A stretch of DNA of 64,000 nucleotides from Bryobacter aggregatus MPL3 (GTDB taxonomy: Bacteria; Acidobacteriota; Terriglobia; Bryobacterales; Bryobacteraceae): positions 1,674,001 through 1,738,000 of the forward strand of contig NZ_JNIF01000003.1 of assembly GCF_000702445.1 (NCBI RefSeq), in the 5' to 3' direction. Numbering within the stretch: position 1 is the first letter of the stretch; each line of letters opens with the position of its first letter. The notes under the pieces were generated by a model. The model was given only the letters and a program-made list of their open reading frames with translations, had not been told where the DNA came from and ran no database searches. Positions 1-64,000 of this stretch are shown piece after piece. Both the position numbers and the translations under genes were made by a program.

Positions 1-789
1 GAGAAAGCAGCCATGGCGCGCCGCGGCAAAACCCCAAAGTCCTTGGCCGACTATCACTTTCCACCAATCGCCGCCGTGCCTGGCGACGAGTTTCAGTTGG
101 TTGCGCGAAGTGAGTTGCACCTGGCGGGGGTGCCAGGCGCCGAGCGTCGAACTACCCCGGTGCCAGGCGACCGCCGCCGGTTCATAGATGCCGCGCAGCC
201 CGAGTTTGCTGCCGCGCAAGCCGATATCGACATCTTCAAGATAACTTTCAAAGCTGAGGTCGAGCCCGCCGGTGGCCTCCCAGTACTCCCGGTTGAGGAG
301 GATCGCCGTCCAGGGGGCGAGATCGATCGAGCGGCCGCGATTCCAATAGGCGCTATCCCGTTTGCCCGCTCCAGCGCGCATCGGCACCCCGCTGAGGCTG
401 GCCAGATCCCAGGTGGCATCGATCCGCTCCGGGTGTTGCCATTGCAGGACTTTGCCGACGGCGAAGCTGGCATCGACGCGGGCGAGGCACTCGAGCCAGT
501 CCGGCGCGAGGCGAATGTCGTTGTTGAGAATTGCGATCCGGTGGGCGGTTGACGCTTCGATGCCGGCGTGGACGGCTGCGGCAAAGCCCAGATTTTTGCC
601 GAGGTCGAGCCAGGTGGCGCCATATTCTGCAGCAACTTCGCGCGAACCGTCTTCTGACGCACCATCGACGAGAATCACTGCAGTGGGCTGGAGAGTCTGC
701 GCGGCAAGACTCGGCAACAATTGCGCCAGATGCTCCCGCCCGCGCCAGGTGGGAACGACTACGTGAATCGCTTCTTCAGAAGAAACCAT
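1..789 (-). CDS. GT2 family glycosyltransferase (partial, runs off left edge)
   Basis: The frame is open from an ATG at 789 to base 1, giving 263 visible residues; the C-terminus lies outside the window. The visible part has a GT-A fold layout: a first beta strand VVVPTWRG (residues 10-17), VDGASEDGS (41-49), NLGFA (66-70), the nucleotide/metal site NND (89-91) and LEDVD (184-188). These are typical of rhamnosyl/polysaccharide GT2 enzymes that add sugars at the cytoplasmic face of the inner membrane. The start overlaps the preceding gene by 31 bp, so the two are probably translated from one message. Sugar specificity cannot be read from sequence. Confidence 0.85.
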   Translation of the reverse strand, partial: MVSSEEAIHVVVPTWRGREHLAQLLPSLAAQTLQPTAVILVDGASEDGSREVAAEYGATWLDLGKNLGFAAAVHAGIEASTAHRIAILNNDIRLAPDWLECLARVDASFAVGKVLQWQHPERIDATWDLASLSGVPMRAGAGKRDSAYWNRGRSIDLAPWTAILLNREYWEATGGLDLSFESYLEDVDIGLRGSKLGLRGIYEPAAVAWHRGSSTLGAWHPRQVQLTSRNQLKLVARHGGDWWKVIVGQGLWGFAAARHGCFL

Positions 790-1430
790 AGGTTGTAGAA
801 GCCATCCCGCCACGGGTTTAGCTTAATTTCCCCGAGCCGCGACGTATAGTGAATCGAGAGTTCGGCAAAACGAACATTCTCTGCCTTGATCGCCTCGATT
901 TTTATTTCTTCCGAAAACGCCATTCCGTCGCTTTCGAGCGTCATTTGAGAGAGGATGCTTCTGCGGAAGACCCACATGCCGCTTTGTGAGTCGCTCACCC
1001 AGCGAAAATAAAGGATGCTCATCGCAATCGACAGGATGAAGTTGCCGATCTTATGCTTGAAGCTCATCGCCTCCGGGTCTCGCACCGGGAAGCGCGAGGC
1101 GTTGAGGAAATCGACGTCCAAATGACGGAAGGCTTCGAGCAGATAAGAGATGGCGTCGGGAGGATAGCTATGGTCCCCGTCGAGGGTGACGATAATGTCA
1201 CCGGTGGCAAAGGCAAAGCCCTTCTTATAAGCACGCCCGTAGCCGCGGGCATCTTCGCGAATGACACGCGCGCCGAAGCGGGCCGCCACCTCACTGGTGC
1301 GGTCTGTGGATCCGTTGTCCACCACGATCACTTCATCGACCAGGGGCGGCATACGCAGCAGAACCTGCTCGATTCCCTGCTCTTCATTGAGGCAGGGCAT
1401 GATGACGGTGATGCGTTGGTTGTTATACAT
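759..1430 (-). CDS. GT2 glycosyltransferase, dolichol/polyprenyl-phosphate mannosyltransferase-like
   Basis: A 223-residue single-domain GT2 enzyme. It has MPCLNEE (11-17), DNGSTD (38-43), the DxD-containing DGDHSYPP (84-91) and a SQSGMW segment near 150, the layout of DPM1/GtrB-type enzymes that load a sugar from a nucleotide onto a polyprenyl phosphate. No C-terminal membrane segments are present, so it is the soluble DPM1 type. It starts at an ATG 24 bp from the divergent secreted-protein gene and overlaps the next glycosyltransferase by 31 bp. Donor and lipid specificity are inferred only from family. Confidence 0.88.
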   Translation of the reverse strand: MYNNQRITVIMPCLNEEQGIEQVLLRMPPLVDEVIVVDNGSTDRTSEVAARFGARVIREDARGYGRAYKKGFAFATGDIIVTLDGDHSYPPDAISYLLEAFRHLDVDFLNASRFPVRDPEAMSFKHKIGNFILSIAMSILYFRWVSDSQSGMWVFRRSILSQMTLESDGMAFSEEIKIEAIKAENVRFAELSIHYTSRLGEIKLNPWRDGFYNLWFLLKKRFT

Positions 1431-1454
1431 CAGAAAAGGAAATTCCAGAATGCC

Positions 1455-2003
1455 ATGCGCACTCTAGCTCTACTAGTCTCTACTACACTGACGGCCGTGA
1501 TCGGCCTGGCCCAGGGCAATGCCGAATTGAGCCAGGTGCAAACCGTGTACCTCATGCCGATGGCGAATGGCTTTGACCAATATCTCGCGAATCGCCTGCG
1601 CAATGGGGTGAACCAGATTCGCATCGTGACCGACCCTTCCAAGGCCGATGCTGTTTTTACCGATCGCATCGGGACCAGCTTTGAGGCGAAGCTCGAAGAA
1701 ATGGAAGAGGCGGCCAAAGAAAAAGTGGCTGCTGTCGCGCCGGTGACTTCGCCGCTCCCACAGGACATCCCACACAATGCGGGTCCGGTGGGCGACACGC
1801 CGTCCGCAGGCTTCAAGTTTGCCCCAAAGATTTCGTCCAGCGCCGGCCGTGGCCGTGGGACGTACTTCCTGGTAGACCGCCGCTCGCGTCTGGTGCTCTG
1901 GTCGACATACAAGGCATCAAAAGACATGCAGCCGAAGACGCTGAATGGGACCGCGGGCAAGATTGCTGAGGAGCTGGAACGAGACTTCATCGGCAAGAAG
2001 TAA
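1455..2003 (+). CDS. secreted protein of unknown function
   Basis: This is a 182-residue protein with a clear signal peptide (MRTLALLVSTTLTAVIGLAQG). The open frame extends further upstream, but that part is antisense to the glycosyltransferase and the ATG at 1455 is the first start giving a signal peptide. The mature part includes an LVDRRSRLVLWS segment; a similar late aromatic/basic block recurs in acidobacterial secreted proteins. No catalytic motif is recognised. The 3' end overlaps the convergent glycosyltransferase gene by 17 bp. It is likely exported to the periplasm, function unknown. Confidence 0.72.
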   Translation: MRTLALLVSTTLTAVIGLAQGNAELSQVQTVYLMPMANGFDQYLANRLRNGVNQIRIVTDPSKADAVFTDRIGTSFEAKLEEMEEAAKEKVAAVAPVTSPLPQDIPHNAGPVGDTPSAGFKFAPKISSSAGRGRGTYFLVDRRSRLVLWSTYKASKDMQPKTLNGTAGKIAEELERDFIGKK

Positions 2004-4332
2004 TTGCCTTCTCTGCCAGACGGCGCCGGTACTCTGCCGCCAGCCGCGCAATCACCAGTTCGGAATCCCACTCCTGACTGACATATTGATGAGCGCGGTT
2101 GGCCATGGCCGTGGCTTGGGTCCGGTCGCCTAATAAGGCTTCGAGACCATCGGCAAACTCCTCCGCCGTAGTCGCCAGACGGCAATGCTCTCCGTCCACC
2201 TCGGACAACCCTTCCGCTCCCACCCTCGTTGACACCACCGGAATGCCCGAAGCAAAGGCTTCGAGCAACTTCACACGAATTCCACTCCCAGCCAGAATCG
2301 GACAGATGAACACCGGTGCGCTTGCCATCTCGCTGGCAATGCTTTCCCGGTAGCCCGGCAATTCGAGAATGCCTTCCGAATTGGCAAAGGCGTAAGTGGG
2401 TGGCGGTTCCATGCCAATGGCAAGCACTTTGAAATCGACATTGCGCTGCTTGAGGATCGGAACGACGGCATCGAAGAACCACTGCAACGCTTCGAGATTC
2501 GGCAGATGCCGGAAGCCACCGACAAACAGCACCGTGTTGCCGTTGCGCGCTTCGAGATTCGCTTGAAACTTCTTTACCGGAATCGAAGCACGCAAGCCAT
2601 CCCGCAGGCGCGGCGCAAGGCTCGGCTTCAAGCTTTGCACGTAGTCGAGATTGGCTCCGGTACACACCTCGATCAGGTCGCAGCGATCCAGCATCTTCAT
2701 TTCCCAATGCATCGCTTTCAGATACTCGATGCTGGCGGGGATGCGCCACAGCAGACTTGGGTTGGTGGCAATCTGCCGCGAGATCGACTGGAAGTAGATG
2801 TCGTGCTCAAAGATGGCACAGAGCAGCCGCTGGAAATCGCAAGCGTATTGGCCGAGATTGGTGTACTCGAGCTGCAGCACGTCGATCTTGCGATCAAGGA
2901 TCGTGCGATGGATCATCCACTCCAGGTCTTCGTTGGCAAACTCTTCCACCGCGCTGGGCGTCAGGCTGAAAGGCGCCGCCGGCTTGCCGGTCATGCGGAC
3001 CAGAAACTGCATGCTGGCCGTGAAATCTTCGAGCTCTTCATGCGCGTAGCGTTCCCATTCCTCATCGACCAAGGCGATGAGATGCACTTCGGCATGCTTG
3101 CTCAACTCGCGTACGGCGAGCTGCATGAAGACCGCGCCGCCGTGCGAAGCGGGCGCGAGGCCATAAGGGGAGACCATCAACACGCGTGGCTTTTGAGGAG
3201 GGGCGGGGGCGATGGGCTCAAAGCGATCGCGATAGTAACCGCCCATCGGACGGCGCATTGCTTCCTTGTCATCGACATCGGCCAGGCAGCGTGCGCGCCA
3301 GCGCGCTTTTGCCGCACCGAAAATTTGCAGTGCAGCGCGAAAGAGACTGGGGAAGTTCGCGCGACCCGGCCGGTCGCCAAACAGAAGGCTGATCCAGGCC
3401 GAGGCATAAGACGAGGCAAAGTGCTCGAGTAACATCGACGGGGCATGGATATTTTTCCAGGCGAACAAAACATAATTCTTGAGCACAATCGACTGGATGT
3501 ATTCGCGTGAAAACTTCTTGCCGATGGTGCCGCGATGTTCGTGCCACACTTTGCTCTGCGGTTGATACAGAACCCGCCAACCACGCTTCCAGGCTAAATA
3601 ACCAAGGTCGGTATCTTCGAGATAAAAGGGTCGCAGCAATTCATCGAAGCCGCCTAACTCCAAAAACTTGTTGCGATCAAAGGCGCAAGAACCACCGCCG
3701 CCATAGAAGCAGGGGAAGAGATCGGTCACCTGTTCATCAATGCGATGGCGCAGTTGTAAGAAGCCGCGTTTCCAATGCGCCTGTGTGAGTCCGGTCTCTT
3801 CGCGTAACTTATTCGGGTCTGAGAAGAAGATCTGGCAGGAGACCGCAAAGACATCCGCATCGGCAAAGCCTTTTAACAGCGGAGCAAGAAAGTCACGATC
3901 GACGCGCATATCGCTGTTGAGTAATACAACGACATCATTCTTTGCTTCGCGAAAGCCGCGATTCGATCCGCCGCCAAAGCCAAGATTCTTTTTCAGTGCG
4001 ACTAACTTCACACTGGGGAAATGAGCTCTGACAAATGCGGCGCTGCCATCTTCACTGCCGTTGTCGACTACGATGACTTCGTTGTCCGGATGTCCAGACA
4101 TTGCATCGACCACGCTGGGCAGATACTTCTCGAGAAGATCTTTGCCATTCCAATTCGGAATCACGACACTCGCTGATTTTTGATTGGCCTTCTGATTGGG
4201 TGGTAACTTCTTTTCACCAAGCGCATGCCAGAGCAGATCGACAAGCCAGAGCGTGACCAGTTCCACAAGGAGGAAGAGCGGACTCAGAAGAACAATCGGG
4301 AGTTGCCGCAAAACCCGCTTTAGCAAAATCAT
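1987..4332 (-). CDS. two-domain glycosyltransferase (GT2 + GT4 fusion)
   Basis: A 781-residue protein. A hydrophobic N-terminus (about 2-35) probably anchors it to the membrane. A GT2 domain follows with VVIPNWNG (about 56), DNGSEDGS (90-97), a DxD-like NSDMRVD (about 135) and YLEDTDLGY (about 240). From about residue 400 (PRVLMVSPYG) a GT4/GT-B domain runs to the end, with GGFRHLPNLEAL and the donor-site segment GSGIRVKLLEAFASGIPVV near 690-710. One polypeptide could therefore add two sugars in sequence. The start chosen (ATG 4332) overlaps the upstream stop as ATGA; an in-frame start 15 codons further upstream would overlap more. Confidence 0.87.
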   Translation of the reverse strand: MILLKRVLRQLPIVLLSPLFLLVELVTLWLVDLLWHALGEKKLPPNQKANQKSASVVIPNWNGKDLLEKYLPSVVDAMSGHPDNEVIVVDNGSEDGSAAFVRAHFPSVKLVALKKNLGFGGGSNRGFREAKNDVVVLLNSDMRVDRDFLAPLLKGFADADVFAVSCQIFFSDPNKLREETGLTQAHWKRGFLQLRHRIDEQVTDLFPCFYGGGGSCAFDRNKFLELGGFDELLRPFYLEDTDLGYLAWKRGWRVLYQPQSKVWHEHRGTIGKKFSREYIQSIVLKNYVLFAWKNIHAPSMLLEHFASSYASAWISLLFGDRPGRANFPSLFRAALQIFGAAKARWRARCLADVDDKEAMRRPMGGYYRDRFEPIAPAPPQKPRVLMVSPYGLAPASHGGAVFMQLAVRELSKHAEVHLIALVDEEWERYAHEELEDFTASMQFLVRMTGKPAAPFSLTPSAVEEFANEDLEWMIHRTILDRKIDVLQLEYTNLGQYACDFQRLLCAIFEHDIYFQSISRQIATNPSLLWRIPASIEYLKAMHWEMKMLDRCDLIEVCTGANLDYVQSLKPSLAPRLRDGLRASIPVKKFQANLEARNGNTVLFVGGFRHLPNLEALQWFFDAVVPILKQRNVDFKVLAIGMEPPPTYAFANSEGILELPGYRESIASEMASAPVFICPILAGSGIRVKLLEAFASGIPVVSTRVGAEGLSEVDGEHCRLATTAEEFADGLEALLGDRTQATAMANRAHQYVSQEWDSELVIARLAAEYRRRLAEKAITSCR

Positions 4333-5552
4333 GAAAACTTCGGCCCGAGTCCGAATGCCTTCCCCATTCGGATCCAACGCGAGGCTTCCACCGCGGCAAG
4401 CTTTGCTTCTGCTTCCTGCCGCTTTGTCTGTTCTGCCATGGCTCTTGCTTCTGCGCTATCGATTTGAGCGTGGGCTTGGCGCAACTCTTCATCGAGCTTC
4501 TGCACATGAGCGGCGATCGAGGCAAGCTGCGCGTTCAATTTGGATTCGTTCTCGCGAGACCAGTTCACGTGCTTGGCGATCTCCGCCTCATAGCCGCTGA
4601 TGATCGAGAGCGCCTCTTGCTTGTGCTGGTCCATTTCTGATTCCAGCCGCTCGATCTCCTTGGACGCCTGATCCACGCGTGCGTTCTGTTCGAGTGCCCA
4701 CTGGTTCTTCGCCTCGATCTCTGTCTTGAGATTGCGGAACTGATCGACGAGCAACTGATGCTTCTCAGTTGTCTGCGCGAGCCACTCATTCTTGGTTTGG
4801 AGCTCGGCTTCGAGCCGCTCGATGTGGTGTTCGCGTTCGCGCAGGACATTTGCCGCAGTGGGCACATACACGTACGAAGGCCCCCCGATCATGGGTGTCG
4901 AGGCGCAAACGGCGACAAAGAAGTGTGCCTCGTCAGGGTTGGGAGTGGATGCCTCGAGACGCAACTCCGTGCCGGACTTTCCTTCGATCGGCAAGAATAC
5001 AAGACCGCTCGCATGGTTCTGGACAAAGAAAGCCTGGTGGGGGAAGTACTCGCTCAGAGCACTTCGAAATTCTTCAAACTCAAACTCGTGTTCATGAAAC
5101 GGATTCGGCCCATTGCGTTTTCGGCTCTCGGCATAGAACTTGATGTTCGGAGTAGAGACAATGAACTGGCCGCCAGGGGCCAGCACGCGGCGGACTTCAC
5201 TCAGCAGCTTGCGATAGTCGGTGAGATGTTCAATCACCTCAAAGCAGACACCCAACTCGAAGATCCCGTCGGCAAAGGGGAGGGCTTCGAGCGAAGCAAC
5301 ATCGAACTGCAGATTGGGGCGCACATAATTCTTGCGTGCTTCTGTCACGGCTTCGGGATCGACATCGACGCCAATCACACTTGCCGCATTGGCCGCCAAT
5401 TCGGCGGAGCCATAACCGGCGCCGCAGCCTAGATCGATCACCCGCTTGCCGCGCGCCAGACGTGACGCAAACAAATAACGGGAAAGATGTTCGTTCCAAA
5501 GGTCGATATCGACCTTGCCCGGGATCACCCGCTCACCGGTAAACTCAGCCAC
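4329..5552 (-). CDS. class I SAM methyltransferase with C-terminal coiled coil
   Basis: The N-terminal half is a class I (Rossmann) SAM-dependent methyltransferase: motif I VIDLGCGAGYGS (about 38-49), VDVDPEAV, and a motif near 112 (VIEHLTDY) as in UbiE/Ubie-like enzymes. Residues ~225-390 are a long heptad-type coiled coil rich in Glu, Gln, Lys and Ala. Such methyltransferase-coiled-coil proteins occur in O-antigen clusters, where a related arrangement (WbdD) caps chains and measures length; here that role is only inferred. GTG at 5552 is preferred over TTG 5564 because GAGG sits 6-9 bases before it; it overlaps wzt by 8 bp. Confidence 0.82.
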   Translation of the reverse strand: MAEFTGERVIPGKVDIDLWNEHLSRYLFASRLARGKRVIDLGCGAGYGSAELAANAASVIGVDVDPEAVTEARKNYVRPNLQFDVASLEALPFADGIFELGVCFEVIEHLTDYRKLLSEVRRVLAPGGQFIVSTPNIKFYAESRKRNGPNPFHEHEFEFEEFRSALSEYFPHQAFFVQNHASGLVFLPIEGKSGTELRLEASTPNPDEAHFFVAVCASTPMIGGPSYVYVPTAANVLREREHHIERLEAELQTKNEWLAQTTEKHQLLVDQFRNLKTEIEAKNQWALEQNARVDQASKEIERLESEMDQHKQEALSIISGYEAEIAKHVNWSRENESKLNAQLASIAAHVQKLDEELRQAHAQIDSAEARAMAEQTKRQEAEAKLAAVEASRWIRMGKAFGLGPKFS

Positions 5553-6885
5553 GGAGCACCTCAACTTCGCTCGTCTGCATCAGGCGGGCATTCACTTCCA
5601 CGCGGCAGGGCAGGTGGAGGTAGCCATAAATTTGACCCTCGCTATGGCCCATCTGGAGGATCATCGCGTTGTCAATCCAGTCACACATCTTGTAGTGGGT
5701 GAGGCTTCCGTCGGCAATGGCAGGCGAGAACGAGAAGTGCGATGGATAGAGGGCCGGAATCTCGAGATGAAAATCCACCGTGATCGTGTCGCCCGGCGCC
5801 ATCGGTGGCAATTCGTGCCCCTCGCGAATCGTATTGGTGCCAGCAAAGTCCAAGCCCATATGATTGCGCATCATGAAGCCAATGTTCGGGAGATCAATGC
5901 GTTCGTTGGCACGGGCACTGATGCGTAAGATGGCCTTCGTGTTGGGTTCCAACATGAGAGCCGTTTCGCCGGTCTCACGCAGCACGGCGATGCCGATGAT
6001 TTGCGCGCGGCCGTCGCCATGGCGGTGATCGACATTCGGAACCGCGGTGACGACTTCCGGCGCCATGCCCGCCGTGCTTTCGCGATTGGCGCGATGTTCG
6101 GCGTAGTGCTCGACGAAGTCGGAATCCTTTTCACTCATTGCAGCCAAGTACTTTGCGACAACAAGTTCTGTTGAACCCAGCTCGCGGATGCGGCCATGGT
6201 CGAGCCACATCACCCGATCGCCGATTGCCTTCACATCGCCCATCGCATGGCTCACAAAAAGAATCGTCACGCCGCGTTGCCGCAGTTCATGCACTTTGCG
6301 CAAACAGCGTTGGCGGAAGTAGACGTCCCCGACTGCGAGTGCTTCATCGACGAGCAGAATTTCCGGATCGACATGAATGGCAACCGAGAAGGCGAGCCGC
6401 ACCGTCATGCCGCTCGAATAGGTTTTGACCGGTTGATCGAGGAAGTCACCAATCTCAGCGAACTCTTCGATCGACTGGAAGCGGCGGTCTGTTTCCTCGC
6501 GAGAGAGTCCAAGAATGGCGGCGTTCAAATAAACATTATCGCGGCCACTGAACTCTGGATTAAAACCGCTGCCCAACTCAAGGAGGGCAGCCACCCGGCC
6601 TCGCACTTTTGCTGTGCCGCCGCTTGGTTGCAGGATGCCTGCGATGATCTGCAGCAGCGTGCTCTTGCCAGACCCGTTTTCGCCGATGATGCAGAAGGTT
6701 TCTCCTGCCCGGACGGAGAAGGTGATTCCTTCTAAAGCATTGAAAATACGGTGTTTCTTCACCGTATTGAGGGTCATCAGTTCCACCAGACGGTCGGATG
6801 GCGCCTCGTAGATCGCATAGCTCTTGGATACGTTCTCGAACGCAATGACGGGCGTGGTCGTCGATGTTGCTTCCGCGGTTTCCAC
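5545..6885 (-). CDS. wzt: polysaccharide ABC transporter ATP-binding protein (Wzt-like)
   Basis: A 446-residue ATPase of the O-antigen/teichoic acid export family. Walker A GENGSGKS is at 68-75, the signature YSSGM at 156-160, and Walker B ILLVDE at 176-181. The ABC domain is followed from about residue 285 by a Wzt-type C-terminal beta-sandwich that in this family binds the modified glycan end before export. The gene starts with GTG and opens the minus-strand glycan operon, whose methyltransferase and glycosyltransferases overlap it in series. No cognate Wzm permease is present in the window. Confidence 0.88.
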   Translation of the reverse strand: METAEATSTTTPVIAFENVSKSYAIYEAPSDRLVELMTLNTVKKHRIFNALEGITFSVRAGETFCIIGENGSGKSTLLQIIAGILQPSGGTAKVRGRVAALLELGSGFNPEFSGRDNVYLNAAILGLSREETDRRFQSIEEFAEIGDFLDQPVKTYSSGMTVRLAFSVAIHVDPEILLVDEALAVGDVYFRQRCLRKVHELRQRGVTILFVSHAMGDVKAIGDRVMWLDHGRIRELGSTELVVAKYLAAMSEKDSDFVEHYAEHRANRESTAGMAPEVVTAVPNVDHRHGDGRAQIIGIAVLRETGETALMLEPNTKAILRISARANERIDLPNIGFMMRNHMGLDFAGTNTIREGHELPPMAPGDTITVDFHLEIPALYPSHFSFSPAIADGSLTHYKMCDWIDNAMILQMGHSEGQIYGYLHLPCRVEVNARLMQTSEVEVLRG

Positions 6886-6973
6886 AGATTAAATTCGTTG
6901 TCTTTCCTTTTAGTTTGACAAGCAAGGCGCTTGCCGGATAGCCTGAAGAAAGGGCCTGTTTCGCAGGCCGCTT

Positions 6974-7048
6974 GCCGGCGTAGCTCAGAGGTAGAGCGAG
7001 GGTCTCATAATCCCTAGGTCGGAGGTTCGAGTCCTCCCGCCGGCACCA
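6974..7048 (+). tRNA. tRNA with CAT anticodon (Met elongator or Ile2)
   Basis: The cloverleaf is complete: acceptor GCCGGCG/CGCCGGC, D arm GCTC-GAGC, anticodon loop CTCATAA, T arm GGAGG-TTCGAGT-CCTCC, discriminator A and an encoded CCA. The G1-C72 pair argues against initiator tRNA. The base pair next to the loop is a T-T mismatch (31/39). With a CAT anticodon it could be elongator Met or the lysidine-modified Ile2; sequence alone does not settle this. Confidence 0.93.
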
Positions 7049-7060
7049 TCCGCTACCAAT

Positions 7061-7978
7061 CTAATTCTCGCCTACCAACTGCTGGTAGATCCGGTCCAGT
7101 TCATCGGGCGAGTAATATTCGATTTCAATTCTGCCGCGCTTTTCGTTCTTCGGCAAAATTCTCACGCGAGTTCCCAGCACCCGTTGCACTTCTTCCTCGG
7201 CCGCTTTGACGTTCGGGTCGATGTGCACTTTCTTTTCTTCCTTGATCGGCGCGGGCTGCGTCATGCTTTGCACGAGGGCTTCGGTGGCGCGCACGGAGAG
7301 TCCTTGCGACACCACTTTTTCGGCCACACTCTTTTGCAGTTCTTCGGTGGGCAATGCCAGCAGTGCGCGGGCGTGACCCATCGAAATGCGACTCTCGCTC
7401 AACAGCGTTTGGATCTCGACAGGCAGACGTAACAGGCGCAGGAAGTTGGTGATCGTCGTGCGATCCTTTCCGGTGCGGCGGCCAATCTCTTCGTGGGTGA
7501 GATTCAGTTCACGGCTCAGGCGATCAAAGGCAACCGCGGTTTCAATCGCATTGAGATCGTCGCGCTGGATGTTTTCGATCAGGGCAAGCGTGAGAATGTT
7601 CTCGTCGGCGATGTCCTGGATGACGACGGGAACCGTGGTGAGCCCGGCCATGCGGGCTGCACGCCAGCGCCGTTCGCCGGCCACAATCTCGTAGTCGTCT
7701 CCGAGCCTGCGCACGAGGATCGGCTGGATGATGCCGTTCACCTTGATGCTCTCGGAGAGTTCGTACAGTTTTTCGGGGCTGAAGAAACTGCGCGGTTGTC
7801 TCGCGTTGGCGATGACCGAATCGAGGGGCAATTGCATCCATCCGGTGGATGCTTCTGGTGCCACTGCGGGAGCAGCGGCCACTGCCGCGGGCGCGGCGCT
7901 GGGTGTGTTCGGACGGCTCGGCAGCAATGCCGAGAGGCCCTTACCCAATACTCTGCGCGGATCGTGCGGCTTGTTCAT
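7061..7978 (-). CDS. parB: chromosome partitioning protein ParB
   Basis: This 305-residue ParB is the CTPase clamp that loads at parS and spreads along DNA. The N-terminal [11 protein letters not shown] (10-20) is the ParA-interacting segment common to chromosomal ParBs. An Ala/Pro linker follows, then the CTP-binding box GERRWRA (101-107), a helix-turn-helix around 150-175 that reads parS, and a C-terminal dimerisation domain. ATG 7978 lies 10 bases after AAGGAG and overlaps parA by 38 bp. Its targets are very likely the thirteen parS-like sites just upstream of parA. It converges on the tRNA gene with 12 bp between them. Confidence 0.95.
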
Positions 7979-8738
7979 TGGCCATGATCTCCTTTGCCAG
8001 TTTAATGTAGCTCTCGGCGCCTTTCGAGCGGACGTCATACGAGATCACCGGCTTGCCAAAGCTCGGTGCTTCCGCCAGGCGAATGCTGCGCGGGATTACG
8101 GTCTCAAACACCTGATTGCCAAAGAACTCGCGCAAGTCATTGGCCACCTGCCGGGTGAGGTTGGTGCGATCGTCGAACATCGTCAGCAGAACGCCTTCAA
8201 TAGGCAGCTCATGCTGGAAGGCTTCGCGAATGCGTTGGATGGTGTCGATCAACTGCGAAACCCCTTCGAGGGCGAAGAATTCGCACTGGATGGGGACGAT
8301 CAGAGAATCGGCTGCGATGAGAGCGTTCAGATTCAACAGATCGAGGGCAGGGGGGCAGTCGAGCAGGATGTAGTGGTAATCGGCGCGGACGAGATTCAGA
8401 GCGGTCTGAAGGCGGAAGGCGCGTTCGTCTTCGTCGACAAGATCGATGTTGGCGGCGACAAGGTTTTTGTCGGCGGGGATGAGATAGAGGCCATCGAAGT
8501 CGGTGGCGACTGCGGCTTCACTCGCGGTGCAGTTGCTGGCCAGGACATCGTAGCAGGTGAACTTCAGACCCTCTTTGGCCACTCCCACACCAGTAGTAGC
8601 GTTACCTTGGGGATCACAGTCAACTAATAGTACCTTGAGCTCATTGAGAGCCATGGACGCTGCCAGATTGATGGCCGTCGTCGTTTTCCCGACCCCACCC
8701 TTTTGGTTGGTGATCGCAATGATTTTTCCCACGGGCAT
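7941..8738 (-). CDS. parA: chromosome partitioning ATPase ParA
   Basis: A 265-residue Walker-type ATPase with the deviant Walker A motif KGGVGKTT (13-20), VDCDPQGN (39-46) and ILLDCPP, as in chromosomal ParA/Soj. It binds nonspecific DNA in the ATP state and moves ParB-parS complexes. It lacks the N-terminal HTH extension of plasmid P1-type ParA, so it should not autoregulate by itself. It is translated from the ATG at 8738 and overlaps parB. The 5' side faces the parS array; the nearest site is centred 78 bp upstream of the start, so ParB spreading may affect its transcription (inference). Confidence 0.95.
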
Positions 8739-8808
8739 ATCTTAGCACTGTATGAGTGAGCTAGCTTCTTTGCTTTCAGTCAGGTAGGAAAGAGGGCAGG
8801 GGAGCGAG

Positions 8809-8824
8809 GGTTTCACGTGGAACG
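8809..8824 (+). other. parS-like site 1
   Basis: GGTTTCACGTGGAACG. The core 13 bases match the majority form; the outermost base on each side differs. This is the site closest to parA. Confidence 0.8.
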
Positions 8825-8966
8825 AAGCCGATCGGCGAAGAAGCGGGCAACTTTCGGTCCGATCTCTCCTGCAGCGCATTCAAGTTCTGCAGGCGGGAGA
8901 AACACTCTGGCGACTCCGAGTTGGGGTGACGGTCCGGCTGCTGGAGCAGAGAAGGGGCACTCCCTA

Positions 8967-8982
8967 TGTTTCACGTGGAACG
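8967..8982 (+). other. parS-like site 2
   Basis: TGTTTCACGTGGAACG, one outer base away from the majority 16-mer. Confidence 0.88.
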
Positions 8983-9058
8983 CGGCCTGCTTGGCCTCGC
9001 TGTCCTGAAAGGAGAGATTTTTCTGTGCGAGAATGCGTGCTCCAGAGAGGAAATGGCA

Positions 9059-9074
9059 TGTTTCACGTGGAACA
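9059..9074 (+). other. parS-like site 3
   Basis: TGTTTCACGTGGAACA, the full majority form; differs from the classical parS consensus at a single base. Confidence 0.92.
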
Positions 9075-9268
9075 GCGCGGATTGCCACTCTCGACGACCT
9101 TCGGAATCAAGGCAGAGGTGTTGGATTCTGCTCGAAGAGCGGATTTTCCCCCTCTTCAGTCCTCAGATGGGTTGTTTTGAGGACCGAAGGAATCATTTTT
9201 TCGCGAGAACAACCTTCTGTGCAGCCAGCGGAACTCATTTCAACTCTGGAATGAGAAGCAGAAGCAAA

Positions 9269-9284
9269 TGTTTCACGTGGAACT
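9269..9284 (+). other. parS-like site 4
   Basis: TGTTTCACGTGGAACT. It follows the longest site-free gap in the array (210 bp centre to centre). Confidence 0.88.
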
Positions 9285-9387
9285 ACTGCTGAAACCCCAT
9301 GGAAGACGCATGTTTGGGGCTGGAGTTCCGGTTTTCGGTGGCTCGGAGGTCAAAATGGCACGAATCTCCTGGATGGTGCTGTGTTGT

Positions 9388-9403
9388 GGTTCCACGTGGA
9401 ACC
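9388..9403. other. parS-like site 5 (perfect palindrome)
   Basis: GGTTCCACGTGGAACC, a perfect 16-bp palindrome made of two TTCCAC-type half sites, like the parS form known from Pseudomonas. Confidence 0.88.
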
Positions 9404-9438
9404 CATGCCTTCGCTTCCGATCCTTCTCCTCGATCGAG

Positions 9439-9454
9439 TGTTTCACGTGGAACA
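9439..9454 (+). other. parS-like site 6
   Basis: TGTTTCACGTGGAACA, full majority form, only 51 bp from the centre of site 5. Confidence 0.92.
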
Positions 9455-9537
9455 AGGGCGGAATCCCCTACCAAACTTGGTTGTGCGGTCCCTGTAGGTT
9501 TTCGTGCTCGGATTTTTTTGGAGAATCCGGTATTCAG

Positions 9538-9553
9538 TGTTCCACGTGACACA
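9538..9553 (+). other. parS-like site 7 (divergent right half)
   Basis: TGTTCCACGTGACACA. The left half is canonical TGTTCCAC; the right half has GACACA. The same 16-mer recurs as site 12. Confidence 0.75.
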
Positions 9554-9589
9554 TCCCACAGGTTTCGAGGGCTGGTTCGGCCGGGTGAT

Positions 9590-9605
9590 GGTTTCACGTG
9601 GAACT
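9590..9605 (+). other. parS-like site 8
   Basis: GGTTTCACGTGGAACT, 52 bp from site 7; core matches the majority form. Confidence 0.82.
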
Positions 9606-9682
9606 TGTGGTGTCGTTATTCCCTCGTTTGATTGGATAGCTGAGATTTACCTGCTCATCGGGGATCTGTGGCAGCGATGGGA

Positions 9683-9698
9683 TGTTTCACGTGGAACA
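9683..9698 (+). other. parS-like site 9
   Basis: TGTTTCACGTGGAACA, full majority form. Confidence 0.92.
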
Positions 9699-9832
9699 AC
9701 GAAGAAATGTGCGGTGAGAGGCTCAGTTTTGGGGGAGAAAGCGTGTTTGGGGGCTCTAGGAGCCCCAAAGAACCTCTTTTCCCAATTTGAGCCGAAGCTT
9801 GAGGGCTAACGGAGGATGGCTCTGAGGGATGA

Positions 9833-9848
9833 TGTTTCACGTGGAACA
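9833..9848 (+). other. parS-like site 10
   Basis: TGTTTCACGTGGAACA, full majority form. Confidence 0.92.
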
Positions 9849-9910
9849 GATGAGATCACCCCCTCGGGTAGAGTGCTTGGGCGAGATTGTTGCTCCTTTA
9901 GGCTGTGGCC

Positions 9911-9934
9911 GTATGGTTCCACGTGGAACCATAC
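9911..9934. other. parS-like site 11 in a 24-bp perfect palindrome
   Basis: The 16-bp core GGTTCCACGTGGAACC (9915-9930) is extended by four more matched bases on each side, GTAT and ATAC, giving a perfect 24-bp palindrome. No other site in the array is symmetric beyond 16 bp. Confidence 0.88.
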
Positions 9935-9993
9935 CTTTGTTTCGCGCTGATCGGGATTGTTGGGTGCGGTGGCGGTTTCCCTGCGATTGTCGT

Positions 9994-10009
9994 TGTTCCA
10001 CGTGACACA
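9994..10009 (+). other. parS-like site 12 (divergent right half)
   Basis: TGTTCCACGTGACACA, identical to site 7 and in the same orientation. Conservation of the unusual right half in two copies suggests it is tolerated or selected. Confidence 0.75.
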
Positions 10010-10104
10010 TGTTCTGCTTTGCAGCGTGGAATGAAGGCAGCTGTGTCGTGCTTCAAATGAAAGAAGAGTGTCTCTCGGTTTGCGGGGTTGTGAGGTATAT
10101 CTCT

Positions 10105-10120
10105 TGTTTCACGTGGAACG
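10105..10120 (+). other. parS-like site 13
   Basis: TGTTTCACGTGGAACG. It is the site nearest mnmG, about 85 bp beyond the mnmG terminator hairpin. Confidence 0.88.
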
Positions 10121-10204
10121 CATCGCGCTGGTCGTCGACCGGACAGGAATCCGATCTGGGTTGTGGGGACCGATTTTGACCTCTTTCTCCTCCCCGAAGG
10201 CCCT

Positions 10205-10240
10205 AAAATGGCAAAACCGGGACTCTTTCGAGGTCCCGGT
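10205..10240 (-). terminator. rho-independent terminator of mnmG
   Basis: ACCGGGAC (10216-10223) pairs with GTCCCGGT (10233-10240). On the minus strand the hairpin is followed by TTTTGCCATTTT. It lies 26 bp past the mnmG stop and would insulate the parS array from mnmG transcription. Confidence 0.75.
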
Positions 10241-10265
10241 CTCTGTTTTCTGCGTTTTGGATGCT

Positions 10266-12125
10266 TCAGGCGCGTGGTTTCTGGAGATTGAGGTAGATGT
10301 CGAGGATCGCGATTGCTGCGGGTGTCACACCCGGAATCCGGCCTGCCTGGCCGAGGGTCTCCGGTTTCACCCGGTTTAACTTGTCGACGACCTCGTTGGA
10401 GATCCCCGGGATGCCGGAATAGTCGAAATCCCGGTCCAGCTTCCGCGACTCCCCTTCCCGCAAGCGATTCACCTGCCGTTCCTGCTGCAGCATGTAGCCT
10501 TCGTACTTGATCTCTGTCTCGACCGTCGTTAGGACATTCTGCTGGATCGGAGTCTCCAGTTGCTGCTCGAGCCAGGGCTGGATCTGCGAAATCTTGGATT
10601 CCGGACGCTTGAGCCACACCGCAAAGCTTGGGCGGTCGTCGGAGGCGATCGAAACGCCCGCAATCATTCCTGGGGCGACTCGTTTCTCGCTGAGAAGTGC
10701 CAGTAACCTCTCCTTCATTGCCAGTTTCTCCCGGAAGCGGCGGATGCGCTCCCCGCTCGCTAATCCGACCCGTTCCGCAATCGGTGTCAGTCTCTCGTCG
10801 GCGTTGTCGATGCGTAGAGTTAGCCGGAATTCGGCGCGCGAGGTGAACATGCGATAGGGCTCATCGGCCCCCTTGCTCACCAGATCATCCACTAGAATGC
10901 CGCCATATCCCTGGTTACGAGCCAAAACGACCTCATCCCGGCTACCGAGCTTGCAGGCTGCGTTCAAACCCGCGAGCAAGCCCTGAATTCCCGCCTCTTC
11001 GTAGCCGCTGGTTCCATTGATCTGACCAGCCAGGAAGAGTCCGGGGTAGCGCTTCACTTCGAGGCGATGATCGAGTTCGCGCGGGTCGATGGCGTCGTAT
11101 TCGATCGCGTAGCCGGGGCGGATCATCTCGGCATTCTCCAATCCCTCGACCGAGGCGATCATTTCCTCCTGCACATCAATTGGCATGCTGGTGGACATCC
11201 CATTCACGTAGACCTCATTCGTATCCAGCCCCTCGGGCTCGAGATAGATCTGGTGCCGTTCGCGATCGGGGAATTTCACGAACTTGTCTTCAATGCTTGG
11301 GCAATAGCGGGGACCGATGCCTTCGATCTGTCCACTATATAGGGGGCTTCTTGGAATTGCTGCCTGCAGCACCGCCCGCGTGCGCTCATTGGTATAGGCC
11401 AGGAAGCACTGGATCTGCGGGCGATCGATGCGATCGGTGAGAAAGCTGAACGGCGTGGGGACCGGATCCCCATTCTGCAATTCAAACTTGGCCCAATCCA
11501 CGGTCCTGCCGTCGAGACGGGGCGGAGTACCGGTTTTGAGCCGCGTCCATTGCAGCCCCAAACCACGCAACCGCTCTGCGAGAAGATTGCTCGGCGCCTC
11601 GCCGTTGCGGCCGCACGAGTAACGGGTTTCGCCGACGTGAGCGACTCCCTTCAAAAAAGTTCCGGTGGTGACGATCACCGCTCCAGCGGACAGATCTCTT
11701 CCGTCGGCAAGACTAACACCGTTCACCTTCGTTCCATCGAAAAGAAAAGCGGCGACCTCGGCCTGCAGGATTCTCAAATTCGCTTCCTGCTCGAGCACTT
11801 CTTTCATCCGCACCCGGTACATCTTCTTGTCGCACTGCGCTCGCGGACTCCAAACGGCAGGCCCGCGGCTCGTATTCAGCAAGCGGAACTGGATTCCCAC
11901 GGCATCCGTGATTTCGCCCATCACTCCACCCAGTGCGTCGATCTCGCGCACCAGATGGCCTTTGGCGATGCCACCGATTGCCGGATTGCACGACATTTGC
12001 GCGATCAGATCAATATTCATGGTGATCATCGCGGTCTTCAATCCCATGCGGGCACACGCTCTTGCCGCCTCGCAGCCTGCGTGGCCGGCGCCCACGACAA
12101 TCACGTCATATCGGATTTGCTTCAT
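10266..12125 (-). CDS. mnmG: tRNA uridine-5-carboxymethylaminomethyl modification enzyme MnmG (GidA)
   Basis: A 619-residue FAD enzyme that, with MnmE, installs the cmnm5 group on the wobble uridine of several tRNAs in the cytoplasm. The N-terminal dinucleotide fold [12 protein letters not shown] (about 10-21), the [11 protein letters not shown] segment, the [14 protein letters not shown] region and the C-terminal [13 protein letters not shown] helical domain are all present and full length. It is divergent from purD (48 bp between starts). In many bacteria mnmG is followed by rsmG and then parA/parB; here the rsmG position is taken by the parS array. MnmE is not in the window. Confidence 0.96.
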
Positions 12126-12173
12126 TTCACCCCGCTCTACGCCTTATTCTAACTTTTGGAGGCAAATTCTCTT

Positions 12174-13439
12174 TTGAACATCTTGATCGTGGGTTCCGGT
12201 GGACGTGAGCACGCCATGGCGTGGCGTTGTGCGCAGGAGGGACACAAGGTCTTCTGCGCCCCTGGAAACCCCGGCATCTCGCAAGTTGCCGAGTGCATTC
12301 CTTTGGAAACCCAAACTCCCGAACATTTTTTACAAGTGGCGCGGTTGATCCACGCCGACCTGACGATTGTGGGGCCGGAAGTCCCGCTGGTGGCTGGCAT
12401 CGTCGATCACTTTGAGGCGCACGGCCTCCGGATCTTTGGTCCCACCGCTGCCGCCGCAGAACTGGAAGGCAGCAAGGCTTTCTCGAAAGAATTCATGGCC
12501 CGGCATGGCATCCCCACGGCTCGCTTTCAGGTCTTTGACAATCTGGAAGACGCGAAACTCGGTCTGGGCCGCTTTGAATATCCAGTGGTTCTCAAGGCGG
12601 ATGGACTCGCGGCCGGCAAAGGCGTCGTGATCGCGAAAACAAAGGCCGATGCCTGGACCGCGCTCGAAGGTCTCTTTTCGGGAGACCTGGTGGGCGCTGC
12701 CGGTTCTCGCGTTTTGATCGAAGATTTCTGGCGTGGCGAAGAAGTCAGCTTCATTGCGATCTGCGATCATGACACCGCGATTGCGCTGCCGCCGACGCAG
12801 GACCACAAAAACATTTTTGACAACGACGAAGGGCCGAACACGGGTGGCATGGGGGCTTACTGCGATGACCGGATTCTCAGCCAAGAACAGAAAGACGAAA
12901 TTCTTGAGAACGTCATTCTACGAACCCTGCGCGGCATGGCCTCTGAAGGCAAGCCCTTCCGCGGCTTCTTATACGCAGGGCTTATGATGACTCCCGACGG
13001 GGTGAAGGTCCTTGAGTTCAACGTGCGTCTTGGCGACCCCGAAACGCAGGCGCTGCTCTTGCGCATTGAAGCTGGCTTTGTCGATACGATTCTCGCGGCG
13101 ACCGAACATCGTCTGCCTTCGGCTCATTTGCAACTGAGCACAGGAGCCACGGCCTGCGTGGTGATGGCGGCTCATGGGTATCCCGGAAAAGTGCGCACGG
13201 GCGACAGGATCAGCGGCATTGAGAACAGTGGCGAGGCGATGGTCTTTCATGCCGGCACGAAATTCGAAGACGGTGAACTGAAAACGGCGGGTGGCCGCGT
13301 ACTCGGTGTGACGGCCGGAGGCGCTACTTTGCAGGAGGCTCTCAACCGGGCTTATCGCGGCTTGGGCTCCATCCACTTTGACGGCATGCAGTTCCGCCGC
13401 GACATTGGACAAAAGGGTTTGAAACGCTACACTAATTAG
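12174..13439 (+). CDS. purD: phosphoribosylamine-glycine ligase (GARS)
   Basis: A 421-residue ATP-grasp enzyme catalysing the second step of purine synthesis, joining phosphoribosylamine and glycine. It has the N-terminal NILIVGSGGREHA, the GPEVPL and GSKAFSKEF segments, the ATP-grasp loop DGLAAGKGV and the metal-binding region EFNVRLGDPETQ. The start is taken as TTG 12174 because GGAGG sits 11 bases upstream and the family begins exactly here; a TTG at 12156 would add six residues. Its stop is only five bases before tRNA-Arg, so both may be on one transcript. Confidence 0.95.
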   Translation: MNILIVGSGGREHAMAWRCAQEGHKVFCAPGNPGISQVAECIPLETQTPEHFLQVARLIHADLTIVGPEVPLVAGIVDHFEAHGLRIFGPTAAAAELEGSKAFSKEFMARHGIPTARFQVFDNLEDAKLGLGRFEYPVVLKADGLAAGKGVVIAKTKADAWTALEGLFSGDLVGAAGSRVLIEDFWRGEEVSFIAICDHDTAIALPPTQDHKNIFDNDEGPNTGGMGAYCDDRILSQEQKDEILENVILRTLRGMASEGKPFRGFLYAGLMMTPDGVKVLEFNVRLGDPETQALLLRIEAGFVDTILAATEHRLPSAHLQLSTGATACVVMAAHGYPGKVRTGDRISGIENSGEAMVFHAGTKFEDGELKTAGGRVLGVTAGGATLQEALNRAYRGLGSIHFDGMQFRRDIGQKGLKRYTN

Positions 13440-13444
13440 CTAGT

Positions 13445-13520
13445 GGGGACGTAGCTCAGTGGATAGAGCGTCCGCCTCCTAAGCGGAAGGTCGGCAGTTC
13501 GACCCTGCCCGTCCCTACCA
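13445..13520 (+). tRNA. tRNA-Arg (anticodon CCT)
   Basis: A full cloverleaf: acceptor GGGGACG/CGTCCCT with a G-T wobble at 1-72, D arm GCTC-GAGC, anticodon stem TCCGC-GCGGA with loop CTCCTAA, T arm GGCAG-CTGCC, discriminator A and encoded CCA. It begins five bases after the purD stop. Confidence 0.95.
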
Positions 13521-13555
13521 TTCCTGACTGGGTCTCCCTCGCCTGAGGAGAATCG

Positions 13556-14029
13556 ATGTTATTCCTTCGCGCCCTGCTTGCCTTCGTGGCTCTTCCAGTG
13601 GTGGTGAGTGTTTTGGTGCCTTGGCTTTTGTTGCCCAACGACCGTTGGCGGGGCGCGGGATTTTCTTGGGCTTGGCCACTCCTGGTGTTGGGCCTTTGTC
13701 TCTTGCTCGCCAGCGTCCGCGATTTTTATGTCGCCGGCCGCGGTACACTCGCCCCTTGGGATCCTCCCCGAAAGCTCGTGATTGCCGGGCTGTACCGGTG
13801 GGTGCGCAATCCGATGTATCTGGGAGTTCTGGCCTGGGTCGGGGGCTGGAGTCTGCTTGTTGCTTCCCCACTCCTGGCCGTGTATACCGCGCTCCTGGCG
13901 ATTGGCTTCCATCTGCGTGTTTTGCTCTACGAGGAGCCGACGCTTGCCCGGCTCTTCCCGGCAGATTGGGCACTTTACCGCGCAAAGGTAAATCGTTGGT
14001 GGCCCCGATTATTTCCTGCGGTAGATTGA
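13556..14029 (+). CDS. isoprenylcysteine carboxyl methyltransferase family membrane protein
   Basis: A 157-residue protein with four to five hydrophobic segments. Near residues 78-90 it carries GLYRWVRNPMYLG, the R-x-P-x-Y hallmark of ICMT/phospholipid methyltransferase enzymes, followed by YEEPTLARLF, the E-E-x-x-L motif that binds SAM in this superfamily. GAGGAG just before ATG 13556 supports the start. In bacteria such proteins methylate small hydrophobic or isoprenoid substrates; the target is unknown. It overlaps the convergent gene by 21 bp. Confidence 0.82.
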   Translation: MLFLRALLAFVALPVVVSVLVPWLLLPNDRWRGAGFSWAWPLLVLGLCLLLASVRDFYVAGRGTLAPWDPPRKLVIAGLYRWVRNPMYLGVLAWVGGWSLLVASPLLAVYTALLAIGFHLRVLLYEEPTLARLFPADWALYRAKVNRWWPRLFPAVD

Positions 14030-14617
14030 GGGCTTGGCTGGGTCGAACTTTCGCAGCTCTAACATTCCGTTGTGATGGACGAGCCGCTCGGCTTCAAAAC
14101 GCATTTCCTGAATTGCGTTTCCATCGATCGCAAACACGAAGTCGCGCATTCCTTTTGCGACCGGGATGGGGCCAAATTCCACTCCAAACACGCTGACTTC
14201 AAAACCCACTTCCCGGACGTCTTTCAATTTCGGAAAGAAGGCAATCCCTTCCTCATTCGTCCTGCCCTGTACGGACTCGCTTCCGGTTCTCAACGCCACG
14301 TCGATGTTCTCGACGCCCCGGCCGTTACTGCCCTGGACCCACACCTTCACTCCACTCGCATCGCCAGCGGAACTTTTGAGCAATCGAAAGAAGGGCGCCA
14401 CCTTACCCGTGCTTTGCAAGACGACGGAGTTGCCTTCCAATTTCCAGGTTCCTTTACCCCAGTAGTCTGCGGCGCCATAGATCAGCCCGAAGGCAAAGCT
14501 GCCGTCGGCATGGAGCGTCAATTCCGATGCGGCTTCGTGCACGCCTTCGAGAACATAGACGCCCACCTGTCCCCAACTCAGGGTCTGCGACAAGACCAGC
14601 AGCACTATCCATTTCAT
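14009..14617 (-). CDS. secreted protein with carboxypeptidase-regulatory-like features
   Basis: A 202-residue protein with a signal peptide (MKWIVLLVLSQTLSWGQ). The N-terminal half (GVYVLEGVHEAASELTLHADGSFAFGL) resembles a small lipocalin-like or META-type barrel with TWKLEGNSVVLQ. The C-terminal half (IDVALRTGSESVQGRTNEEGIAFFP) resembles a carboxypeptidase-regulatory beta-sandwich. ATG 14617 is chosen because it gives the signal peptide; the frame is open upstream into another gene. It is probably periplasmic; function unknown. Confidence 0.7.
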   Translation of the reverse strand: MKWIVLLVLSQTLSWGQVGVYVLEGVHEAASELTLHADGSFAFGLIYGAADYWGKGTWKLEGNSVVLQSTGKVAPFFRLLKSSAGDASGVKVWVQGSNGRGVENIDVALRTGSESVQGRTNEEGIAFFPKLKDVREVGFEVSVFGVEFGPIPVAKGMRDFVFAIDGNAIQEMRFEAERLVHHNGMLELRKFDPAKPSIYRRK

Positions 14618-14636
14618 ACAGACAACAATGCGAAGA

Positions 14637-14677
14637 ATCCCTGCAAAAGCGATCATGGGATCGCAAATTGCAGGGAT
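14637..14677. other. long imperfect inverted repeat (possible hairpin)
   Basis: ATCCCTGCAA (14637-14646) pairs with TTGCAGGGAT (14668-14677), and inside it GCGATC (14649-14654) pairs with GATCGC (14659-14664). It lies between two minus-strand genes, 20 bp above the start of the downstream one. On the plus strand it is followed by a T-rich stretch, on the minus strand it is not. It could be a terminator, mRNA stabiliser or operator. Confidence 0.55.
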
Positions 14678-14721
14678 CGGTGTTATTGATATTTTGTTAT
14701 TGTTAGTGAAGGGGGGGCGAA

Positions 14722-15225
14722 CTACATCGCCGTTCTTCCGCGCAGTCCACGATTCATGCCACTGCAATCGTTGAACAGTGCGGCGATCCAGGTTTGCTTC
14801 CAGCTGGGGAAGGGATCGTAGCTCATGGACTGGTCCTCCCGGACAATCCACAAATGCAAAGTATCGGAGGGGAACTTCCAACCGACTCCGAAACCATCCT
14901 TGCAGGTGACTTTGCGGATCTCCTGCATCTTTGAGAACTCGGTGTGGCCGCTCTTTGGGCCCCAATCTTCGAGGAACTTCTCGTAGGCGTAGTTCCGGCA
15001 GGGCTTCTCGGGAGTACATCCCCAATAGCGGTAGGCGCCTGGGTAATCCTGCTTCTCTAAAATTTCGCGAAAACCGGCGAGCTTGTTCTTCTCGCTGTGA
15101 TTCCGCAAGGCGTAATAGCCGGCGATGCCCAGGACAATCAAGGCCACAAAAGCAAGAACGGCGCGAACAATCATCTTGTTGCGCCGTTCTTCGCCAGCTC
15201 CGTATTGGTCTAAATAAGAAGACAT
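14722..15225 (-). CDS. single-pass membrane protein of unknown function
   Basis: A 167-residue protein with a short cytoplasmic N-terminus (MSSYLDQYGAGEERRNK), one transmembrane helix (about 18-40) and a periplasmic domain with three cysteines near the middle (CTPEKPC and VTCKD) that could form a disulfide. The ATG at 15225 is used because the longer frame overlaps ompH; it lies five bases below the ompH stop, so the two are likely cotranscribed. No known family recognised. Confidence 0.7.
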   Translation of the reverse strand: MSSYLDQYGAGEERRNKMIVRAVLAFVALIVLGIAGYYALRNHSEKNKLAGFREILEKQDYPGAYRYWGCTPEKPCRNYAYEKFLEDWGPKSGHTEFSKMQEIRKVTCKDGFGVGWKFPSDTLHLWIVREDQSMSYDPFPSWKQTWIAALFNDCSGMNRGLRGRTAM

Positions 15226-15229
15226 ATCC

Positions 15230-15742
15230 CTACTTTGCGACGGGATGAGCCTTGTCGTAGGCTGCAGTCGCCTCCGTCGTGATTTCAAGCGCGGGCTTGA
15301 AGTGAACCGTATTTGCTACGTCGAAAACCACATCGTAGCCCTTTTCATCCGACAACTTCTTCACCACTTCCTGCATGCGCTGGCTGGCCTTCAGCAGAAT
15401 TTCCTGCCGATCGCGTTCGACGTCTGCCTGCAGATCTTCCTGCTTGCGCTGCATCTCGCGCTGTTTCCGGGTCCCTTGAGCGTTGAGATCGCCTTCTACC
15501 TGCGGCGTCAATTTTCCCGCTCCTGCATTGAGACGATTCTGGATGTCCACAAGTTCCGAATCCAGCCGCTTTAGATCGTCGGTGCGCGGTCTATACTTCG
15601 CTTCGAGATCGGCTTGGGCCTTTTTGATCTCAGCCGTATCGAGCAGGGCCTTTTGCGTATTCAGGATCGCAACCTTCGCCTGACCAACAAGCGTCACCGC
15701 CAGTAACGCGCCGAGCGCCACCTTCATCATCGTCGTCTTCAT
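15230..15742 (-). CDS. OmpH/Skp family periplasmic chaperone
   Basis: A 170-residue secreted protein: signal peptide (MKTTMMKVALGALLAVTLVGQ), then VAILNTQKALLDTAE, the start of the Skp body, then a long coiled-coil arm rich in Gln, Arg and Glu (about 60-130), and VVFDVANTVHF at the end. Skp-type trimers carry unfolded outer-membrane proteins across the periplasm. The usual neighbours bamA or lpxD are not adjacent here. Family assignment is firm, exact client range unknown. Confidence 0.85.
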   Translation of the reverse strand: MKTTMMKVALGALLAVTLVGQAKVAILNTQKALLDTAEIKKAQADLEAKYRPRTDDLKRLDSELVDIQNRLNAGAGKLTPQVEGDLNAQGTRKQREMQRKQEDLQADVERDRQEILLKASQRMQEVVKKLSDEKGYDVVFDVANTVHFKPALEITTEATAAYDKAHPVAK

Positions 15743-15769
15743 GTTTTCCTCAATCCTTTGCGCGCGTCT

Positions 15770-16057
15770 CTAGCCGAGAACCGCCAGAATTTCACTTTCC
15801 CTCAAGATCAGATATTCGTCCCCGCCCACTTTGGTTTCGGATCCGGCGTATTTTCCGAAAAGAATTTTGTCGCCGACCTTCACTTCCATCGCGACCCGAC
15901 GCCCATCCTTGAGCTGCGTCCCTGCCCCAACGGCAATGACTTCAGCTTCCTGGGGCTTTTCCTGCGCGCTATCGGGCACAAACAGGCTGCCAATCTTATT
16001 ACCCTGCGCCTCGAGGCGCTTCACTAGCACGTGATCGTGCAACGGACGCAATTTCAT
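15770..16057 (-). CDS. groES: co-chaperonin GroES (stand-alone)
   Basis: A 95-residue Cpn10: MKLRPLHDHVLVKRLE at the start, a mobile loop around NKIGSLFVPDSAQEKPQ, the VGDKILFGKYAGSE strand and the EYLILRESEILAVL end. It caps GroEL during folding. The ATG at 16057 fits the family length. No groEL follows; downstream is ompH 27 bp away. The mobile loop has SLFVP where most GroES proteins have a GIVLP-type hydrophobic triplet. No CIRCE heat-shock operator is visible upstream. Confidence 0.92.
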   Translation of the reverse strand: MKLRPLHDHVLVKRLEAQGNKIGSLFVPDSAQEKPQEAEVIAVGAGTQLKDGRRVAMEVKVGDKILFGKYAGSETKVGGDEYLILRESEILAVLG

Positions 16058-16147
16058 AGATACTCCCTTGGACATTATCCAATCTAGCAAACCCCTGCGC
16101 CGTCATTCTATTGCAACCACTTCTCGCACAATAATGAAAATGCCCAC

Positions 16148-17548
16148 ATGAAGCAGCTCCTCTTCCTCCTTCTCAGCGCATTTTTCCTTTGTGCGCAGAC
16201 CAAAGACCCCAACTTCTTTCAGAAACCCTATCTTCAGCTCGGTGACCGTCCCGCCAATTCGAAAAGCGAAGGACTCGATCTGATGTGGCTTGGCCACGAT
16301 CGGGATACCCATTTCGCGGTCGAATACAAACCCGGATCCTCCTGGCGCAAAGCAGAAGTGCAGCAGCTTCGCCGCGTCGCCGTCACTGGTACCGTCGCGC
16401 ATCGGGTCTACCGCGCCTCGCTCGACAAGCTGAGTCCTGGCAAAATGGTGCCCTACCGGGTGCTCGTTGGGGGCAAAGCGATTTTCGAATCCACCGCCCA
16501 GGCGCGCAAGCCGGAGAAGTCAGACACCCATCTGGTCGTCTTTGGCGATTGCGCCGCCAACACTCCGGGACAACGAGCGGTGGCCTACGAGGTGTCGAAG
16601 CTCAAGCCGGACTATGTCTTTGTGGCGGGCGATATCGTCTATTCGCGGGGCCGCGTTTCTGAGTACGAGGAGAAGTTCTGGCCCGTCTATAACGCCGATA
16701 CGGCTGGCCCGGCGACAGGCGCACCTCTCCTGAGAAGCACGCTCTTTACCGGTGTGATCGGCAATCATGACTCGCCGCTCGTTCCGGATTTCGATCTTTA
16801 CCCGGATTCTTTGGCGTTCTTCCGCTACTGGTCTCTCCCGATGAATGGTCCTTCGATCCAGGCCGGAGGCAAACATACCGCGAAGTTCAAGGGCAATGAA
16901 GCAGCCCAGCGTGCTTTTCTGAGCACCACCGACCGCTACCCGCGCATGTCGAACTACTCTTTTGACTACGGCAACGTCCACTGGACGGTCATCGACAGCA
17001 ATCCCTACGTCGATTTCACCGACCCTGCTTTCCGCGAATGGATCCGCAACGATCTGAAGGCGGCCTCCAAGGCGAAGTGGCGCTTTGTGGGCTTTCATCA
17101 TCCACCCTTCAATTCTTCAAAGGCGCACTTCACCGACCAGCGGGTTCGTCTGCTTGCCGATCTCTTTGAAGAAGGCCGGGCCGACCTTGTCATCGGCGGC
17201 CATGTCCACAACTACCAGCGCACGCATCCGATGAAATTCGTTGTTGAGGCTGGTTTCAAATTGGGTTCGAAAACCGAAGTTCCTGGCAAGTGGACGCTCG
17301 ACAAGTCTTATGACGGTGATAAGAATACGAAGCCGAATGCGCCCATCTACCTGGTAACTGGCGCCGGCGGAGCTACCCTCTACAACCCGGAGCAGAATGG
17401 CAATCCCAGTACCTTTCAGGATTTCACCGCGAAGTTCTCCTCCGACACTCACTCCTTCACTGTCATCGATGCTTCTGCCAAGGAGCTGAAGGTCCGTCAG
17501 ATCTCGTCGAGCGGAAAAGAGATCGACCGCTTTACGGTTACGCGCTAA
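16148..17548 (+). CDS. secreted metallophosphoesterase, purple acid phosphatase-like
   Basis: A 466-residue protein with a signal peptide (MKQLLFLLLSAFFLCAQ). An N-terminal fibronectin-like domain (about 20-120) precedes a calcineurin-like phosphoesterase domain with all metal ligands: VFGDCAAN, AGDIVY, GNHD, the His of GFHHPPF and GGHVHNYQRTHP. This layout is that of purple acid phosphatases, which release phosphate from organic esters outside the cytoplasm. It is divergent from groES and converges with the next gene, overlapping by 11 bp. Substrate is unknown. Confidence 0.88.
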   Translation: MKQLLFLLLSAFFLCAQTKDPNFFQKPYLQLGDRPANSKSEGLDLMWLGHDRDTHFAVEYKPGSSWRKAEVQQLRRVAVTGTVAHRVYRASLDKLSPGKMVPYRVLVGGKAIFESTAQARKPEKSDTHLVVFGDCAANTPGQRAVAYEVSKLKPDYVFVAGDIVYSRGRVSEYEEKFWPVYNADTAGPATGAPLLRSTLFTGVIGNHDSPLVPDFDLYPDSLAFFRYWSLPMNGPSIQAGGKHTAKFKGNEAAQRAFLSTTDRYPRMSNYSFDYGNVHWTVIDSNPYVDFTDPAFREWIRNDLKAASKAKWRFVGFHHPPFNSSKAHFTDQRVRLLADLFEEGRADLVIGGHVHNYQRTHPMKFVVEAGFKLGSKTEVPGKWTLDKSYDGDKNTKPNAPIYLVTGAGGATLYNPEQNGNPSTFQDFTAKFSSDTHSFTVIDASAKELKVRQISSSGKEIDRFTVTR

Positions 17549-18845
17549 CTTTCGGTCCGAATCGTTTGCGGAGACCAAAAAAGCACAACGCGCTCGAGAC
17601 GAGCAACCACACCGCAGGCTCCGGCACATCGGCGAGTGCTGTGATCTGATAGATCGAGCCTCCGCCCCAGTCCAGGATGAACAGGGAGTCTGCGGTCGAA
17701 TAGATTCCGACCGGATTGTGAGAGAGTGTGCCGCTCTCGATGAAATGGATCAGTTCGGTGAAGGTGGAATTGGCGAACACGACGGGGTTCTGATTGTTGG
17801 TCCCCTCCGGACCTGTCCCGCCGCTGAACCCAACAAAAATGCCGTTTCGATAGAGTGCCGGGAACAGCGCGGGGCTGAAGGCGATCTCTGTGGGGCCTTC
17901 CGATCGAAAGCCGGAGACGGGCTGGAAATTGATCAGGCTTTGGGTCACCCCATTGCAGGCGCCCGGATTCGTTTCGATCAGCGTGTCGCTCCGATACTCC
18001 GGGTAGCAATTCGGAAACCCGAATTGCAGCACTTCTGTGCCGAGCTTGGCGGCAGGAATCCGATTCAGTTCATCGGCCTGGTAGGGCTCTGAAAAATTGG
18101 TGACATTGTCCTCATCGATTGCATTGTCGGCAAAGTACAGATCACCGCTTATGGGATCGAAAGCCATTCCGTACACATTGCGAATGCCGCCGGCGACCTG
18201 GCGCAGATTGGAAGCAATCGGCACATCGCCTGTCTCGTCGATGGTAATCATGTACAGCGAGTCGCCCTGCAATTGGGTGGGCGCCAGGCCGAAACCACTC
18301 ACGGTCACGGGGGATGTGGAGGCCTGTGCGTTGTACTGCGAGCCGACATTGAAGATGAGATCGATCGAACCAGGCTTGTCTGGGGTCGGACGCACCGCAA
18401 TGCCGGGCGTTGGATGTGCATAGTCTGGGGCGTACTCGAATTTGAGACTTCCGCTTGCCTGCAGAGGGTCTTCCGGGCTGACGCCAGGTGCGAGTGCGGT
18501 GATCGCAGTGTTGCCGAACTCTGCAATGTAATACAGCTTGCCGGCCTGCCGAATCTGTGTGGCCGGGCCTGCGTTCGCATTTGAGTAAAGGATTGTGGGC
18601 GCGCCATCGGCGACGCCATCAGAATTCAAATCTTGAAACCGGACCACCTGACTGGTGCCATAGCCCGGGGAAAGCAGCACCAGAAGCGAGCCATCGGAAG
18701 CCTTAATGGCGCTGCTTGGGAGCGGCAGACCCGTCGCAAACTGCGTCACGCGGAAGAGTGTCGCATCCACACTGGGCGTATTGAGGATATTGCTTGCTGA
18801 GAGGACCTGGGCCCAGACCAAAAAACAACACAGCGAAAGCTTCAT
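17538..18845 (-). CDS. secreted beta-propeller protein with PEP-CTERM anchor
   Basis: A 435-residue protein with a signal peptide (MKLSLCCFLVWAQVLSAS) and a ScyD/ScyE or sorbosone-dehydrogenase-like propeller region (VTQFATGLPLPSSAIKASDG, DLYFADNAIDED, PTEIAFSPALFP). The C-terminus is a PEP-CTERM sorting signal: VPEP, a hydrophobic helix and RKRFG. PEP-CTERM proteins are processed by an exosortase and are linked with extracellular polymer in many Acidobacteria. No exosortase gene is in the window. The enzymatic role, if any, is unknown. Confidence 0.82.
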   Translation of the reverse strand: MKLSLCCFLVWAQVLSASNILNTPSVDATLFRVTQFATGLPLPSSAIKASDGSLLVLLSPGYGTSQVVRFQDLNSDGVADGAPTILYSNANAGPATQIRQAGKLYYIAEFGNTAITALAPGVSPEDPLQASGSLKFEYAPDYAHPTPGIAVRPTPDKPGSIDLIFNVGSQYNAQASTSPVTVSGFGLAPTQLQGDSLYMITIDETGDVPIASNLRQVAGGIRNVYGMAFDPISGDLYFADNAIDEDNVTNFSEPYQADELNRIPAAKLGTEVLQFGFPNCYPEYRSDTLIETNPGACNGVTQSLINFQPVSGFRSEGPTEIAFSPALFPALYRNGIFVGFSGGTGPEGTNNQNPVVFANSTFTELIHFIESGTLSHNPVGIYSTADSLFILDWGGGSIYQITALADVPEPAVWLLVSSALCFFGLRKRFGPKVSA

Positions 18846-19009
18846 GATTGAAGCTAGCGATCCGCTTTCGTCTGCCGCAATCGAGAAATATGCTCAGTCG
18901 GCGGCGGAGAGAGACTGGGGGGCAGCTAAGGTCCCGGTTGGCTGCACTCTGTAAAAAATGTGGAAACTTGCTCGAAACCTTTCTTATCCCCGATAATCAA
19001 ATATCAGTA

Positions 19010-19687
19010 ATGAGTCTCCATGTGCTGGCCGCCCTCGTAGGCACCGCGTCCAGTGTAGTCAGTCTATTTTTTACCCCGTCGCCGGTAGCCATGCGTCGAC
19101 TCACCGCAGGCAGCGGTTTACTTCTGCTGCTCAGTGCACTCGGTGGATTTGGCGTCCCACTGGCCTTCGTCGCTGGTTTTCTGGGGGTCTGGCTCATCCA
19201 TCGCTATGTGCACCCGATCTGCCCGGCCTGTACGCACGATCATCAACATGATTCCTGCACCACGAGGCTCCATGGTTTCGGGATGCCGATGTTGTTGGCC
19301 TTGGCGCTCCATTCTTTTGCCGACGGCCTGAGCTCCGAACACACCACTAGCGCCCTTGCTGTCATTTTGCATAAGGTTCCCGAAGGCATTGCGATGGTGA
19401 TCTTGTTCCGTGCCGCATTGGAGCGGAATTCGCAGATTTTTGCCGCAGTCGTTACGGTTCAGTTCATGACGGTTCTGGGCGGGATGAGCGTCAATGGGGT
19501 TTGGGCCGAGCAACTGAAATCTCTGGCCGCAGGTTCGATGCTCTTCCTCGGTTTGCACTCACTGCATGCGCTCAGCCAGCGCTGGTCGGCGCTTGTGCCA
19601 GTCCGTCCGCTTTTGGAATTCCTGGCCCACAGCCAGCAGAGCGTTCTCGGTAAACGCACGTCCCATGAGCGTCACTCCCACCGGTAA
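19010..19687 (+). CDS. ZIP family divalent metal transporter
   Basis: A 225-residue membrane protein with about seven hydrophobic segments. The ZIP metal-site motifs HSFADGL (101-107) and HKVPEG (121-126) are present, and the loop at 71-83 (CPACTHDHQHDSC) is Cys/His rich as in metal-sensing loops of ZIPs. It should import zinc or iron across the inner membrane. ATG 19010 begins the first helix; the open frame upstream has no family match. The last 43 codons run antisense through the 3' end of the amidase gene, an overlap of 129 bp. Confidence 0.82.
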   Translation: MSLHVLAALVGTASSVVSLFFTPSPVAMRRLTAGSGLLLLLSALGGFGVPLAFVAGFLGVWLIHRYVHPICPACTHDHQHDSCTTRLHGFGMPMLLALALHSFADGLSSEHTTSALAVILHKVPEGIAMVILFRAALERNSQIFAAVVTVQFMTVLGGMSVNGVWAEQLKSLAAGSMLFLGLHSLHALSQRWSALVPVRPLLEFLAHSQQSVLGKRTSHERHSHR

Positions 19688-21001
19688 ACCCTTTACCAAC
19701 CCACAAGGCAGCGTGAGCGCGGGCAGGCCCGCCAGATTCCCCGCCGGGGTGTGAGCGTTAAAGCCGCGCTTGCGGCCCGCAGGGACCGGGCTCCCTGGCG
19801 CATCGAGCGGCACTGCGACTTCGTTGGCAATGCCACGCCGCGTGGGCACCAGAATCATATCGATGTTGTAGAAGAAGTCCTTGAATGCTTCGATTACCTG
19901 CCGCCGGATCCGCATGGCGCGCAGATAGTCCTTGGCCAGGAGTTCGCCCGCAGCCTTCAAGCCTGCAATCTGCTTCTCGTCGGCAAGCTGCTCCACCTTG
20001 CCACTGGTGACCAATTCCTCAAAGATACTGGCCTGCTCGGCTTGCAGGATTGTGCTCAGGATGGCGCCATACGGGAAGTCTGGCAGCTCCGCTTCCTTCA
20101 ACTGGAAACCCATCGCTCGAAACACCCGTAAGGTCTCGGCAAAGGCAGAACGCGCTTCCGGGTCTGCCCATTCTTCCCAATCGACCGGCGCATAGCCGAT
20201 CGTGTAATCCGCAAAAGGCCGGGCAAACTGCGGGGTGTAGGCGAAACCCTTGCCTGCGCTCATCGGGTCGTCGTCGTCACCACCGGCAATGACGTCGAGG
20301 ATGACGCCGCAGTCTTCGGCTGTCCTGGCCATGGGGCCGATCTTATCGAGAGTCCAGCTCAAGGCCATCGCGCCGGCCCGGCTCACGAGTCCGTAGGTGG
20401 GACGCAAGCCGGTGATGCCGCAGAAGGCGGCAGGAGTCAGAATGCTGCCGCTGGTTTCGCTGCCCAAGGCAAAGCTCACCAGACCGGCAGCGACGGCCGC
20501 ACCGCTGCCGCTGGAGGATCCACCCGCCCAGCGTGTTTTGTCCCAAGGGTTCAGACAGGGGCCGGTCAGCGAAGCCTTGGCCCAGCGATAGCCGGGGCCA
20601 CCGGCGAGTTCGATCATCGCCAGCTTGCCAATCAGCACGGCGCCCATCTTATCGAGATTCGTCAGGACGGTTGCGGGCTTGTCGAAGACTTGATCCGCGT
20701 AGGGCTTGGCGCCCCAGGTGGTGGGATGCTTGGGCCAGGCGAGCAAATCTTTTGCGCCAAAAGGCACGCCTTGCAGCTTGCCGCGAAAGCGTTCAATCTT
20801 GCGGTCCTTATCGACGTCCTTGGCCCGGCGAATCGCGTCCCTGCGCAGGCTGAGCGCGAGCGCGTTGTGCTCGCCTCCGATGCCTTCGAGACGATCGAGA
20901 TAAGCCCGGGTTAACTCTTCACTGGAGTAGTCGCCCTTCCGCCATCCAGCATTCAGTTCCGTGGCGGAGGCGAAGAACAGATCGACACCGGCAATTGCCA
21001 T
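19559..21001 (-). CDS. amidase (amidase signature family)
   Basis: A 480-residue amidase-signature enzyme. The Ser-cisSer-Lys triad is visible: Lys84 in FGAKDLL, the Ser-rich loop GGSSSGSG (160-167) and the nucleophile at the end of GSETSGS (about 186). Family members hydrolyse C-N amide bonds; indole-acetamide, aryl amide or GatA-like specificity cannot be told. It starts three bases after the stop of a small Tat-signal protein, so it is the last gene of an aroDE-small protein-amidase operon. It has no signal peptide of its own. Confidence 0.88.
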   Translation of the reverse strand: MAIAGVDLFFASATELNAGWRKGDYSSEELTRAYLDRLEGIGGEHNALALSLRRDAIRRAKDVDKDRKIERFRGKLQGVPFGAKDLLAWPKHPTTWGAKPYADQVFDKPATVLTNLDKMGAVLIGKLAMIELAGGPGYRWAKASLTGPCLNPWDKTRWAGGSSSGSGAAVAAGLVSFALGSETSGSILTPAAFCGITGLRPTYGLVSRAGAMALSWTLDKIGPMARTAEDCGVILDVIAGGDDDDPMSAGKGFAYTPQFARPFADYTIGYAPVDWEEWADPEARSAFAETLRVFRAMGFQLKEAELPDFPYGAILSTILQAEQASIFEELVTSGKVEQLADEKQIAGLKAAGELLAKDYLRAMRIRRQVIEAFKDFFYNIDMILVPTRRGIANEVAVPLDAPGSPVPAGRKRGFNAHTPAGNLAGLPALTLPCGLVKGLPVGVTLMGRAFTENALLAVGQEFQKRTDWHKRRPALAERMQ

Positions 21002-21004
21002 GCT

Positions 21005-21175
21005 CTATGCCTTGAATACGAAGGCTGGCTCTACCGCCATGGGGAGCTTGACCTTTTCGAGGGCTTCCCGATTGGCGCGCATAGAGGCGCGAGCCTGCTC
21101 GAGAAGCTCCGGAGTTTGGGCCTGTAGCGGGACGGCGAGTGCCGTGGTGGAGAGCAGCCAATCGCGACGCTTCAC
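21005..21175 (-). CDS. 56-residue Tat-signal protein between aroDE and amidase
   Basis: A small gene starting at GTG 21175 and sharing the bases GTGA with the aroDE stop, which implies translational coupling. The product begins with a twin-arginine signal (KRRDWLLSTTALAVPLQAQ), leaving a ~36-residue Glu/Ala-rich helix ending EPAFVFKA. It stops three bases before the amidase. It may be a separate secreted peptide, or the leader part of an amidase family protein that in this genome is a separate reading frame. No homologue can be named with certainty. Confidence 0.6.
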   Translation of the reverse strand: MKRRDWLLSTTALAVPLQAQTPELLEQARASMRANREALEKVKLPMAVEPAFVFKA

Positions 21176-22671
21176 TTCAGCGCCTCCAGAGCCGCCTTTT
21201 CCATCACGCTGTGAGGAGCACTCTCGCCCATCCAAATCTCGAACTGCTGCGCAGCCTGGGTGAGAAACATTTCGAGCCCGGGGATGACTTCGCCGCCTTG
21301 CGACTTTGCCCGGCGCAGCAACTCTGTTTCGAGCGGGTTGTAAACCATATCGAAGGTGACGTCGGCGGGGATCGCTCCATCGAAGAAGCAGTCCTTGACG
21401 TTTGGCCACATGCCCATCGGAGTGGCATGCACCAGCGCATCGAATTTCTTGCCGTTCAACTGTTCGCGCAACAAGGGTTCTGCTCCGCACATTTTGGAAA
21501 GAGCACGAACACGATCGGGGTTGCGGCCACTGATGACAACTTTGGCGCCCGCGTCGGCCAAGGCAAAGGCCGCGCCGCGAGCCGCGCCGCCATTGCCCAC
21601 GAGCAATACGGTGCTTCGATTCAACTTGATTCGCTTGCCGAGCGGTTGGGTGACGGCGGCAGCATCGGTATTGGTGCCGCGCCATTTGCCGGCCTTCTTC
21701 CAAACCGTATTGACCGCGCCGATGCGGCGGGCCAGCGGATCGATCACATCGAGATAACGCATGATCCGTTGCTTGTGCGGCAGAGTGACGCTGAAGCCCT
21801 GCACCGGAAGATTCTCGCAGAGCGTGAGGAAGTCTTTCAGTTGGGTGGGCTTCACCAGAAACGGAAGATACACCGCGTCGAGCCGTCGCGCCTGGAACGC
21901 GCGATTGTGCACGGTGGGGCTGAGCGAATGGCGCACCGGGTCTGCCACCACGCCATAAATTTTTGCGCTCTTGGTCAGCTTGTCGATGCGATAGAGCTGC
22001 CGCAGGAGCCGCGCTCCCACCTGGCCTGCCGCGGTGCCCTCTACGGCATTGGGCGCGGCATAAGTGTAGATGCCGCCATGCGAATTGCACAGCACACGGG
22101 TGGCGAATCCGACTTCGCCCATCGCGAGCAAAATCATCGGCACCTTCGGGTGCGCCTTCTGCAAGGCAAGAACCTTCGAGGCATCACTGGGCTTGCGGGC
22201 TGTGGTGACCACCTTATAGGCGTCCGCCGGAACTTTCATCATCCGGCGCAGCACGGGCTCGAGGGGCGGAGTGCCCTCATAGTTGTGCCAACTCACGATC
22301 AAGTGGGCCTTGGCGCGCAACTGTTCGCAGCGCGCGATGGTCTTCTCGGCTGTTTCCACTTCGACATCGATGGCATGAGCGCCGGCGTCAATGGCGGCGT
22401 CCAGAATTTTCATCTGGTCGTCAATGACACCGTTGTATTTGCCGTGGTTCTGGTGCCGCCGGCAGGTCACAAGAAGCGATACATCGGGGTGCTTCTGCGT
22501 GAAGGCCGTAATCGCTTTCAGACCCGCCTCGGGCTTGGTTAGATAGTCGAGCCGGAATTCAAGGAATTGCTCTCCGGCCGCGACTTCTTTTTCTGCTTGA
22601 TCCAGCAGTTTCTCGACTGTGGGTAAACCCAAAGCGATGCATACTTTGGGTAGTGCCGCGCGCGTGGACAT
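21172..22671 (-). CDS. aroDE: bifunctional 3-dehydroquinate dehydratase / shikimate dehydrogenase
   Basis: A 499-residue fusion doing two successive steps of the shikimate pathway. Residues 1-235 are a type I dehydroquinase with catalytic His129 (VSWHNYEG) and Schiff-base Lys153 (AYKVVTTA). Residues 238-499 are shikimate dehydrogenase with the substrate site HSLSPTVHN, Lys300 (LPHKQR), NTD (334-336) and NADP-binding GNGGAARG (359-366). This order matches the plant and chlamydial fusion enzymes. It heads the operon with the small Tat protein and amidase. Confidence 0.93.
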   Translation of the reverse strand: MSTRAALPKVCIALGLPTVEKLLDQAEKEVAAGEQFLEFRLDYLTKPEAGLKAITAFTQKHPDVSLLVTCRRHQNHGKYNGVIDDQMKILDAAIDAGAHAIDVEVETAEKTIARCEQLRAKAHLIVSWHNYEGTPPLEPVLRRMMKVPADAYKVVTTARKPSDASKVLALQKAHPKVPMILLAMGEVGFATRVLCNSHGGIYTYAAPNAVEGTAAGQVGARLLRQLYRIDKLTKSAKIYGVVADPVRHSLSPTVHNRAFQARRLDAVYLPFLVKPTQLKDFLTLCENLPVQGFSVTLPHKQRIMRYLDVIDPLARRIGAVNTVWKKAGKWRGTNTDAAAVTQPLGKRIKLNRSTVLLVGNGGAARGAAFALADAGAKVVISGRNPDRVRALSKMCGAEPLLREQLNGKKFDALVHATPMGMWPNVKDCFFDGAIPADVTFDMVYNPLETELLRRAKSQGGEVIPGLEMFLTQAAQQFEIWMGESAPHSVMEKAALEALK

Positions 22672-22688
22672 AGGTTGGAAAACGTCCC

Positions 22689-23384
22689 CTAGCTTACCAC
22701 CGCTGCACTTAGCTCTTCTTTATGGGGAAGGGTCTCGAGGTGAGCCTTCCACGCATCAAGAAGCGCAGCAGGGTGCCTTACGCCAAATCGGGCAATGCCC
22801 ATTTCCTTGAGAATCAGAACTTCCTCCAGACTCTTTCCATCGATCATGAGTTTGACTTCCACCTGCGGTACGCAGTTCCGCAGTAAGATCTCCACCTGTC
22901 CAATGCGATACTCGCTCGCACTTAAAATTGCAACTCCGCTGTTCTTTGCCATCTCGCAAAGACTTGCCATCTGCTCTTCATCGAGGAGCGAGACGTCGAC
23001 ACTGGCGGTCAACTTCGTGCCTGTTTCTGTGCAGATTCTCACCAGTTGCTGTAGCTCGCCTTCGACGTAGGCAAACTGGCGGCTCATCATCTTGGGCAGA
23101 TTCACTTTCGCCTCTGCCAGTGAGGCGCCGCGCTGCAGCATGTCTTGCACTTCAAACAGCTTCACTGCCGTTGTCGCATCCCCTGGCGCGGCACTGGTTC
23201 TGCTGGCCAGCCGCAGGGGCGCCTGCACCCAGCTGCGGGCCAAATCGAGATCGCACGGTCTCACGATCACACTGCCCACGGCATAGCTTGCGGCACGCCT
23301 GCAACCTTCATGCACCTGCTCTTCTGTCATCAAAGGACTCGAAAGGTGGTAGTCGATCCTCCCCGCTAGATCACGATATTCCAT
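22689..23384 (-). CDS. DeoC-like aldolase-fold protein lacking key catalytic residues
   Basis: A 231-residue protein that aligns along its length with deoxyribose-phosphate aldolase: IDYHLSSPLMTEEQV, SVIVRPCDL, VKLFEVQDMLQRGAS, TGTKLTASVDVSLLDEEQ and VKLMIDGKSLEEV. The Schiff-base lysine segment of DeoC (KTSTG) is replaced by SASEY, and the Asp of the proton relay (EVDVV) is replaced by Lys (EAKVN). Only the second lysine (VKxxxxG) is kept. It may have another reaction or no activity. It is 17 bp upstream of aroDE and likely cotranscribed. Confidence 0.7.
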   Translation of the reverse strand: MEYRDLAGRIDYHLSSPLMTEEQVHEGCRRAASYAVGSVIVRPCDLDLARSWVQAPLRLASRTSAAPGDATTAVKLFEVQDMLQRGASLAEAKVNLPKMMSRQFAYVEGELQQLVRICTETGTKLTASVDVSLLDEEQMASLCEMAKNSGVAILSASEYRIGQVEILLRNCVPQVEVKLMIDGKSLEEVLILKEMGIARFGVRHPAALLDAWKAHLETLPHKEELSAAVVS

Positions 23385-23406
23385 TCCTTTAGTTATAAAG
23401 GTTAAG

Positions 23407-25407
23407 ATGCGTCCTCTGCTTGCCCTCCTCCTGCTTGGTCTCGGTGCGACGGCTGCAAAACGGCCAATCACGCACGAATCGATGTGGCTGATGAAGCGCG
23501 TAGGAGCGCCGAGTTTATCGCCCGACGGCAGAATCGCCGTCTTCAGCGTGGTGTTTCCGGCCTACGATCCCAAAGAGCAAAGTAGCGATCTCTGGACGGT
23601 GCCAACGGACGGATCGAGTGCGCCGCGCCAGCTCACGCACACCCGGGCTGCCGAATCTGCGGTTGCCTGGTCTCCCGATAGCCGGCGCATCGCCTTCACC
23701 ACCACGCGCGAGGGCGACAACGATCCGCAGGTTTATGTTCTCGAACTGGGCATCGCAGAAGCGCAGCGCTACACCAACATTGAGGGCGGGGCGAGCGAGC
23801 CGCGCTGGTCGCCAGACGGCAAGAAGCTGCTCTTCGCCGCCAATGTCTCCGATGCGCCAAAGCGCAAATCGAATGCCCGTGTCTATGAAGGCTTTCCCAT
23901 TCGCTACTGGGACCATTGGCTCGATGCGAAGCGGGCCCACATTTTTGTGATGGACGATCACGCAGGGGCCACCCCCATCGACATTCTGGCTAATACGAAT
24001 CTGGGTGGCACCCTCACCACCACCGGAGAAGAACTGAACGCCACCTGGACTCCCGACAGCAAATCGATCCTCTTCCAATCAGACATCAATCGCAACGAAG
24101 CGGCCTTTGCGCAGGTGAAGAGCAAGATCTTCCTTGTCCCGGCCGAGGGCGGCAAGCCGCAGCCTTTGTCTGCCGGAGCTTATTCGTACTCCAATCCCAG
24201 ATTCCGGCCCGACGGCAAAGCGCTGTATCTGATCGAGAGCCGCGAAGGGGTCAACAACACGACCTATAGCTTGAATCGCCTGGCGATGATTCCTTGGCCG
24301 CAGGGCGGTGTGCCCCGCACGATCTCAGAGTCGATCGACAAATCCATCGACTCCTTTGTCTTTTCCGCCGACTCCAGGCAAATTGTCTTCAGCACCGATG
24401 AGCAAGGGCTGGGCAAGCTTTTCGTGATGTCTGCGGAAGGCGGGGCTGCCGTCGAGTACCAGCCTCAGACGGCTGGTAATTTTTCGAATCTGGTGCAAAG
24501 CGGCCCAGTGCTGGTTGCGAATTACGACAGTGCCACGCGCCCCGCAGAAATCCAGGTTCTCGATCGCGACCCGGCCAAGACCCGGACTCTCACCCACTTC
24601 AACGACACCGCGCTGGCCGATCTCGATCTCTCCACTCCCCAGCACTTCAGCTTCACTTCGAAGAAAGGCCGCTCGATCCACAATCTGCTGATCCTGCCTC
24701 CGAACTTCGATGAGACCAAGAAGTACCCGCTGCTGGCGTTGATCCATGGGGGGCCGCACAGCATGTGGAAAGATCAGTTTTTCCTCCGCTGGAACTACCA
24801 TCTCCTCGCCTCACCCGGCTATGTGATTCTGCTCACCAACTACACCGGGTCTACTGGCTTTGGCGAGAAATTTGCGCAAAACATCCAGGGCGATCCGCTC
24901 GCCACTCCGGGCGAGGAGATCAATCAGGCGGTGGACGAAGCGCTACAGCGCTTTTCGTTTCTCGATCCGGCGCGGCTTGCTGCCGGTGGCGCGAGCTATG
25001 GCGGGCATCTGGCGAACTGGCTGCAAGCGACGACGACACGCTACAAGTGCCTGGTCAGCCACGCCGGGCTCATCAATCTCGAGACCCAATGGGGCACCAG
25101 CGACACGATCTACTCGCGCGAGGTGAACAATGGCGGGCCGGTCTGGATGCAGGGCGAGGTCTGGCGCAAGCAGAATCCCATCCGCTATGCCGCGAATTTC
25201 AAGACCCCGGTGCTGGTGACGGTTGGAGAACGGGATTACCGCGTGCCGCTCAACAACACACTCGAGTATTGGAGCGTCCTGCAACGGCAGCGCATTCCGT
25301 CCAAGCTGATTGTCTTTCCCGACGCGAATCACTGGATTCTCAAGGCCGAGGACAGCCGCTTTTTCTATCAGGAAGTGCTGGACTGGTTCGCTCGCTGGCT
25401 ACATTAA
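23407..25407 (+). CDS. S9 family prolyl-oligopeptidase-type peptidase
   Basis: A 666-residue protein with a signal peptide (MRPLLALLLLGLGATAA). The first ~400 residues are a WD40-like propeller with repeated SPDG/SPDS motifs (PSLSPDGR, VAWSPDSR, PRWSPDGK). The C-terminal third is an alpha/beta hydrolase: nucleophile in GGASYGGH (Ser ~529), Asp in VGERDYRVP (~610) and His in DANHWI (~642). This is the acylaminoacyl-peptidase/dipeptidyl-peptidase type, probably acting on peptides in the periplasm. It overlaps the convergent ATPase gene by 9 bp. Confidence 0.92.
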   Translation: MRPLLALLLLGLGATAAKRPITHESMWLMKRVGAPSLSPDGRIAVFSVVFPAYDPKEQSSDLWTVPTDGSSAPRQLTHTRAAESAVAWSPDSRRIAFTTTREGDNDPQVYVLELGIAEAQRYTNIEGGASEPRWSPDGKKLLFAANVSDAPKRKSNARVYEGFPIRYWDHWLDAKRAHIFVMDDHAGATPIDILANTNLGGTLTTTGEELNATWTPDSKSILFQSDINRNEAAFAQVKSKIFLVPAEGGKPQPLSAGAYSYSNPRFRPDGKALYLIESREGVNNTTYSLNRLAMIPWPQGGVPRTISESIDKSIDSFVFSADSRQIVFSTDEQGLGKLFVMSAEGGAAVEYQPQTAGNFSNLVQSGPVLVANYDSATRPAEIQVLDRDPAKTRTLTHFNDTALADLDLSTPQHFSFTSKKGRSIHNLLILPPNFDETKKYPLLALIHGGPHSMWKDQFFLRWNYHLLASPGYVILLTNYTGSTGFGEKFAQNIQGDPLATPGEEINQAVDEALQRFSFLDPARLAAGGASYGGHLANWLQATTTRYKCLVSHAGLINLETQWGTSDTIYSREVNNGGPVWMQGEVWRKQNPIRYAANFKTPVLVTVGERDYRVPLNNTLEYWSVLQRQRIPSKLIVFPDANHWILKAEDSRFFYQEVLDWFARWLH

Positions 25408-26013
25408 GGTCGTCGCGCCCTGCACGCCCATGGTGCCGTCGGCGACATTCTTGTTTTTGTGCTCGTCGAGGTTGATGACGTAGGTATCCTTCGAATCGAG
25501 CAGGATCGGCGAGTGCGTCGCGCAAATGATGCGGAAGTTCTTCTGATCCACCAATTCCATCAGCATCTTGAGGATGCGGCGCTGGTTGCTGGTGGAGAGC
25601 GCCATTTCCGGCTCGTCGAGCAGCAGGATGGTGCCGTCGGGCAGGCTCGGGAAGTTTTCGCGGAACATCGCGAGCATCACCTGGCCGTGGCTTGCCATCT
25701 GGAGAAACTCGATCATCTGCGGGTTGTCCTGGAACAGATCCAGCTGCATGCGCGGGTTGTGTTGTTCCGCATCGAACATGTAGGGCGTGCCCAGTTTATT
25801 GACACCAGTGTCGAGACGGTAGATGTAGCCATCGACGCTCTCATTGCGCAGTGCGTAGTAGATGGAGTGGAGCAGGGTGCTCTTTCCCGCGCCATTGTCG
25901 CCCGCCAGCATGACAAGCGGATGGGACAGGTCGACCACCATCGGCATGTGAAAGTTCAAATTCACAAACACCGGGTGCGCGAGGATCTTGAGAAACATAG
26001 GGCTGGACGTCAA
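25399..26013 (-). CDS. small AAA/ABC-type ATPase
   Basis: A 204-residue stand-alone ATPase of the AAA_21/OLD-like group: Walker A GDNGAGKS (38-45), Walker B ILLLDEPEMAL (about 129-139) and an H-loop ICATHSP (about 163). There is no signature-bearing membrane partner and no TOPRIM domain. It starts at TTG 26013, nine bases after AGGAG; an ATG at 25998 lacks a ribosome site. It follows an AbrB-family gene by 12 bp, so the two form a probable operon. Role unknown: such ATPases are seen in toxin, defence and repair contexts. Confidence 0.72.
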   Translation of the reverse strand: MTSSPMFLKILAHPVFVNLNFHMPMVVDLSHPLVMLAGDNGAGKSTLLHSIYYALRNESVDGYIYRLDTGVNKLGTPYMFDAEQHNPRMQLDLFQDNPQMIEFLQMASHGQVMLAMFRENFPSLPDGTILLLDEPEMALSTSNQRRILKMLMELVDQKNFRIICATHSPILLDSKDTYVINLDEHKNKNVADGTMGVQGATTLM

Positions 26014-26025
26014 GGCTAGAAACTC

Positions 26026-26322
26026 CTAGCTACCAGAATAGCGTTCATGCGGCACATCTTCGGGCTCAAATCCCATGCGCCGCACTTCTTCAATGGCGGC
26101 CAGATACTCGCCCAGATCCTCGGCTCCGCTCAGCAGACGGCTCGCCATCTTCAGCCGGGCGTCCGGTTCGGGGTTGTGCAGCTTGGCGAGACGAAGCCGA
26201 AGCGTCGCTTCGACCTCGTCCACAATTAAAAGGCACCCATCTTCCATTCCGAGCTGTCTGCGCAGTTTTGCGGGAATCACGACGGTTCCCCGCTTGCCCA
26301 TCTGAAGAAATTGAGAAGCCAT
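26026..26322 (-). CDS. AbrB/MazE/SpoVT family DNA-binding protein
   Basis: A 98-residue protein whose first 45 residues are a SpoVT-AbrB swapped-hairpin domain (GKRGTVVIPAKLRRQLGMEDG). The C-terminal half is helical and acidic. Such proteins act as transition-state regulators or as antitoxins that autoregulate. It lies 33 bp below rpsD and directly above an ATPase gene. A perfect 13-bp palindrome just upstream of its ATG is a candidate operator. No classical toxin (PIN, MazF) is nearby. Confidence 0.8.
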   Translation of the reverse strand: MASQFLQMGKRGTVVIPAKLRRQLGMEDGCLLIVDEVEATLRLRLAKLHNPEPDARLKMASRLLSGAEDLGEYLAAIEEVRRMGFEPEDVPHERYSGS

Positions 26323-26333
26323 GCCCCAGAATA

Positions 26334-26346
26334 TCTGAAATTCAGA
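26334..26346. promoter_or_regulatory. 13-bp palindrome upstream of the AbrB-family gene
   Basis: TCTGAAATTCAGA is a perfect inverted repeat centred 18 bp above the AbrB-family start codon, in the short rpsD-abrB gap. Its position suits an autoregulatory operator, which is inferred, not shown. Confidence 0.4.
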
Positions 26347-26355
26347 AATTCTGAT

Positions 26356-26991
26356 CTAGTTGACGCCCCGATTTGCATAGAATTCAGCGACCAGGTTCGG
26401 ATTGAATTCAAATGGGATGTGTTCGACCCCGGGATTCGACACTACAATCCCGACCTCCAGCTCATCGGCCGCCGACTGTTGCAGATAAGATGGCAGGCTC
26501 AAGCGAGGCGAAGAAATAGAGAATATGGTGCCGGGCAATGCCTTTGCCTTCATGGTGAGCTGGATGCGGTCGCCGACTTTGACTAGAGCGGAGCCAATCG
26601 TGAGCTTCCGGTCATTCACCAAAACATGCCCATGGCTCACCAGTTGGCGGGCTCCAGCGATGCTGCGCGCAAAGCCAAGGCGGAACACGATATTGTCGAT
26701 GCGGCTCTCGAGCAGGCTGAGCAGTTTGGAAATCCAGTTCGAACCGGCGCCCTGTTTTGCCATGCGGACAAAGCGGCGAAGCTGTTCTTCGCGCAGTCCG
26801 TAGTGGAAAATCAGCTTCTGCTTCTCGCGCAGTTGCAGTCCGTAGCCGCTAATCTTCTTCTTGCGGGCCTGTCCGTGCTGGCCGGGAGGGAAGTTTCTCT
26901 TGTCGAGGGCGCCGGCGCGTCCCAGACCAGGCAATTCCAAACCAAGCTGGCGCTGGACCTTCCAACGATTGCGGGATCCGAGTTTGCTCAT
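26356..26991 (-). CDS. rpsD: 30S ribosomal protein S4
   Basis: A 211-residue S4, the primary 16S rRNA binder of the small-subunit body. The N-terminal part shows RRxxL-like QRQLGLELPGL, NFPPGQHG and LREKQKL; the S4 RNA-binding domain (LESRIDNIVFRLGFA, VSHGHVLVNDRKL) is complete. It lacks the zinc-binding cysteines of the C+ paralogue. It is not in an alpha operon: neighbours are a small CxxC protein 3 bp upstream and an AbrB gene downstream. A second rpsD in the S13-S11-RpoA operon may exist elsewhere. Confidence 0.94.
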   Translation of the reverse strand: MSKLGSRNRWKVQRQLGLELPGLGRAGALDKRNFPPGQHGQARKKKISGYGLQLREKQKLIFHYGLREEQLRRFVRMAKQGAGSNWISKLLSLLESRIDNIVFRLGFARSIAGARQLVSHGHVLVNDRKLTIGSALVKVGDRIQLTMKAKALPGTIFSISSPRLSLPSYLQQSAADELEVGIVVSNPGVEHIPFEFNPNLVAEFYANRGVN

Positions 26992-26994
26992 GGC

Positions 26995-27228
26995 CTAGCT
27001 CACCTGTTCCGTGCCGGAATTGGGGGCTGCCTCGCTGGGCCGGGCCTGCAAATAGGTTTCAAAGTTGGCGGCGCTCGTATGGACCAGCGCTACGAGTTGA
27101 AAGTAGGCCTCCATCTCGAGGGTGAGGCTCACGGGACCAATGGTCACGTGGATGTGCCCGCACTCGCCACAATCGAAAATCCGGCCAAAGCCGGGAGTGT
27201 CCGCCAGAATCAGGGCTTGCTGTTCCAT
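26995..27228 (-). CDS. small CxxC protein upstream of rpsD
   Basis: A 77-residue protein with FDCGECGHIHVTIGPVSLTL (about 18-37), giving one CxxC pair plus a His that could bind a metal, then an amphipathic helix region (MEAYFQLVALVHTSAANFE). It ends three bases before rpsD starts. No confident family name; resembles short conserved proteins with a CxxC-G-x-I-H strand. Confidence 0.65.
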   Translation of the reverse strand: MEQQALILADTPGFGRIFDCGECGHIHVTIGPVSLTLEMEAYFQLVALVHTSAANFETYLQARPSEAAPNSGTEQVS

Positions 27229-27287
27229 GCTGCGTTCGTCTCCTCTTTCGGGTTTCTACGAACGGTGATCCTGCCTATACTGGTGGG

Positions 27288-27366
27288 CAGTCGTCAGCCG
27301 TTCCGGTTGTCGTCCAGGGTTCTTCGGCGCCTCGCCAAAAGTCTGCCGAAGAACCCCTTATTTTTT
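27288..27366 (+). ncRNA. candidate small RNA ending at a strong terminator
   Basis: The 306-base stretch 27229-27534 has no gene, but on the plus strand a TATACT box (27276-27281) stands about 80 bases before a 12-bp hairpin with a T tract. There is no plus-strand gene to the left that the terminator could serve. The upstream -35 is weak (TTTCTA). A short untranslated RNA of roughly 79 bases is the simplest reading; alternatively it is an attenuator for the small membrane protein at 27538. Confidence 0.35.
27317..27366 (+). terminator. strong rho-independent terminator
   Basis: GGGTTCTTCGGC (27317-27328) pairs perfectly with GCCGAAGAACCC (27345-27356) and is followed by CTTATTTTTT on the plus strand. 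Confidence 0.85.
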
Positions 27367-27388
27367 CGCTCGACTGGTCACTTTTCTG

Positions 27389-27419
27389 TTGCGACCATTT
27401 TGGTCCATGATGCTATACT
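27389..27419 (+). promoter_or_regulatory. possible promoter for the small membrane protein
   Basis: TTGCGA and TATACT are 19 bases apart, wider than the usual 17. It lies past the terminator and about 120 bases before the small gene, leaving a leader with a short TGCGAT/ATCGCA hairpin. Confidence 0.3.
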
Positions 27420-27537
27420 CGACCTCAGATTGCAAGTGAGTTGCGATAAGAAATCGCATCGAAGCTGGCAACGGGCTGCAGACTTTGGCGAGGACGGAGC
27501 CCAAACCCATACCGGAACCATTGTTAGGAGGCTGATG

Positions 27538-27654
27538 ATGTTGATTGAAAAACGCAGTAGATGGATCTATCTGTTGCAGGTCTTTGGCACCATCCTGTTC
27601 TTTACTTTGCTCGCGTGCATGCTGTCGGGCTATCTCACGTTTGACCAGAGCTAA
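27538..27654 (+). CDS. 38-residue single-helix membrane protein
   Basis: The ATG at 27538 is six bases after TTAGGAGG, an excellent ribosome site; the ATG directly before it is too close. The product has a basic start (LIEKRSRW), one hydrophobic helix (YLLQVFGTILFFTLLACML) and a short tail ending in TFDQS. It is followed at once by a rho-independent terminator, so it is a compact monocistronic unit. Function unknown; it could be a subunit or regulator of a membrane complex. Confidence 0.6.
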   Translation: MLIEKRSRWIYLLQVFGTILFFTLLACMLSGYLTFDQS

Positions 27655-27657
27655 GCA

Positions 27658-27689
27658 AAAAGGGCGGCAACCGGAGTTGCCGCCCTTTT
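27658..27689. terminator. bidirectional rho-independent terminator
   Basis: GGGCGGCAAC (27662-27671) pairs with GTTGCCGCCC (27676-27685), preceded by AAAA and followed by TTTTA, so it can stop both the small gene (plus) and the M3 peptidase operon (minus). Confidence 0.88.
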
Positions 27690-27710
27690 ACGGATAAATT
27701 TGCCTTGCGC

Positions 27711-29705
27711 CTAGGCTAAGCCGTTTCTTTGCAACAGCGCGGCCTGATCGGGATCCCTGCCCATAAAGCCGCGGAACAGATCGCGAGCCTCTTCACTGTT
27801 GCCCTTGGCGAGGATCTTGGCGCGGTACTCGCGGCCCGTCGCCGCGTTCAGCACCCCTTCGGCCTTGAAGCGCGAGAAGGCGTCGGCGTCCAGAACTTCG
27901 GCCCATTTGTAGCTGTAATAACCGGCGGCGTAGCCGACCGGCCCCGAGAACAGGTGGGTGAAGCCGAGAATCATGCCGTAGTCTTTTGGCAACTGCGTGA
28001 CCGCAAAGCGCTGCAGTACGGCGTTGGCAAAGTCGAGCAGATCCACTTCCACCTTCGGGTCAAACTCGGTGTGGAGCGTCAGATCGACCGTCGCAAAGCC
28101 GAGTTGGCGCATTTGGGCAGAGGCGGCCCGATACTGCCGCGCACGCACCATCTTTTGGAACAGCTCCTCAGGAATCGTCTCGCCGCTCTCATAGTGGCGG
28201 GCGAAGAAGTCGAGCGACTCGCGCTCCCAGCACCAGTTCTCCATGATCTGGCTGGGCAGCTCGACAAAATCCCAGGGCACATTCGTGCCGCTCAGCGAAC
28301 GGATGGGCACCTCGCTCAGGCAGTGGTGCAGCAGGTGGCCAAATTCATGGAAGATGGTCTCCACCTCGCGGTGCGTCAACAGCGCGGGTTTATCGGCCAT
28401 GGGAGGCGTCATGTTGCCGCAGATCACGCCGAGATGCGGCGCAAAACTGCCATCGGGCTGCGGGCCTCCGGTGCGCACGGGCTCCATCCAGGCTCCGCCG
28501 CGCTTGGATTCACGCGGAAACCAATCGGCATAAAACGCGCCGATCATCCTCCCGTCCGAGAAGATCTCGTAGTAGTTCACGCTTGGCTCGTAGACCTTCG
28601 CATCCGGGCGATGCTGCACTTCGATGCCGAAGAGCCTCTCGCAAAGGCGGAACATGCCGTCCACCACCGGACCAACGGCAAAGTAGGGACGCAGCGCTTC
28701 TTCGTCGAAGGCATACAGCTTTTCGCGCTGCTTTTCGGCGTAGTAGCTGATATCCCAGGGCTCGAGCGTCTTGCCGGCAAAGGCTTCGAGCGCGCTGTGC
28801 TCCTCGCCAAACTTGTCGCGGGTGGCCAGCTCCAGACCGCCGACAAACTCCTGGGCGATCACGCCGCGTTGGGCCATGCGATCGGCAAGGACGAAGTCGG
28901 CAAAGGTGAAGTAGCCGAGCAGATGGGCTTTTTCGCGGCGCAGAGTCAGAATCTGGCGCATCAGATCGCGATTGTCGTATTCGCCCGAGGTGGCGCGGCT
29001 CATATAGGCTTGCCACATCTGGCGGCGGATCTCCGCATCGTCAAGATAGGTGAGCACCGGCAGGTAGCTGGGCGCCTGTAAGGTGAAGCGCCAGCCGCTC
29101 TTAGCCTTGGCTTCGGCGCTTGCCCGCGCGGCTTGCTTTGCGTTCTCCGGAAGCCCAGCCAGCTTGGCTTCCTCCTCGACAATCAGCTCATAGGCGTTGG
29201 TCGCGTCCAAAACATTTTGCGAGAACTTTGTGCACAGGCCTTGCAGGGCGACATCGATCTCGGTGAGCCGTGCCTTGGCGGGCGCTTCGAGTTCGGCGCC
29301 GTGGCGGCGGAACGCATCCACCTGCTTGGTGAGAAAGCGCTTCTGCACGGCGTCAAGACCCGTCTCTGGAACCCCTTGGATCGCCTTCCACAGCTTGTCA
29401 TTCAATGGAATTGCTGAATAGAACGCGCTCACTTCGGGGTCGATGGTCTGGATCGCTTCGCGCAACTCGGGTGTATTGGACACGCACTCGAGATGGCGCA
29501 CGACGGCCATCGCATTCTCGAGATTGACCCCTGCTTCGTCGAGCGCGGCCATCGTATTGGCAAAGCTGCGCGGCTCGGTCGAGTTGGCGATCGCATCGAT
29601 ATTCGCTTGCGCCTCGCCCAGCAACTGCCGTACGGCGGGCACGATGTGGGCGACTTCGATCTGATCGAAGGGGATCTCAAAGGGAACTCTCAACAGTGGA
29701 TTCAT
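27711..29705 (-). CDS. M3 family metallopeptidase (oligopeptidase A/Dcp-like)
   Basis: A 664-residue zinc peptidase of the thimet oligopeptidase family. The zinc site HEFGHLLHH (HExxH) is present with the downstream Glu in the [12 protein letters not shown] segment, as in oligopeptidase A and dipeptidyl carboxypeptidase. No signal peptide is seen, so it should act on peptides in the cytoplasm. The start overlaps the threonine aldolase stop as ATGA. It ends 22 bp before the shared terminator. Confidence 0.92.
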
Positions 29706-30739
29706 GCGGCTTTCAACATCTCCTCAATCTTTTCGGCGGCTGTCTCACAGGCGGCGCGCGGGACATCGTAGTGGGTGACGATGCGCACCAGGGTGGGCCC
29801 GAAGGCGCTCATCAACACACCGCGCTCTTTCATCTTGGCCGAGAACGCGGCTGCATCATAGGGGGTTGCAGCGACATCGAAAATCACGATGTTTGTCTGG
29901 ACGCTGCTGGGGTCGATGCGGATGCCGGGCATCTTTGCCAGGCGTTGGGCGAGCCTCTGCGCATTTGCGTGGTCTTCGCCAAGACGCTGGGGCATCTTTT
30001 CGAGTGCGATCAGTCCGGCGGCGGCGAGAATACCGGCCTGCCGCATGCCGCCGCCCAGACGCTTGCGATAGGTGCGGCCCTTCTCGATCAGCTTTCGCGG
30101 ACCAACCAAGATGCTGCCGACCGGCGCGCCGAGGCCCTTTGACAGGCAGAACATCACGGTGTCCAGCTTGGCGGCGATTGCGCCCACTGGGGTGCCCAGC
30201 GCTGTTGCCGCATTGAAGATGCGCGCGCCGTCCATGTGCACCGGCAGGCCCAGGGCATGCGCGCCATCGCAGATCTCATCCAAACGGGCTTGCGGGTATA
30301 CCGTGCCGCCGCCAACATTGTGCGTATTTTCGACTTCAATCACTCCGGTCGAGGCCCAATGCAGTCCGGCGGGTCGATACTCGCGCTGGACACTGGCCCA
30401 ATCGAGAATCCCATCCGAGGTGGGGATCGCGCGGGTGAGGCAGCCGCTAAACCAGGCGAGCATCGAGAGCTCGTAATTCTGAATGTGGCTGCGTGAATCG
30501 CAAATCACTTCCTGCCCGTGTTCGGTATGTACCTTCAGGCCGATCATGTTGCCCATCAGGCCTGTGGGCACAAACAGAGCGGCTTCTTTGCCTACAATCT
30601 CGGCGGAGCGCTCTTCGAGCCGGTTTACCGTGGGATCTTCGCCATAGACGTCGTCCCCCACTTCGGCCCCGGCCATGGCCTCGCGCATCTCGGGGGTGGG
30701 CTTGGTTACCGTATCGCTTCGCAGATCAATGAGATCCAT
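29702..30739 (-). CDS. ltaE: low-specificity L-threonine aldolase
   Basis: A 345-residue fold-type I PLP enzyme splitting threonine or allo-threonine into glycine and acetaldehyde. It begins with [17 protein letters not shown], has the [13 protein letters not shown] segment, the PLP-phosphate/Asp region [11 protein letters not shown] and the PLP lysine in [11 protein letters not shown]. It overlaps hemW by 14 bp upstream and the M3 peptidase by 4 bp downstream, so four genes from the frataxin to the peptidase appear cotranscribed. Confidence 0.93.
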
Positions 30740-31805
30740 CGCTTAAAAACTCCTGGAAAACTTCGTTTGACAGTAGGACGCCGCGCGGGGTGAGCCGGAT
30801 GCGGTCTTGCAAGCGCTCGAGCAGGCCATCCTCGATCAGGCGTTCGATCTTTGCCTTTGCGGCATCGCCTTCCGGCACGCCTTCTGCGAGCCGCAGGCCG
30901 ACCCAGTAGCGTTCGCCTGCGGTGTCGGCGGCTTCGCGCTCTGGCGCTGCTGCTCCGTTGGTATAAGCTTCCACGTCTTCTGCGTTTTGCCAGCGCCACT
31001 GGCCATCAAAGGAGTGCGCATCCGCACCAAAGCCGAGATAGGGCTCGAGCTTCCAGTACTTCAAATTGTGCAAACTCTCGTGGCCGGGCCGGGCAAAATT
31101 GGAGATCTCATAGCGGGCAATGCCCACCGCGGCGAGCCGCTCGACGGCGTACTCATAAAACTCCGCCTGCAGATCGTCACTCGGCACATCGCGAGCCCCA
31201 TAGCGTTGGCCGTTGAACAGCACTTCCTGGCCGAGGCGGCTCTCTTCATCGACCTCGAGAATATAGACGCTGACATGCGGCACGGCGAGTGCGATCACGC
31301 CCTCGACACTCTGCTGCCAGCTCTCGCGAGTCTGGCCGGCCAGGCCGGCAATCAGGTCGAGATTGATCTCCGTGATGCCGTGACGGCGTAGCAGGGCGCC
31401 ATCGCTTTCGACTATCGCGGCTGTGTGTTTGCGGCCGGTGCGGCGCAATTCGGTTTCGATCAGGCTTTGCACGCCGAGGCTCACCCGGTTGATGCCCAAT
31501 CGGGCCCAGGCGGCAACGCGTTCCTCCGTCAGGCTCCCGGGAGCGGCCTCCATGGTGACTTCGCGCCAGGGCGCTCCCGGAATCGCGGCCAAGACAGCTT
31601 CCACCTCGCCGGTATCCCACAAACTCGGGGTGCCGCCGCCGAAATAGATTGTCTCCGGCGTCCAGCTCCAGTTTGTTTTCTCGATTTCTTCGAGCAGGCG
31701 GCGCTGGTAGAGCGGCTCCAACTGCTTGGGAAAAACACCTGACGCAAAGTTGCAATAGGTGCATTTCTGGGCACAAAAGGGGTACGAGATGTAGACCCCG
31801 GCCAT
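30726..31805 (-). CDS. hemW: radical SAM protein HemW (coproporphyrinogen oxidase-like)
   Basis: A 359-residue radical SAM enzyme. The cluster motif CAQKCTYC (Cys11, 15, 18) and the [10 protein letters not shown] segment are the HemW/HemN hallmark, and the C-terminal HemN domain is present. Family knowledge says HemW binds heme and may insert it into respiratory proteins rather than oxidise coproporphyrinogen; HemN-specific N-terminal residues are absent, favouring HemW. ATG 31805 shares one base with the frataxin-like gene stop; a much longer upstream frame is ignored. Confidence 0.9.
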
Positions 31806-32131
31806 TAGAGCGCGATGGGCTCCCCGATGCGTTGTTGCAGCAGATCGGCCATCAACTCCTTGAGGGTCTGGCCGGTGGCGGGCAGGACAAAGGCCTGCCG
31901 CGCGTCTTCCCAGTCGAGCTTGTAGCTCTTCACGCGCGCGCTCACCCACACCTGGAATGCAGGCGCTTGCGGGCTGACAACGTACTTTTCACGCGGCTCT
32001 TCAAACTCGACGGTGAGTGCGCCGGCCTGGAAGTCCGGGTCGAACTCATGAGCCTCGGCGGCTCGCAGCAGCGCCTTGTTCAAGTCGGTCATCGCCGTGT
32101 CACAACGCAATTGAAATTCGGAATCCGTCAA
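31805..32131 (-). CDS. cyaY: frataxin-like iron donor CyaY
   Basis: A 108-residue protein close to the 106 of E. coli CyaY. It starts LTDSEFQLRCDTAM, has an acidic first helix (EAHEFDPDFQAG) and strands GALTVEF, AFQVWVSA and an end GETP-like segment, fitting the alpha/beta frataxin fold that delivers or gates iron for Fe-S cluster assembly. TTG 32131 is preferred: AGAGG lies six bases upstream and the family starts at this point; a TTG at 32158 would add nine residues. It overlaps hemW by one base, which pairs iron handling with heme handling. Confidence 0.78.
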   Translation of the reverse strand: MTDSEFQLRCDTAMTDLNKALLRAAEAHEFDPDFQAGALTVEFEEPREKYVVSPQAPAFQVWVSARVKSYKLDWEDARQAFVLPATGQTLKELMADLLQQRIGEPIAL

Positions 32132-32241
32132 AAGAAGCCTCTGCTCGAAAGGTAACAAACTTTTCGTGACTTTCGTCCCAGTTTCCGCATCTGCTAAGGT
32201 ACGTCTGTGGGCTCCAGAGTAGACACAGGGGACACGTGTGA

Positions 32242-33762
32242 ATGAACGGTGCCTGCATACGCCATAACGAACTACCAGGGTCTTCGAGACTCTTCGTCGA
32301 TCTTGTTTCCAACTTTCCGCGCGTTGCGCCGTTTTACGCGCACGATCCTTCCGATCCCGAAAGCCTGCCGCGCGCGATTGCCGAGATTGATTATCCCGAC
32401 CAACGCCGGGCCGCAGTGGCCCAGGCGCTTGCCGTTCTCAACGCTGGCAATCCTTCTCTAGAACTCTTTGCACAGCCTGGAACCGTTGCCGTGCTCACGG
32501 GCCAGCAGGTGGGCCTCTATGGCGGGCCGGTTTATACGCTGTACAAGGCGCTGAGCGCGATCAAGACCGCGCGCGAACTCACGGCCAAGGGCACTCCGGC
32601 GGTGCCGATCTTCTGGCTGGCTACGGAAGATCATGATGTTGAAGAAATCCGCAGTGCCGCCTTTTGGGATCGCGACATTACGGCCGATGCGAAGTCCGAC
32701 GGCCGCCCGGCTGGCAATCATTTGCTCGCGGGCTTGCCGGACGATCTGCCGCTTTCCGATGAGATTGCCGCCCTGGCCCATCGCCACTATGTGAATGGCC
32801 GCAGCTTTGGACAGAGTTTTCTCGGCATGTTGCAGGAGTTGCTGGCGCCGCTGGGTTTGCTCTTTGCCGATCCGCTTGAGCCGACACTGCGTGCCGCTGG
32901 GGCGCCGTTTTTATCGCAAGCGGCGGAGAAAGCCGTCGAACTGGGCGAGGCGGTGCTCGAACGCAACCGGGCTTTGATCCAAGCGGGCTATCACGCGCAA
33001 GTTCATTTTGAGCGCGATCACACTTCCTTCTTTTTTCTGCTTGAAAACGGCCAGCGTGAGCATTTGATCTTTCATTCGAAGACTTATGATGCGGCGGCCA
33101 TGGCTGCCAAAGGCGTGGCCTTGTCGCCGAATGCCCTGCTCCGTCCGGTCTGGCAGGATTGGCTCTTTCCTACTGCCGCTCTCATTGGCGGCCCCGGCGA
33201 ACTTGCCTACTTTGCGCAATCGGAAGTGCTGTATCGCATTCTGCTCGGCCGCATGCCGGTTGTCGTGCCGCGAGCTTTCTTTACGATCGTCGACTCGAAG
33301 ACCGCGAAAATTGTTGAAAAATTCCGGGTCCGCTATGCCGACATGCTGCAAAGCGAAGAGCATGTGCGCGAGACCCTGGCTAAGCGGCTGGTGCCACCCG
33401 ATCTCACCGAATCTCTCCACAACGCCGAAAACAGCATTAACCGCGCCTTCAGCACTCTTGGCGCGAAGCTCGAAAACTTTGATCCAACGCTGTCGCGCGC
33501 GCTCGATGCCTCGCTGCGCAAGGTGCGCTACCAGTTTGCGAAGAATCACACGAAGGTGGTGCGCGAAATGTTGCGCAAGAGCGAACAGACCCAGCGCCAG
33601 GCCGCGCACATCTCGCATCGCCTGGCCCCGCATGGGCATCTGCAGGAGCGGCACTATTCACTGCTCGCGCTGCTCTCCGATTCGGGGCCCGATTTCATCC
33701 CCACCATCCTCGAGAACATCCACACCAACTGCTTTGATCATCAGGTGCTTTTGTTAGGCTAG
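32242..33762 (+). CDS. bshC: bacillithiol synthesis cysteine-adding enzyme BshC
   Basis: A 506-residue protein. The N-terminal Rossmann part has GTVAVLTGQQVGLYGGPVYT and IFWLATEDHDVEE, the two most typical BshC segments; a coiled-coil region (about 380-470) and a helical C-terminus follow. In Firmicutes BshC joins cysteine to GlcN-malate in the last step of bacillithiol synthesis. BshA and BshB are not nearby. Acidobacteria are among the groups with the pathway. It starts at ATG 32242, divergent from cyaY. Confidence 0.9.
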   Translation: MNGACIRHNELPGSSRLFVDLVSNFPRVAPFYAHDPSDPESLPRAIAEIDYPDQRRAAVAQALAVLNAGNPSLELFAQPGTVAVLTGQQVGLYGGPVYTLYKALSAIKTARELTAKGTPAVPIFWLATEDHDVEEIRSAAFWDRDITADAKSDGRPAGNHLLAGLPDDLPLSDEIAALAHRHYVNGRSFGQSFLGMLQELLAPLGLLFADPLEPTLRAAGAPFLSQAAEKAVELGEAVLERNRALIQAGYHAQVHFERDHTSFFFLLENGQREHLIFHSKTYDAAAMAAKGVALSPNALLRPVWQDWLFPTAALIGGPGELAYFAQSEVLYRILLGRMPVVVPRAFFTIVDSKTAKIVEKFRVRYADMLQSEEHVRETLAKRLVPPDLTESLHNAENSINRAFSTLGAKLENFDPTLSRALDASLRKVRYQFAKNHTKVVREMLRKSEQTQRQAAHISHRLAPHGHLQERHYSLLALLSDSGPDFIPTILENIHTNCFDHQVLLLG

Positions 33763-33773
33763 AAGCCTAACTC

Positions 33774-34565
33774 GTGGGACTCCGTAAAAATATTCTCAAA
33801 GAGGCTCTGAAGCAGGGCCAATGCCAGTATGGCTGTGGATTCGGGCAGTTGCGTTCGCAGGAAGTGATCAAGCTTCTTGCTGCCGCAGGCTTTCATTGGG
33901 CCTTCGTTGATTGCGAGCATGGCGGCTTCGATCTCGAGACAGTGCAAGACCTGCTCCGCATTGCACCCTTCGTAAACTTCACACCCTTGGTGCGCGTTGC
34001 CGACCTGCAGTATTCGCTGGTCGCCCGTGCGCTCGACGTTGGCGCGATGGGCGTCATCTTCCCGCGAGTGGAGTCGCCAGAGTTGCTGGCGCAAGCGATC
34101 TCCTGGACCAAGTTCCCCCCGCTTGGTGTGCGCGGCTATGGCCTGACGCCGGTGAACTACGATTACGCCGCGGTCAGCATTCCGCAGGCGATTGCGCATT
34201 ACAACGAAGAGACGATGGTTGTGTTGCAGATTGAGACCGAGACGGCGGTGGCCAATCTCGATGCGCTGTTAGACGTTCCTGGCATCGATGTTGTCATGAT
34301 CGGACCGGCGGATCTGAGCGTATCACTTGGTGTTCCTGGTGAATTCACTCATCCGAAGTTTGTTGCTGCTTATGAGAAGATCCGCGACGCTTGTCTCAAG
34401 CGCGGCATCGCGCCCGGCACGCACAATCGTTCGCTCGAATTGATGCAGATGTGGAAAGAGAAGGGCTTCACCTTCCTTGGCTGCGCAAATGAAACGGCGA
34501 TGCTGTTTGAGCGCGCCTCGGCGATCATCAAAGGGATTGCGTCGGCTCCTGGGCCTGTTGCTTGA
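33774..34565 (+). CDS. HpcH/HpaI family aldolase
   Basis: A 263-residue class II pyruvate aldolase of the HpaI/2-dehydro-3-deoxyglucarate aldolase group. Residues visible are the catalytic His in FVDCEHGGFD, the Arg in PRVESPE and VRGYG, and metal ligands Glu in QIETETA and Asp in GPADLSVSLG. It starts at GTG 33774, 11 bp after bshC, so both may share a transcript. The substrate could be a deoxy-ketoaldonate or a hydroxy-ketoacid. The end overlaps the convergent antiporter gene by 38 bp. Confidence 0.88.
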   Translation: MGLRKNILKEALKQGQCQYGCGFGQLRSQEVIKLLAAAGFHWAFVDCEHGGFDLETVQDLLRIAPFVNFTPLVRVADLQYSLVARALDVGAMGVIFPRVESPELLAQAISWTKFPPLGVRGYGLTPVNYDYAAVSIPQAIAHYNEETMVVLQIETETAVANLDALLDVPGIDVVMIGPADLSVSLGVPGEFTHPKFVAAYEKIRDACLKRGIAPGTHNRSLELMQMWKEKGFTFLGCANETAMLFERASAIIKGIASAPGPVA

Positions 34566-35733
34566 TCAGGTCGCGATAAGCAAGTTTGAGAAGCGGCGGC
34601 GCCACCATCGTCGTCGCAATCGACATAAACACCACAATGGCGTAGACGTCCTTCGGAATCACTCCGATGCTGTTGCCGATCTGCGCCACCACCATTCCGA
34701 CCTCTCCCCGCGGCACCATTCCGATTCCCACCCGCGCCGCGTCCCGCACTCCCAGGCGCAACGCACCCAATCCACATCCAAGGAATTTCGAGAGGATAGC
34801 GGCCAATAGAATGAGCCCGCACACCCAGAGTGTCGACGGGTTCTGAAAGACGCTCAAGTCCATATGGAGCCCAATCCCGGCAAGGAAGAAGGGAACCAGA
34901 AACTCAGTCACGCCGGCAGTCTGTTCCTTCGTGTGTTCGTCGACGCTGGAGGCGAGCGCCATCCCAGCTAAAAACGCGCCAATGATGGCGGCCACTCCGG
35001 CGATGCTCGCCAATACGGAAAGAGCAAACAGCAGGAGGATCGACAGCACAAACTGGTTATGCGCTCCGCTCATGCGGCGGTCCATGCGCGGCACCAGTTT
35101 TTCAAAGGCCTTGGTGCCAAACTGCGCGACGATCAGTGTGAAGCCGATGGCCAGAACTGCGGTGATTCCCAGTTCGTAGTAGTTCACCGTGCCCTTGGCC
35201 AGGCTCGACACCACGGCCAGCACAATCAGACCGAGCACGTCGTCAATGATGGCCGCGGCGAGAATGATCTTGCTGGCCCGTACGTTCAGCAACTTCAGGT
35301 CGGCCAAGACCTTCGCGGTGATTCCGACACTGGTCGCCACCATACTGGCGCCGACGAAGGCAGCTTCCAAGCCTGGATGTCCCAGCGCCAACATGATCTG
35401 CCGGCCAACGATAAAAGGCAACAGCACACCGGCAACGGCAATCAGCAGCGCGTCCCAGCCCACTCGCATCAATTTGAAGTCCTTCAGCTCCAGGCCAACC
35501 TGAAACAATAGGAAGAGGACTCCCAATTCACTGAAGACCGTGAGAAATTCATTCGGCCGCACCCAATCGAGCACGCTCGGTCCGATCAGGACCCCGGCGA
35601 TCAGTTCTCCGACGACGGCCGGTTGTCCCAGGCGTTGGGCGAATTCCGCAAATAACTTGGCAGCTCCAAACAGCAAGAGCATCTGCATGAGCAGCCCAAC
35701 TGCTGCCGAGTCACCCATCAGAAAGAAAGCCAT
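34528..35733 (-). CDS. CPA2 family cation:proton antiporter
   Basis: A 401-residue membrane protein with about twelve hydrophobic segments. It has AEFAQRLGQPAVVGELIAG near the start, the paired Asp of the ion site in AAIIDDVLGL and GMVPRGEVGMV late in the protein, as in Kef/NapA-type exchangers of Na+ or K+ for H+. No TrkA-N regulatory domain follows, so it is the short form. It is divergent from the ABC transporter genes (43 bp apart) and overlaps the aldolase gene. Confidence 0.9.
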   Translation of the reverse strand: MAFFLMGDSAAVGLLMQMLLLFGAAKLFAEFAQRLGQPAVVGELIAGVLIGPSVLDWVRPNEFLTVFSELGVLFLLFQVGLELKDFKLMRVGWDALLIAVAGVLLPFIVGRQIMLALGHPGLEAAFVGASMVATSVGITAKVLADLKLLNVRASKIILAAAIIDDVLGLIVLAVVSSLAKGTVNYYELGITAVLAIGFTLIVAQFGTKAFEKLVPRMDRRMSGAHNQFVLSILLLFALSVLASIAGVAAIIGAFLAGMALASSVDEHTKEQTAGVTEFLVPFFLAGIGLHMDLSVFQNPSTLWVCGLILLAAILSKFLGCGLGALRLGVRDAARVGIGMVPRGEVGMVVAQIGNSIGVIPKDVYAIVVFMSIATTMVAPPLLKLAYRDLIKQQAQEPTQSL

Positions 35734-35776
35734 TTCTTTTACCTTACTTGACTCCGATTAGGAATCTACAAAATCC

Positions 35777-36439
35777 GTGCTAATCCTCGAAATCTCAGAT
35801 GTGAAGAAGCGTTATCTTGCACAGGGCCAGGAGGTGATGGCACTTGCTGGTGTCAGCTTGACCCTCGCTCCGGGAGAGTTTGTGTCACTTGTTGGACGCA
35901 GTGGCTGTGGCAAATCAACGCTCCTCCACCTGGCCGGGGCGATGGATTTCCCCAGCGAGGGTACGGTTTCGATCGATGGCCAGCAGACAACGAGTCTGGA
36001 TGATGCTGCACTTACCACGCTGCGGCGCCGGAAGGTCGGGTTTATCTTTCAAAATTTCCAACTACTTCCCACTCTGAGTGTCGTTGAGAACGTCGAACTG
36101 CCGCTGTTGCTGGCGGGCGAGCCACAGGAACGAACACGGAGTCTCGAAGCACTTGCCTGGGTAGAACTCAGTGACTATGGGAATCGTATGCCGCATCAGC
36201 TCTCTGGCGGGCAGATGCAGCGCGTCGCCATCGCCAGGGCGCTTGTGCACCGGCCTAAGCTTCTGCTTGCCGACGAACCGACGGGCAATCTCGACACCAC
36301 TACCGGTGACCGGATCCTCGACCTGCTCCGCCGTGCCGCAAAGGATTTCAATGCCGCCGTTCTTATGGCGACGCACTCGGTGGAGTCCGGCCGCGTTACG
36401 GACCGCACGATCGCCATGCTGGACGGCCGCATCCGATGA
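35777..36439 (+). CDS. ABC transporter ATP-binding protein (LolD/MacB-like, Att cluster)
   Basis: A 220-residue ATPase: Walker A GRSGCGKST (40-48), Q-loop VGFIFQNFQLLPTLSVVENV, signature LSGGQMQR and Walker B LLLADEPTGN. It belongs to the MacB/LolD group that powers FtsX-type permeases without transporting across the membrane. It starts at GTG and overlaps the permease as ATGA. With the next two genes it resembles the attE-attF/G-attH arrangement. Confidence 0.92.
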   Translation: MLILEISDVKKRYLAQGQEVMALAGVSLTLAPGEFVSLVGRSGCGKSTLLHLAGAMDFPSEGTVSIDGQQTTSLDDAALTTLRRRKVGFIFQNFQLLPTLSVVENVELPLLLAGEPQERTRSLEALAWVELSDYGNRMPHQLSGGQMQRVAIARALVHRPKLLLADEPTGNLDTTTGDRILDLLRRAAKDFNAAVLMATHSVESGRVTDRTIAMLDGRIR

Positions 36440-38922
36440 TGCGCCTGGTCCAGCGTCTGATTCTGCGTCCCCTTTGGGCCGAGCGTGGACGGAGCTCGGT
36501 CACGCTGATCTCGATCGCGCTTGGCGTTGCCGTGATCTTTGCCATGGATCTTGCGAGTGAAGCCGCCGCGGGTAGCTTTCGCTCTTCCATGGATGTGGTG
36601 AGCGGGCCGGATGACATCGAGATCCTTGCTACCGGAGGCTTGCCTGTGGAGTTGCTTGGTGATCTCAGCCAACTCCCGCTGCCGCTCCAGTTTGCGCCCC
36701 GCATCGAGGACTTTGCGATTGTCAACGGCAAGCGCAGCGTGCCGCTCCTTGGCGTCGACGTGTTTGCCAACGCGCTCCAGATGGACGGCGACCCGCCTGT
36801 TTCTGACCTGAAGAGCCACGGCATTTTTGTCAGCCCCAGTCTCGGCAAGCGAGGCGACCGCATCCAGCTCCAGATCAACGACAAGCCGCTGGAATACACG
36901 GTGGCCGCAGTCATCGACGCGAAGCAGTTGTCCGGGGACCTGATCGTGATGGACATCGAAGATGCCGAGGCCGTGACGAGTCGCATCGGCCGCATCGATC
37001 GCATCCTGGTGTCGTTGCCTGCGCAAGAGAAGGAGAACGTGGATGCGTGGGTGGAGCGCCTGCGCCCTTATCTGCCGCCCGGCGCCACAATCCGTCCCAT
37101 TGGTGCGCGAACGGAGGAGAACCGCAAAATGCTCTCCGCCTTCCGCTGGAATCTACGCGTACTGAGTTACATTGCGCTGATGGTGGGTGCTTTCCTGATC
37201 TACAACACGATCAGTGTTTCGGTGGTGCGGCGGCGGGCAGAGATCGGTATTGTCCGCGCCGTCGGGGGGACGCAGCGCTTGATGATCGTTGCCTTTCTGA
37301 TCGAGGCTGTCTTCTTTGGTGTGGTGGGTGGTGTGATCGGCCTGGTGCTTGGGCGCTTTCTTGCAGAAGGCGCAGTGCGGTTGGTCGGGCTGACCGTGCA
37401 GGCGCTCTATGTCTCCTCGACGGCATCGGCAATCCGTTTCGACTTTGCTTCCGCCGCCGTGGCTCTGGGCTCAGGGCTTGCTGTCTCTCTGCTGGCTGCG
37501 CTCGCTCCCGCCATCGAGGCCGGCCAAGTGCCACCAACTGACGCGATGGCTCGTGGACGCATTGATACGCAATTGCAAGAAGCTTCCACGCAGCATTTGT
37601 TCCTCGCTCTTGTGTTGGCCTTTGCTGCCTTGCTGCTGTCGCAACTGCCTCCGGTTGCAGGCAAGCCTTTCGGTGGCTATCTTGCGACTCTGGCCTTGGT
37701 CGCCTCCGCGAGTCTCTGTGCGCCAAGTCTCATCGAGTATGCAGGCAGGTGTCTTGCTCGTTTTGGCGGTGTGGAATCGCTCCTTGCGGGGCGGAGCCTC
37801 GCCGGCGCCTTGCGCCGCAGCAGTGTTCTGGTTGCGGCCTTGGCTAGCGCGATCGCAATGATGACCAGTGTCGGCATCATGGTCGGCAGCTTCCGCGAAA
37901 CGATGCTCACCTGGATTGATCGGCAGGTACAAGCGGACTTCTACTTACGGCCTGCGGGCCAGTCTGCCATGGATCGCCATCCCACGATCAGCGAAGACAT
38001 TGCACGCGAGATCGAAGCACTGCCCGGAGTGCTGGCTGTCGATCGCTTTCGTGCTTATGCCATCCGCTACAACGGGCTCCCGGTGACGCTTGCCGCTGGC
38101 GATGCGCAGGCGCAGATGCGCTATGGCCGCACTGCTCTGCAAAGCGGCGACACCCAAGACGCACTGCTCGGCATGCAGGCGGGCGAGGCTGTTATTGTCA
38201 GCGAGCCCTTCAGCGAAAAGCATCATGTGAAGGTGGGAGACCGCTTGTCGCTACCCATCGGCACGGCGCGCCCCAGCTTTCGTGTGGCAGGGATTTATCG
38301 CGATTACTCCAGCGAGAATGGCTACATCATCCTCGACCAGTCTGTACTGCGAAAGTATCTGCCGAATGAAGAAGCTTCCAACTTAGCCGTCTATGTTGCG
38401 CCCGATGCCGATCGCAAACAACTCCGCGCGGCGATTGAAGCCGCTTATGCGCCGCGAAGGATTGTTGTGTTCGAGAACAGCGCGCTGCGCCGCGAAGCGG
38501 TGCGGATCTTTGATCAGACCTTCGCCGTCACTTACGCGCTCGAAGCGGTTGCCATCTTCATCGCGGTGATGGGCGTGGCTGGCGCGATGCTCGCGCTCAT
38601 CATCGATCGCCGTCGCGAGATCGGGCTACTTCGCTTTCTCGGCGCGGACAAGACCCAGGTGCGCAAGATGATTCTCTTCGAGGCTGGCTACATCGGACTC
38701 TTCTCGCAAATCCTTGGCGTGGTCTCAGGCGGCCTGCTGAGTCTGGTGCTCATCTTCGTCATCAACAAACAGAGCTTCGGTTGGACCATTGAGTTCCATC
38801 TGCCTGTCGCGTCCTTGCTGAGTGCGCTCGCCTTCGTCTTTGTCGGCACCATAGTTGCAGGTCTCTACCCGGCGCGTGTCGCCACACGTCTGAATCCCAT
38901 TGAGGTGATGCACGAGCAATGA
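36436..38922 (+). CDS. FtsX-like ABC transporter permease, two FtsX domains
   Basis: An 828-residue permease with two FtsX/MacB core domains. An N-terminal helix (about 20-40) and a large periplasmic region precede the first FtsX core (about 235-370: LSYIALMVGAFLIYNTIS, RRRAEIGIVRAVGGT), followed by internal helices, a second periplasmic region (about 520-680) and the second core (DRRREIGLLRFLGADKTQVRKM). Such proteins extract lipids or lipoproteins from the inner membrane. It shares four bases with both neighbours. Confidence 0.9.
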   Translation: MMRLVQRLILRPLWAERGRSSVTLISIALGVAVIFAMDLASEAAAGSFRSSMDVVSGPDDIEILATGGLPVELLGDLSQLPLPLQFAPRIEDFAIVNGKRSVPLLGVDVFANALQMDGDPPVSDLKSHGIFVSPSLGKRGDRIQLQINDKPLEYTVAAVIDAKQLSGDLIVMDIEDAEAVTSRIGRIDRILVSLPAQEKENVDAWVERLRPYLPPGATIRPIGARTEENRKMLSAFRWNLRVLSYIALMVGAFLIYNTISVSVVRRRAEIGIVRAVGGTQRLMIVAFLIEAVFFGVVGGVIGLVLGRFLAEGAVRLVGLTVQALYVSSTASAIRFDFASAAVALGSGLAVSLLAALAPAIEAGQVPPTDAMARGRIDTQLQEASTQHLFLALVLAFAALLLSQLPPVAGKPFGGYLATLALVASASLCAPSLIEYAGRCLARFGGVESLLAGRSLAGALRRSSVLVAALASAIAMMTSVGIMVGSFRETMLTWIDRQVQADFYLRPAGQSAMDRHPTISEDIAREIEALPGVLAVDRFRAYAIRYNGLPVTLAAGDAQAQMRYGRTALQSGDTQDALLGMQAGEAVIVSEPFSEKHHVKVGDRLSLPIGTARPSFRVAGIYRDYSSENGYIILDQSVLRKYLPNEEASNLAVYVAPDADRKQLRAAIEAAYAPRRIVVFENSALRREAVRIFDQTFAVTYALEAVAIFIAVMGVAGAMLALIIDRRREIGLLRFLGADKTQVRKMILFEAGYIGLFSQILGVVSGGLLSLVLIFVINKQSFGWTIEFHLPVASLLSALAFVFVGTIVAGLYPARVATRLNPIEVMHEQ

Positions 38923-39959
38923 GCAATCCCCTTTCGCGTCGCGACTTCCTCGCTGCTGCCAGCTTCCTCAAAGCGCTGCCCGGCTATCGCTATGAGTTCC
39001 CTCGCGATCACTTCTCGCATCCGGGTTTTCAGACGGAGTGGTGGTATTACACGGGCAATCTAACCAGCACAGAAGGCCGACCCTTCGGCTTCGAGCTCAC
39101 CTTCTTCCGGCAAGCGCTGGAGCCCGATGTCGAGATCAAATCGGTATGGACCACGCGCGATGTCTGGATGGCGCACCTCGCGTTGACTGACATTGCGGGC
39201 AAGCAGTTCTTCCACGCAGAAAGACTCAATCGAAGCGGCCCGGGAATCGCTGGCGCAGACCTCAAAGCGCAACGCATCTGGAACGGCAACTGGTCCGTAC
39301 ATCTCACTGAGACTGTCCATGAGCTGAAGGCGATCGATGAACGTTTTCAGTTCAGCTTGCAGTTGAAGCCCGCCAAGCACTTCGTCATCCACGGAGAGAA
39401 TGGCGTCAGTCAGAAGGGTGGGGTCGCTGGCCAAGGCTCGCACTACATCAGCTTCCCGCGACTTGCTACCAGCGGCACATTGCAACTCGGCTCGCAGCAG
39501 TTCCGAGTGAGCGGCGATGCCTGGATGGATCACGAGTTCTTCTCAAGTCAACTCGACCCCGGGCTCATCGGCTGGGACTGGTTCTCGATCCAGTTCGATA
39601 ACAACACGGAGCTGATGCTCTTCCGTCTGCGACGTCGCGATGGAGGAGTCGATCGCTACTCTGCTGGCACCTTCATCGACGCGAATGGCAAGACGACATC
39701 TCTCGCAAGTTCCGATCTGCAACTCCAGCCGCTCCGCACTTGGAACACCTATCCAGTGGAGTGGCGCATCGCCGTGCCAAAGCTAGGTATCGACATCCAA
39801 GCGACCCCGCGCCTCGACGCGCAGGAGTTGGTCAGCAAGAGCAGCCTCACGCCCACCTATTGGGAGGGCGCGATGCAGTTCAGCGGTAGCCACAACGGCA
39901 AGGGTTATCTCGAGATGACCGGCTATCGCAAAGAGTTTCGCTTCCTGCCGACACCCTAA
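38919..39959 (+). CDS. AttH/CrtC-like lipocalin-fold secreted protein
   Basis: A 346-residue protein with a twin-arginine signal (LSRRDFLAAASF) and the family signature HPGFQTEWWYYTGNL, with DAWMDHEFFSSQLDP in the middle. CrtC members hydrate carotenoids; AttH members are lipocalin-like periplasmic proteins always found with an ABC ATPase and FtsX permease, which is the case here (ATGA overlap). A lipid-handling role is inferred from this context, not hydratase activity. Confidence 0.88.
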   Translation: MSNPLSRRDFLAAASFLKALPGYRYEFPRDHFSHPGFQTEWWYYTGNLTSTEGRPFGFELTFFRQALEPDVEIKSVWTTRDVWMAHLALTDIAGKQFFHAERLNRSGPGIAGADLKAQRIWNGNWSVHLTETVHELKAIDERFQFSLQLKPAKHFVIHGENGVSQKGGVAGQGSHYISFPRLATSGTLQLGSQQFRVSGDAWMDHEFFSSQLDPGLIGWDWFSIQFDNNTELMLFRLRRRDGGVDRYSAGTFIDANGKTTSLASSDLQLQPLRTWNTYPVEWRIAVPKLGIDIQATPRLDAQELVSKSSLTPTYWEGAMQFSGSHNGKGYLEMTGYRKEFRFLPTP

Positions 39960-40046
39960 ACGATTTATATATTGCTGAAACTGGTCAAGATTCTACGTAC
40001 AACGATTAGAGTTGATCTCAAGTGAAAGCCTCCCTGTATCCCCATT

Positions 40047-40928
40047 TTAGTGAATAATCTTCCCATGAGTTCCAAACGATTTCAGAGAGCCGTTCTGGAA
40101 GTCTCTATTTAGATTTGTGACTAGTTCAAGAGACTTAGGATGCCTCCAGGGAATTTGGGTGCAGAGCTGTAAGTATGTTCCTACTACTTCCCGATGATCT
40201 GCGTCTAGAAGTTTCTGAGCGAGAATGTAATTGGGCATAGTGTTAGTGATGGATCCATCACTCATGTTTCGGATGGATGATAAAAGCGCTTCGCCTGCTC
40301 CTTGCATGTCGTTATCTTTCAGGTCCAACAGCCCCAATATCGTATACGCTTGATGTACGTAAAGGTCTGAGGAGAGCGGAGACTTCTGATTCTTCTTTAG
40401 TTCAATAACTCGCAATGCATGTAGTCGGGCCTCTACCGGTTTGTTTGCCAGATATGCAGAACGTGCTGAAGATGCTTCTTCAAAAATCGAACTCGAAGTT
40501 GTAAAACTCTTTCGCTGAGAATCGTACATTGCTAGCGGTCCCGCCGCTTGTTGCATCCTCATGAGTGAAAGGCCCAGCGAAGAAGCTTTTTGCAGTGCAG
40601 TTGGATAGTCTTTCGCCATCATCGAAGTTCGCAATGAGGAAATAAGGATACTCAGCTCAGCATTGGAATTCGCGATGTCAGGTTTTCCGTAATGCGTGGA
40701 GGGAGAGCTATCTCGTGGCAGCTGTTTGGCTAGTTCGTGGTGGACTCGAATTGTTGATTGAGCCGCCGCGGCATAGTCGGAAAGCGCGACGGCAGAGCTG
40801 ATTCGGTCAATTATGGCAACCACTTGGCTGTCCTTCATCTGATTCTCGCCCTGTGCATAGGTGCTGGGCAAAAAGGTACCTGCGAGCAGCCACAGGAACA
40901 AAAATGGTGATCGAAATATTGGATTCAT
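40047..40928 (-). CDS. secreted helical-repeat protein of unknown function
   Basis: A 293-residue protein with a signal peptide ending AYAQ-like (LLAGTFLPSTYAQ). The rest is helical, with TPR-like pairs (DYPTALQKASSLGLSL, AYLANKPVEARLHALRV, AYTILGLLDLKDNDMQGAGE). The region is visibly AT-richer than its surroundings and codon choice is more relaxed, suggesting recent acquisition. GAGGAG eight bases before the ATG supports the start. It is 18 bp below a Cys/Tyr-rich secreted protein and likely cotranscribed. Confidence 0.7.
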   Translation of the reverse strand: MNPIFRSPFLFLWLLAGTFLPSTYAQGENQMKDSQVVAIIDRISSAVALSDYAAAAQSTIRVHHELAKQLPRDSSPSTHYGKPDIANSNAELSILISSLRTSMMAKDYPTALQKASSLGLSLMRMQQAAGPLAMYDSQRKSFTTSSSIFEEASSARSAYLANKPVEARLHALRVIELKKNQKSPLSSDLYVHQAYTILGLLDLKDNDMQGAGEALLSSIRNMSDGSITNTMPNYILAQKLLDADHREVVGTYLQLCTQIPWRHPKSLELVTNLNRDFQNGSLKSFGTHGKIIH

Positions 40929-40946
40929 AATTAACTCCTCAAAGGG

Positions 40947-41453
40947 CTAAAATAAAGAAGTTGGTGCTGATAAAGTTCTTCCGGAAGAATTGGCGAATGG
41001 CTGACATGGTGGAGAGGGCGAGCTGTCAGGTCGAAATAATATAAATGTCTTTCTAGCCGCCATGTTACATGCCGGCGGATTAGCGCAGCACGAAAGGCAG
41101 TTTTCTAGCATCTGATCTAGGTTTGACTTAGCAAAGAAATAGTCGTTCTCGCATTGCGTAAACCGAGCCAGTTCTTCGGATGCACAAAATGAATACCAAG
41201 CATACTGGTACTGATAGCAGAGTCCTTGGATATTAACATCAGTCAGCGAGCCACAGTACCAATAATAGTCCGCGGCGAGGTAGTAGCATTCTGATGCCCA
41301 CGCATTAGTAGAAGATTGGCATAAGTATCTGCCATACATCAAAGAGCTTAAATACGTGTTGTAATCTCGATTGCAGTCTCCTACGCATTGCGCCTTGAGA
41401 GTCGCACCGAATGTCATTATTCCCAAAAGGAGTATTACTCGGAAAGATAGCAT
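40947..41453 (-). CDS. Cys- and Tyr-rich secreted protein of unknown function
   Basis: A 168-residue protein with a signal peptide (MLSFRVILLLGIMTFGATLKAQ). The mature part has 13 cysteines, several spaced about 13-18 apart, a CLSCC pair plus PAC near residue 125, and clusters of tyrosine (SECYYLAADYYWYC, LCYQYQYAWYSFC). It could be a disulfide-rich secreted factor or metal/heme binder. The region is AT-rich. A near-consensus promoter lies directly before the start codon, close enough to give a leaderless message. No known family. Confidence 0.68.
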   Translation of the reverse strand: MLSFRVILLLGIMTFGATLKAQCVGDCNRDYNTYLSSLMYGRYLCQSSTNAWASECYYLAADYYWYCGSLTDVNIQGLCYQYQYAWYSFCASEELARFTQCENDYFFAKSNLDQMLENCLSCCANPPACNMAARKTFILFRPDSSPSPPCQPFANSSGRTLSAPTSLF

Positions 41454-41459
41454 ATAGGG

Positions 41460-41487
41460 ATGATATAGAATTGGTAGGGGATGTCAA
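41460..41487 (-). promoter_or_regulatory. sigma70-like promoter of the Cys-rich secreted protein operon
   Basis: On the minus strand TTGACA (41487-41482, perfect -35) is followed after 16 bases by TATCAT (41465-41460). The predicted first transcribed base falls at about 41453, the A of the start codon, so the mRNA may be leaderless. Confidence 0.6.
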
Positions 41488-41528
41488 GATACAATTAATA
41501 AAAATTTCGACTTGCGATCTGATGCATT

Positions 41529-42422
41529 TTACTTGTCCGTATGATAGTTCAGCTCGCCAGCCTCGATCGCAATCGGCAACCAGTTCTGCCGCACGGGCAA
41601 CGGGCAGGTAGCAAACGGCGTAAACGCACACGGCGGGTTATAAGCCTTATTGAAATCGAACTCGACGACATTACCCGGCTTCTGAATCCCGTACAAATAG
41701 CGCGCCGCCGGATAGGTCGTCTTGCCACTCGATCGATCCCGAAAGATCAGCCACAGCTCATTCGGCTCCTCGCCCTTCAACACCTGCGCCTTCAGTTGCT
41801 GTCCAGCCAACGCGAACGCAATCTCGCCCGGGCTCTCATGGTCTTCGATGACGCCATCGATGACAGTCGCCACCTTCAACTTCTTCGGCGTCGCATACGG
41901 CAGAAACTTCCCCGTGACCTTGTACTCTGCCTTCACCGGAAACCAACTGCGATGCGTAAACTCACGCCTATACTTGCTCGACTTGTCGCGGAGCCGAATC
42001 CCATACTTACCGCCCCGCTCGATCACCGTCAGACTCAGATCGCCAATGCTCGCGATGTCTGCCGTGCGACCGTTCCCATCGTCACCCAGCACACCCTTCG
42101 CAAACGGCTTCCCGTTCATCTGCAAACTGACGCCACGTTCGACGCTCAGCTGCACCTTCTTCCCATCGAAATGGAACACGCCAACCTTCTTCGGCGCTTT
42201 GCCCTCGGGAAGTACAACGTCACTCTCAGGAGCGCTCCCCACTGTGGCGTTCCCCGGCTTCAGCCAATAAAGACCAGCCACCGTCAGCCATCCGGTATCC
42301 GACTTCAGCGTCGTCTCGATCTTCTTCCGGTACTCGAGAATGCTCTTCTCATAGGCAGGGTCAGCGGCGGAAAGGCTCATACTCATTGCAATGGCAGGGA
42401 TCACCCAAGACTTGATCGGCAT
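41529..42422 (-). CDS. DUF1684 family secreted protein
   Basis: A 297-residue protein with a signal peptide (MPIKSWVIPAIAMSMSLSA). It matches the DUF1684 pattern throughout: DTGWLTVAGLYWLKPGNATVGS, LIFRDRSSGKTTYPAARYLY and the very typical NKAYNPPCAFTPFATCPLP followed by LPIAIEAGE. The family's reaction is unknown; the conserved Cys pair and Asn/Tyr block suggest an active site. It lies divergent from the SMP-30 gene, 44 bp apart. Confidence 0.87.
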   Translation of the reverse strand: MPIKSWVIPAIAMSMSLSAADPAYEKSILEYRKKIETTLKSDTGWLTVAGLYWLKPGNATVGSAPESDVVLPEGKAPKKVGVFHFDGKKVQLSVERGVSLQMNGKPFAKGVLGDDGNGRTADIASIGDLSLTVIERGGKYGIRLRDKSSKYRREFTHRSWFPVKAEYKVTGKFLPYATPKKLKVATVIDGVIEDHESPGEIAFALAGQQLKAQVLKGEEPNELWLIFRDRSSGKTTYPAARYLYGIQKPGNVVEFDFNKAYNPPCAFTPFATCPLPVRQNWLPIAIEAGELNYHTDK

Positions 42423-42466
42423 ACCGAAGATCTACTTTCTCATCGGTAAGATGTAGAATCAAGCGC

Positions 42467-43336
42467 ATGCGATTCGGCCTTTTGTGGATCGCCTGTGTGT
42501 TGTGTGCGCAGGACTATTCCGAAGTACAAGTAGAGAAAGCGACTGGTGGCCTGCGTTTTGCGGAAGGGCCGCTCTGGTCCAAAGAGAACAACGCTTTGCT
42601 CTTCTGCGATGCGGCCACTGGCACCATCCACGCCTTGCTTCCTGGGAATGGGCTGGCTAAGTTTCGGGAAGAGATGGGCGGGCCGACGGCCCTCGCCTTC
42701 GATCTCAACGGCAAACTGCTGATCGCGCAATCGAAACTACGCCGCATTGTGCGTACGAGTCTCTCGTCCAATCCTAAAATCGAAGTTCTTGCCGAACGTT
42801 TTGAAGGCAAGCGCCTCAATGGTCCAAACGACCTTGCGGTCCGCAAAGACGGACATATCTATTTCACAGATCCAGCCTACGGCTCGCAAATTGATGCGCG
42901 GGAGCTCGATTTTGACGGCATTTATCACCTGAGTCCGACGGGCGCGCTCAGCCTGATTGCAAAGCCCAAGGGGCGTCCGAACGGAATTACGCTATCCCCG
43001 AATGGCAAGATTCTCTATGTGGCGAACTCTGATGAGCGTAAGATCTACGCCTACGATCTGGACGGGCGTGGCAATGCGGCGAATGAGCGAGTCATTCTGG
43101 AGAAGCTTGATGGCGTACCCGGGGGGCTCCGCACCGATGAGAAAGGAAACCTTTACATTGCTGCGAATCATGTCCTTATCTACTCCCCGAATGGCAAATT
43201 GCTCCATACGCTGCACGTCAGCGACAAGCCATCGAATCTCGCCTTCGGCGAGGCCGACTTGATGACGCTGTTCATCACCGCAAAAACAAGTGTCTATCGT
43301 GTCAAACTGAAGGTTAAGGGAGCTGTCGCCGAATAA
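42467..43336 (+). CDS. secreted SMP-30/gluconolactonase-like protein
   Basis: A 289-residue six-bladed propeller enzyme with a short signal peptide (MRFGLLWIACVLCAQ). Family landmarks: ATGGLRFAEGPLW, the metal-binding NGPNDLAV, GHIYFTDPAYG, RPNGITLSPNGKILYVANSDE and LDGVPGGLRTDEKGN. These bind a divalent metal and hydrolyse sugar lactones such as gluconolactone. Export implies action in the periplasm. It ends just before the NUDIX gene. Confidence 0.9.
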   Translation: MRFGLLWIACVLCAQDYSEVQVEKATGGLRFAEGPLWSKENNALLFCDAATGTIHALLPGNGLAKFREEMGGPTALAFDLNGKLLIAQSKLRRIVRTSLSSNPKIEVLAERFEGKRLNGPNDLAVRKDGHIYFTDPAYGSQIDARELDFDGIYHLSPTGALSLIAKPKGRPNGITLSPNGKILYVANSDERKIYAYDLDGRGNAANERVILEKLDGVPGGLRTDEKGNLYIAANHVLIYSPNGKLLHTLHVSDKPSNLAFGEADLMTLFITAKTSVYRVKLKVKGAVAE

Positions 43337-43348
43337 CCCCGCAACTTG

Positions 43349-43782
43349 ATGTCCGGCGTTACCCGGCGAAACCTATCCTCGGTGTCGGCGCACTCATCTT
43401 CGATGAGGATCGCATTCTGCTCGTCCAACGCGGCAAAGAGCCTCTCAAGGGATGGTGGAGCCTGCCCGGTGGTGCTGTCGAAACCGGAGAGCGTCTGGAG
43501 GACGCGATGATCCGTGAAGTGCTGGAGGAGACGAACCTGATCGTTCGCATCGTCCGCTTCGGCGAGATCTTTGAGCGCATCATGCACGACTCCGCAGGCA
43601 ATGTCGAGTATCACTACGTCATGCTCGATTACATTTGCGAAGTGACAGGCGGAGTCCTCAAATCGGGAAGCGACTCGGCCGACGTACGTTGGTTTAGCCC
43701 GGAAGAATTGAATACGGTGTCCGTCACCTCGGGCACCCTGGAAGTAGTGGAGCGATGCCGAACTGGAGCGAAGAATTATTAG
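43349..43782 (+). CDS. NUDIX hydrolase with no canonical in-frame start
   Basis: The NUDIX box is intact: GGAVETGERLEDAMIREVLEET follows WWSLPGG, so it should cleave a nucleoside-diphosphate substrate such as ADP-ribose. Homologous sequence clearly begins before the only in-frame ATG (43507): RRYPAKPILGVGALIF and LLVQRG are read in the same frame from about 43348. That frame is open only from 43315 and holds no ATG, GTG or TTG before 43507. An ATG at 43349 is in another frame; one missing C at 43352-43354 would join it as M-S-R-R-Y-P. A real frameshift, a sequence error or a rare start are all possible. It overlaps mutS2 by 28 bp. Confidence 0.7.
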
Positions 43783-46151
43783 AGTATGAGGGACTGCGCA
43801 GCCTGTTGGGACGTTATGTCTCTTCAGCCGCTGGACACAGGCAACTCGAAGCGATGCAGCCCTCGAGCGATCGCGACACTCTCGAAGCAAAGCTCTCCGA
43901 ACTGAGCGAGGCTCTTGAGTTCCTTACTGCAGGAGACAGCGAAGATTCCGGCCTGCCGCGGCTGCGCTTCACCAATCTCGAAGACGTGGCCGAGCCCGTT
44001 GCTCGCATCCGGATTGAAGGCGCTGTTCTCGATGGTCTGGAGATTCTGGCCGTCCGTGCCTGGCTGCAACGTGCGACTGAATTCCGCCAAGGTCTCAGCG
44101 AATCGCCACACCGCTTTCCTCTTCTCTGGAACAAAGCAGAACGCATTGCGGATTTCCGTTCTCTGTTACGTTCGCTCGACGGCAAGATCCGTCCCGACGG
44201 TATGCTCGAAGATGACGCAAGCGTCGCGCTGAAGCGGCTGCGGCAGGAGCTTGGCCGCCAGCGCGAAAACATCCAGCGTTCGCTTGAACGCTTCATGAAG
44301 TCGCACCGCGACGATGGCGTCATGCAGGACGACTATGTCACAGTGCGTGGCGATCGCTTTGTCGTGCCTGTTGCCGCCAATTTCAAAGGACGCGTGCAAG
44401 GCGTGGTGCATGGCGCGAGTGGTTCTGGACAAACGCTCTTTGTCGAACCGATCGAGACCATCCAGCTGAACAACGATCTGGTGCGGCTGATTGAAGAAGA
44501 ACTGCGCGAATGCCATCGCATCCTGCGTGAACTCACCGGCTTCATGCGCGAGAAGCACGTCGAGATTGCCGAAGCAGTGGAGGTGATGGGTGCGCTCGAA
44601 TTCGTTTTCGCCAAGGCCCGCTTTGGTGCGGAGTTCCTCTGTACGATTCCCACTTTTTCGAGCGATCGCGATCGCTCGTTGCACCTCAAGCAAGCGCGAC
44701 ACCCGCTGCTCACTGACGTCCTGCGACGCAAGCGCCTGAGCGCCGTGCCGCTCGATCTTGATTTGAACGAAGGCCTGCGCACGCTTCTGATCAGCGGTCC
44801 CAATACCGGTGGCAAGACGGTGGCAATGAAGACGGTCGGCCTGTTGGCGCTGATGGCGCAAAGTGCGCTGCCGGTGCCTGCGCAAGAAGCGATACTGCCG
44901 ATCTTTGATCAGGTGCTCGCCGATATCGGCGACAGCCAATCGATTGAGACCAGCTTGTCGAGCTTCAGCTCGCATATGCGTCATGTGGCTGAACTGCTCG
45001 ACCAAGCCTCGCCTGATAGCCTCGTTATCCTCGATGAAATCGGGCGCTCGACAGATCCTGAAGAAGGCGGTGCGCTGGGCGTCGCAATTGTCGATCGCTT
45101 CCATCGCGACGGCTGCTTCACGCTCGCCTCAACGCACTTACTCGCGCTGAAGATCTACGGCGTCAATCACGAAGGCGTGCTCAGCGCCTCGATGGGCTTC
45201 GATGACGCGACGCTGCTGCCCACCTTTGAGCTCCGTGTGGGTGCACCGGGCCGCTCGGCGGGTCTCGATACCGCGGCGCGCTTTGGCATTCTGCCTGAGG
45301 TGATTGATCGGGCCCGCGCCGCGATGACGACGCGTGATCTCGACATCGCCCGCTTCCTCAATGAGCTGCAGCAGAAGCTCGATAGCGCAACGGCTCTTGA
45401 AGCGGATTGGCGCCAGAAGGACCAGCAACTCACCCGGCGCGAGAAAGAACTGCAAGACAACTTCGACAAGCGCGACCGCCAACGGATTCGCGAATTCGAA
45501 ACCAAGACGGCCAAGCTGCTTGATGAGTTTGAACGCAACTCCCGCGCAACGATCGAGCAGATCAAGCAAGGCTCCGACGCCCGCAAGGCCGGGGAGCAAG
45601 CGCAGTTGAAGGCGGCCAAGTTCAAGCGCGAATTCCAGGCAGAAGTACAGAGTGCGGTGCGGCCCGAAGGCCAGCCCGCGGCGCAGAAGGAAGCGAAGCT
45701 TGCCATCGGCGTCAAGGTCAAGATCGAAGGTGTCCGCGAACCCGCGCAGGTGCTTCGCCTACTCGACAACGGCCGTGTCGAGGTGCAGGCTGGCTTTCTC
45801 AAGATGCAGGTCTCGCGCGACGAGATTGTGGAAGTCCTCTCGAATGCGGCGGCGGCCAAGCAGCTCCCCAGCAATGTGCGCTTTGAGCCCGGCCCTAGTT
45901 GGGACACGCCGACGCGCGAGATCAACGTCATCGGCCAACACGCCGAAGAAGCGATTGATAACGTCGACCGCTTCCTCGATAAAGCATCGCTTGGCTCGAT
46001 CACTCGCGTGCGTATCATCCACGGCCACGGCTTTGGTGTGTTGAAGAAGGCGATCCAAAAACTTCTCGCAAAACATCCGCACGTCGCCAATCACTTTGCA
46101 GCAACTAACGCGGAAGGCGGCAGCGGGGCAACGATTGTCGAACTACGCTAA
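43755..46151 (+). CDS. mutS2: endonuclease MutS2 / ribosome rescue factor
   Basis: A 798-residue MutS2. The N-terminal helical clamp region lacks MutS mismatch-reading domains. Walker A GPNTGGKT (about 348-355), SSFSSHMRHVAELL and Walker B LVILDEIGRSTDPEEGGALG form the ABC-type ATPase; a coiled coil (about 520-620) follows; the C-terminal Smr domain (from ~718) has the HGHGFGVLKKAI motif. The family suppresses recombination, and in Firmicutes resolves collided ribosomes. It begins inside the end of the NUDIX gene. Confidence 0.95.
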   Translation: MPNWSEELLEYEGLRSLLGRYVSSAAGHRQLEAMQPSSDRDTLEAKLSELSEALEFLTAGDSEDSGLPRLRFTNLEDVAEPVARIRIEGAVLDGLEILAVRAWLQRATEFRQGLSESPHRFPLLWNKAERIADFRSLLRSLDGKIRPDGMLEDDASVALKRLRQELGRQRENIQRSLERFMKSHRDDGVMQDDYVTVRGDRFVVPVAANFKGRVQGVVHGASGSGQTLFVEPIETIQLNNDLVRLIEEELRECHRILRELTGFMREKHVEIAEAVEVMGALEFVFAKARFGAEFLCTIPTFSSDRDRSLHLKQARHPLLTDVLRRKRLSAVPLDLDLNEGLRTLLISGPNTGGKTVAMKTVGLLALMAQSALPVPAQEAILPIFDQVLADIGDSQSIETSLSSFSSHMRHVAELLDQASPDSLVILDEIGRSTDPEEGGALGVAIVDRFHRDGCFTLASTHLLALKIYGVNHEGVLSASMGFDDATLLPTFELRVGAPGRSAGLDTAARFGILPEVIDRARAAMTTRDLDIARFLNELQQKLDSATALEADWRQKDQQLTRREKELQDNFDKRDRQRIREFETKTAKLLDEFERNSRATIEQIKQGSDARKAGEQAQLKAAKFKREFQAEVQSAVRPEGQPAAQKEAKLAIGVKVKIEGVREPAQVLRLLDNGRVEVQAGFLKMQVSRDEIVEVLSNAAAAKQLPSNVRFEPGPSWDTPTREINVIGQHAEEAIDNVDRFLDKASLGSITRVRIIHGHGFGVLKKAIQKLLAKHPHVANHFAATNAEGGSGATIVELR

Positions 46152-46192
46152 GTTCTGATCTATGAGGTACTTCGCTACACTGGCAGGAGTTC

Positions 46193-49100
46193 ATGCGTCA
46201 GTCCTTCGGTACCCTCGTTGTTTCCCTGGTCTTTTTCACACACATTGCTCTGGCGGCCTCTCGTCCCGCCATCAACTCAGAGAATCTGCCCTCCGGTAAG
46301 ATCGGCGAGCCTTATGGCACGCAGCTCGAATATATTTCTGAAGCTCCCACAACAATCGTCTTCTCGGTTGGTGGGGGCAGCCTTCCGCCCGGGCTCTCTC
46401 TTTCCGCGAGCGGATTCATCTCGGGCACGCCCACCACTAGCGGCGAGTTTGCGTTCCACGCCCAGCTCAATGATGCAAATGGAAGTGATACGCGACGCAT
46501 TGTCATCCGCATCCAGGAGGCTCAACTCTTCCTCTCGGGGAGTTTCTTCTATGGCTTCCTCGGGGAACCCTTCCGGGAGCAACTCTCGGTCGACAACGGG
46601 CGGGAACCCTACCAGTTTCTTCTCTCCAGTGGAAGTTTTCCTCCAGGGCTCTCGATGTCTCCGCGTGGCCTGATCACCGGCACGCCCACAGTTCTCGGTA
46701 ATGCCGAGAGCAGGATCACCGTAATCGACGCCTCGGGCCGCTCGGTTTCTGCAAGCGTAACGATTCGAATTACCGACGCGCCTGTCAAGCTCACCAGCCT
46801 CAATCCACCGGTTGCAGTCCTCAACAAGCCCTATGCTTACCAGCTCACCGCGTCGGGTGGCGATGGCATCAACAACCACGTCTTCTATCTCGAGAGTGGC
46901 GATCTTCCTCCCGGACTTTCGGCTACGGACAGAGGGCTCATCTCCGGCACTCCCAAGACCCTTGGTAGCTTTGTCAGCACCTGGGTTGCGGCGGACTGGT
47001 CTGGCACCAAAGGCCGTGGGCAACTCACCTTCAAAGTGGTGCAGTCGAATCTGACGGTCGATAATCCGGGGCCTCCCACTGGCCGGGTCGGCGTTGCCTA
47101 CGAATACATCGTTACCTCGAGCAACGGCAACTCGCCTGTTTCCTATGCATTGGTGGGTGGAAGCCTACCGCCGGGCCTCAGCCTCACTCCCGCCACGGGC
47201 CGCATCAATGGCACTCCCACCCAGCATGGGAACTTCTCTTTCACCATCCGAGCCACCGATAGCACGGCAAGCCAAGCTGAAGCCCTCATGACGATCCTCA
47301 TCAACCCTCCGATTCTTGTCTTGAGCGGCATTCTCCCCGGCGGGCGCGCTGGCGTCGCTTATGCTGCCACCCTGGCTGCCAGCGGTGGAGTCACGCCGTA
47401 CACTTACTCACTGCGTTCTGGCACTCTTCCCGCGGGACTGACGCTGAGCACCGCCGGCCTCCTTTCCGGCACTCCAACCCAAGCCGCAAGCATTTCTCTC
47501 GGAGTGCGTGTTACCGATGCAACAGGCGTTACGGCGGATGCCTCCTACACGCTCACCATTACCTCGACGCCCATTGTCTTCCCCGCGCCACAACTCTCGC
47601 GAGGCTATGTCAATCTCGATTACTCGCAGCGCATTAGCGCACAGGGTGGTGGCGGCGCGCTTCGCTACCTTGCGGCAACGGCGCTTCCTTCCGGTCTTAC
47701 TCTGAGCAGCACCGGTTTGCTAAGCGGCAAACCCACTCAGACTGGCACCTTCCTCTTAACGTTTCGCGCCACTGACGATGCAAACCAGACGGCAGACACC
47801 CAGGCGACGCTCAACATCGAACCCGCGCTGACAAAGCTCACCATCCTTGAACCTCCCGTCAACAGCTTGCTCTATGGACAAACGCCCACGCTCCGCTTCA
47901 ATGCTGCTGCTGGTTCGTTGCCCTATCGTTGGGCGCTGGCGAGCGGCTCCCTACCGAGCGGAATGCGGCTCGAAGAGTCAGGACAAGTCCTCGGACGTCC
48001 CCTGGTCTGGGGCGCTTCGAACTTTACACTCCGTGTTACCGACGCAAGCGGAGCAACGCACGAACTGCCGACCCATCTCGACATCGCGATTCCGGAAAAC
48101 CTCTATGCGGCGAGCGTCGGTGTTTCGTACACGCAAACTCTGAGTGGCAACGCCACGACATACTCGCTCGACAACAGCTTTCCCGGAGCTCTGCCCGCAG
48201 GGCTCAGCATTGATGCGAGCGGCAAGCTCAGTGGCACGCCCACTACTCCCGGCGCTTATGTCTTCGGGCTGCTGACAATCTCTGCGACTGGAGAATATGG
48301 CTCGCGCACTCTGGGGCTGCAAGTCCATCCAGGGGCTGGGGCAGCCGCCGTCAATGAACCGAGCCTCCCGGGAGGCAGTGTCGGCGCATCCTATTACACG
48401 ACGCTTTCTGCGACGCCTACCGCCAATTCCTGGACTACAACTGCCGTGCCTCCCGGACTCCGTCTCGAAGCGAACGGCGCACTGAGCGGCACGCCAACTC
48501 TCGCTGGCAATTACAGCTTCACGCTCCGTGCGGATAACGGCGCAAGCCGCGCCTTCACGATCTCGATTCTTCCCGTGGGCATGCCCAGTCTGAGCGCGGT
48601 CCTGAATGCGGCAAACTACGACGCCGGTAGCTTGAACCCTCTCGGCCTGATCACTCTCTTTGGCAACAACATGGGTCCCGAGTCGATTGAGACATTGCAG
48701 TTAGATGCGAACAACAGCGTCAAAGAACAACTGGGTGGAACCCGGGTCCTGGTCAACGGAAGACCTGCACCGATGGTCTATACGTTCTCAAACCAAGCCA
48801 GCGCCATCACGCCGAATCTAGAGGAATCGGACCAACTCCTCCAAGTGGTAGTCGAGCGAAACCATGTGCAGTCGGCTCCCGTGCGGCTCCGTTTTGTTCC
48901 TCGTCAACCTGCTGTCTTCACGCAGGATGGCAGCGGCTCTGGACTGGCCGCAGCTCTGAATCAGAATGGAATGCTCAACACCGCGGCAAACCCTGCGCCG
49001 CGCAACTCGATTGTGACCTTCTATCTGACGGGCTGCGGCCAAACCAATCCTGCAGCCACGGCAGGCTCGGTGGCCAGCGCGGCCGGCCCCTTGGCCGCGA

Positions 49101-49291
49101 CGACGACGGTACAGATCGCGAAGCTCCCGGCGGAACTTCTCTACGCGGGCGCCGCGCCGGGCCTGGTGGCGGGAGTCTGTCAGATAAATGCTCGAATTCC
49201 CGGCAACGCCCCAGCCGGAGAACAAGCGATCCGTTTCACCATTGGTGCTGAAATCTCATCCACAATCGCGACGGTGCAGGTAGGGAACTAA
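46193..49291 (+). CDS. large secreted Ig-repeat protein with TIGR03437 C-terminal domain
   Basis: A 1032-residue protein with a signal peptide (SFGTLVVSLVFFTHIALA). Nine cadherin-like/putative Ig repeats of about 85-95 residues each carry the motif LPPGLSLxxxGxxxGTPT. The last ~230 residues (from VLNAANYDAGSLNPLGLITL) are a TIGR03437-type domain, a C-terminal module widespread in Solibacter/Bryobacter and their relatives and of unknown function. Likely surface adhesion or matrix role. A paralogue lies at 55486-58881, and decayed copies of its end are near 49.7 and 53.1-53.4 kb. Confidence 0.88.
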   Translation: MRQSFGTLVVSLVFFTHIALAASRPAINSENLPSGKIGEPYGTQLEYISEAPTTIVFSVGGGSLPPGLSLSASGFISGTPTTSGEFAFHAQLNDANGSDTRRIVIRIQEAQLFLSGSFFYGFLGEPFREQLSVDNGREPYQFLLSSGSFPPGLSMSPRGLITGTPTVLGNAESRITVIDASGRSVSASVTIRITDAPVKLTSLNPPVAVLNKPYAYQLTASGGDGINNHVFYLESGDLPPGLSATDRGLISGTPKTLGSFVSTWVAADWSGTKGRGQLTFKVVQSNLTVDNPGPPTGRVGVAYEYIVTSSNGNSPVSYALVGGSLPPGLSLTPATGRINGTPTQHGNFSFTIRATDSTASQAEALMTILINPPILVLSGILPGGRAGVAYAATLAASGGVTPYTYSLRSGTLPAGLTLSTAGLLSGTPTQAASISLGVRVTDATGVTADASYTLTITSTPIVFPAPQLSRGYVNLDYSQRISAQGGGGALRYLAATALPSGLTLSSTGLLSGKPTQTGTFLLTFRATDDANQTADTQATLNIEPALTKLTILEPPVNSLLYGQTPTLRFNAAAGSLPYRWALASGSLPSGMRLEESGQVLGRPLVWGASNFTLRVTDASGATHELPTHLDIAIPENLYAASVGVSYTQTLSGNATTYSLDNSFPGALPAGLSIDASGKLSGTPTTPGAYVFGLLTISATGEYGSRTLGLQVHPGAGAAAVNEPSLPGGSVGASYYTTLSATPTANSWTTTAVPPGLRLEANGALSGTPTLAGNYSFTLRADNGASRAFTISILPVGMPSLSAVLNAANYDAGSLNPLGLITLFGNNMGPESIETLQLDANNSVKEQLGGTRVLVNGRPAPMVYTFSNQASAITPNLEESDQLLQVVVERNHVQSAPVRLRFVPRQPAVFTQDGSGSGLAAALNQNGMLNTAANPAPRNSIVTFYLTGCGQTNPAATAGSVASAAGPLAATTTVQIAKLPAELLYAGAAPGLVAGVCQINARIPGNAPAGEQAIRFTIGAEISSTIATVQVGN

Positions 49292-49391
49292 AGAGATGCA
49301 GCGTTGAGGTCGGAATCTGCTTTCGACCTCAACTGATGCTTTCCGTAAAGTCGCTTCTATTGCTCCACTATTGCAAAAGTTGGCGACATGT
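48925..49391 (+). repeat. segmental duplication copy A (TIGR03437 tail plus downstream DNA)
   Basis: The 3' end of the Ig-repeat gene and about 100 bases beyond its stop match 53091-53512. Shared segments include AATCAGAATGG, GCGGAACTTCTCTACGC and, after the stop, CTTTCCGT/CTTTTCGT, GCAAAAGT and ACATG. This copy is intact and contains an extra hairpin after the stop. Confidence 0.8.
49303..49333. terminator. hairpin after the Ig-repeat gene
   Basis: GTTGAGGTCG (49303-49312) pairs perfectly with CGACCTCAAC (49324-49333), 11 bases after the stop. There is no T tract, so it may be a weak terminator or RNA stabiliser. It is absent from duplicate copy B. Confidence 0.5.
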
Positions 49392-49656
49392 AGATGAGAA
49401 GAACTCCAAGATAGAAGAGACTGAGATGTAGTATCCAATTGCAGATCAACTCATAGATCACCCATGTGGAGGAAGCTGTTGTCCAGCGATGTACAAAGCG
49501 GTCGCCCGCTTCTTCCCCAAGATCAGCCTGACGCCCAGGCCGATCAAGATCGGAAAGCATTGCAATGTCCTCCCACACCATTTCTCCATTTCGAAACGCT
49601 AGCTGACGATCTCCGAACAGGAGAAGGCCACAAACTGCAGCTATGCCAATAATCAT
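49357..49656 (-). CDS. possible small membrane protein
   Basis: A 99-residue open frame with a hydrophobic start (MIIGIAAVCGLLLFG) and a second hydrophobic stretch near the end (ICNWILHLSLFYLGVLLIYM), with a GGGAG-type site before the ATG. Two plausible helices favour a real gene, but no homology is recognised and the flanking DNA is a patchwork of decayed gene pieces. Confidence 0.4.
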   Translation of the reverse strand: MIIGIAAVCGLLLFGDRQLAFRNGEMVWEDIAMLSDLDRPGRQADLGEEAGDRFVHRWTTASSTWVIYELICNWILHLSLFYLGVLLIYMSPTFAIVEQ

Positions 49657-49740
49657 TACTCCCGCGATACGAATCGGCCATAAAATTCAACTGTGTACCG
49701 GGTCGACATCCTCAGTTTGAACTAGGGCTCACTTCACCCA

Positions 49741-49823
49741 AGCTCCCACTCGCACAATCGATTCTGTTCACAATCGCCGGGGAGCGCTCCACTTCTAACG
49801 CGACGGTGCGGTGGGAGATCTAA
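49741..49823 (+). pseudogene. relic of a TIGR03437 C-terminus
   Basis: The frame reads PLAQSILFTIAGERSTSNAT, then VRWEI and a stop, matching the end of the pseudogene at 53442 (QSILFTISGERSRSNATV). Nothing upstream continues the domain. Its stop abuts the stop of the convergent gene at 49824. Confidence 0.7.
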
Positions 49824-51407
49824 TCATCTCGCAACGGCCGGAATCGCTTTCAGGTCCTGCTGCTTCGATTCCTTCTCGCCAAGGCGAAGACTCAACGTCT
49901 GAATGGAATAGCGCTGCCACACGTGAGCAGAACGACGTTCGCTTTCCATCAGATCTGCAACTGCGACTGCCGAATATTCACCAGGCGCTAGCCCAGAGGG
50001 AAAGCTGAAAACACCGTGCTGGTCAGACTGCGCAATCAGCGCCTCCCCACCTGATCGCGGCGCAAGAAAGATCGTCGCATCCGGAATGGCGACATCCTTC
50101 TCTCCCAGCACTCGACCCTGAACAGACGCGCCATTCGACGCCAGTACAACCTCCACGCGACCATCCCCTGGTCTCAGCCCATCCACCAAAATATTGCGAC
50201 CATTTTGATTCGCCTTCCGAATGTAATGCCCCTGCGGCATCCCTTCGATCACCATTCCATAGCCATCCGCATAGATCGCCGGGAAGCGGAACTTCCCATC
50301 CGCATCCACCTTCTCCTGTTGATGTTCGCCGATCATAATCCCGCGATCACCGCGCACCAGTCTGAACTGCATGCCCGACGGTACCGTCGCTTCCGGCGCC
50401 GCGCCCTCTATGCGAATCGTCCCTTCTACCGGCAACGATGCGTGCAACGGAATGACGCCAAGCTGTACGGCGCTCTTCCCAACCTCGACACTCACGCGCG
50501 TATAGCCAATCCCTCGCCGCCTGTCCTTCGTGAAGCTGGAGAGATGGAGCTTGTAGCTGCCGGACGGAACCCCACAAATCTGATGAGCCTCGTTCGCCTC
50601 AATCATGCCTTCCGCGATCGATTGCAGCACCTCTCCGCTGCTCCATGACTTCAACGACACATAGAGCATGCTGGGAGCTTCTGCATCCCGAACGGCGCCT
50701 GTCGCCTCAAAGCTCACGCAATGCGTTGCTTCTTTCCGCCAGCGAATATCGACGCCTGGCCGCTTCTCTCCAGTCTGAACATTCACAATGCTGGCTGCTT
50801 CGTAAGCTCGACCTTCCGGCGCAAAAACGACGAGTGGAGCATTGCTTACAGTAGGCTTCGGAGCAGTCGGCGTCGCGGAAACTTTGCTGACGGGCAGGGC
50901 CGGCCGAGCCATCGCCACAATCATGTATGCGCCCCGTGGAACCCCTCCGATCCGATACTCGCCCAGATCATTGGAGCGATCGCTGCCTTTGAGCTCAAAG
51001 CGCGCTTTGCCATCTCGCACAGCCCGCGACATCGCCAACACTAAGAGCCCCGCAACCGGTTGATCCGCGTCATCTCGAATGCGTCCGGAAATGACGCCAG
51101 CCTCGGGAATCTGGATCTCGATGCCGCTCATCTTCTGTCCTGCCGACAGCCGCAGCGTCCGCGAGCGTGGCTCGCTCGTGTTGTGCTTCTTCTCGACATG
51201 CAGAACGTACACCCCCGCTTGTGTCCCTTGGAATGAAAAGCGTCCGTCGCCATCGGTCTGCACCGGCTTCACATATTGCGGCCCTTGTAAGTTCACATAG
51301 AAGTCCTTTGGCGAGCCCTCCACACCCGTCACCCGGCCGGAGACTTCCCAGTTGTCTTGCGCCGCGAGACCCAGCGGAATCAGCATCAGAACCCAAAGCA
51401 TCTTCAT
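49824..51407 (-). CDS. secreted carboxypeptidase-regulatory-like domain protein
   Basis: A 527-residue protein with a signal peptide (MLWVLMLIPLGLAAQ). It is built of several carboxypeptidase regulatory-like beta-sandwiches (VSGRVTGVEG...DGDGRFSFQG, AGVISGRIRDDADQPVAG, VQGRVLGEKDVAIPDATIFL), each with the G-x-V-x-D/T-G-x-F/Y pattern. Such domains are structural; related proteins in Acidobacteria are linked with surface complexes. The start overlaps the upstream gene as ATGA. Function unknown. Confidence 0.82.
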   Translation of the reverse strand: MKMLWVLMLIPLGLAAQDNWEVSGRVTGVEGSPKDFYVNLQGPQYVKPVQTDGDGRFSFQGTQAGVYVLHVEKKHNTSEPRSRTLRLSAGQKMSGIEIQIPEAGVISGRIRDDADQPVAGLLVLAMSRAVRDGKARFELKGSDRSNDLGEYRIGGVPRGAYMIVAMARPALPVSKVSATPTAPKPTVSNAPLVVFAPEGRAYEAASIVNVQTGEKRPGVDIRWRKEATHCVSFEATGAVRDAEAPSMLYVSLKSWSSGEVLQSIAEGMIEANEAHQICGVPSGSYKLHLSSFTKDRRRGIGYTRVSVEVGKSAVQLGVIPLHASLPVEGTIRIEGAAPEATVPSGMQFRLVRGDRGIMIGEHQQEKVDADGKFRFPAIYADGYGMVIEGMPQGHYIRKANQNGRNILVDGLRPGDGRVEVVLASNGASVQGRVLGEKDVAIPDATIFLAPRSGGEALIAQSDQHGVFSFPSGLAPGEYSAVAVADLMESERRSAHVWQRYSIQTLSLRLGEKESKQQDLKAIPAVAR

Positions 51408-52849
51408 TGTGCGCCCTTTCCAATCGATAGATTCACAACATGGTCATCGACTACTTCCAATGCCTGCCCCGCGCTGGCGACGCCATTCGCGATTTCGGCG
51501 AACTCTGTAAATGCGAGGATTCGGTAGCGGCCTCCACGCAACTGAACGAATGCAAATCGGCCCTCAGAGTCCAAGCTCTCGACCCGTCCTGTCCACAGGG
51601 CTTCGCCATCCTTCCACAGCAATACGTGCTGCCCGGAACCAACAATCTTGCCAGACACAGTTGCGCTGCCCCTTCGCAACTCAAGCTGCAGCGTGAGATC
51701 GGAAGCGAGATGCGCCTCCACTGGGCTGGCGAGATAACAGCCCAGCTCAAGACCAGCAAGGCGAACACTGTAAGTCGAACGAGGAAGACGCAGCGTACGC
51801 AGTGGAGCCCCAGTCAGCGCATAGCTCGCGGGCTCATCCTCCCAAGCCGCCTGCGTCGAGTCGAGAATCAGCCTGCCCCTGCGCTTACAACTCGCCTCAC
51901 CAATAAAGTCAAACTGAAAGCGACTAGTGGGCAGCAAGGCCACCTCCGTCGTCGTGCCTGTCTCGACCACCAACGCAGCCGCGCGCGCCGCTGACCCATC
52001 AGCCAATCCTTGGCTGCTCCAATCCTCGGGCGATTCGCGAAAGGTCAGCGAGTAGCTCCCCGCTGCCAAATCTGAGAAAGCAAACTCGACGCCCACCTTC
52101 GCGGTGCGAGTATGGAGAACGGCCGCCCTTCCACCCGACGCACGCAGATCCATCTCCACGCGTTTCCCCACTGGGTTCGAGATAATGCCAACGATCGAAG
52201 CACGTTCAAACGAAGGAATCGTCCATTGCAGCCCATCGAGAAGTTGCCCGGGCCGCAACTCCACCTCCTGCGCTCTGCTCACTTCCGTTTCGCCCGGATA
52301 GTAGACGGGAAGGGAAGCCCCAAGCTCCGGCAGACTCGCCGTGATGCGATAGCGCCCCGGCGCCAAACCATAGGCGCGAAACTTGCCCTCGTCATCGCAA
52401 CTCCAATGCGTGAGGGTCTCTGTCTTCAGATCGAAGTCATCCACACGCATCACCTGGACAAGCGCGCCATGTGCCGGACGCTGCGAGCTCAACTGAACAG
52501 AGCCGCTGATCACTCCACTGCGCAGAAGTGGAACTGTTGTGACCGTGTGCGAACAAGCGTCGCCCAGATTCGAGAAGTAAAGATAGCCAGCACGCCGGAC
52601 CTCGGACACACATCCACTCTGTGGCACCTTCGGAAGATTCAGGATTCCCTCGGAGTCAAGTCGAATCTCCGCCGCCGTCCCGTCAGCGAATCGAAAGACC
52701 ACCAATGCGCCGTCGATGGCATCGCCACTCTGGGCATCAATGACGCGAAGTTGCCTGTCAGCTTCTGCGCCACCGAGTTCCACCGTCATCGGCAACAAGA
52801 CACAAACCACAGCGGCAATCCGCCGCAAGCTGCAAAGGTCGCCGTTCAT
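51404..52849 (-). CDS. secreted carboxypeptidase-regulatory-like domain protein
   Basis: A 481-residue protein, first gene of a two-gene unit. Signal peptide (LRRIAAVVCVLLPMTVELGGA) followed by domains with VIDAQSGDAIDGALVVFRF, GVISGSVQLSSQRPAHGALV and GKIVGSGQHVLLW, again regulatory-like sandwiches. Six cysteines are spread through the mature part. ATG 52849 is favoured over a start 11 codons earlier because AGGTGAT stands about eight bases upstream. It is coupled to the next gene by ATGA; the two are diverged paralogues. Confidence 0.8.
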   Translation of the reverse strand: MNGDLCSLRRIAAVVCVLLPMTVELGGAEADRQLRVIDAQSGDAIDGALVVFRFADGTAAEIRLDSEGILNLPKVPQSGCVSEVRRAGYLYFSNLGDACSHTVTTVPLLRSGVISGSVQLSSQRPAHGALVQVMRVDDFDLKTETLTHWSCDDEGKFRAYGLAPGRYRITASLPELGASLPVYYPGETEVSRAQEVELRPGQLLDGLQWTIPSFERASIVGIISNPVGKRVEMDLRASGGRAAVLHTRTAKVGVEFAFSDLAAGSYSLTFRESPEDWSSQGLADGSAARAAALVVETGTTTEVALLPTSRFQFDFIGEASCKRRGRLILDSTQAAWEDEPASYALTGAPLRTLRLPRSTYSVRLAGLELGCYLASPVEAHLASDLTLQLELRRGSATVSGKIVGSGQHVLLWKDGEALWTGRVESLDSEGRFAFVQLRGGRYRILAFTEFAEIANGVASAGQALEVVDDHVVNLSIGKGAQ

Positions 52850-53090
52850 GCTGGTATCACCTCTCCTGAGTTTTCGGATCAAACTCGTGCAGACACTACC
52901 CGCCAGATCAAAAGCACAAGTAGGTTAAGTGGAGACTCGATTGGTAAGTTCCTGCTTTCACGGCTGGCTTCCTCGTGACTCACCTTGTTACTACCGGCGG
53001 GACCATCCGAGGTCCTCAATTTAATCACATGCCGAACGAATATGCGATAAGAAACCGCAAAAGGAAAATCGTCATAAGCGGCTTATCGCA

Positions 53091-53442
53091 GGACGGCTCA
53101 GGCTGCGAACTCGCTATGGCGATCAATCAGAATGGCACGCTCAACACAGCAGCGAACCCGGCGCGGCGCAACTCGATGTTGATTCTCTATCTAACGGGCT
53201 GCTGCCAAACGAACCCTACGGCCACAGCAAGCTCGGCTGCAAGCGCCACCAGCCCGACGGTACAAATCGCGAAGCTTCAGGCGGAACTTCTCTACGCCCG
53301 GAGCCGCCCCTGGCCTGGTGGCGGGAGCCTGTCAGATCAATGCTCGAATCCCGCCAATTCTTCCCTTGGAGCGCAATCGATTCTGTTCACGATCAGCGGG
53401 GAGCGCTCCAGATCTAATGCGACGGTGCAGGTGGAGAACTAA
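53091..53442 (+). pseudogene. decayed TIGR03437 C-terminal domain with two frameshifts
   Basis: It matches the last ~115 residues of the Ig-repeat gene: AINQNGTLNTAANPARRNS, LYLTGCCQTNP and VQIAKLQAELLYA. Then the frame slips: the continuing match (GLVAGACQINARIP) is in another frame, and QSILFTISGERSRSNATV returns in the first frame up to the stop. The N-terminal part of the open frame (from 52975) has no match. It is therefore a fragment, not an intact gene. Confidence 0.75.
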
Positions 53443-53512
53443 AAAGAGGCTGCGGCCGATGCTTTTCGTTCAGTCGATTCCATCGCTCGAGGATGGCAAA
53501 AGTCGGCAACAT
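53091..53512 (+). repeat. segmental duplication copy B
   Basis: Copy of 48925-49391, decayed in the coding part and lacking the post-stop hairpin. Similarity continues for about 70 bases beyond the stop codon (GATGCTTTTCGTTCAGTCG, GGCAAAAGTCGGCAACATGG), so the duplication took flanking DNA with it. Confidence 0.75.
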
Positions 53513-53559
53513 GGAACGAGATGGGGTTCGGACTCTGTCGCCAAAGGCCGTGTGTGATC

Positions 53560-53997
53560 TCAAGAAGGTGAAAAGAGGGGGTTCCACCTCACTTCTAAAA
53601 GCGCATGCTCGGTCCAGACCAATTTCTCAGTATTCTCAACAGGTCGCTGACTGAGACTTCGCAGATCATCATAAGGTTCAAATGGATCGAAAAGGGTCAT
53701 CACGAACATTCCTCTGCTCCCGCATCGGATGACCATCCAGGTCAAGTTGTCACTGGTAGCGTCCCAAGGCGCAAGCTGGCCCAGTTCCTGCCATTCTCCT
53801 CTTTCCGCCATCGCAAGCAGGCTCTCGATATCAATTCCGCTAGGAATCACTACCGACGCTAACTGCGCATAGTGATGATCCGCAAAAGCGTCGCTACCGC
53901 AGATGGAGCAGTGCTTAAGGCAGTTCCTCACAATCAAACTGTAAGGATCCAGGTCTTCTGTTCTCTGTTTTTTGAATCGCTTCTGGATAAAAGACAC
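53560..53997 (-). CDS. hypothetical protein with Cys motif
   Basis: A 145-residue protein. The N-terminus is very basic (FIQKRFKKQR), followed by CLKHCSICGSDAFADHHYA, a CxxxCxxC plus HH cluster that could bind zinc. The C-terminal part is rich in Asp, Trp and Leu without hydrophobic helices. It stops 18 bases past the alditol-oxidase-like gene end, in the same direction. No family recognised. Confidence 0.55.
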   Translation of the reverse strand: MSFIQKRFKKQRTEDLDPYSLIVRNCLKHCSICGSDAFADHHYAQLASVVIPSGIDIESLLAMAERGEWQELGQLAPWDATSDNLTWMVIRCGSRGMFVMTLFDPFEPYDDLRSLSQRPVENTEKLVWTEHALLEVRWNPLFSPS

Positions 53998-54015
53998 ATG
54001 CGATCTCGTTCCGGC

Positions 54016-55362
54016 TTACGATCCGAAGATGTTGGCGTTCAAGAAATCATTCCGAAACTTGCCCTTGGGGTCGTACTTGTTCGCAAGACGGACAAAGTCC
54101 GGCAACCGGGCGTACTTTGCCTGCAACTCTTTCGGCGCAATCGTGAAGAGCTTGCCCCAGTGGGGCCTGACTTGATACGGCGACAACGCCTTTTCAATCT
54201 GCGGCAGTACGCGTCGTACCGACTCCCAATCCTGTTTCCAAGTGAAATGAATCGCCACGCTCGCGCGTTTGTAACACGGACTCATCCATAGATCATCCGC
54301 CGCGATCGTGCGGATCTCCGTAATCATCAGATGCGGACTCACCTGATCCTTGAGTCGTTCCACCGCCAAAATCGCATCTACCGCATGCTCTCGTGGCACA
54401 AAATATTCGGACTGCAATTCCTTGCCCGCGCTCGGCGTGAAGCCCATCCGGAAGTGCGGCAGTCGCTCGTACCAGGGGCCGGGGATGCCCATCTGTTCCG
54501 TGCAGTTCTCCGCAGACAACTCTGCAATCGGATGCAGATTCCGCGTGGCCCGCCTCGCCCCATAGAACTCAGCAGGCGCAGCAAAGGACTTCTTCGCGTC
54601 CGATCGATCTTTGATCCAGACCTCGTTGACGAGCTGGTTTTTCCAGTCGGTGAATAGGCTAACGCTGTAACCGCTGGCCTCAATCGCATCGAAATGATTC
54701 TGCAATTGCGAGAACGGCAGATTCTGGTAAACATACTGTTTCACCGTGTAGTTTGGTTGCAGGTCCAGCGTCACGCGGGTGATCACTCCCAGCGCACCCA
54801 GCCCGACCACGGCGCCTGGAAAGGTATCGCCATCCACTTTACGAGATAACTGCACCACTTCACCTGAGGCGCTGACAAACTCGATGGCCGACACCGCCGT
54901 CGCCAGATTGCCACTTGTTTCGCCCGAGCCATGAGTCGCGGTGCTGCAGGCGCCGGCGATGGAGATGTGTGGCAGCGAAGCCAGGTTGTGCAGCGCGAAG
55001 CCCTTCTTCTCGAGCACGGGGCTGAGCTGTCCGTACTTCAAAGAGCCATCGACCGTCACCGTACGCGCGCGCTCATCAATGGCGATGCGATCCATTGTGG
55101 CCGGCAGCGACAGGAAATTATCGCGACTGTCCGCAATCGTGTTGAAGCAATGACGAGATCCCAGCACCTTCCACTTTTCCTGCGACGCCAGCAAGCTGCG
55201 AACCTGATCGACGGAGTTGGCCTCCTTCAGGCGAGTGGTGCTGTAGGTCAAATTTCCGGCCCAGTTCGTGATCTTCTCCGCAGCGGGAGGAGCAGAAAAA
55301 GCCGGAATCGCAGGAGCCGCAATGCCGTTCGATAGTAGCTTCAGGAAAGTTCGTTTGCGCAT
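54016..55362 (-). CDS. FAD-linked oxidase, alditol/xylitol oxidase-like
   Basis: A 448-residue flavoprotein of the VAO family. After an N-terminus with a twin-arginine-like RKRTFLK, it reads TNWAGNLTYSTTRLKEANSV, typical of alditol oxidase, with the covalent FAD histidine in VLGSRHCFNTIAD and the FAD segment GACSTATHGSGETSGNLAT. The C-terminal sugar-oxidase part (VRPHWGKLFT, PDFVRLANKYDPKGKFRN) is complete. It should oxidise a polyol or aldonolactone with oxygen, possibly in the periplasm. Confidence 0.87.
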   Translation of the reverse strand: MRKRTFLKLLSNGIAAPAIPAFSAPPAAEKITNWAGNLTYSTTRLKEANSVDQVRSLLASQEKWKVLGSRHCFNTIADSRDNFLSLPATMDRIAIDERARTVTVDGSLKYGQLSPVLEKKGFALHNLASLPHISIAGACSTATHGSGETSGNLATAVSAIEFVSASGEVVQLSRKVDGDTFPGAVVGLGALGVITRVTLDLQPNYTVKQYVYQNLPFSQLQNHFDAIEASGYSVSLFTDWKNQLVNEVWIKDRSDAKKSFAAPAEFYGARRATRNLHPIAELSAENCTEQMGIPGPWYERLPHFRMGFTPSAGKELQSEYFVPREHAVDAILAVERLKDQVSPHLMITEIRTIAADDLWMSPCYKRASVAIHFTWKQDWESVRRVLPQIEKALSPYQVRPHWGKLFTIAPKELQAKYARLPDFVRLANKYDPKGKFRNDFLNANIFGS

Positions 55363-55485
55363 GGGGAGAATCCGCTTACCAGACTATCGCCAACGGCAGT
55401 CAACCATCGCTCACGAGATCCGGTCAACACTGCAGAACGTGCCGCGAACTCTCGAAGGCACGATTGTGGAGCGCCGCTGAGGACC

Positions 55486-58400
55486 TCACCTCACCCAAAC
55501 CCCAATGCGCGCCACTGACCTCTCCCCGGCGACACTCACTGCGATGGGCAACAGTCCGGCTGGCAGTTCCTGGCCGAGCAGAACATTGATCTGTACCGCC
55601 CCTGCTACCAGTCCCGGAGCTCCGCCGGCATATAGCACTTGCGACTTGCGGCCCTCAATCGTCACTTCCACCGCGCCCTCGAGACTGGAAGCAGCGCTGG
55701 CAATCGAACCATCCTCCGCCGCCGGACGGAGTGTCCCTCCACCAGTCAGATACAGCACCACCACCTCGCCTGCACGTGCCGGATTCGCCTCCGTGTTCAC
55801 GCTGCCATTCTGATTTAGAATCGCCCCAGCACCCTCACCGCTTCCGTTCACACTGAACAGTCCCGGTTTCGCGGCAACCACTCCGGCGACCGTAGGAGCA
55901 CTTTGTACACCGTCCTGCTCTACCACGATCCGAACCGCGTCGCGACCCGCCAGTCCAAACGGAGCAATCGCGCTCACTTGTCCTTTGCTCGCATACAGCA
56001 GCGGCGCGGCCACGCCATCGAACAACACTCGAGTTCCCTCAATCGACCGACTTACAGGATTGCCGGTCTTTAAGTTGCCGCCCATGCGCTCGCCAAAAAG
56101 GACGAGGATCTCGCCTGGCGCCACCCCACGCGCTTCATAGCTGGCGGAACTCATAACCGCATCGAGAGCAGGTCCTCCACCAGTATCGATACTGAGCTGA
56201 TAGACATGGCGCACGCTACGATCGCCACTTGTCGCCTGCACGGTGATGATCGTGTTGCCCGCAACATTCGGAGTGCCATGCAGCAGACCCGTAGCATCCA
56301 GTTGCAAGCCGGCTGGCAGCTGTCCACCTGCTACTTGCCAGACACTATTCGGCAAATAACTCAATTGCTGCCGATAAGGGCGGCCCACTGAAGCACCGGC
56401 CAGGCCATAAGGCAATACGGGCGACTCCCCATCCACCCGCAGACTGACAGCGCGTGTCACCACTCCCTGTGCGATGACGCAGCGTACTCCGAAGGAGTAT
56501 AGGCCCGAGCTCTCCGGTCTCCCACTGAATTCTCCCTGTCCATCGAGCTGCAATCCTGTCGGCAACTGTCCCAACGCGTTCGCGTTACTCGTACAGGAAC
56601 TCAGTTGCAATCCCGACAAGTTCCGCAGCGAAGCCTGATAGCTTCCTCCCACGGTGGCACGAGGCAGTAAGATCGCGGGCAGCACCTCGATCTGAGTCTC
56701 CAGGTCCCCACGCCCCTGGTCCGCATCGGTCACCTCCACCACAAACTTGTAGGTCCCCGGCGCCAGCACCACTCCTCGCAACAGTCCATCACTGCCAAGT
56801 GTGGTTCCGTTCGGTAACGTCCCAGACTTTACACTCCACCGCATGGGGCTCCGGCCACCCTCGGCGGAGAATGCAAATTGATACAGATGCTGTAACAATC
56901 CATCTGGTGGCGCAAAGACACTGACGCGCGGTCTCGATCCCACTTGCAGACTCAGGCTCGCATTCGCAATCAAGCCCACGGCATCTGTGACGCGAATGGA
57001 AATCGGGTAAGTTCCCGCCTGCGTCGGCGTGCCGGACAAGATACCTGCAGTGGATAAGCTCAGCCCAGGTACAGTCGCTCCGATCCATTGATACTGATAA
57101 GGGGAAATGCCTCCACTCACGCTGATGCTTTGCTGATAGGCTACACCGATCACGCCCGCGGGCAACGCCGTAGTTGTGATTGTGATCGGTGTCCCGGTTA
57201 CCGTCAGAGTGAGCGCAACTTGCGCGCTCTTTTGCAAACCATCGCGGACTGAGGCGGCAAAGTTGAAGCTGCCCCCCTGCGTCGGCGTACCGCGAATCTG
57301 TCCGTCGCTCGAGAGCGACAAGCCTTGCGGCAAAGTACCGGATTGCAGCGCGAAGACGAAAGGCTCGGGGCCGCCAGTCGCTACTAGCTTCGTCTGATAG
57401 GCCTGGCCCAGCGATGCGGTCGGCAGGCTACTGGTCTCGATCCGCAGGCTCGGCGCTTCGATATCGAACTTAAAGGCTTGTGAGATCTGTGTTTCAAAGC
57501 CGTCGTACGCGGTGATCACAAAGGATAGGCTGCCCGCTCGAAGTGGCACTCCGGTCATCAGTCCTTTGGGATCAATCTGAAGTCCCATGGCGAGCAAGGC
57601 CACGCTCGAGTCTGTCTGCCCGAATCTGGCTGCGCTTACATCGCCGTAGATCTCGAATTGAAATTGATATGGGATCCCGACAAATGCTTTTGGCAACTGC
57701 GTACTCTTGAATCCAAATGGCTTCTCGAAGACATTGATCTGAAACGTGTGGCTCACCGTATCGCTATAGGTTGCATCGCTGCACTGGATCTGGACCTCCA
57801 TAACTCCGGTTGTTGCGGGCGTGAAGGTGACCTCAAATTTCGGAGGCACCTGCGTGATGAGAAAGTCTCTTGGAAGGGACGCAGTCAACGCCTTGCAACT
57901 GTAATATGGCACGCCTCCCGAAAGGAAGAACGCAAATCGGAAAGGCTCGCCCTTTGCTGCTCCACCGTAGGGGAAGAGATTCATCTTTAAGCCCAGGTCG
58001 TCGATATTGAGAGTGACTGGTCCCGAGGCCGTGGCGCCAAGCGCGTCCCGCAACTGCACTTGAAAGGTAAAGCTGCCCGCGGTGAGTGGGGTACCCGATA
58101 CCAACCCGCTATTCGACATCTGCAGACCTGACGGAAAGTTGCCGCCGATCACTGAGAACGTATAGGGAGTTTGACCGTAAACACCTTGAAGCTGACCCTC
58201 ATAGGGTTGATTCCGTACTCCTTTGCCTAAGAACTGGGTCGAAAGTTGTGGCTGGCTCCGAGGCGAAATCTTGATCGTGAACTGCTGGGTGTGTTCGTTT
58301 CCATCGGAATCAGACACTTTTAGGGTGACCGGATAACTGCCTGCGACTGTTGGTTCGCCAAAGAAGCCAGCGCCTGCTGGCGGGATCCTAGAAAAGTACA

Positions 58401-58881
58401 GCCCAGGCACGCTTCCGCTGAGATGCACGATCTCATAAGGGGGGGCTTGCGTGGATTGCCCATTCACCCCGCCGTTGTAGGGAACACCCACCACGCCATC
58501 CGGGAAGGTCTGACGATCGAACCGCACTTGATCTGCACGAACCTGGAAGTAGATGCTTCGCGTCACACTGGCTCTTGTAGCGTCTTCAACACGGACACCA
58601 AGCTGGGTATAAACGACGGCGTAGCTTCCGGTTCCGCTCAAACGACCATCAACACTCAGCGAGTAGCCGGGAGTGGCCAAGCCAGATGTGATCTGAAACT
58701 TATAGGGCGGCGTTCCGCCTTCGACAGCAAGCTGTTCGGAATAGTACTGTCCCACTCTCGCGTCGGGCATACGATCTGTGAGGATCCGTAGTTCGGCCCC
58801 ATGGGCGCAAAGCGTTCCGAACATGGAGCAAATTACAACGAAAAAATAACGCCGGAACTGCACGTGTGCTAGATCAATCAC
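55486..58881 (-). CDS. large secreted Ig-repeat protein with TIGR03437 C-terminal domain (paralogue)
   Basis: A 1131-residue protein. Signal peptide RRYFFVVICSMFGTLCAHGA, then about ten Ig-like repeats with LPxGLxLxxxGxxxGTP (some degenerate), then a TIGR03437-type domain (DAVMSSASYEARGVAPGEILVL to the end). It begins with GTG 58881; a GTG at 58863 would remove six residues. It is a paralogue of the gene at 46193-49291 and points the opposite way. Upstream DNA (58882-58960) is AT-rich and probably holds its promoter. Confidence 0.86.
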   Translation of the reverse strand: MIDLAHVQFRRYFFVVICSMFGTLCAHGAELRILTDRMPDARVGQYYSEQLAVEGGTPPYKFQITSGLATPGYSLSVDGRLSGTGSYAVVYTQLGVRVEDATRASVTRSIYFQVRADQVRFDRQTFPDGVVGVPYNGGVNGQSTQAPPYEIVHLSGSVPGLYFSRIPPAGAGFFGEPTVAGSYPVTLKVSDSDGNEHTQQFTIKISPRSQPQLSTQFLGKGVRNQPYEGQLQGVYGQTPYTFSVIGGNFPSGLQMSNSGLVSGTPLTAGSFTFQVQLRDALGATASGPVTLNIDDLGLKMNLFPYGGAAKGEPFRFAFFLSGGVPYYSCKALTASLPRDFLITQVPPKFEVTFTPATTGVMEVQIQCSDATYSDTVSHTFQINVFEKPFGFKSTQLPKAFVGIPYQFQFEIYGDVSAARFGQTDSSVALLAMGLQIDPKGLMTGVPLRAGSLSFVITAYDGFETQISQAFKFDIEAPSLRIETSSLPTASLGQAYQTKLVATGGPEPFVFALQSGTLPQGLSLSSDGQIRGTPTQGGSFNFAASVRDGLQKSAQVALTLTVTGTPITITTTALPAGVIGVAYQQSISVSGGISPYQYQWIGATVPGLSLSTAGILSGTPTQAGTYPISIRVTDAVGLIANASLSLQVGSRPRVSVFAPPDGLLQHLYQFAFSAEGGRSPMRWSVKSGTLPNGTTLGSDGLLRGVVLAPGTYKFVVEVTDADQGRGDLETQIEVLPAILLPRATVGGSYQASLRNLSGLQLSSCTSNANALGQLPTGLQLDGQGEFSGRPESSGLYSFGVRCVIAQGVVTRAVSLRVDGESPVLPYGLAGASVGRPYRQQLSYLPNSVWQVAGGQLPAGLQLDATGLLHGTPNVAGNTIITVQATSGDRSVRHVYQLSIDTGGGPALDAVMSSASYEARGVAPGEILVLFGERMGGNLKTGNPVSRSIEGTRVLFDGVAAPLLYASKGQVSAIAPFGLAGRDAVRIVVEQDGVQSAPTVAGVVAAKPGLFSVNGSGEGAGAILNQNGSVNTEANPARAGEVVVLYLTGGGTLRPAAEDGSIASAASSLEGAVEVTIEGRKSQVLYAGGAPGLVAGAVQINVLLGQELPAGLLPIAVSVAGERSVARIGVWVR

Positions 58882-58990
58882 CTAGTCAATATATCAATGA
58901 AAATCATTTCATCTAGTCTACAGATATAAGTCATGGATCGATGAGAGCTCGATTTTCTGGAGCCCTGCTCGCCTCCGTCATCTCCCCAAA

Positions 58991-59028
58991 ACGCAAAACA
59001 GGCGACCCGCCTCTCAGCGCGCCGCCTG
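58991..59028 (-). terminator. rho-independent terminator of ridA
   Basis: CAGGCG (58999-59004) pairs with CGCCTG (59023-59028); on the minus strand it is followed by TTTTGCGTTTT, 23 bases past the ridA stop. Confidence 0.65.
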
Positions 59029-59050
59029 CCTCACTCAAACTAGAGCAAAC

Positions 59051-59434
59051 TTACTCGCCTACATAGGCAATACAGTCGATCTCCACTTTCATCGTCGGAT
59101 TTGCAAACCGGCATCCGATCGTTGTCCTTGCCGGCCGGTCGCTGCCAAAGAACTCGACATAGACGGCGTTCATCGCCGCAAAGTCGTTCTCATTGGCCAG
59201 ATAGACATTCACCTTCACCACTTGTGCGAGCGTCGCGCCCGAACCCTCAAGAATCCGCTGCACATTCTGCAGCGTCAACCGAGTCTCGTGTGCAATATCG
59301 CCAAAGCTGAATTCGGCGCTCGCCGGATCCACGGAAGCCTGTCCCGAAACAAATACGAATCCACCCGCCTTGGTCGCAAGGGAATACGGATTCTTCGGCA
59401 CCGGCATCGTTGCAGGAAAGATGTGTTCGATCAT
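59051..59434 (-). CDS. ridA: RidA family enamine/imine deaminase
   Basis: A 127-residue RidA/YjgF protein that clears reactive enamines made by PLP enzymes. The substrate-binding Arg is in RPARTTIGC and the glutamate in VEIDCIAYVG; GFVFVSGQASVDP is also typical. It begins two bases... directly beside the NYN-LOTUS gene end (59436) in the same direction, so the two may be cotranscribed. Confidence 0.92.
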   Translation of the reverse strand: MIEHIFPATMPVPKNPYSLATKAGGFVFVSGQASVDPASAEFSFGDIAHETRLTLQNVQRILEGSGATLAQVVKVNVYLANENDFAAMNAVYVEFFGSDRPARTTIGCRFANPTMKVEIDCIAYVGE

Positions 59435-59435
59435 G

Positions 59436-61118
59436 CTATTCGGTCTTCCGCTTGCGAGTCCGGCCCGTGGCCGTCGTCGTGCTGCTGGCAGCCTTCTTCG
59501 CGGCCGTCTTGCGCGGCGCGCGCGTCGTTGCCTTCTTTGCCTTCACCGGCGGAGGATTCGGCTCCACAATGCTCGGCTGACCTTCCACATAGGGCTGGAT
59601 CTCGTCGTACTCGCTGTAGAACTCTTCTTCCTTCTTCACCTTCGGCGCTGGCGGCGGGAAGAACTCGCGGCCCAGGTAGACCACCAAGCCCCGCTCATCG
59701 TCCTTCTTCAGCTTCACGACACCCTTGTTCTGCGAGAACTCGAGGAATTCCTTGAAGCCCGGGAAGCCATACGAAGCCGAATCGAAATTCGGATGTTCCG
59801 CCACCATCCACTGCGCCAGGTCACCCGGCTCGACGCCGTCGCCCATCTCCATCTCGTAGCGATGTGCTTCGAGTGCATCGCGCAACAGCGGCATTGCTTC
59901 GATCGGCTCCGGCAGAGGCTTTGCATTCGCGCCACCACGCCGTTCGATCGTCAGCTTGCCGCCGGAGCCATGGACATCGATCAGCTCAAGCTTGGCCAGC
60001 TTATCGATAAAGTCACTGAAGCTCGAAGCTCCAAAGCCGCGCTCGTGGAAGGTCGGATCCAGTTGCATCATGGTGCTCTTCAGCAAACCAAGCTGTGCCT
60101 GGACACCGCGCCGTTCGAGCGTTTGCAGCGAACGTTCCACCAGCGGCAGCGCCGCATTCACTTCGAGCACCACCTTCGGTTCGCTCGATTGCTGCGGACG
60201 CAGTCCACCCTCAGGACGATCTCCCCGATTGCGCTCATCCCGGCGGCGGTCCCGCCGTTCCCAGCGGCTCTCACGGCCCTGCGGACGGTCCCCGAGCGGA
60301 GCACGGCTCTCGATCGGACCCCGATCCCCCAGCGGAGGACGGCTTTCAATCGGACCACGATCATTCAGCGGTGGGCGGCTCTCGATGGGCCCGCGCTCGG
60401 CGGCGGCCAGACGTTCGCCAGGAAGCCGTTCAATGCCACCTGTCGCGACACGATCTTCCACTACTTCGTCCCGATTCCGGTCGCCACGATCCCGGTCCCC
60501 ACGGCCCCGATCGCGATCGCCGCGATCTCTGTCGCCACGGCCGCGATCCCGGCCCTGGTCGCTCCGCTTCATCGAATCGGCGAGTTCCAGCTTCAGACGC
60601 TCGAGCGTCGGGCCATTCTCGCTGCCATCGACACGCGCGGCGCGGTCCATCAACAGATTTTCGTAGGCCACAAATTCGTGGCAATTGCTCTGGAGAATAT
60701 TCGAGGTGAAGGCTTTGCCGCCAACGACGTAGACCGTCTTGCCGTATTCCTTCAGTTTGTTGACGAGGGGGATGAAGTCGCTGTCACCGCTGATAATTGC
60801 GAAAGCGTTGACGTGGGTGTGGGTAAAGGCCATCTCGAGCGCGTCCAAGGCAAGATTGATGTCGCCACCATTCTTGTCCCCACGCGGGCTAGGTAGTCGT
60901 TGCACCATTTGCACGGCGTTTTCCGCCATTTGTCTTGCGGCGCCTTCTTGGCGTCCCCAGTTTGCGTAGGCGAATTTTGCAACGATGTCGCCCCGCTCTT
61001 TCAAAGCATCTAGACAAAGTGAGACGTCAAATTCGCGTCGCAACGTTGTCTTCAAACCAATTTCGATGTTGTCGTAATCGACGAACACCGCAATGTTCAG
61101 TTTATCTAGTAGAGGCAT
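59436..61118 (-). CDS. NYN-domain protein with Arg/Asp-rich linker and two LOTUS-like domains
   Basis: A 560-residue protein. Residues 1-155 are a NYN (PIN-like) nuclease domain: IAVFVDYDNIEIGLK with the acidic site, GDINLALDAL and ISGDSDFIPLVN carry the conserved aspartates. Residues 189-217 are an RD/RG-rich low-complexity run; 243-278 are three 12-residue repeats; 279-302 is very basic. Two OST-HTH/LOTUS-like domains follow (about 315-395 and 405-490), then a Lys/Thr/Ala-rich basic tail (525-560). NYN enzymes cut RNA and LOTUS domains bind RNA; a disordered RNA-binding RNase is inferred. Confidence 0.85.
   Translation of the reverse strand: MPLLDKLNIAVFVDYDNIEIGLKTTLRREFDVSLCLDALKERGDIVAKFAYANWGRQEGAARQMAENAVQMVQRLPSPRGDKNGGDINLALDALEMAFTHTHVNAFAIISGDSDFIPLVNKLKEYGKTVYVVGGKAFTSNILQSNCHEFVAYENLLMDRAARVDGSENGPTLERLKLELADSMKRSDQGRDRGRGDRDRGDRDRGRGDRDRGDRNRDEVVEDRVATGGIERLPGERLAAAERGPIESRPPLNDRGPIESRPPLGDRGPIESRAPLGDRPQGRESRWERRDRRRDERNRGDRPEGGLRPQQSSEPKVVLEVNAALPLVERSLQTLERRGVQAQLGLLKSTMMQLDPTFHERGFGASSFSDFIDKLAKLELIDVHGSGGKLTIERRGGANAKPLPEPIEAMPLLRDALEAHRYEMEMGDGVEPGDLAQWMVAEHPNFDSASYGFPGFKEFLEFSQNKGVVKLKKDDERGLVVYLGREFFPPPAPKVKKEEEFYSEYDEIQPYVEGQPSIVEPNPPPVKAKKATTRAPRKTAAKKAASSTTTATGRTRKRKTE
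60285..60392 (-). repeat. three 36-bp tandem repeats inside the NYN-LOTUS gene
   Basis: They encode GPIESRPPLNDR, GPIESRPPLGDR and GPIESRAPLGDR. A second, shorter-period repetitive stretch encoding RGDRDRG units lies at about 60470-60555. Such arrays are prone to copy number change. Confidence 0.9.
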
Positions 61119-61144
61119 TCAGCTCCTCTGGATTTCAAATATCG

Positions 61145-61543
61145 TCAGGCGGGGATGTTCGCCGCACCGCGGATAAAGCTCACTACAGACTCCAGTGAAC
61201 TTCCCGGCTGGAAAACCGCCGCCACTCCCAACTGCTTGAGCTGCGATGCATCATCTTCAGGGATGATGCCTCCCACAACCACCAGCACGTCTGACATCTC
61301 ACGCTCTCGCAAGAGATTGAGCACCTTTGGCACGATTGCCATATGCGCGCCGGACAGAATCGACAGCCCGATCACCTGGACATCTTCATCCAGCGCCGCG
61401 TTGACGATCATTTCCGGCGTCTGACGCAAACCGGTATAGATTACTTCCATGCCGGCGTCGCGAAGTGCTCTGGCAATCACCTTGGCCCCGCGGTCATGAC
61501 CGTCGAGTCCAGGCTTTGCCACTAATACGCGTATGCGGTTCAA
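61145..61543 (-). CDS. stand-alone cobalamin-binding domain protein
   Basis: A 132-residue B12-binding protein like the small domain of methylmalonyl-CoA mutase. The cobalamin motif is complete: DGHDRG with His16, SILSGAH (61-67) and GGIIPEDD (91-98). It probably pairs with a separate acyl-CoA mutase large subunit, not in this window. The start TTG 61543 is nine bases after GGAGG; a long upstream frame antisense to the next gene is rejected. It ends 26 bp above the NYN-LOTUS gene, same direction. Confidence 0.88.
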
Positions 61544-61622
61544 GGCCAGACGCCTCCAGTATATGTCTTTGTGCCAGCCAGTGTGGTTCACCCTCGCCTG
61601 CCCCCACTCTACACTGGTACGA

Positions 61623-63257
61623 GTGAGCCGTCTCGTTGTTCTTCTCCTCAGCTTGCTTGTATGGCTGCAAGCGGATTCGTATCCTTCCTGGAAAGCCATC
61701 GGTCCTTGGGGCGGTGCTGCCCGCATCATTCGTCTCGATTCGCAAAAGCCCGCCACGCTGATGTCCCTCAGCATGCGGGGCACCGGCGTTTTCCGCAGCC
61801 GCGACGCTGCCCAGACCTGGACCCTATTAACAAACTTCCCTGAGCTTCCCAATGCGCGTCTCGATACCGGACTCATCTTCCACAATCCCCGTCCCGTTTG
61901 GCTCGTTGGCGCTGCACCCGGTGGTCTCTGGCGATCCTTCGATGAGGGCGAAACCTGGAAGTCCGTGCCCGGTACCGAGCACCTCTCCTTCTTTGCTCTC
62001 ACCGCCTGGCCCAAAGATGAAAATATTCTCGCTGCTGGCACCAACGATGGGGTCTGGATGTCGAACGACGGGGCCAACACCTGGCGTCGCATCAGCCCAA
62101 AGAGCAACGCCGATCTCACCGCGATTGTTTCCGTCGCCTTTGACCCGAATAAAGCGGGCATCCTCTACGCTGGCACACCGCACCTCCCCTGGAAAACACT
62201 CAACGGCGGGAGCACCTGGACCAAAATCTCCGCGGGCATGTTTGATGATTCCGACATCTTCTCCATCGCAGTGGACCCCTTGCTTCCCGGCCGGGTCTTC
62301 GCCAGTGCCTGCAGTGGCATCTATTGCTCCCTGAACTCGGGCGCCGCCTGGCGGCGGGTACAAGGGATCCCCGGCACCAACCGCCGCACCTATGTCGTTG
62401 CCCAGGACCCGCACGACCAAAATCTGCTCTTTGCCGGCACCAGCGCCGGCATGTGGAGCTCCCGCAATGCCGGACAGGAGTGGAAGAAGTTGAATGAATA
62501 CGTCGCCACCAGCATCGCCTTCCACCCGCAGGAAGCTTCCACCTTTTATATCTCCACCGAACGGCACGGCCTGTTACGGACCACCGACAACGGCGCTTCC
62601 TTCACCCCCGTCAACAATGGATTCTCCAGCCGAAGCCTCCTCGCGGTCGATTCGGACAACGAAAATCTCTTCGCCGTCGCCCGTTATGAAGGCAGTGCAG
62701 GGGGAATTTTCCGTCTCAAAGCCCTGAACACCCCTTGGGAGATCCTTCGATCCAATAAAAATTTTGACCGCTTCTTCGGAGACGGAGACCGGCTCCTCGC
62801 GCGCGACTCCGAAGGGGTGTGGCTAGAAAGCCACAATCATGCCCAAACCTGGGATGTTGCAAAAACTCCTCAGGTCGAGTCGGGTGGAGATTGGTTCCAG
62901 ACGGCGACCAATCCATGGAATCCGCAAGAGATGCTAAGAGCTTCACGATCTGGATTAACTAAGTCCAATGATTCCGGCAAAACTTGGCGGGTGGTCGAAA
63001 ACGGGCTCGGCCAGGAATGGATTGGAAGTGTGATTTTTCATCCGAAACAGAAAGGCCTTTGCTTTGCTCTAAGGCAACAACGGGTCTTTTGGTCACGTGA
63101 CTCAGGAGACACATGGTACTGGTTGCCTGCGCACGAAGAGGCACACTTGGCCTTCCAGCGCCTCCATGTTTCCTCTGCAATGCCCAATTTGCTGTTTGCA
63201 GTGAGCGCCAGCCGAGGTGTTTATGTGTTGGATTTGCCGCAAAAACCGTTAGAATGA
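61623..63257 (+). CDS. secreted VPS10/BNR-repeat propeller protein
   Basis: A 544-residue protein starting at GTG 61623, with a signal peptide ([15 protein letters not shown]). At least eight BNR/Asp-box-like motifs (S-x-D-x-G-x-T-W) are present: [47 protein letters not shown] and SRDSGDTW. This predicts a sortilin-like beta propeller, common in large acidobacterial secretomes. It is a binding or glycosidase-like fold; no catalytic residues could be assigned. Confidence 0.83.
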
Positions 63258-63280
63258 AATAGTTAGGGAATCCCTACTTT

Positions 63281-64000
63281 ATGAAATCGAACAAACTCGC
63301 TTTAGCGACAGCCCTTGTGGTGGTGTGTGGGCTTGCACTACCAGCGCAGACGTCTTCGACGTCTTCTCAGAAATCTAGCAGCTCGACAAGTGGTGGAGAT
63401 CTCTTTGAGATTAACCTTTTTGGCGGTGGAAACTTCGTCAAGCGGCAGAATAATCAGCCGAACCAGGATTTGTCCAACGGTGGAATTGCTGGTTTCCGTA
63501 TTGTCGAAAATATTTGGAATTATGTCAGTCTCGAACAGACCGGCATGGTGCACGGCATCGCAAATGTCCAATACCGCATTCCCGGTACCAATGAGAACTA
63601 TGGTTTCGGCGCCCGTCTGCGCCAGTTCCACTTCAACCCCGTTCTACATTTCAAGCCCCGCGAAGCGCGGATTCGTCCCTTCCTCACCATGGGCGTAGGT
63701 TTTGATTACTTTGGCGTCACTGATGATGCCCGTCGCGCCGTCGGCACCGGCCAGTTCACTCCTTTCAAGCAGGTCGTGACGCTCGAATCGCAATTTAAAC
63801 CCGCTTTCAACTATGGCGGGGGCATCAAGGCGAAGGTCACCGACCGCGTCGGTCTCCGTTTTGACATCCGTGGTTTCGCCACCGCTTCTCCGGATTACGG
63901 CATCCCCGTCTTCGGCCCGGCTGGTGCGATTACTTACAGCCGCAACACGCCGCTCAACTCCTTGCAGACCACTGGTGGTATCTCCATTTATCTGGGCGCC
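63281..64000 (+). CDS. outer-membrane beta-barrel protein (partial, runs off right edge)
   Basis: 240 residues are visible, open to the last base. A signal peptide (KLALATALVVVCGLALPAQ) and a Ser/Thr-rich linker lead into alternating beta-strand sequence with many aromatics: GDLFEINLFGGGNFVKRQ, YGFGARLRQFHFNPVLHF, RPFLTMGVGFDYFGV and FNYGGGIKAKVTDRVGLRFDIRGF. This matches OmpA/OmpW-like barrel proteins. It starts 23 bp after the propeller gene and may be cotranscribed. Confidence 0.78.
   Translation, partial: MKSNKLALATALVVVCGLALPAQTSSTSSQKSSSSTSGGDLFEINLFGGGNFVKRQNNQPNQDLSNGGIAGFRIVENIWNYVSLEQTGMVHGIANVQYRIPGTNENYGFGARLRQFHFNPVLHFKPREARIRPFLTMGVGFDYFGVTDDARRAVGTGQFTPFKQVVTLESQFKPAFNYGGGIKAKVTDRVGLRFDIRGFATASPDYGIPVFGPAGAITYSRNTPLNSLQTTGGISIYLGA

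Follow-up and report, generated by a model that had tools for sequence, protein, structure and literature searches.

A probable RNA-cutting NYN-LOTUS protein of Bryobacter aggregatus with an arginine/aspartate-rich linker and a tail of opposite charge pattern

The minus strand of the window (the whole 64,000-nucleotide stretch of Bryobacter aggregatus MPL3 DNA analysed here) encodes a 560-residue protein in which an N-terminal NYN domain, an arginine/aspartate (R/D)-rich disordered linker containing tandem repeats, a pair of LOTUS/OST-HTH domains and a basic tail follow one another, and which is probably an RNA-cutting enzyme. The best explanation, fairly likely in our judgement, is that it belongs to the bacterial NYN/DUF88-OST-HTH family as a housekeeping-type RNase encoded once, on the chromosome, with the R/D linker serving as a tether. 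The gene is real, well conserved and widespread in the class to which B. aggregatus belongs. Its architecture is already known, and the linker is a family-specific feature that is of note mainly for a charge pattern opposite to that of the tail. The features of the gene are as follows.

59436..61118, minus strand: NYN-LOTUS open reading frame, 560 aa, ATG start and TAG stop
60663..61097, minus strand: NYN (PIN-like) nuclease domain, residues 8-152 (Pfam E 1.4e-31; VIA-align fold matches; conservation)
60168..60644, minus strand: R/D-rich disordered linker, residues 159-317 (low pLDDT; charge analysis)
60470..60552, minus strand: 36-bp tandem array coding for an R/D/G-rich repeat (TRF, 2.3 copies, score 110)
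60285..60386, minus strand: 36-bp tandem array coding for a 12-aa unit with GPIES and PLGDR (TRF, 2.8 copies, score 127)
59934..60167, minus strand: LOTUS/OST-HTH domain 1 (LOTUS1), residues 318-395 (OST-HTH 22.1 bits; pLDDT; fold match)
59664..59915, minus strand: LOTUS/OST-HTH domain 2 (LOTUS2), residues 402-485 (OST-HTH 26 bits; pLDDT; fold match)
59439..59663, minus strand: disordered tail, residues 486-560, an acidic stretch and then a basic end (charge-shuffle test)

Profile searches with Pfam recovered both domain types above their curated cut-offs: the NYN match (PF01936) scores 110.4 bits against a cut-off of 24.2 and covers profile positions 1-144 of 145, while OST-HTH (PF12872) is found in two stretches with a whole-protein score of 40.4 bits against 23.8 (E 2.6e-10). 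Scored singly, LOTUS2 lies above this cut-off and LOTUS1 just below it. TRF detected shorter arrays besides the two 36-bp ones, and these searches, together with the structure model, confirm the domain order that the first-pass annotation had read from the letters of the DNA. In a profile search of the whole genome, the single NYN match and both of the OST-HTH matches fall in this one protein. NCBIfam adds a match below its cut-off to TIGR00288, an uncharacterised NYN family, and one match at chance level. The protein thus shows the fusion of an N-terminal NYN/DUF88 domain with one or two OST-HTH domains that marks the family delineated by Anantharaman, Zhang and Aravind in 2010 (PMC2848206), and lacks the RRM domains or long LOTUS array of MARF1 proper, Pfam returning no RRM match and only the two OST-HTH stretches.

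An AlphaFold2 model built from a 51-row alignment has a mean pLDDT of 68 and a pTM of 0.37, for which reason the relative placement of the domains in it is not interpretable. Within the individual domains, both C-terminal regions model as LOTUS-type winged helices, as the first-pass annotation anticipated; pLDDT averaged over 10-residue blocks lies at 82-93 across the greater part of LOTUS1 and at 85-97 across that of LOTUS2. The linker starts with a predicted helix (residues 170-188) and is mostly below 50 at residues 199-311. Confidence in the NYN domain is mixed, with residues 52-81 below 50, perhaps because the alignment varies little there. In VIA-align comparisons the NYN domain matches VPA0982 (2qip; Z 13.4, rmsd 4.5, 139 aligned), which is also the sole significant PDB match by sequence, mouse MARF1 (5yaa_A; Z 12.8, rmsd 4.2, 129 aligned) and human MARF1 (6fdl_B; Z 12.0, rmsd 3.8, 121 aligned). 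LOTUS1 matches TDRD5 (3s93_B; Z 8.8, rmsd 2.9, 78 aligned) and the bacterial structure 2kpm (Z 8.4, rmsd 5.7, 85 aligned), and LOTUS2 matches TDRD7 (3rco_B; Z 8.9, rmsd 2.8, 77 aligned); further LOTUS matches are 2lh9 (Z 8.2) and the bacterial 2kzv. These matches bear out the suggested resemblance to MARF1 and TDRD proteins. However, other winged helices match LOTUS1 equally well or slightly better (Z 9.0-9.8), namely KAT6A (Z 9.8), SAMD1 (Z 9.2) and ZMYND11, and the KAT6A and SAMD1 structures were solved with DNA. That DNA-binding winged helices match best counts against the RNase reading, and the fold of LOTUS1 therefore does not decide between RNA and DNA.

Inspection of the NYN alignment allows the putative active site to be delineated. 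Of its 98 rows, 79 are proteins of the source-family type, and the remaining 19 belong to different families in the class; two partial matches at contig ends (L013 and L014) were excluded from the conservation and linker counts, and a weak match in family f2 (L123), which the NYN search did not recover, lies outside the alignment. D14, N17, D86, D92, D112 and D114 are identical in all 98 proteins, and D16 is kept in 94, with glutamate in the other four. The putative active-site aspartates among them are D14, D86, D92, D112 and D114, each of which has an aspartate opposite it in the alignment with VPA0982 (2qip). The aspartate conservation on which the first-pass annotation had made its reading depend is present throughout. 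The NYN domain of human MARF1 cleaves single-stranded RNA, and its acidic patch consists of Asp358, Asp426, Asp427 and Asp452, activity being strongly reduced in the 426/427 double mutant (PMC6294520). The D14-D86-D112 spacing fits this set, and a residue-by-residue correspondence may be inferred from the spacing and the 2qip alignment. Further, most invariant columns of the 51-row alignment fall in the NYN domain, and comparison with seven relatives gave a pN of 0.008-0.024 and a pS of 0.49-0.66 for this domain, with synonymous sites near saturation, and a pN of 0.18-0.32 for the linker core. Because several pairs have reached or nearly reached synonymous saturation, dN/dS was dropped in favour of pN and pS, which serve as a rough guide.

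The first-pass annotation had treated a bacterial NYN-LOTUS protein as a surprise, which it is not: almost all bacterial OST-HTH domains occur singly or duplicated behind a DUF88/LK-nuclease domain, a stereotyped bacterial architecture described in 2010, for which a standalone RNA-degrading enzyme was proposed and a link drawn to Limkain b1 (MARF1) (PMC2848206). Such proteins have been predicted RNases ever since that study (PMC2848206), and no experimental study of one was found in the literature searched. The B. aggregatus protein shares their N-terminal nuclease and duplicated OST-HTH domains and differs in its long R/D-repeat linker, which is not described in the portion of PMC2848206 drawn on here; a literature search on mixed-charge domains in bacterial ribonucleases listed a single review, on G-quadruplexes. 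Among animal proteins, MARF1/Limkain b1 shares the NYN fold and LOTUS domains, but in human MARF1 the LOTUS domains number eight and are accompanied by two RRMs (PMC6294520). The LOTUS fold is likewise shared with TDRD5, TDRD7 and Oskar, whereas the B. aggregatus protein has no Pfam match to Tudor or SGNH domains; bacterial LOTUS domains apparently do without the Vasa-binding C-terminal extension (PMC5458760). A strongly conserved family of this kind offers a route to the roles of LOTUS domains before germ granules.

As a housekeeping-type RNase, the protein would cut RNA, its presumed class of target, through a metal bound by the aspartate cluster of the NYN domain, with the two minimal LOTUS domains gripping the substrate; the LOTUS domains of MARF1 bind G-rich RNA (PMC10226599, citing Ding et al. 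2020). The near-neutral, finely alternating linker would act as an extended, soluble tether of tolerant length that separates the nuclease from the RNA-binding modules, and the charge-segregated tail, acidic and then basic, may add contacts to RNA or partners. Alternatively, the enzyme might be dedicated not to general decay but to the maturation of specific RNAs, such as 5'-end trimming of certain transcripts or of tRNA precursors, in the manner of the plant proteins MNU1 and MNU2. These and plant DNE1 likewise combine a NYN domain with two LOTUS domains, in matching types and numbers (PMC10226599, PMC9181182), and the very strong NYN conservation and single copy would fit a fixed substrate. 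The MNU proteins are mitochondrial and also carry OHA and putative WW regions, to which the B. aggregatus protein has no Pfam match. The distribution of the gene poses a difficulty for the maturation reading. At E <= 0.001, matches occur in 83 of the 151 genomes sampled from the class; among the 126 genomes of at least 90% completeness and no more than 5% contamination, 62 have a match and 64 have none, so that another processor would be needed in the latter. Such a maturation role is unlikely, if worth keeping in mind.

The search for relatives found 152, of which 80 were kept; the latter are acidobacterial, and many come from Bryobacterales or Bryobacteraceae. Within the source family (f1), the matches listed comprise the B. 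aggregatus genome itself, one more from its genus and 26 further genomes; at least one family genome (G029) is without a match, the listing giving another 48 non-matching genomes of the class sample as a total only. Families f8 and f9 carry a more distant form, with a NYN domain 37-45% identical to that of B. aggregatus, and the f9 proteins are about 250 aa long. In two f8 proteins (L116 and L117) the C-terminus is extended by several hundred residues, among which Ala/Pro/Glu stretches recur and RPRRRSSRSR-like units are found.

The gene neighbourhood provides a further point against the RNase reading. On the minus strand the gene for a B12-binding subunit is followed after 26 bp by the NYN-LOTUS gene, and a single base separates the stop of the latter from the ATG of a Rid/L-PSP gene:

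61145..61546, minus strand: B12-binding subunit of a CoA-mutase-type enzyme, start codon provisional (Pfam PF02310, E 5.3e-29)
59051..59434, minus strand: Rid/L-PSP protein, 127 aa (Pfam PF01042, E 1.2e-33)

Among those loci of the 80 relatives kept that have enough flanking sequence, an adjacent gene on the same strand codes for Rid in 56 of 75, for the B12-binding protein in 60 of 74 and for both in 43 of 70. In a further set (loci L085-L103, in which species may overlap with the first) the Rid gene is adjacent in 19 of 19, the B12-binding gene in 11 of 19 and both in 11 of 19. The corresponding counts for other-family loci are 0/18, 0/18 and 0/17 by blastp against the B. aggregatus proteins at 1e-8, the matching used throughout, which diverged neighbours could escape. 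A cluster of methylmalonyl-CoA mutase large subunits lies nearby in 22 family loci; it is the only cluster used, since the neighbour clustering was dominated by shadow ORFs. R103 of the B. aggregatus Rid protein lies in the PAR motif, which in Rid deaminases holds the catalytic arginine, and the residue aligned to it is arginine in 79 of 79 cases. The Rid protein also matches the PADLOC model PD-T4-2_B (E 2.8e-20, residues 10-124), which may reflect the shared Rid-type domain alone. PMC2848206 reports that bacterial OST-HTH genes are not consistently linked to any known genes of RNA processing; in the present case a linkage is conserved, but with genes of metabolic type, the mutase subunit and Rid, and in one family. 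Its metabolic type and its restriction to the source family make co-transcription with housekeeping genes as good an explanation as shared function.

The linker departs from what the first-pass annotation had called RGG-like. Its 159 residues include 37 R, 19 D, 16 E, 21 G, 3 K and one aromatic residue, with a charged fraction of 0.47 and a net charge per residue of +0.03; it has 14 RG/GR pairs and no RGG tripeptide, so that an RGG-type linker is rejected in favour of a mixed-charge one. The charges are finely mixed: kappa (custom script, usual 5- and 6-residue blobs) is 0.037, whereas shuffles average 0.142, and none of 100 shuffles was better mixed. The comparison of linker lengths proposed in that annotation yields 24-197 aa, with a median of 52, for the 79 family proteins, 53 of which have at least three RD/DR pairs; linkers of 146-197 aa belong to B. 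aggregatus (159) and to the full-length proteins most closely related to it (L004-L008 and L012). In the 19 other-family homologues the linker is 13-33 aa long, one of 70 aside, and none contains an RD/DR pair. This comparison indicates that the R/D expansion is found only in the source family and is longest near Bryobacter. Sixty-three family linkers measure 40 aa or more, and even mixing extends to 50 of them, which are better mixed than 95% of their shuffles, although tandem duplication of an R/D unit alone produces such mixing, and the rows in this and the following charge tests are related rather than independent, so that the counts are not probabilities. The well-mixed linkers include ones built of R/E units, for example L011 and L062. 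Such a length-variable, charge-balanced family forms a natural series for testing an alternating R/D linker in a bacterial RNase.

Nucleotide patterns for the repeat, searched with AGR arginine codons left aside, were compared with controls across the 5.75 Mb genome, matches elsewhere being counted in any reading frame. The longer DRGDRDR-coding pattern has one match, in the NYN-LOTUS gene (control 0); a shorter R/D pattern has one match in the gene and one elsewhere (control 1), and a DRDRDR-coding pattern has two, neither of them in the gene (control 1). The data support uniqueness in the genome for the longer pattern only. A genome-wide habit of R/D repeats was rejected.

The tail shows the opposite pattern. 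It is blockier than 95% of shuffles in all 79 family rows and better mixed than 95% of them in none. The B. aggregatus tail has a K/R-rich end, its last 36 aa having a net charge per residue of +0.33; across the family these 36 aa have a median of +0.31 and follow an acidic part with a median of -0.23. Seventeen of the 19 other-family proteins could be tested, two with short tails being excluded; 16 of these 17 tails are blocky, and the last-36 charge is at least +0.2 in just 11. Near-zero net charge was considered as a trait specific to the linker and rejected, the tail median being +0.037 against +0.067. Linker and tail hence differ by charge patterning and not by overall neutrality. A more ambitious reading, which we hold to be doubtful, would have a Bryobacterales RNase family in which two disordered regions of one chain acquired charge grammars that are opposite and conserved: a neutral linker of alternating R/D or R/E that resists both RNA and self-association, and a tail of acidic and basic blocks that seeks RNA; together these would form an RNase E-independent RNA-decay hub, tuned by linker expansion and sharing an operon with genes of B12-dependent mutase and Rid metabolism.

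The first-pass annotation proposed that the linker could form RNA condensates, so that the protein would be a scaffold or client resembling a bacterial RNA-degradation body. The linker is indeed long, disordered and arginine-rich, its longer coding pattern is single in the genome, and mixed-charge domains made up of R and D and rich in arginine collect in nuclear speckles (PMC9324279). Caulobacter RNase E, which organises BR-bodies, likewise joins an endoribonuclease, here a predicted one, to an arginine-rich disordered region (PMC10412687). However, its catalytic domain is different and its bodies are attributed to charge blocks (PMC10412687), whereas in the B. aggregatus protein the linker alternates and just the tail is blocky. 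Similarly, alternating D/R peptides did not phase-separate alone, whereas blocky ones both phase-separated and bound RNA; in cells, the alternating (DR)50 nevertheless still entered nuclear speckles, with positive net charge helping (PMC9324279). The near-neutrality, fine mixing, lack of RGG and single aromatic residue of the linker argue against condensation, as do the other-family homologues that work with short linkers free of RD/DR pairs, and the condensate reading appears improbable. Since published phase separation with RNA comes from blocky and not from alternating patterns, the linker of the housekeeping-type RNase is more likely a soluble, hydrated, neutral tether than a droplet-former, judging by these charge analogies; it may be recruited as a condensate client without driving condensation. 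On this evidence, the tail is the better candidate for RNA contact.

A role in defence against phages or mobile elements is highly improbable and was rejected, as the PADLOC match to a LabA-like NYN domain that would favour it (E 4.5e-7, residues 84-154) is weak and partial, and the gene is the chromosome's sole NYN gene, has metabolic neighbours, no defence partner seen adjacent to it, and a presence in most sampled family members. Elsewhere in the window, 55486-58881 encodes a 1131-aa protein with He_PIG (putative Ig) domains in five stretches, which is likely a surface or secreted protein.
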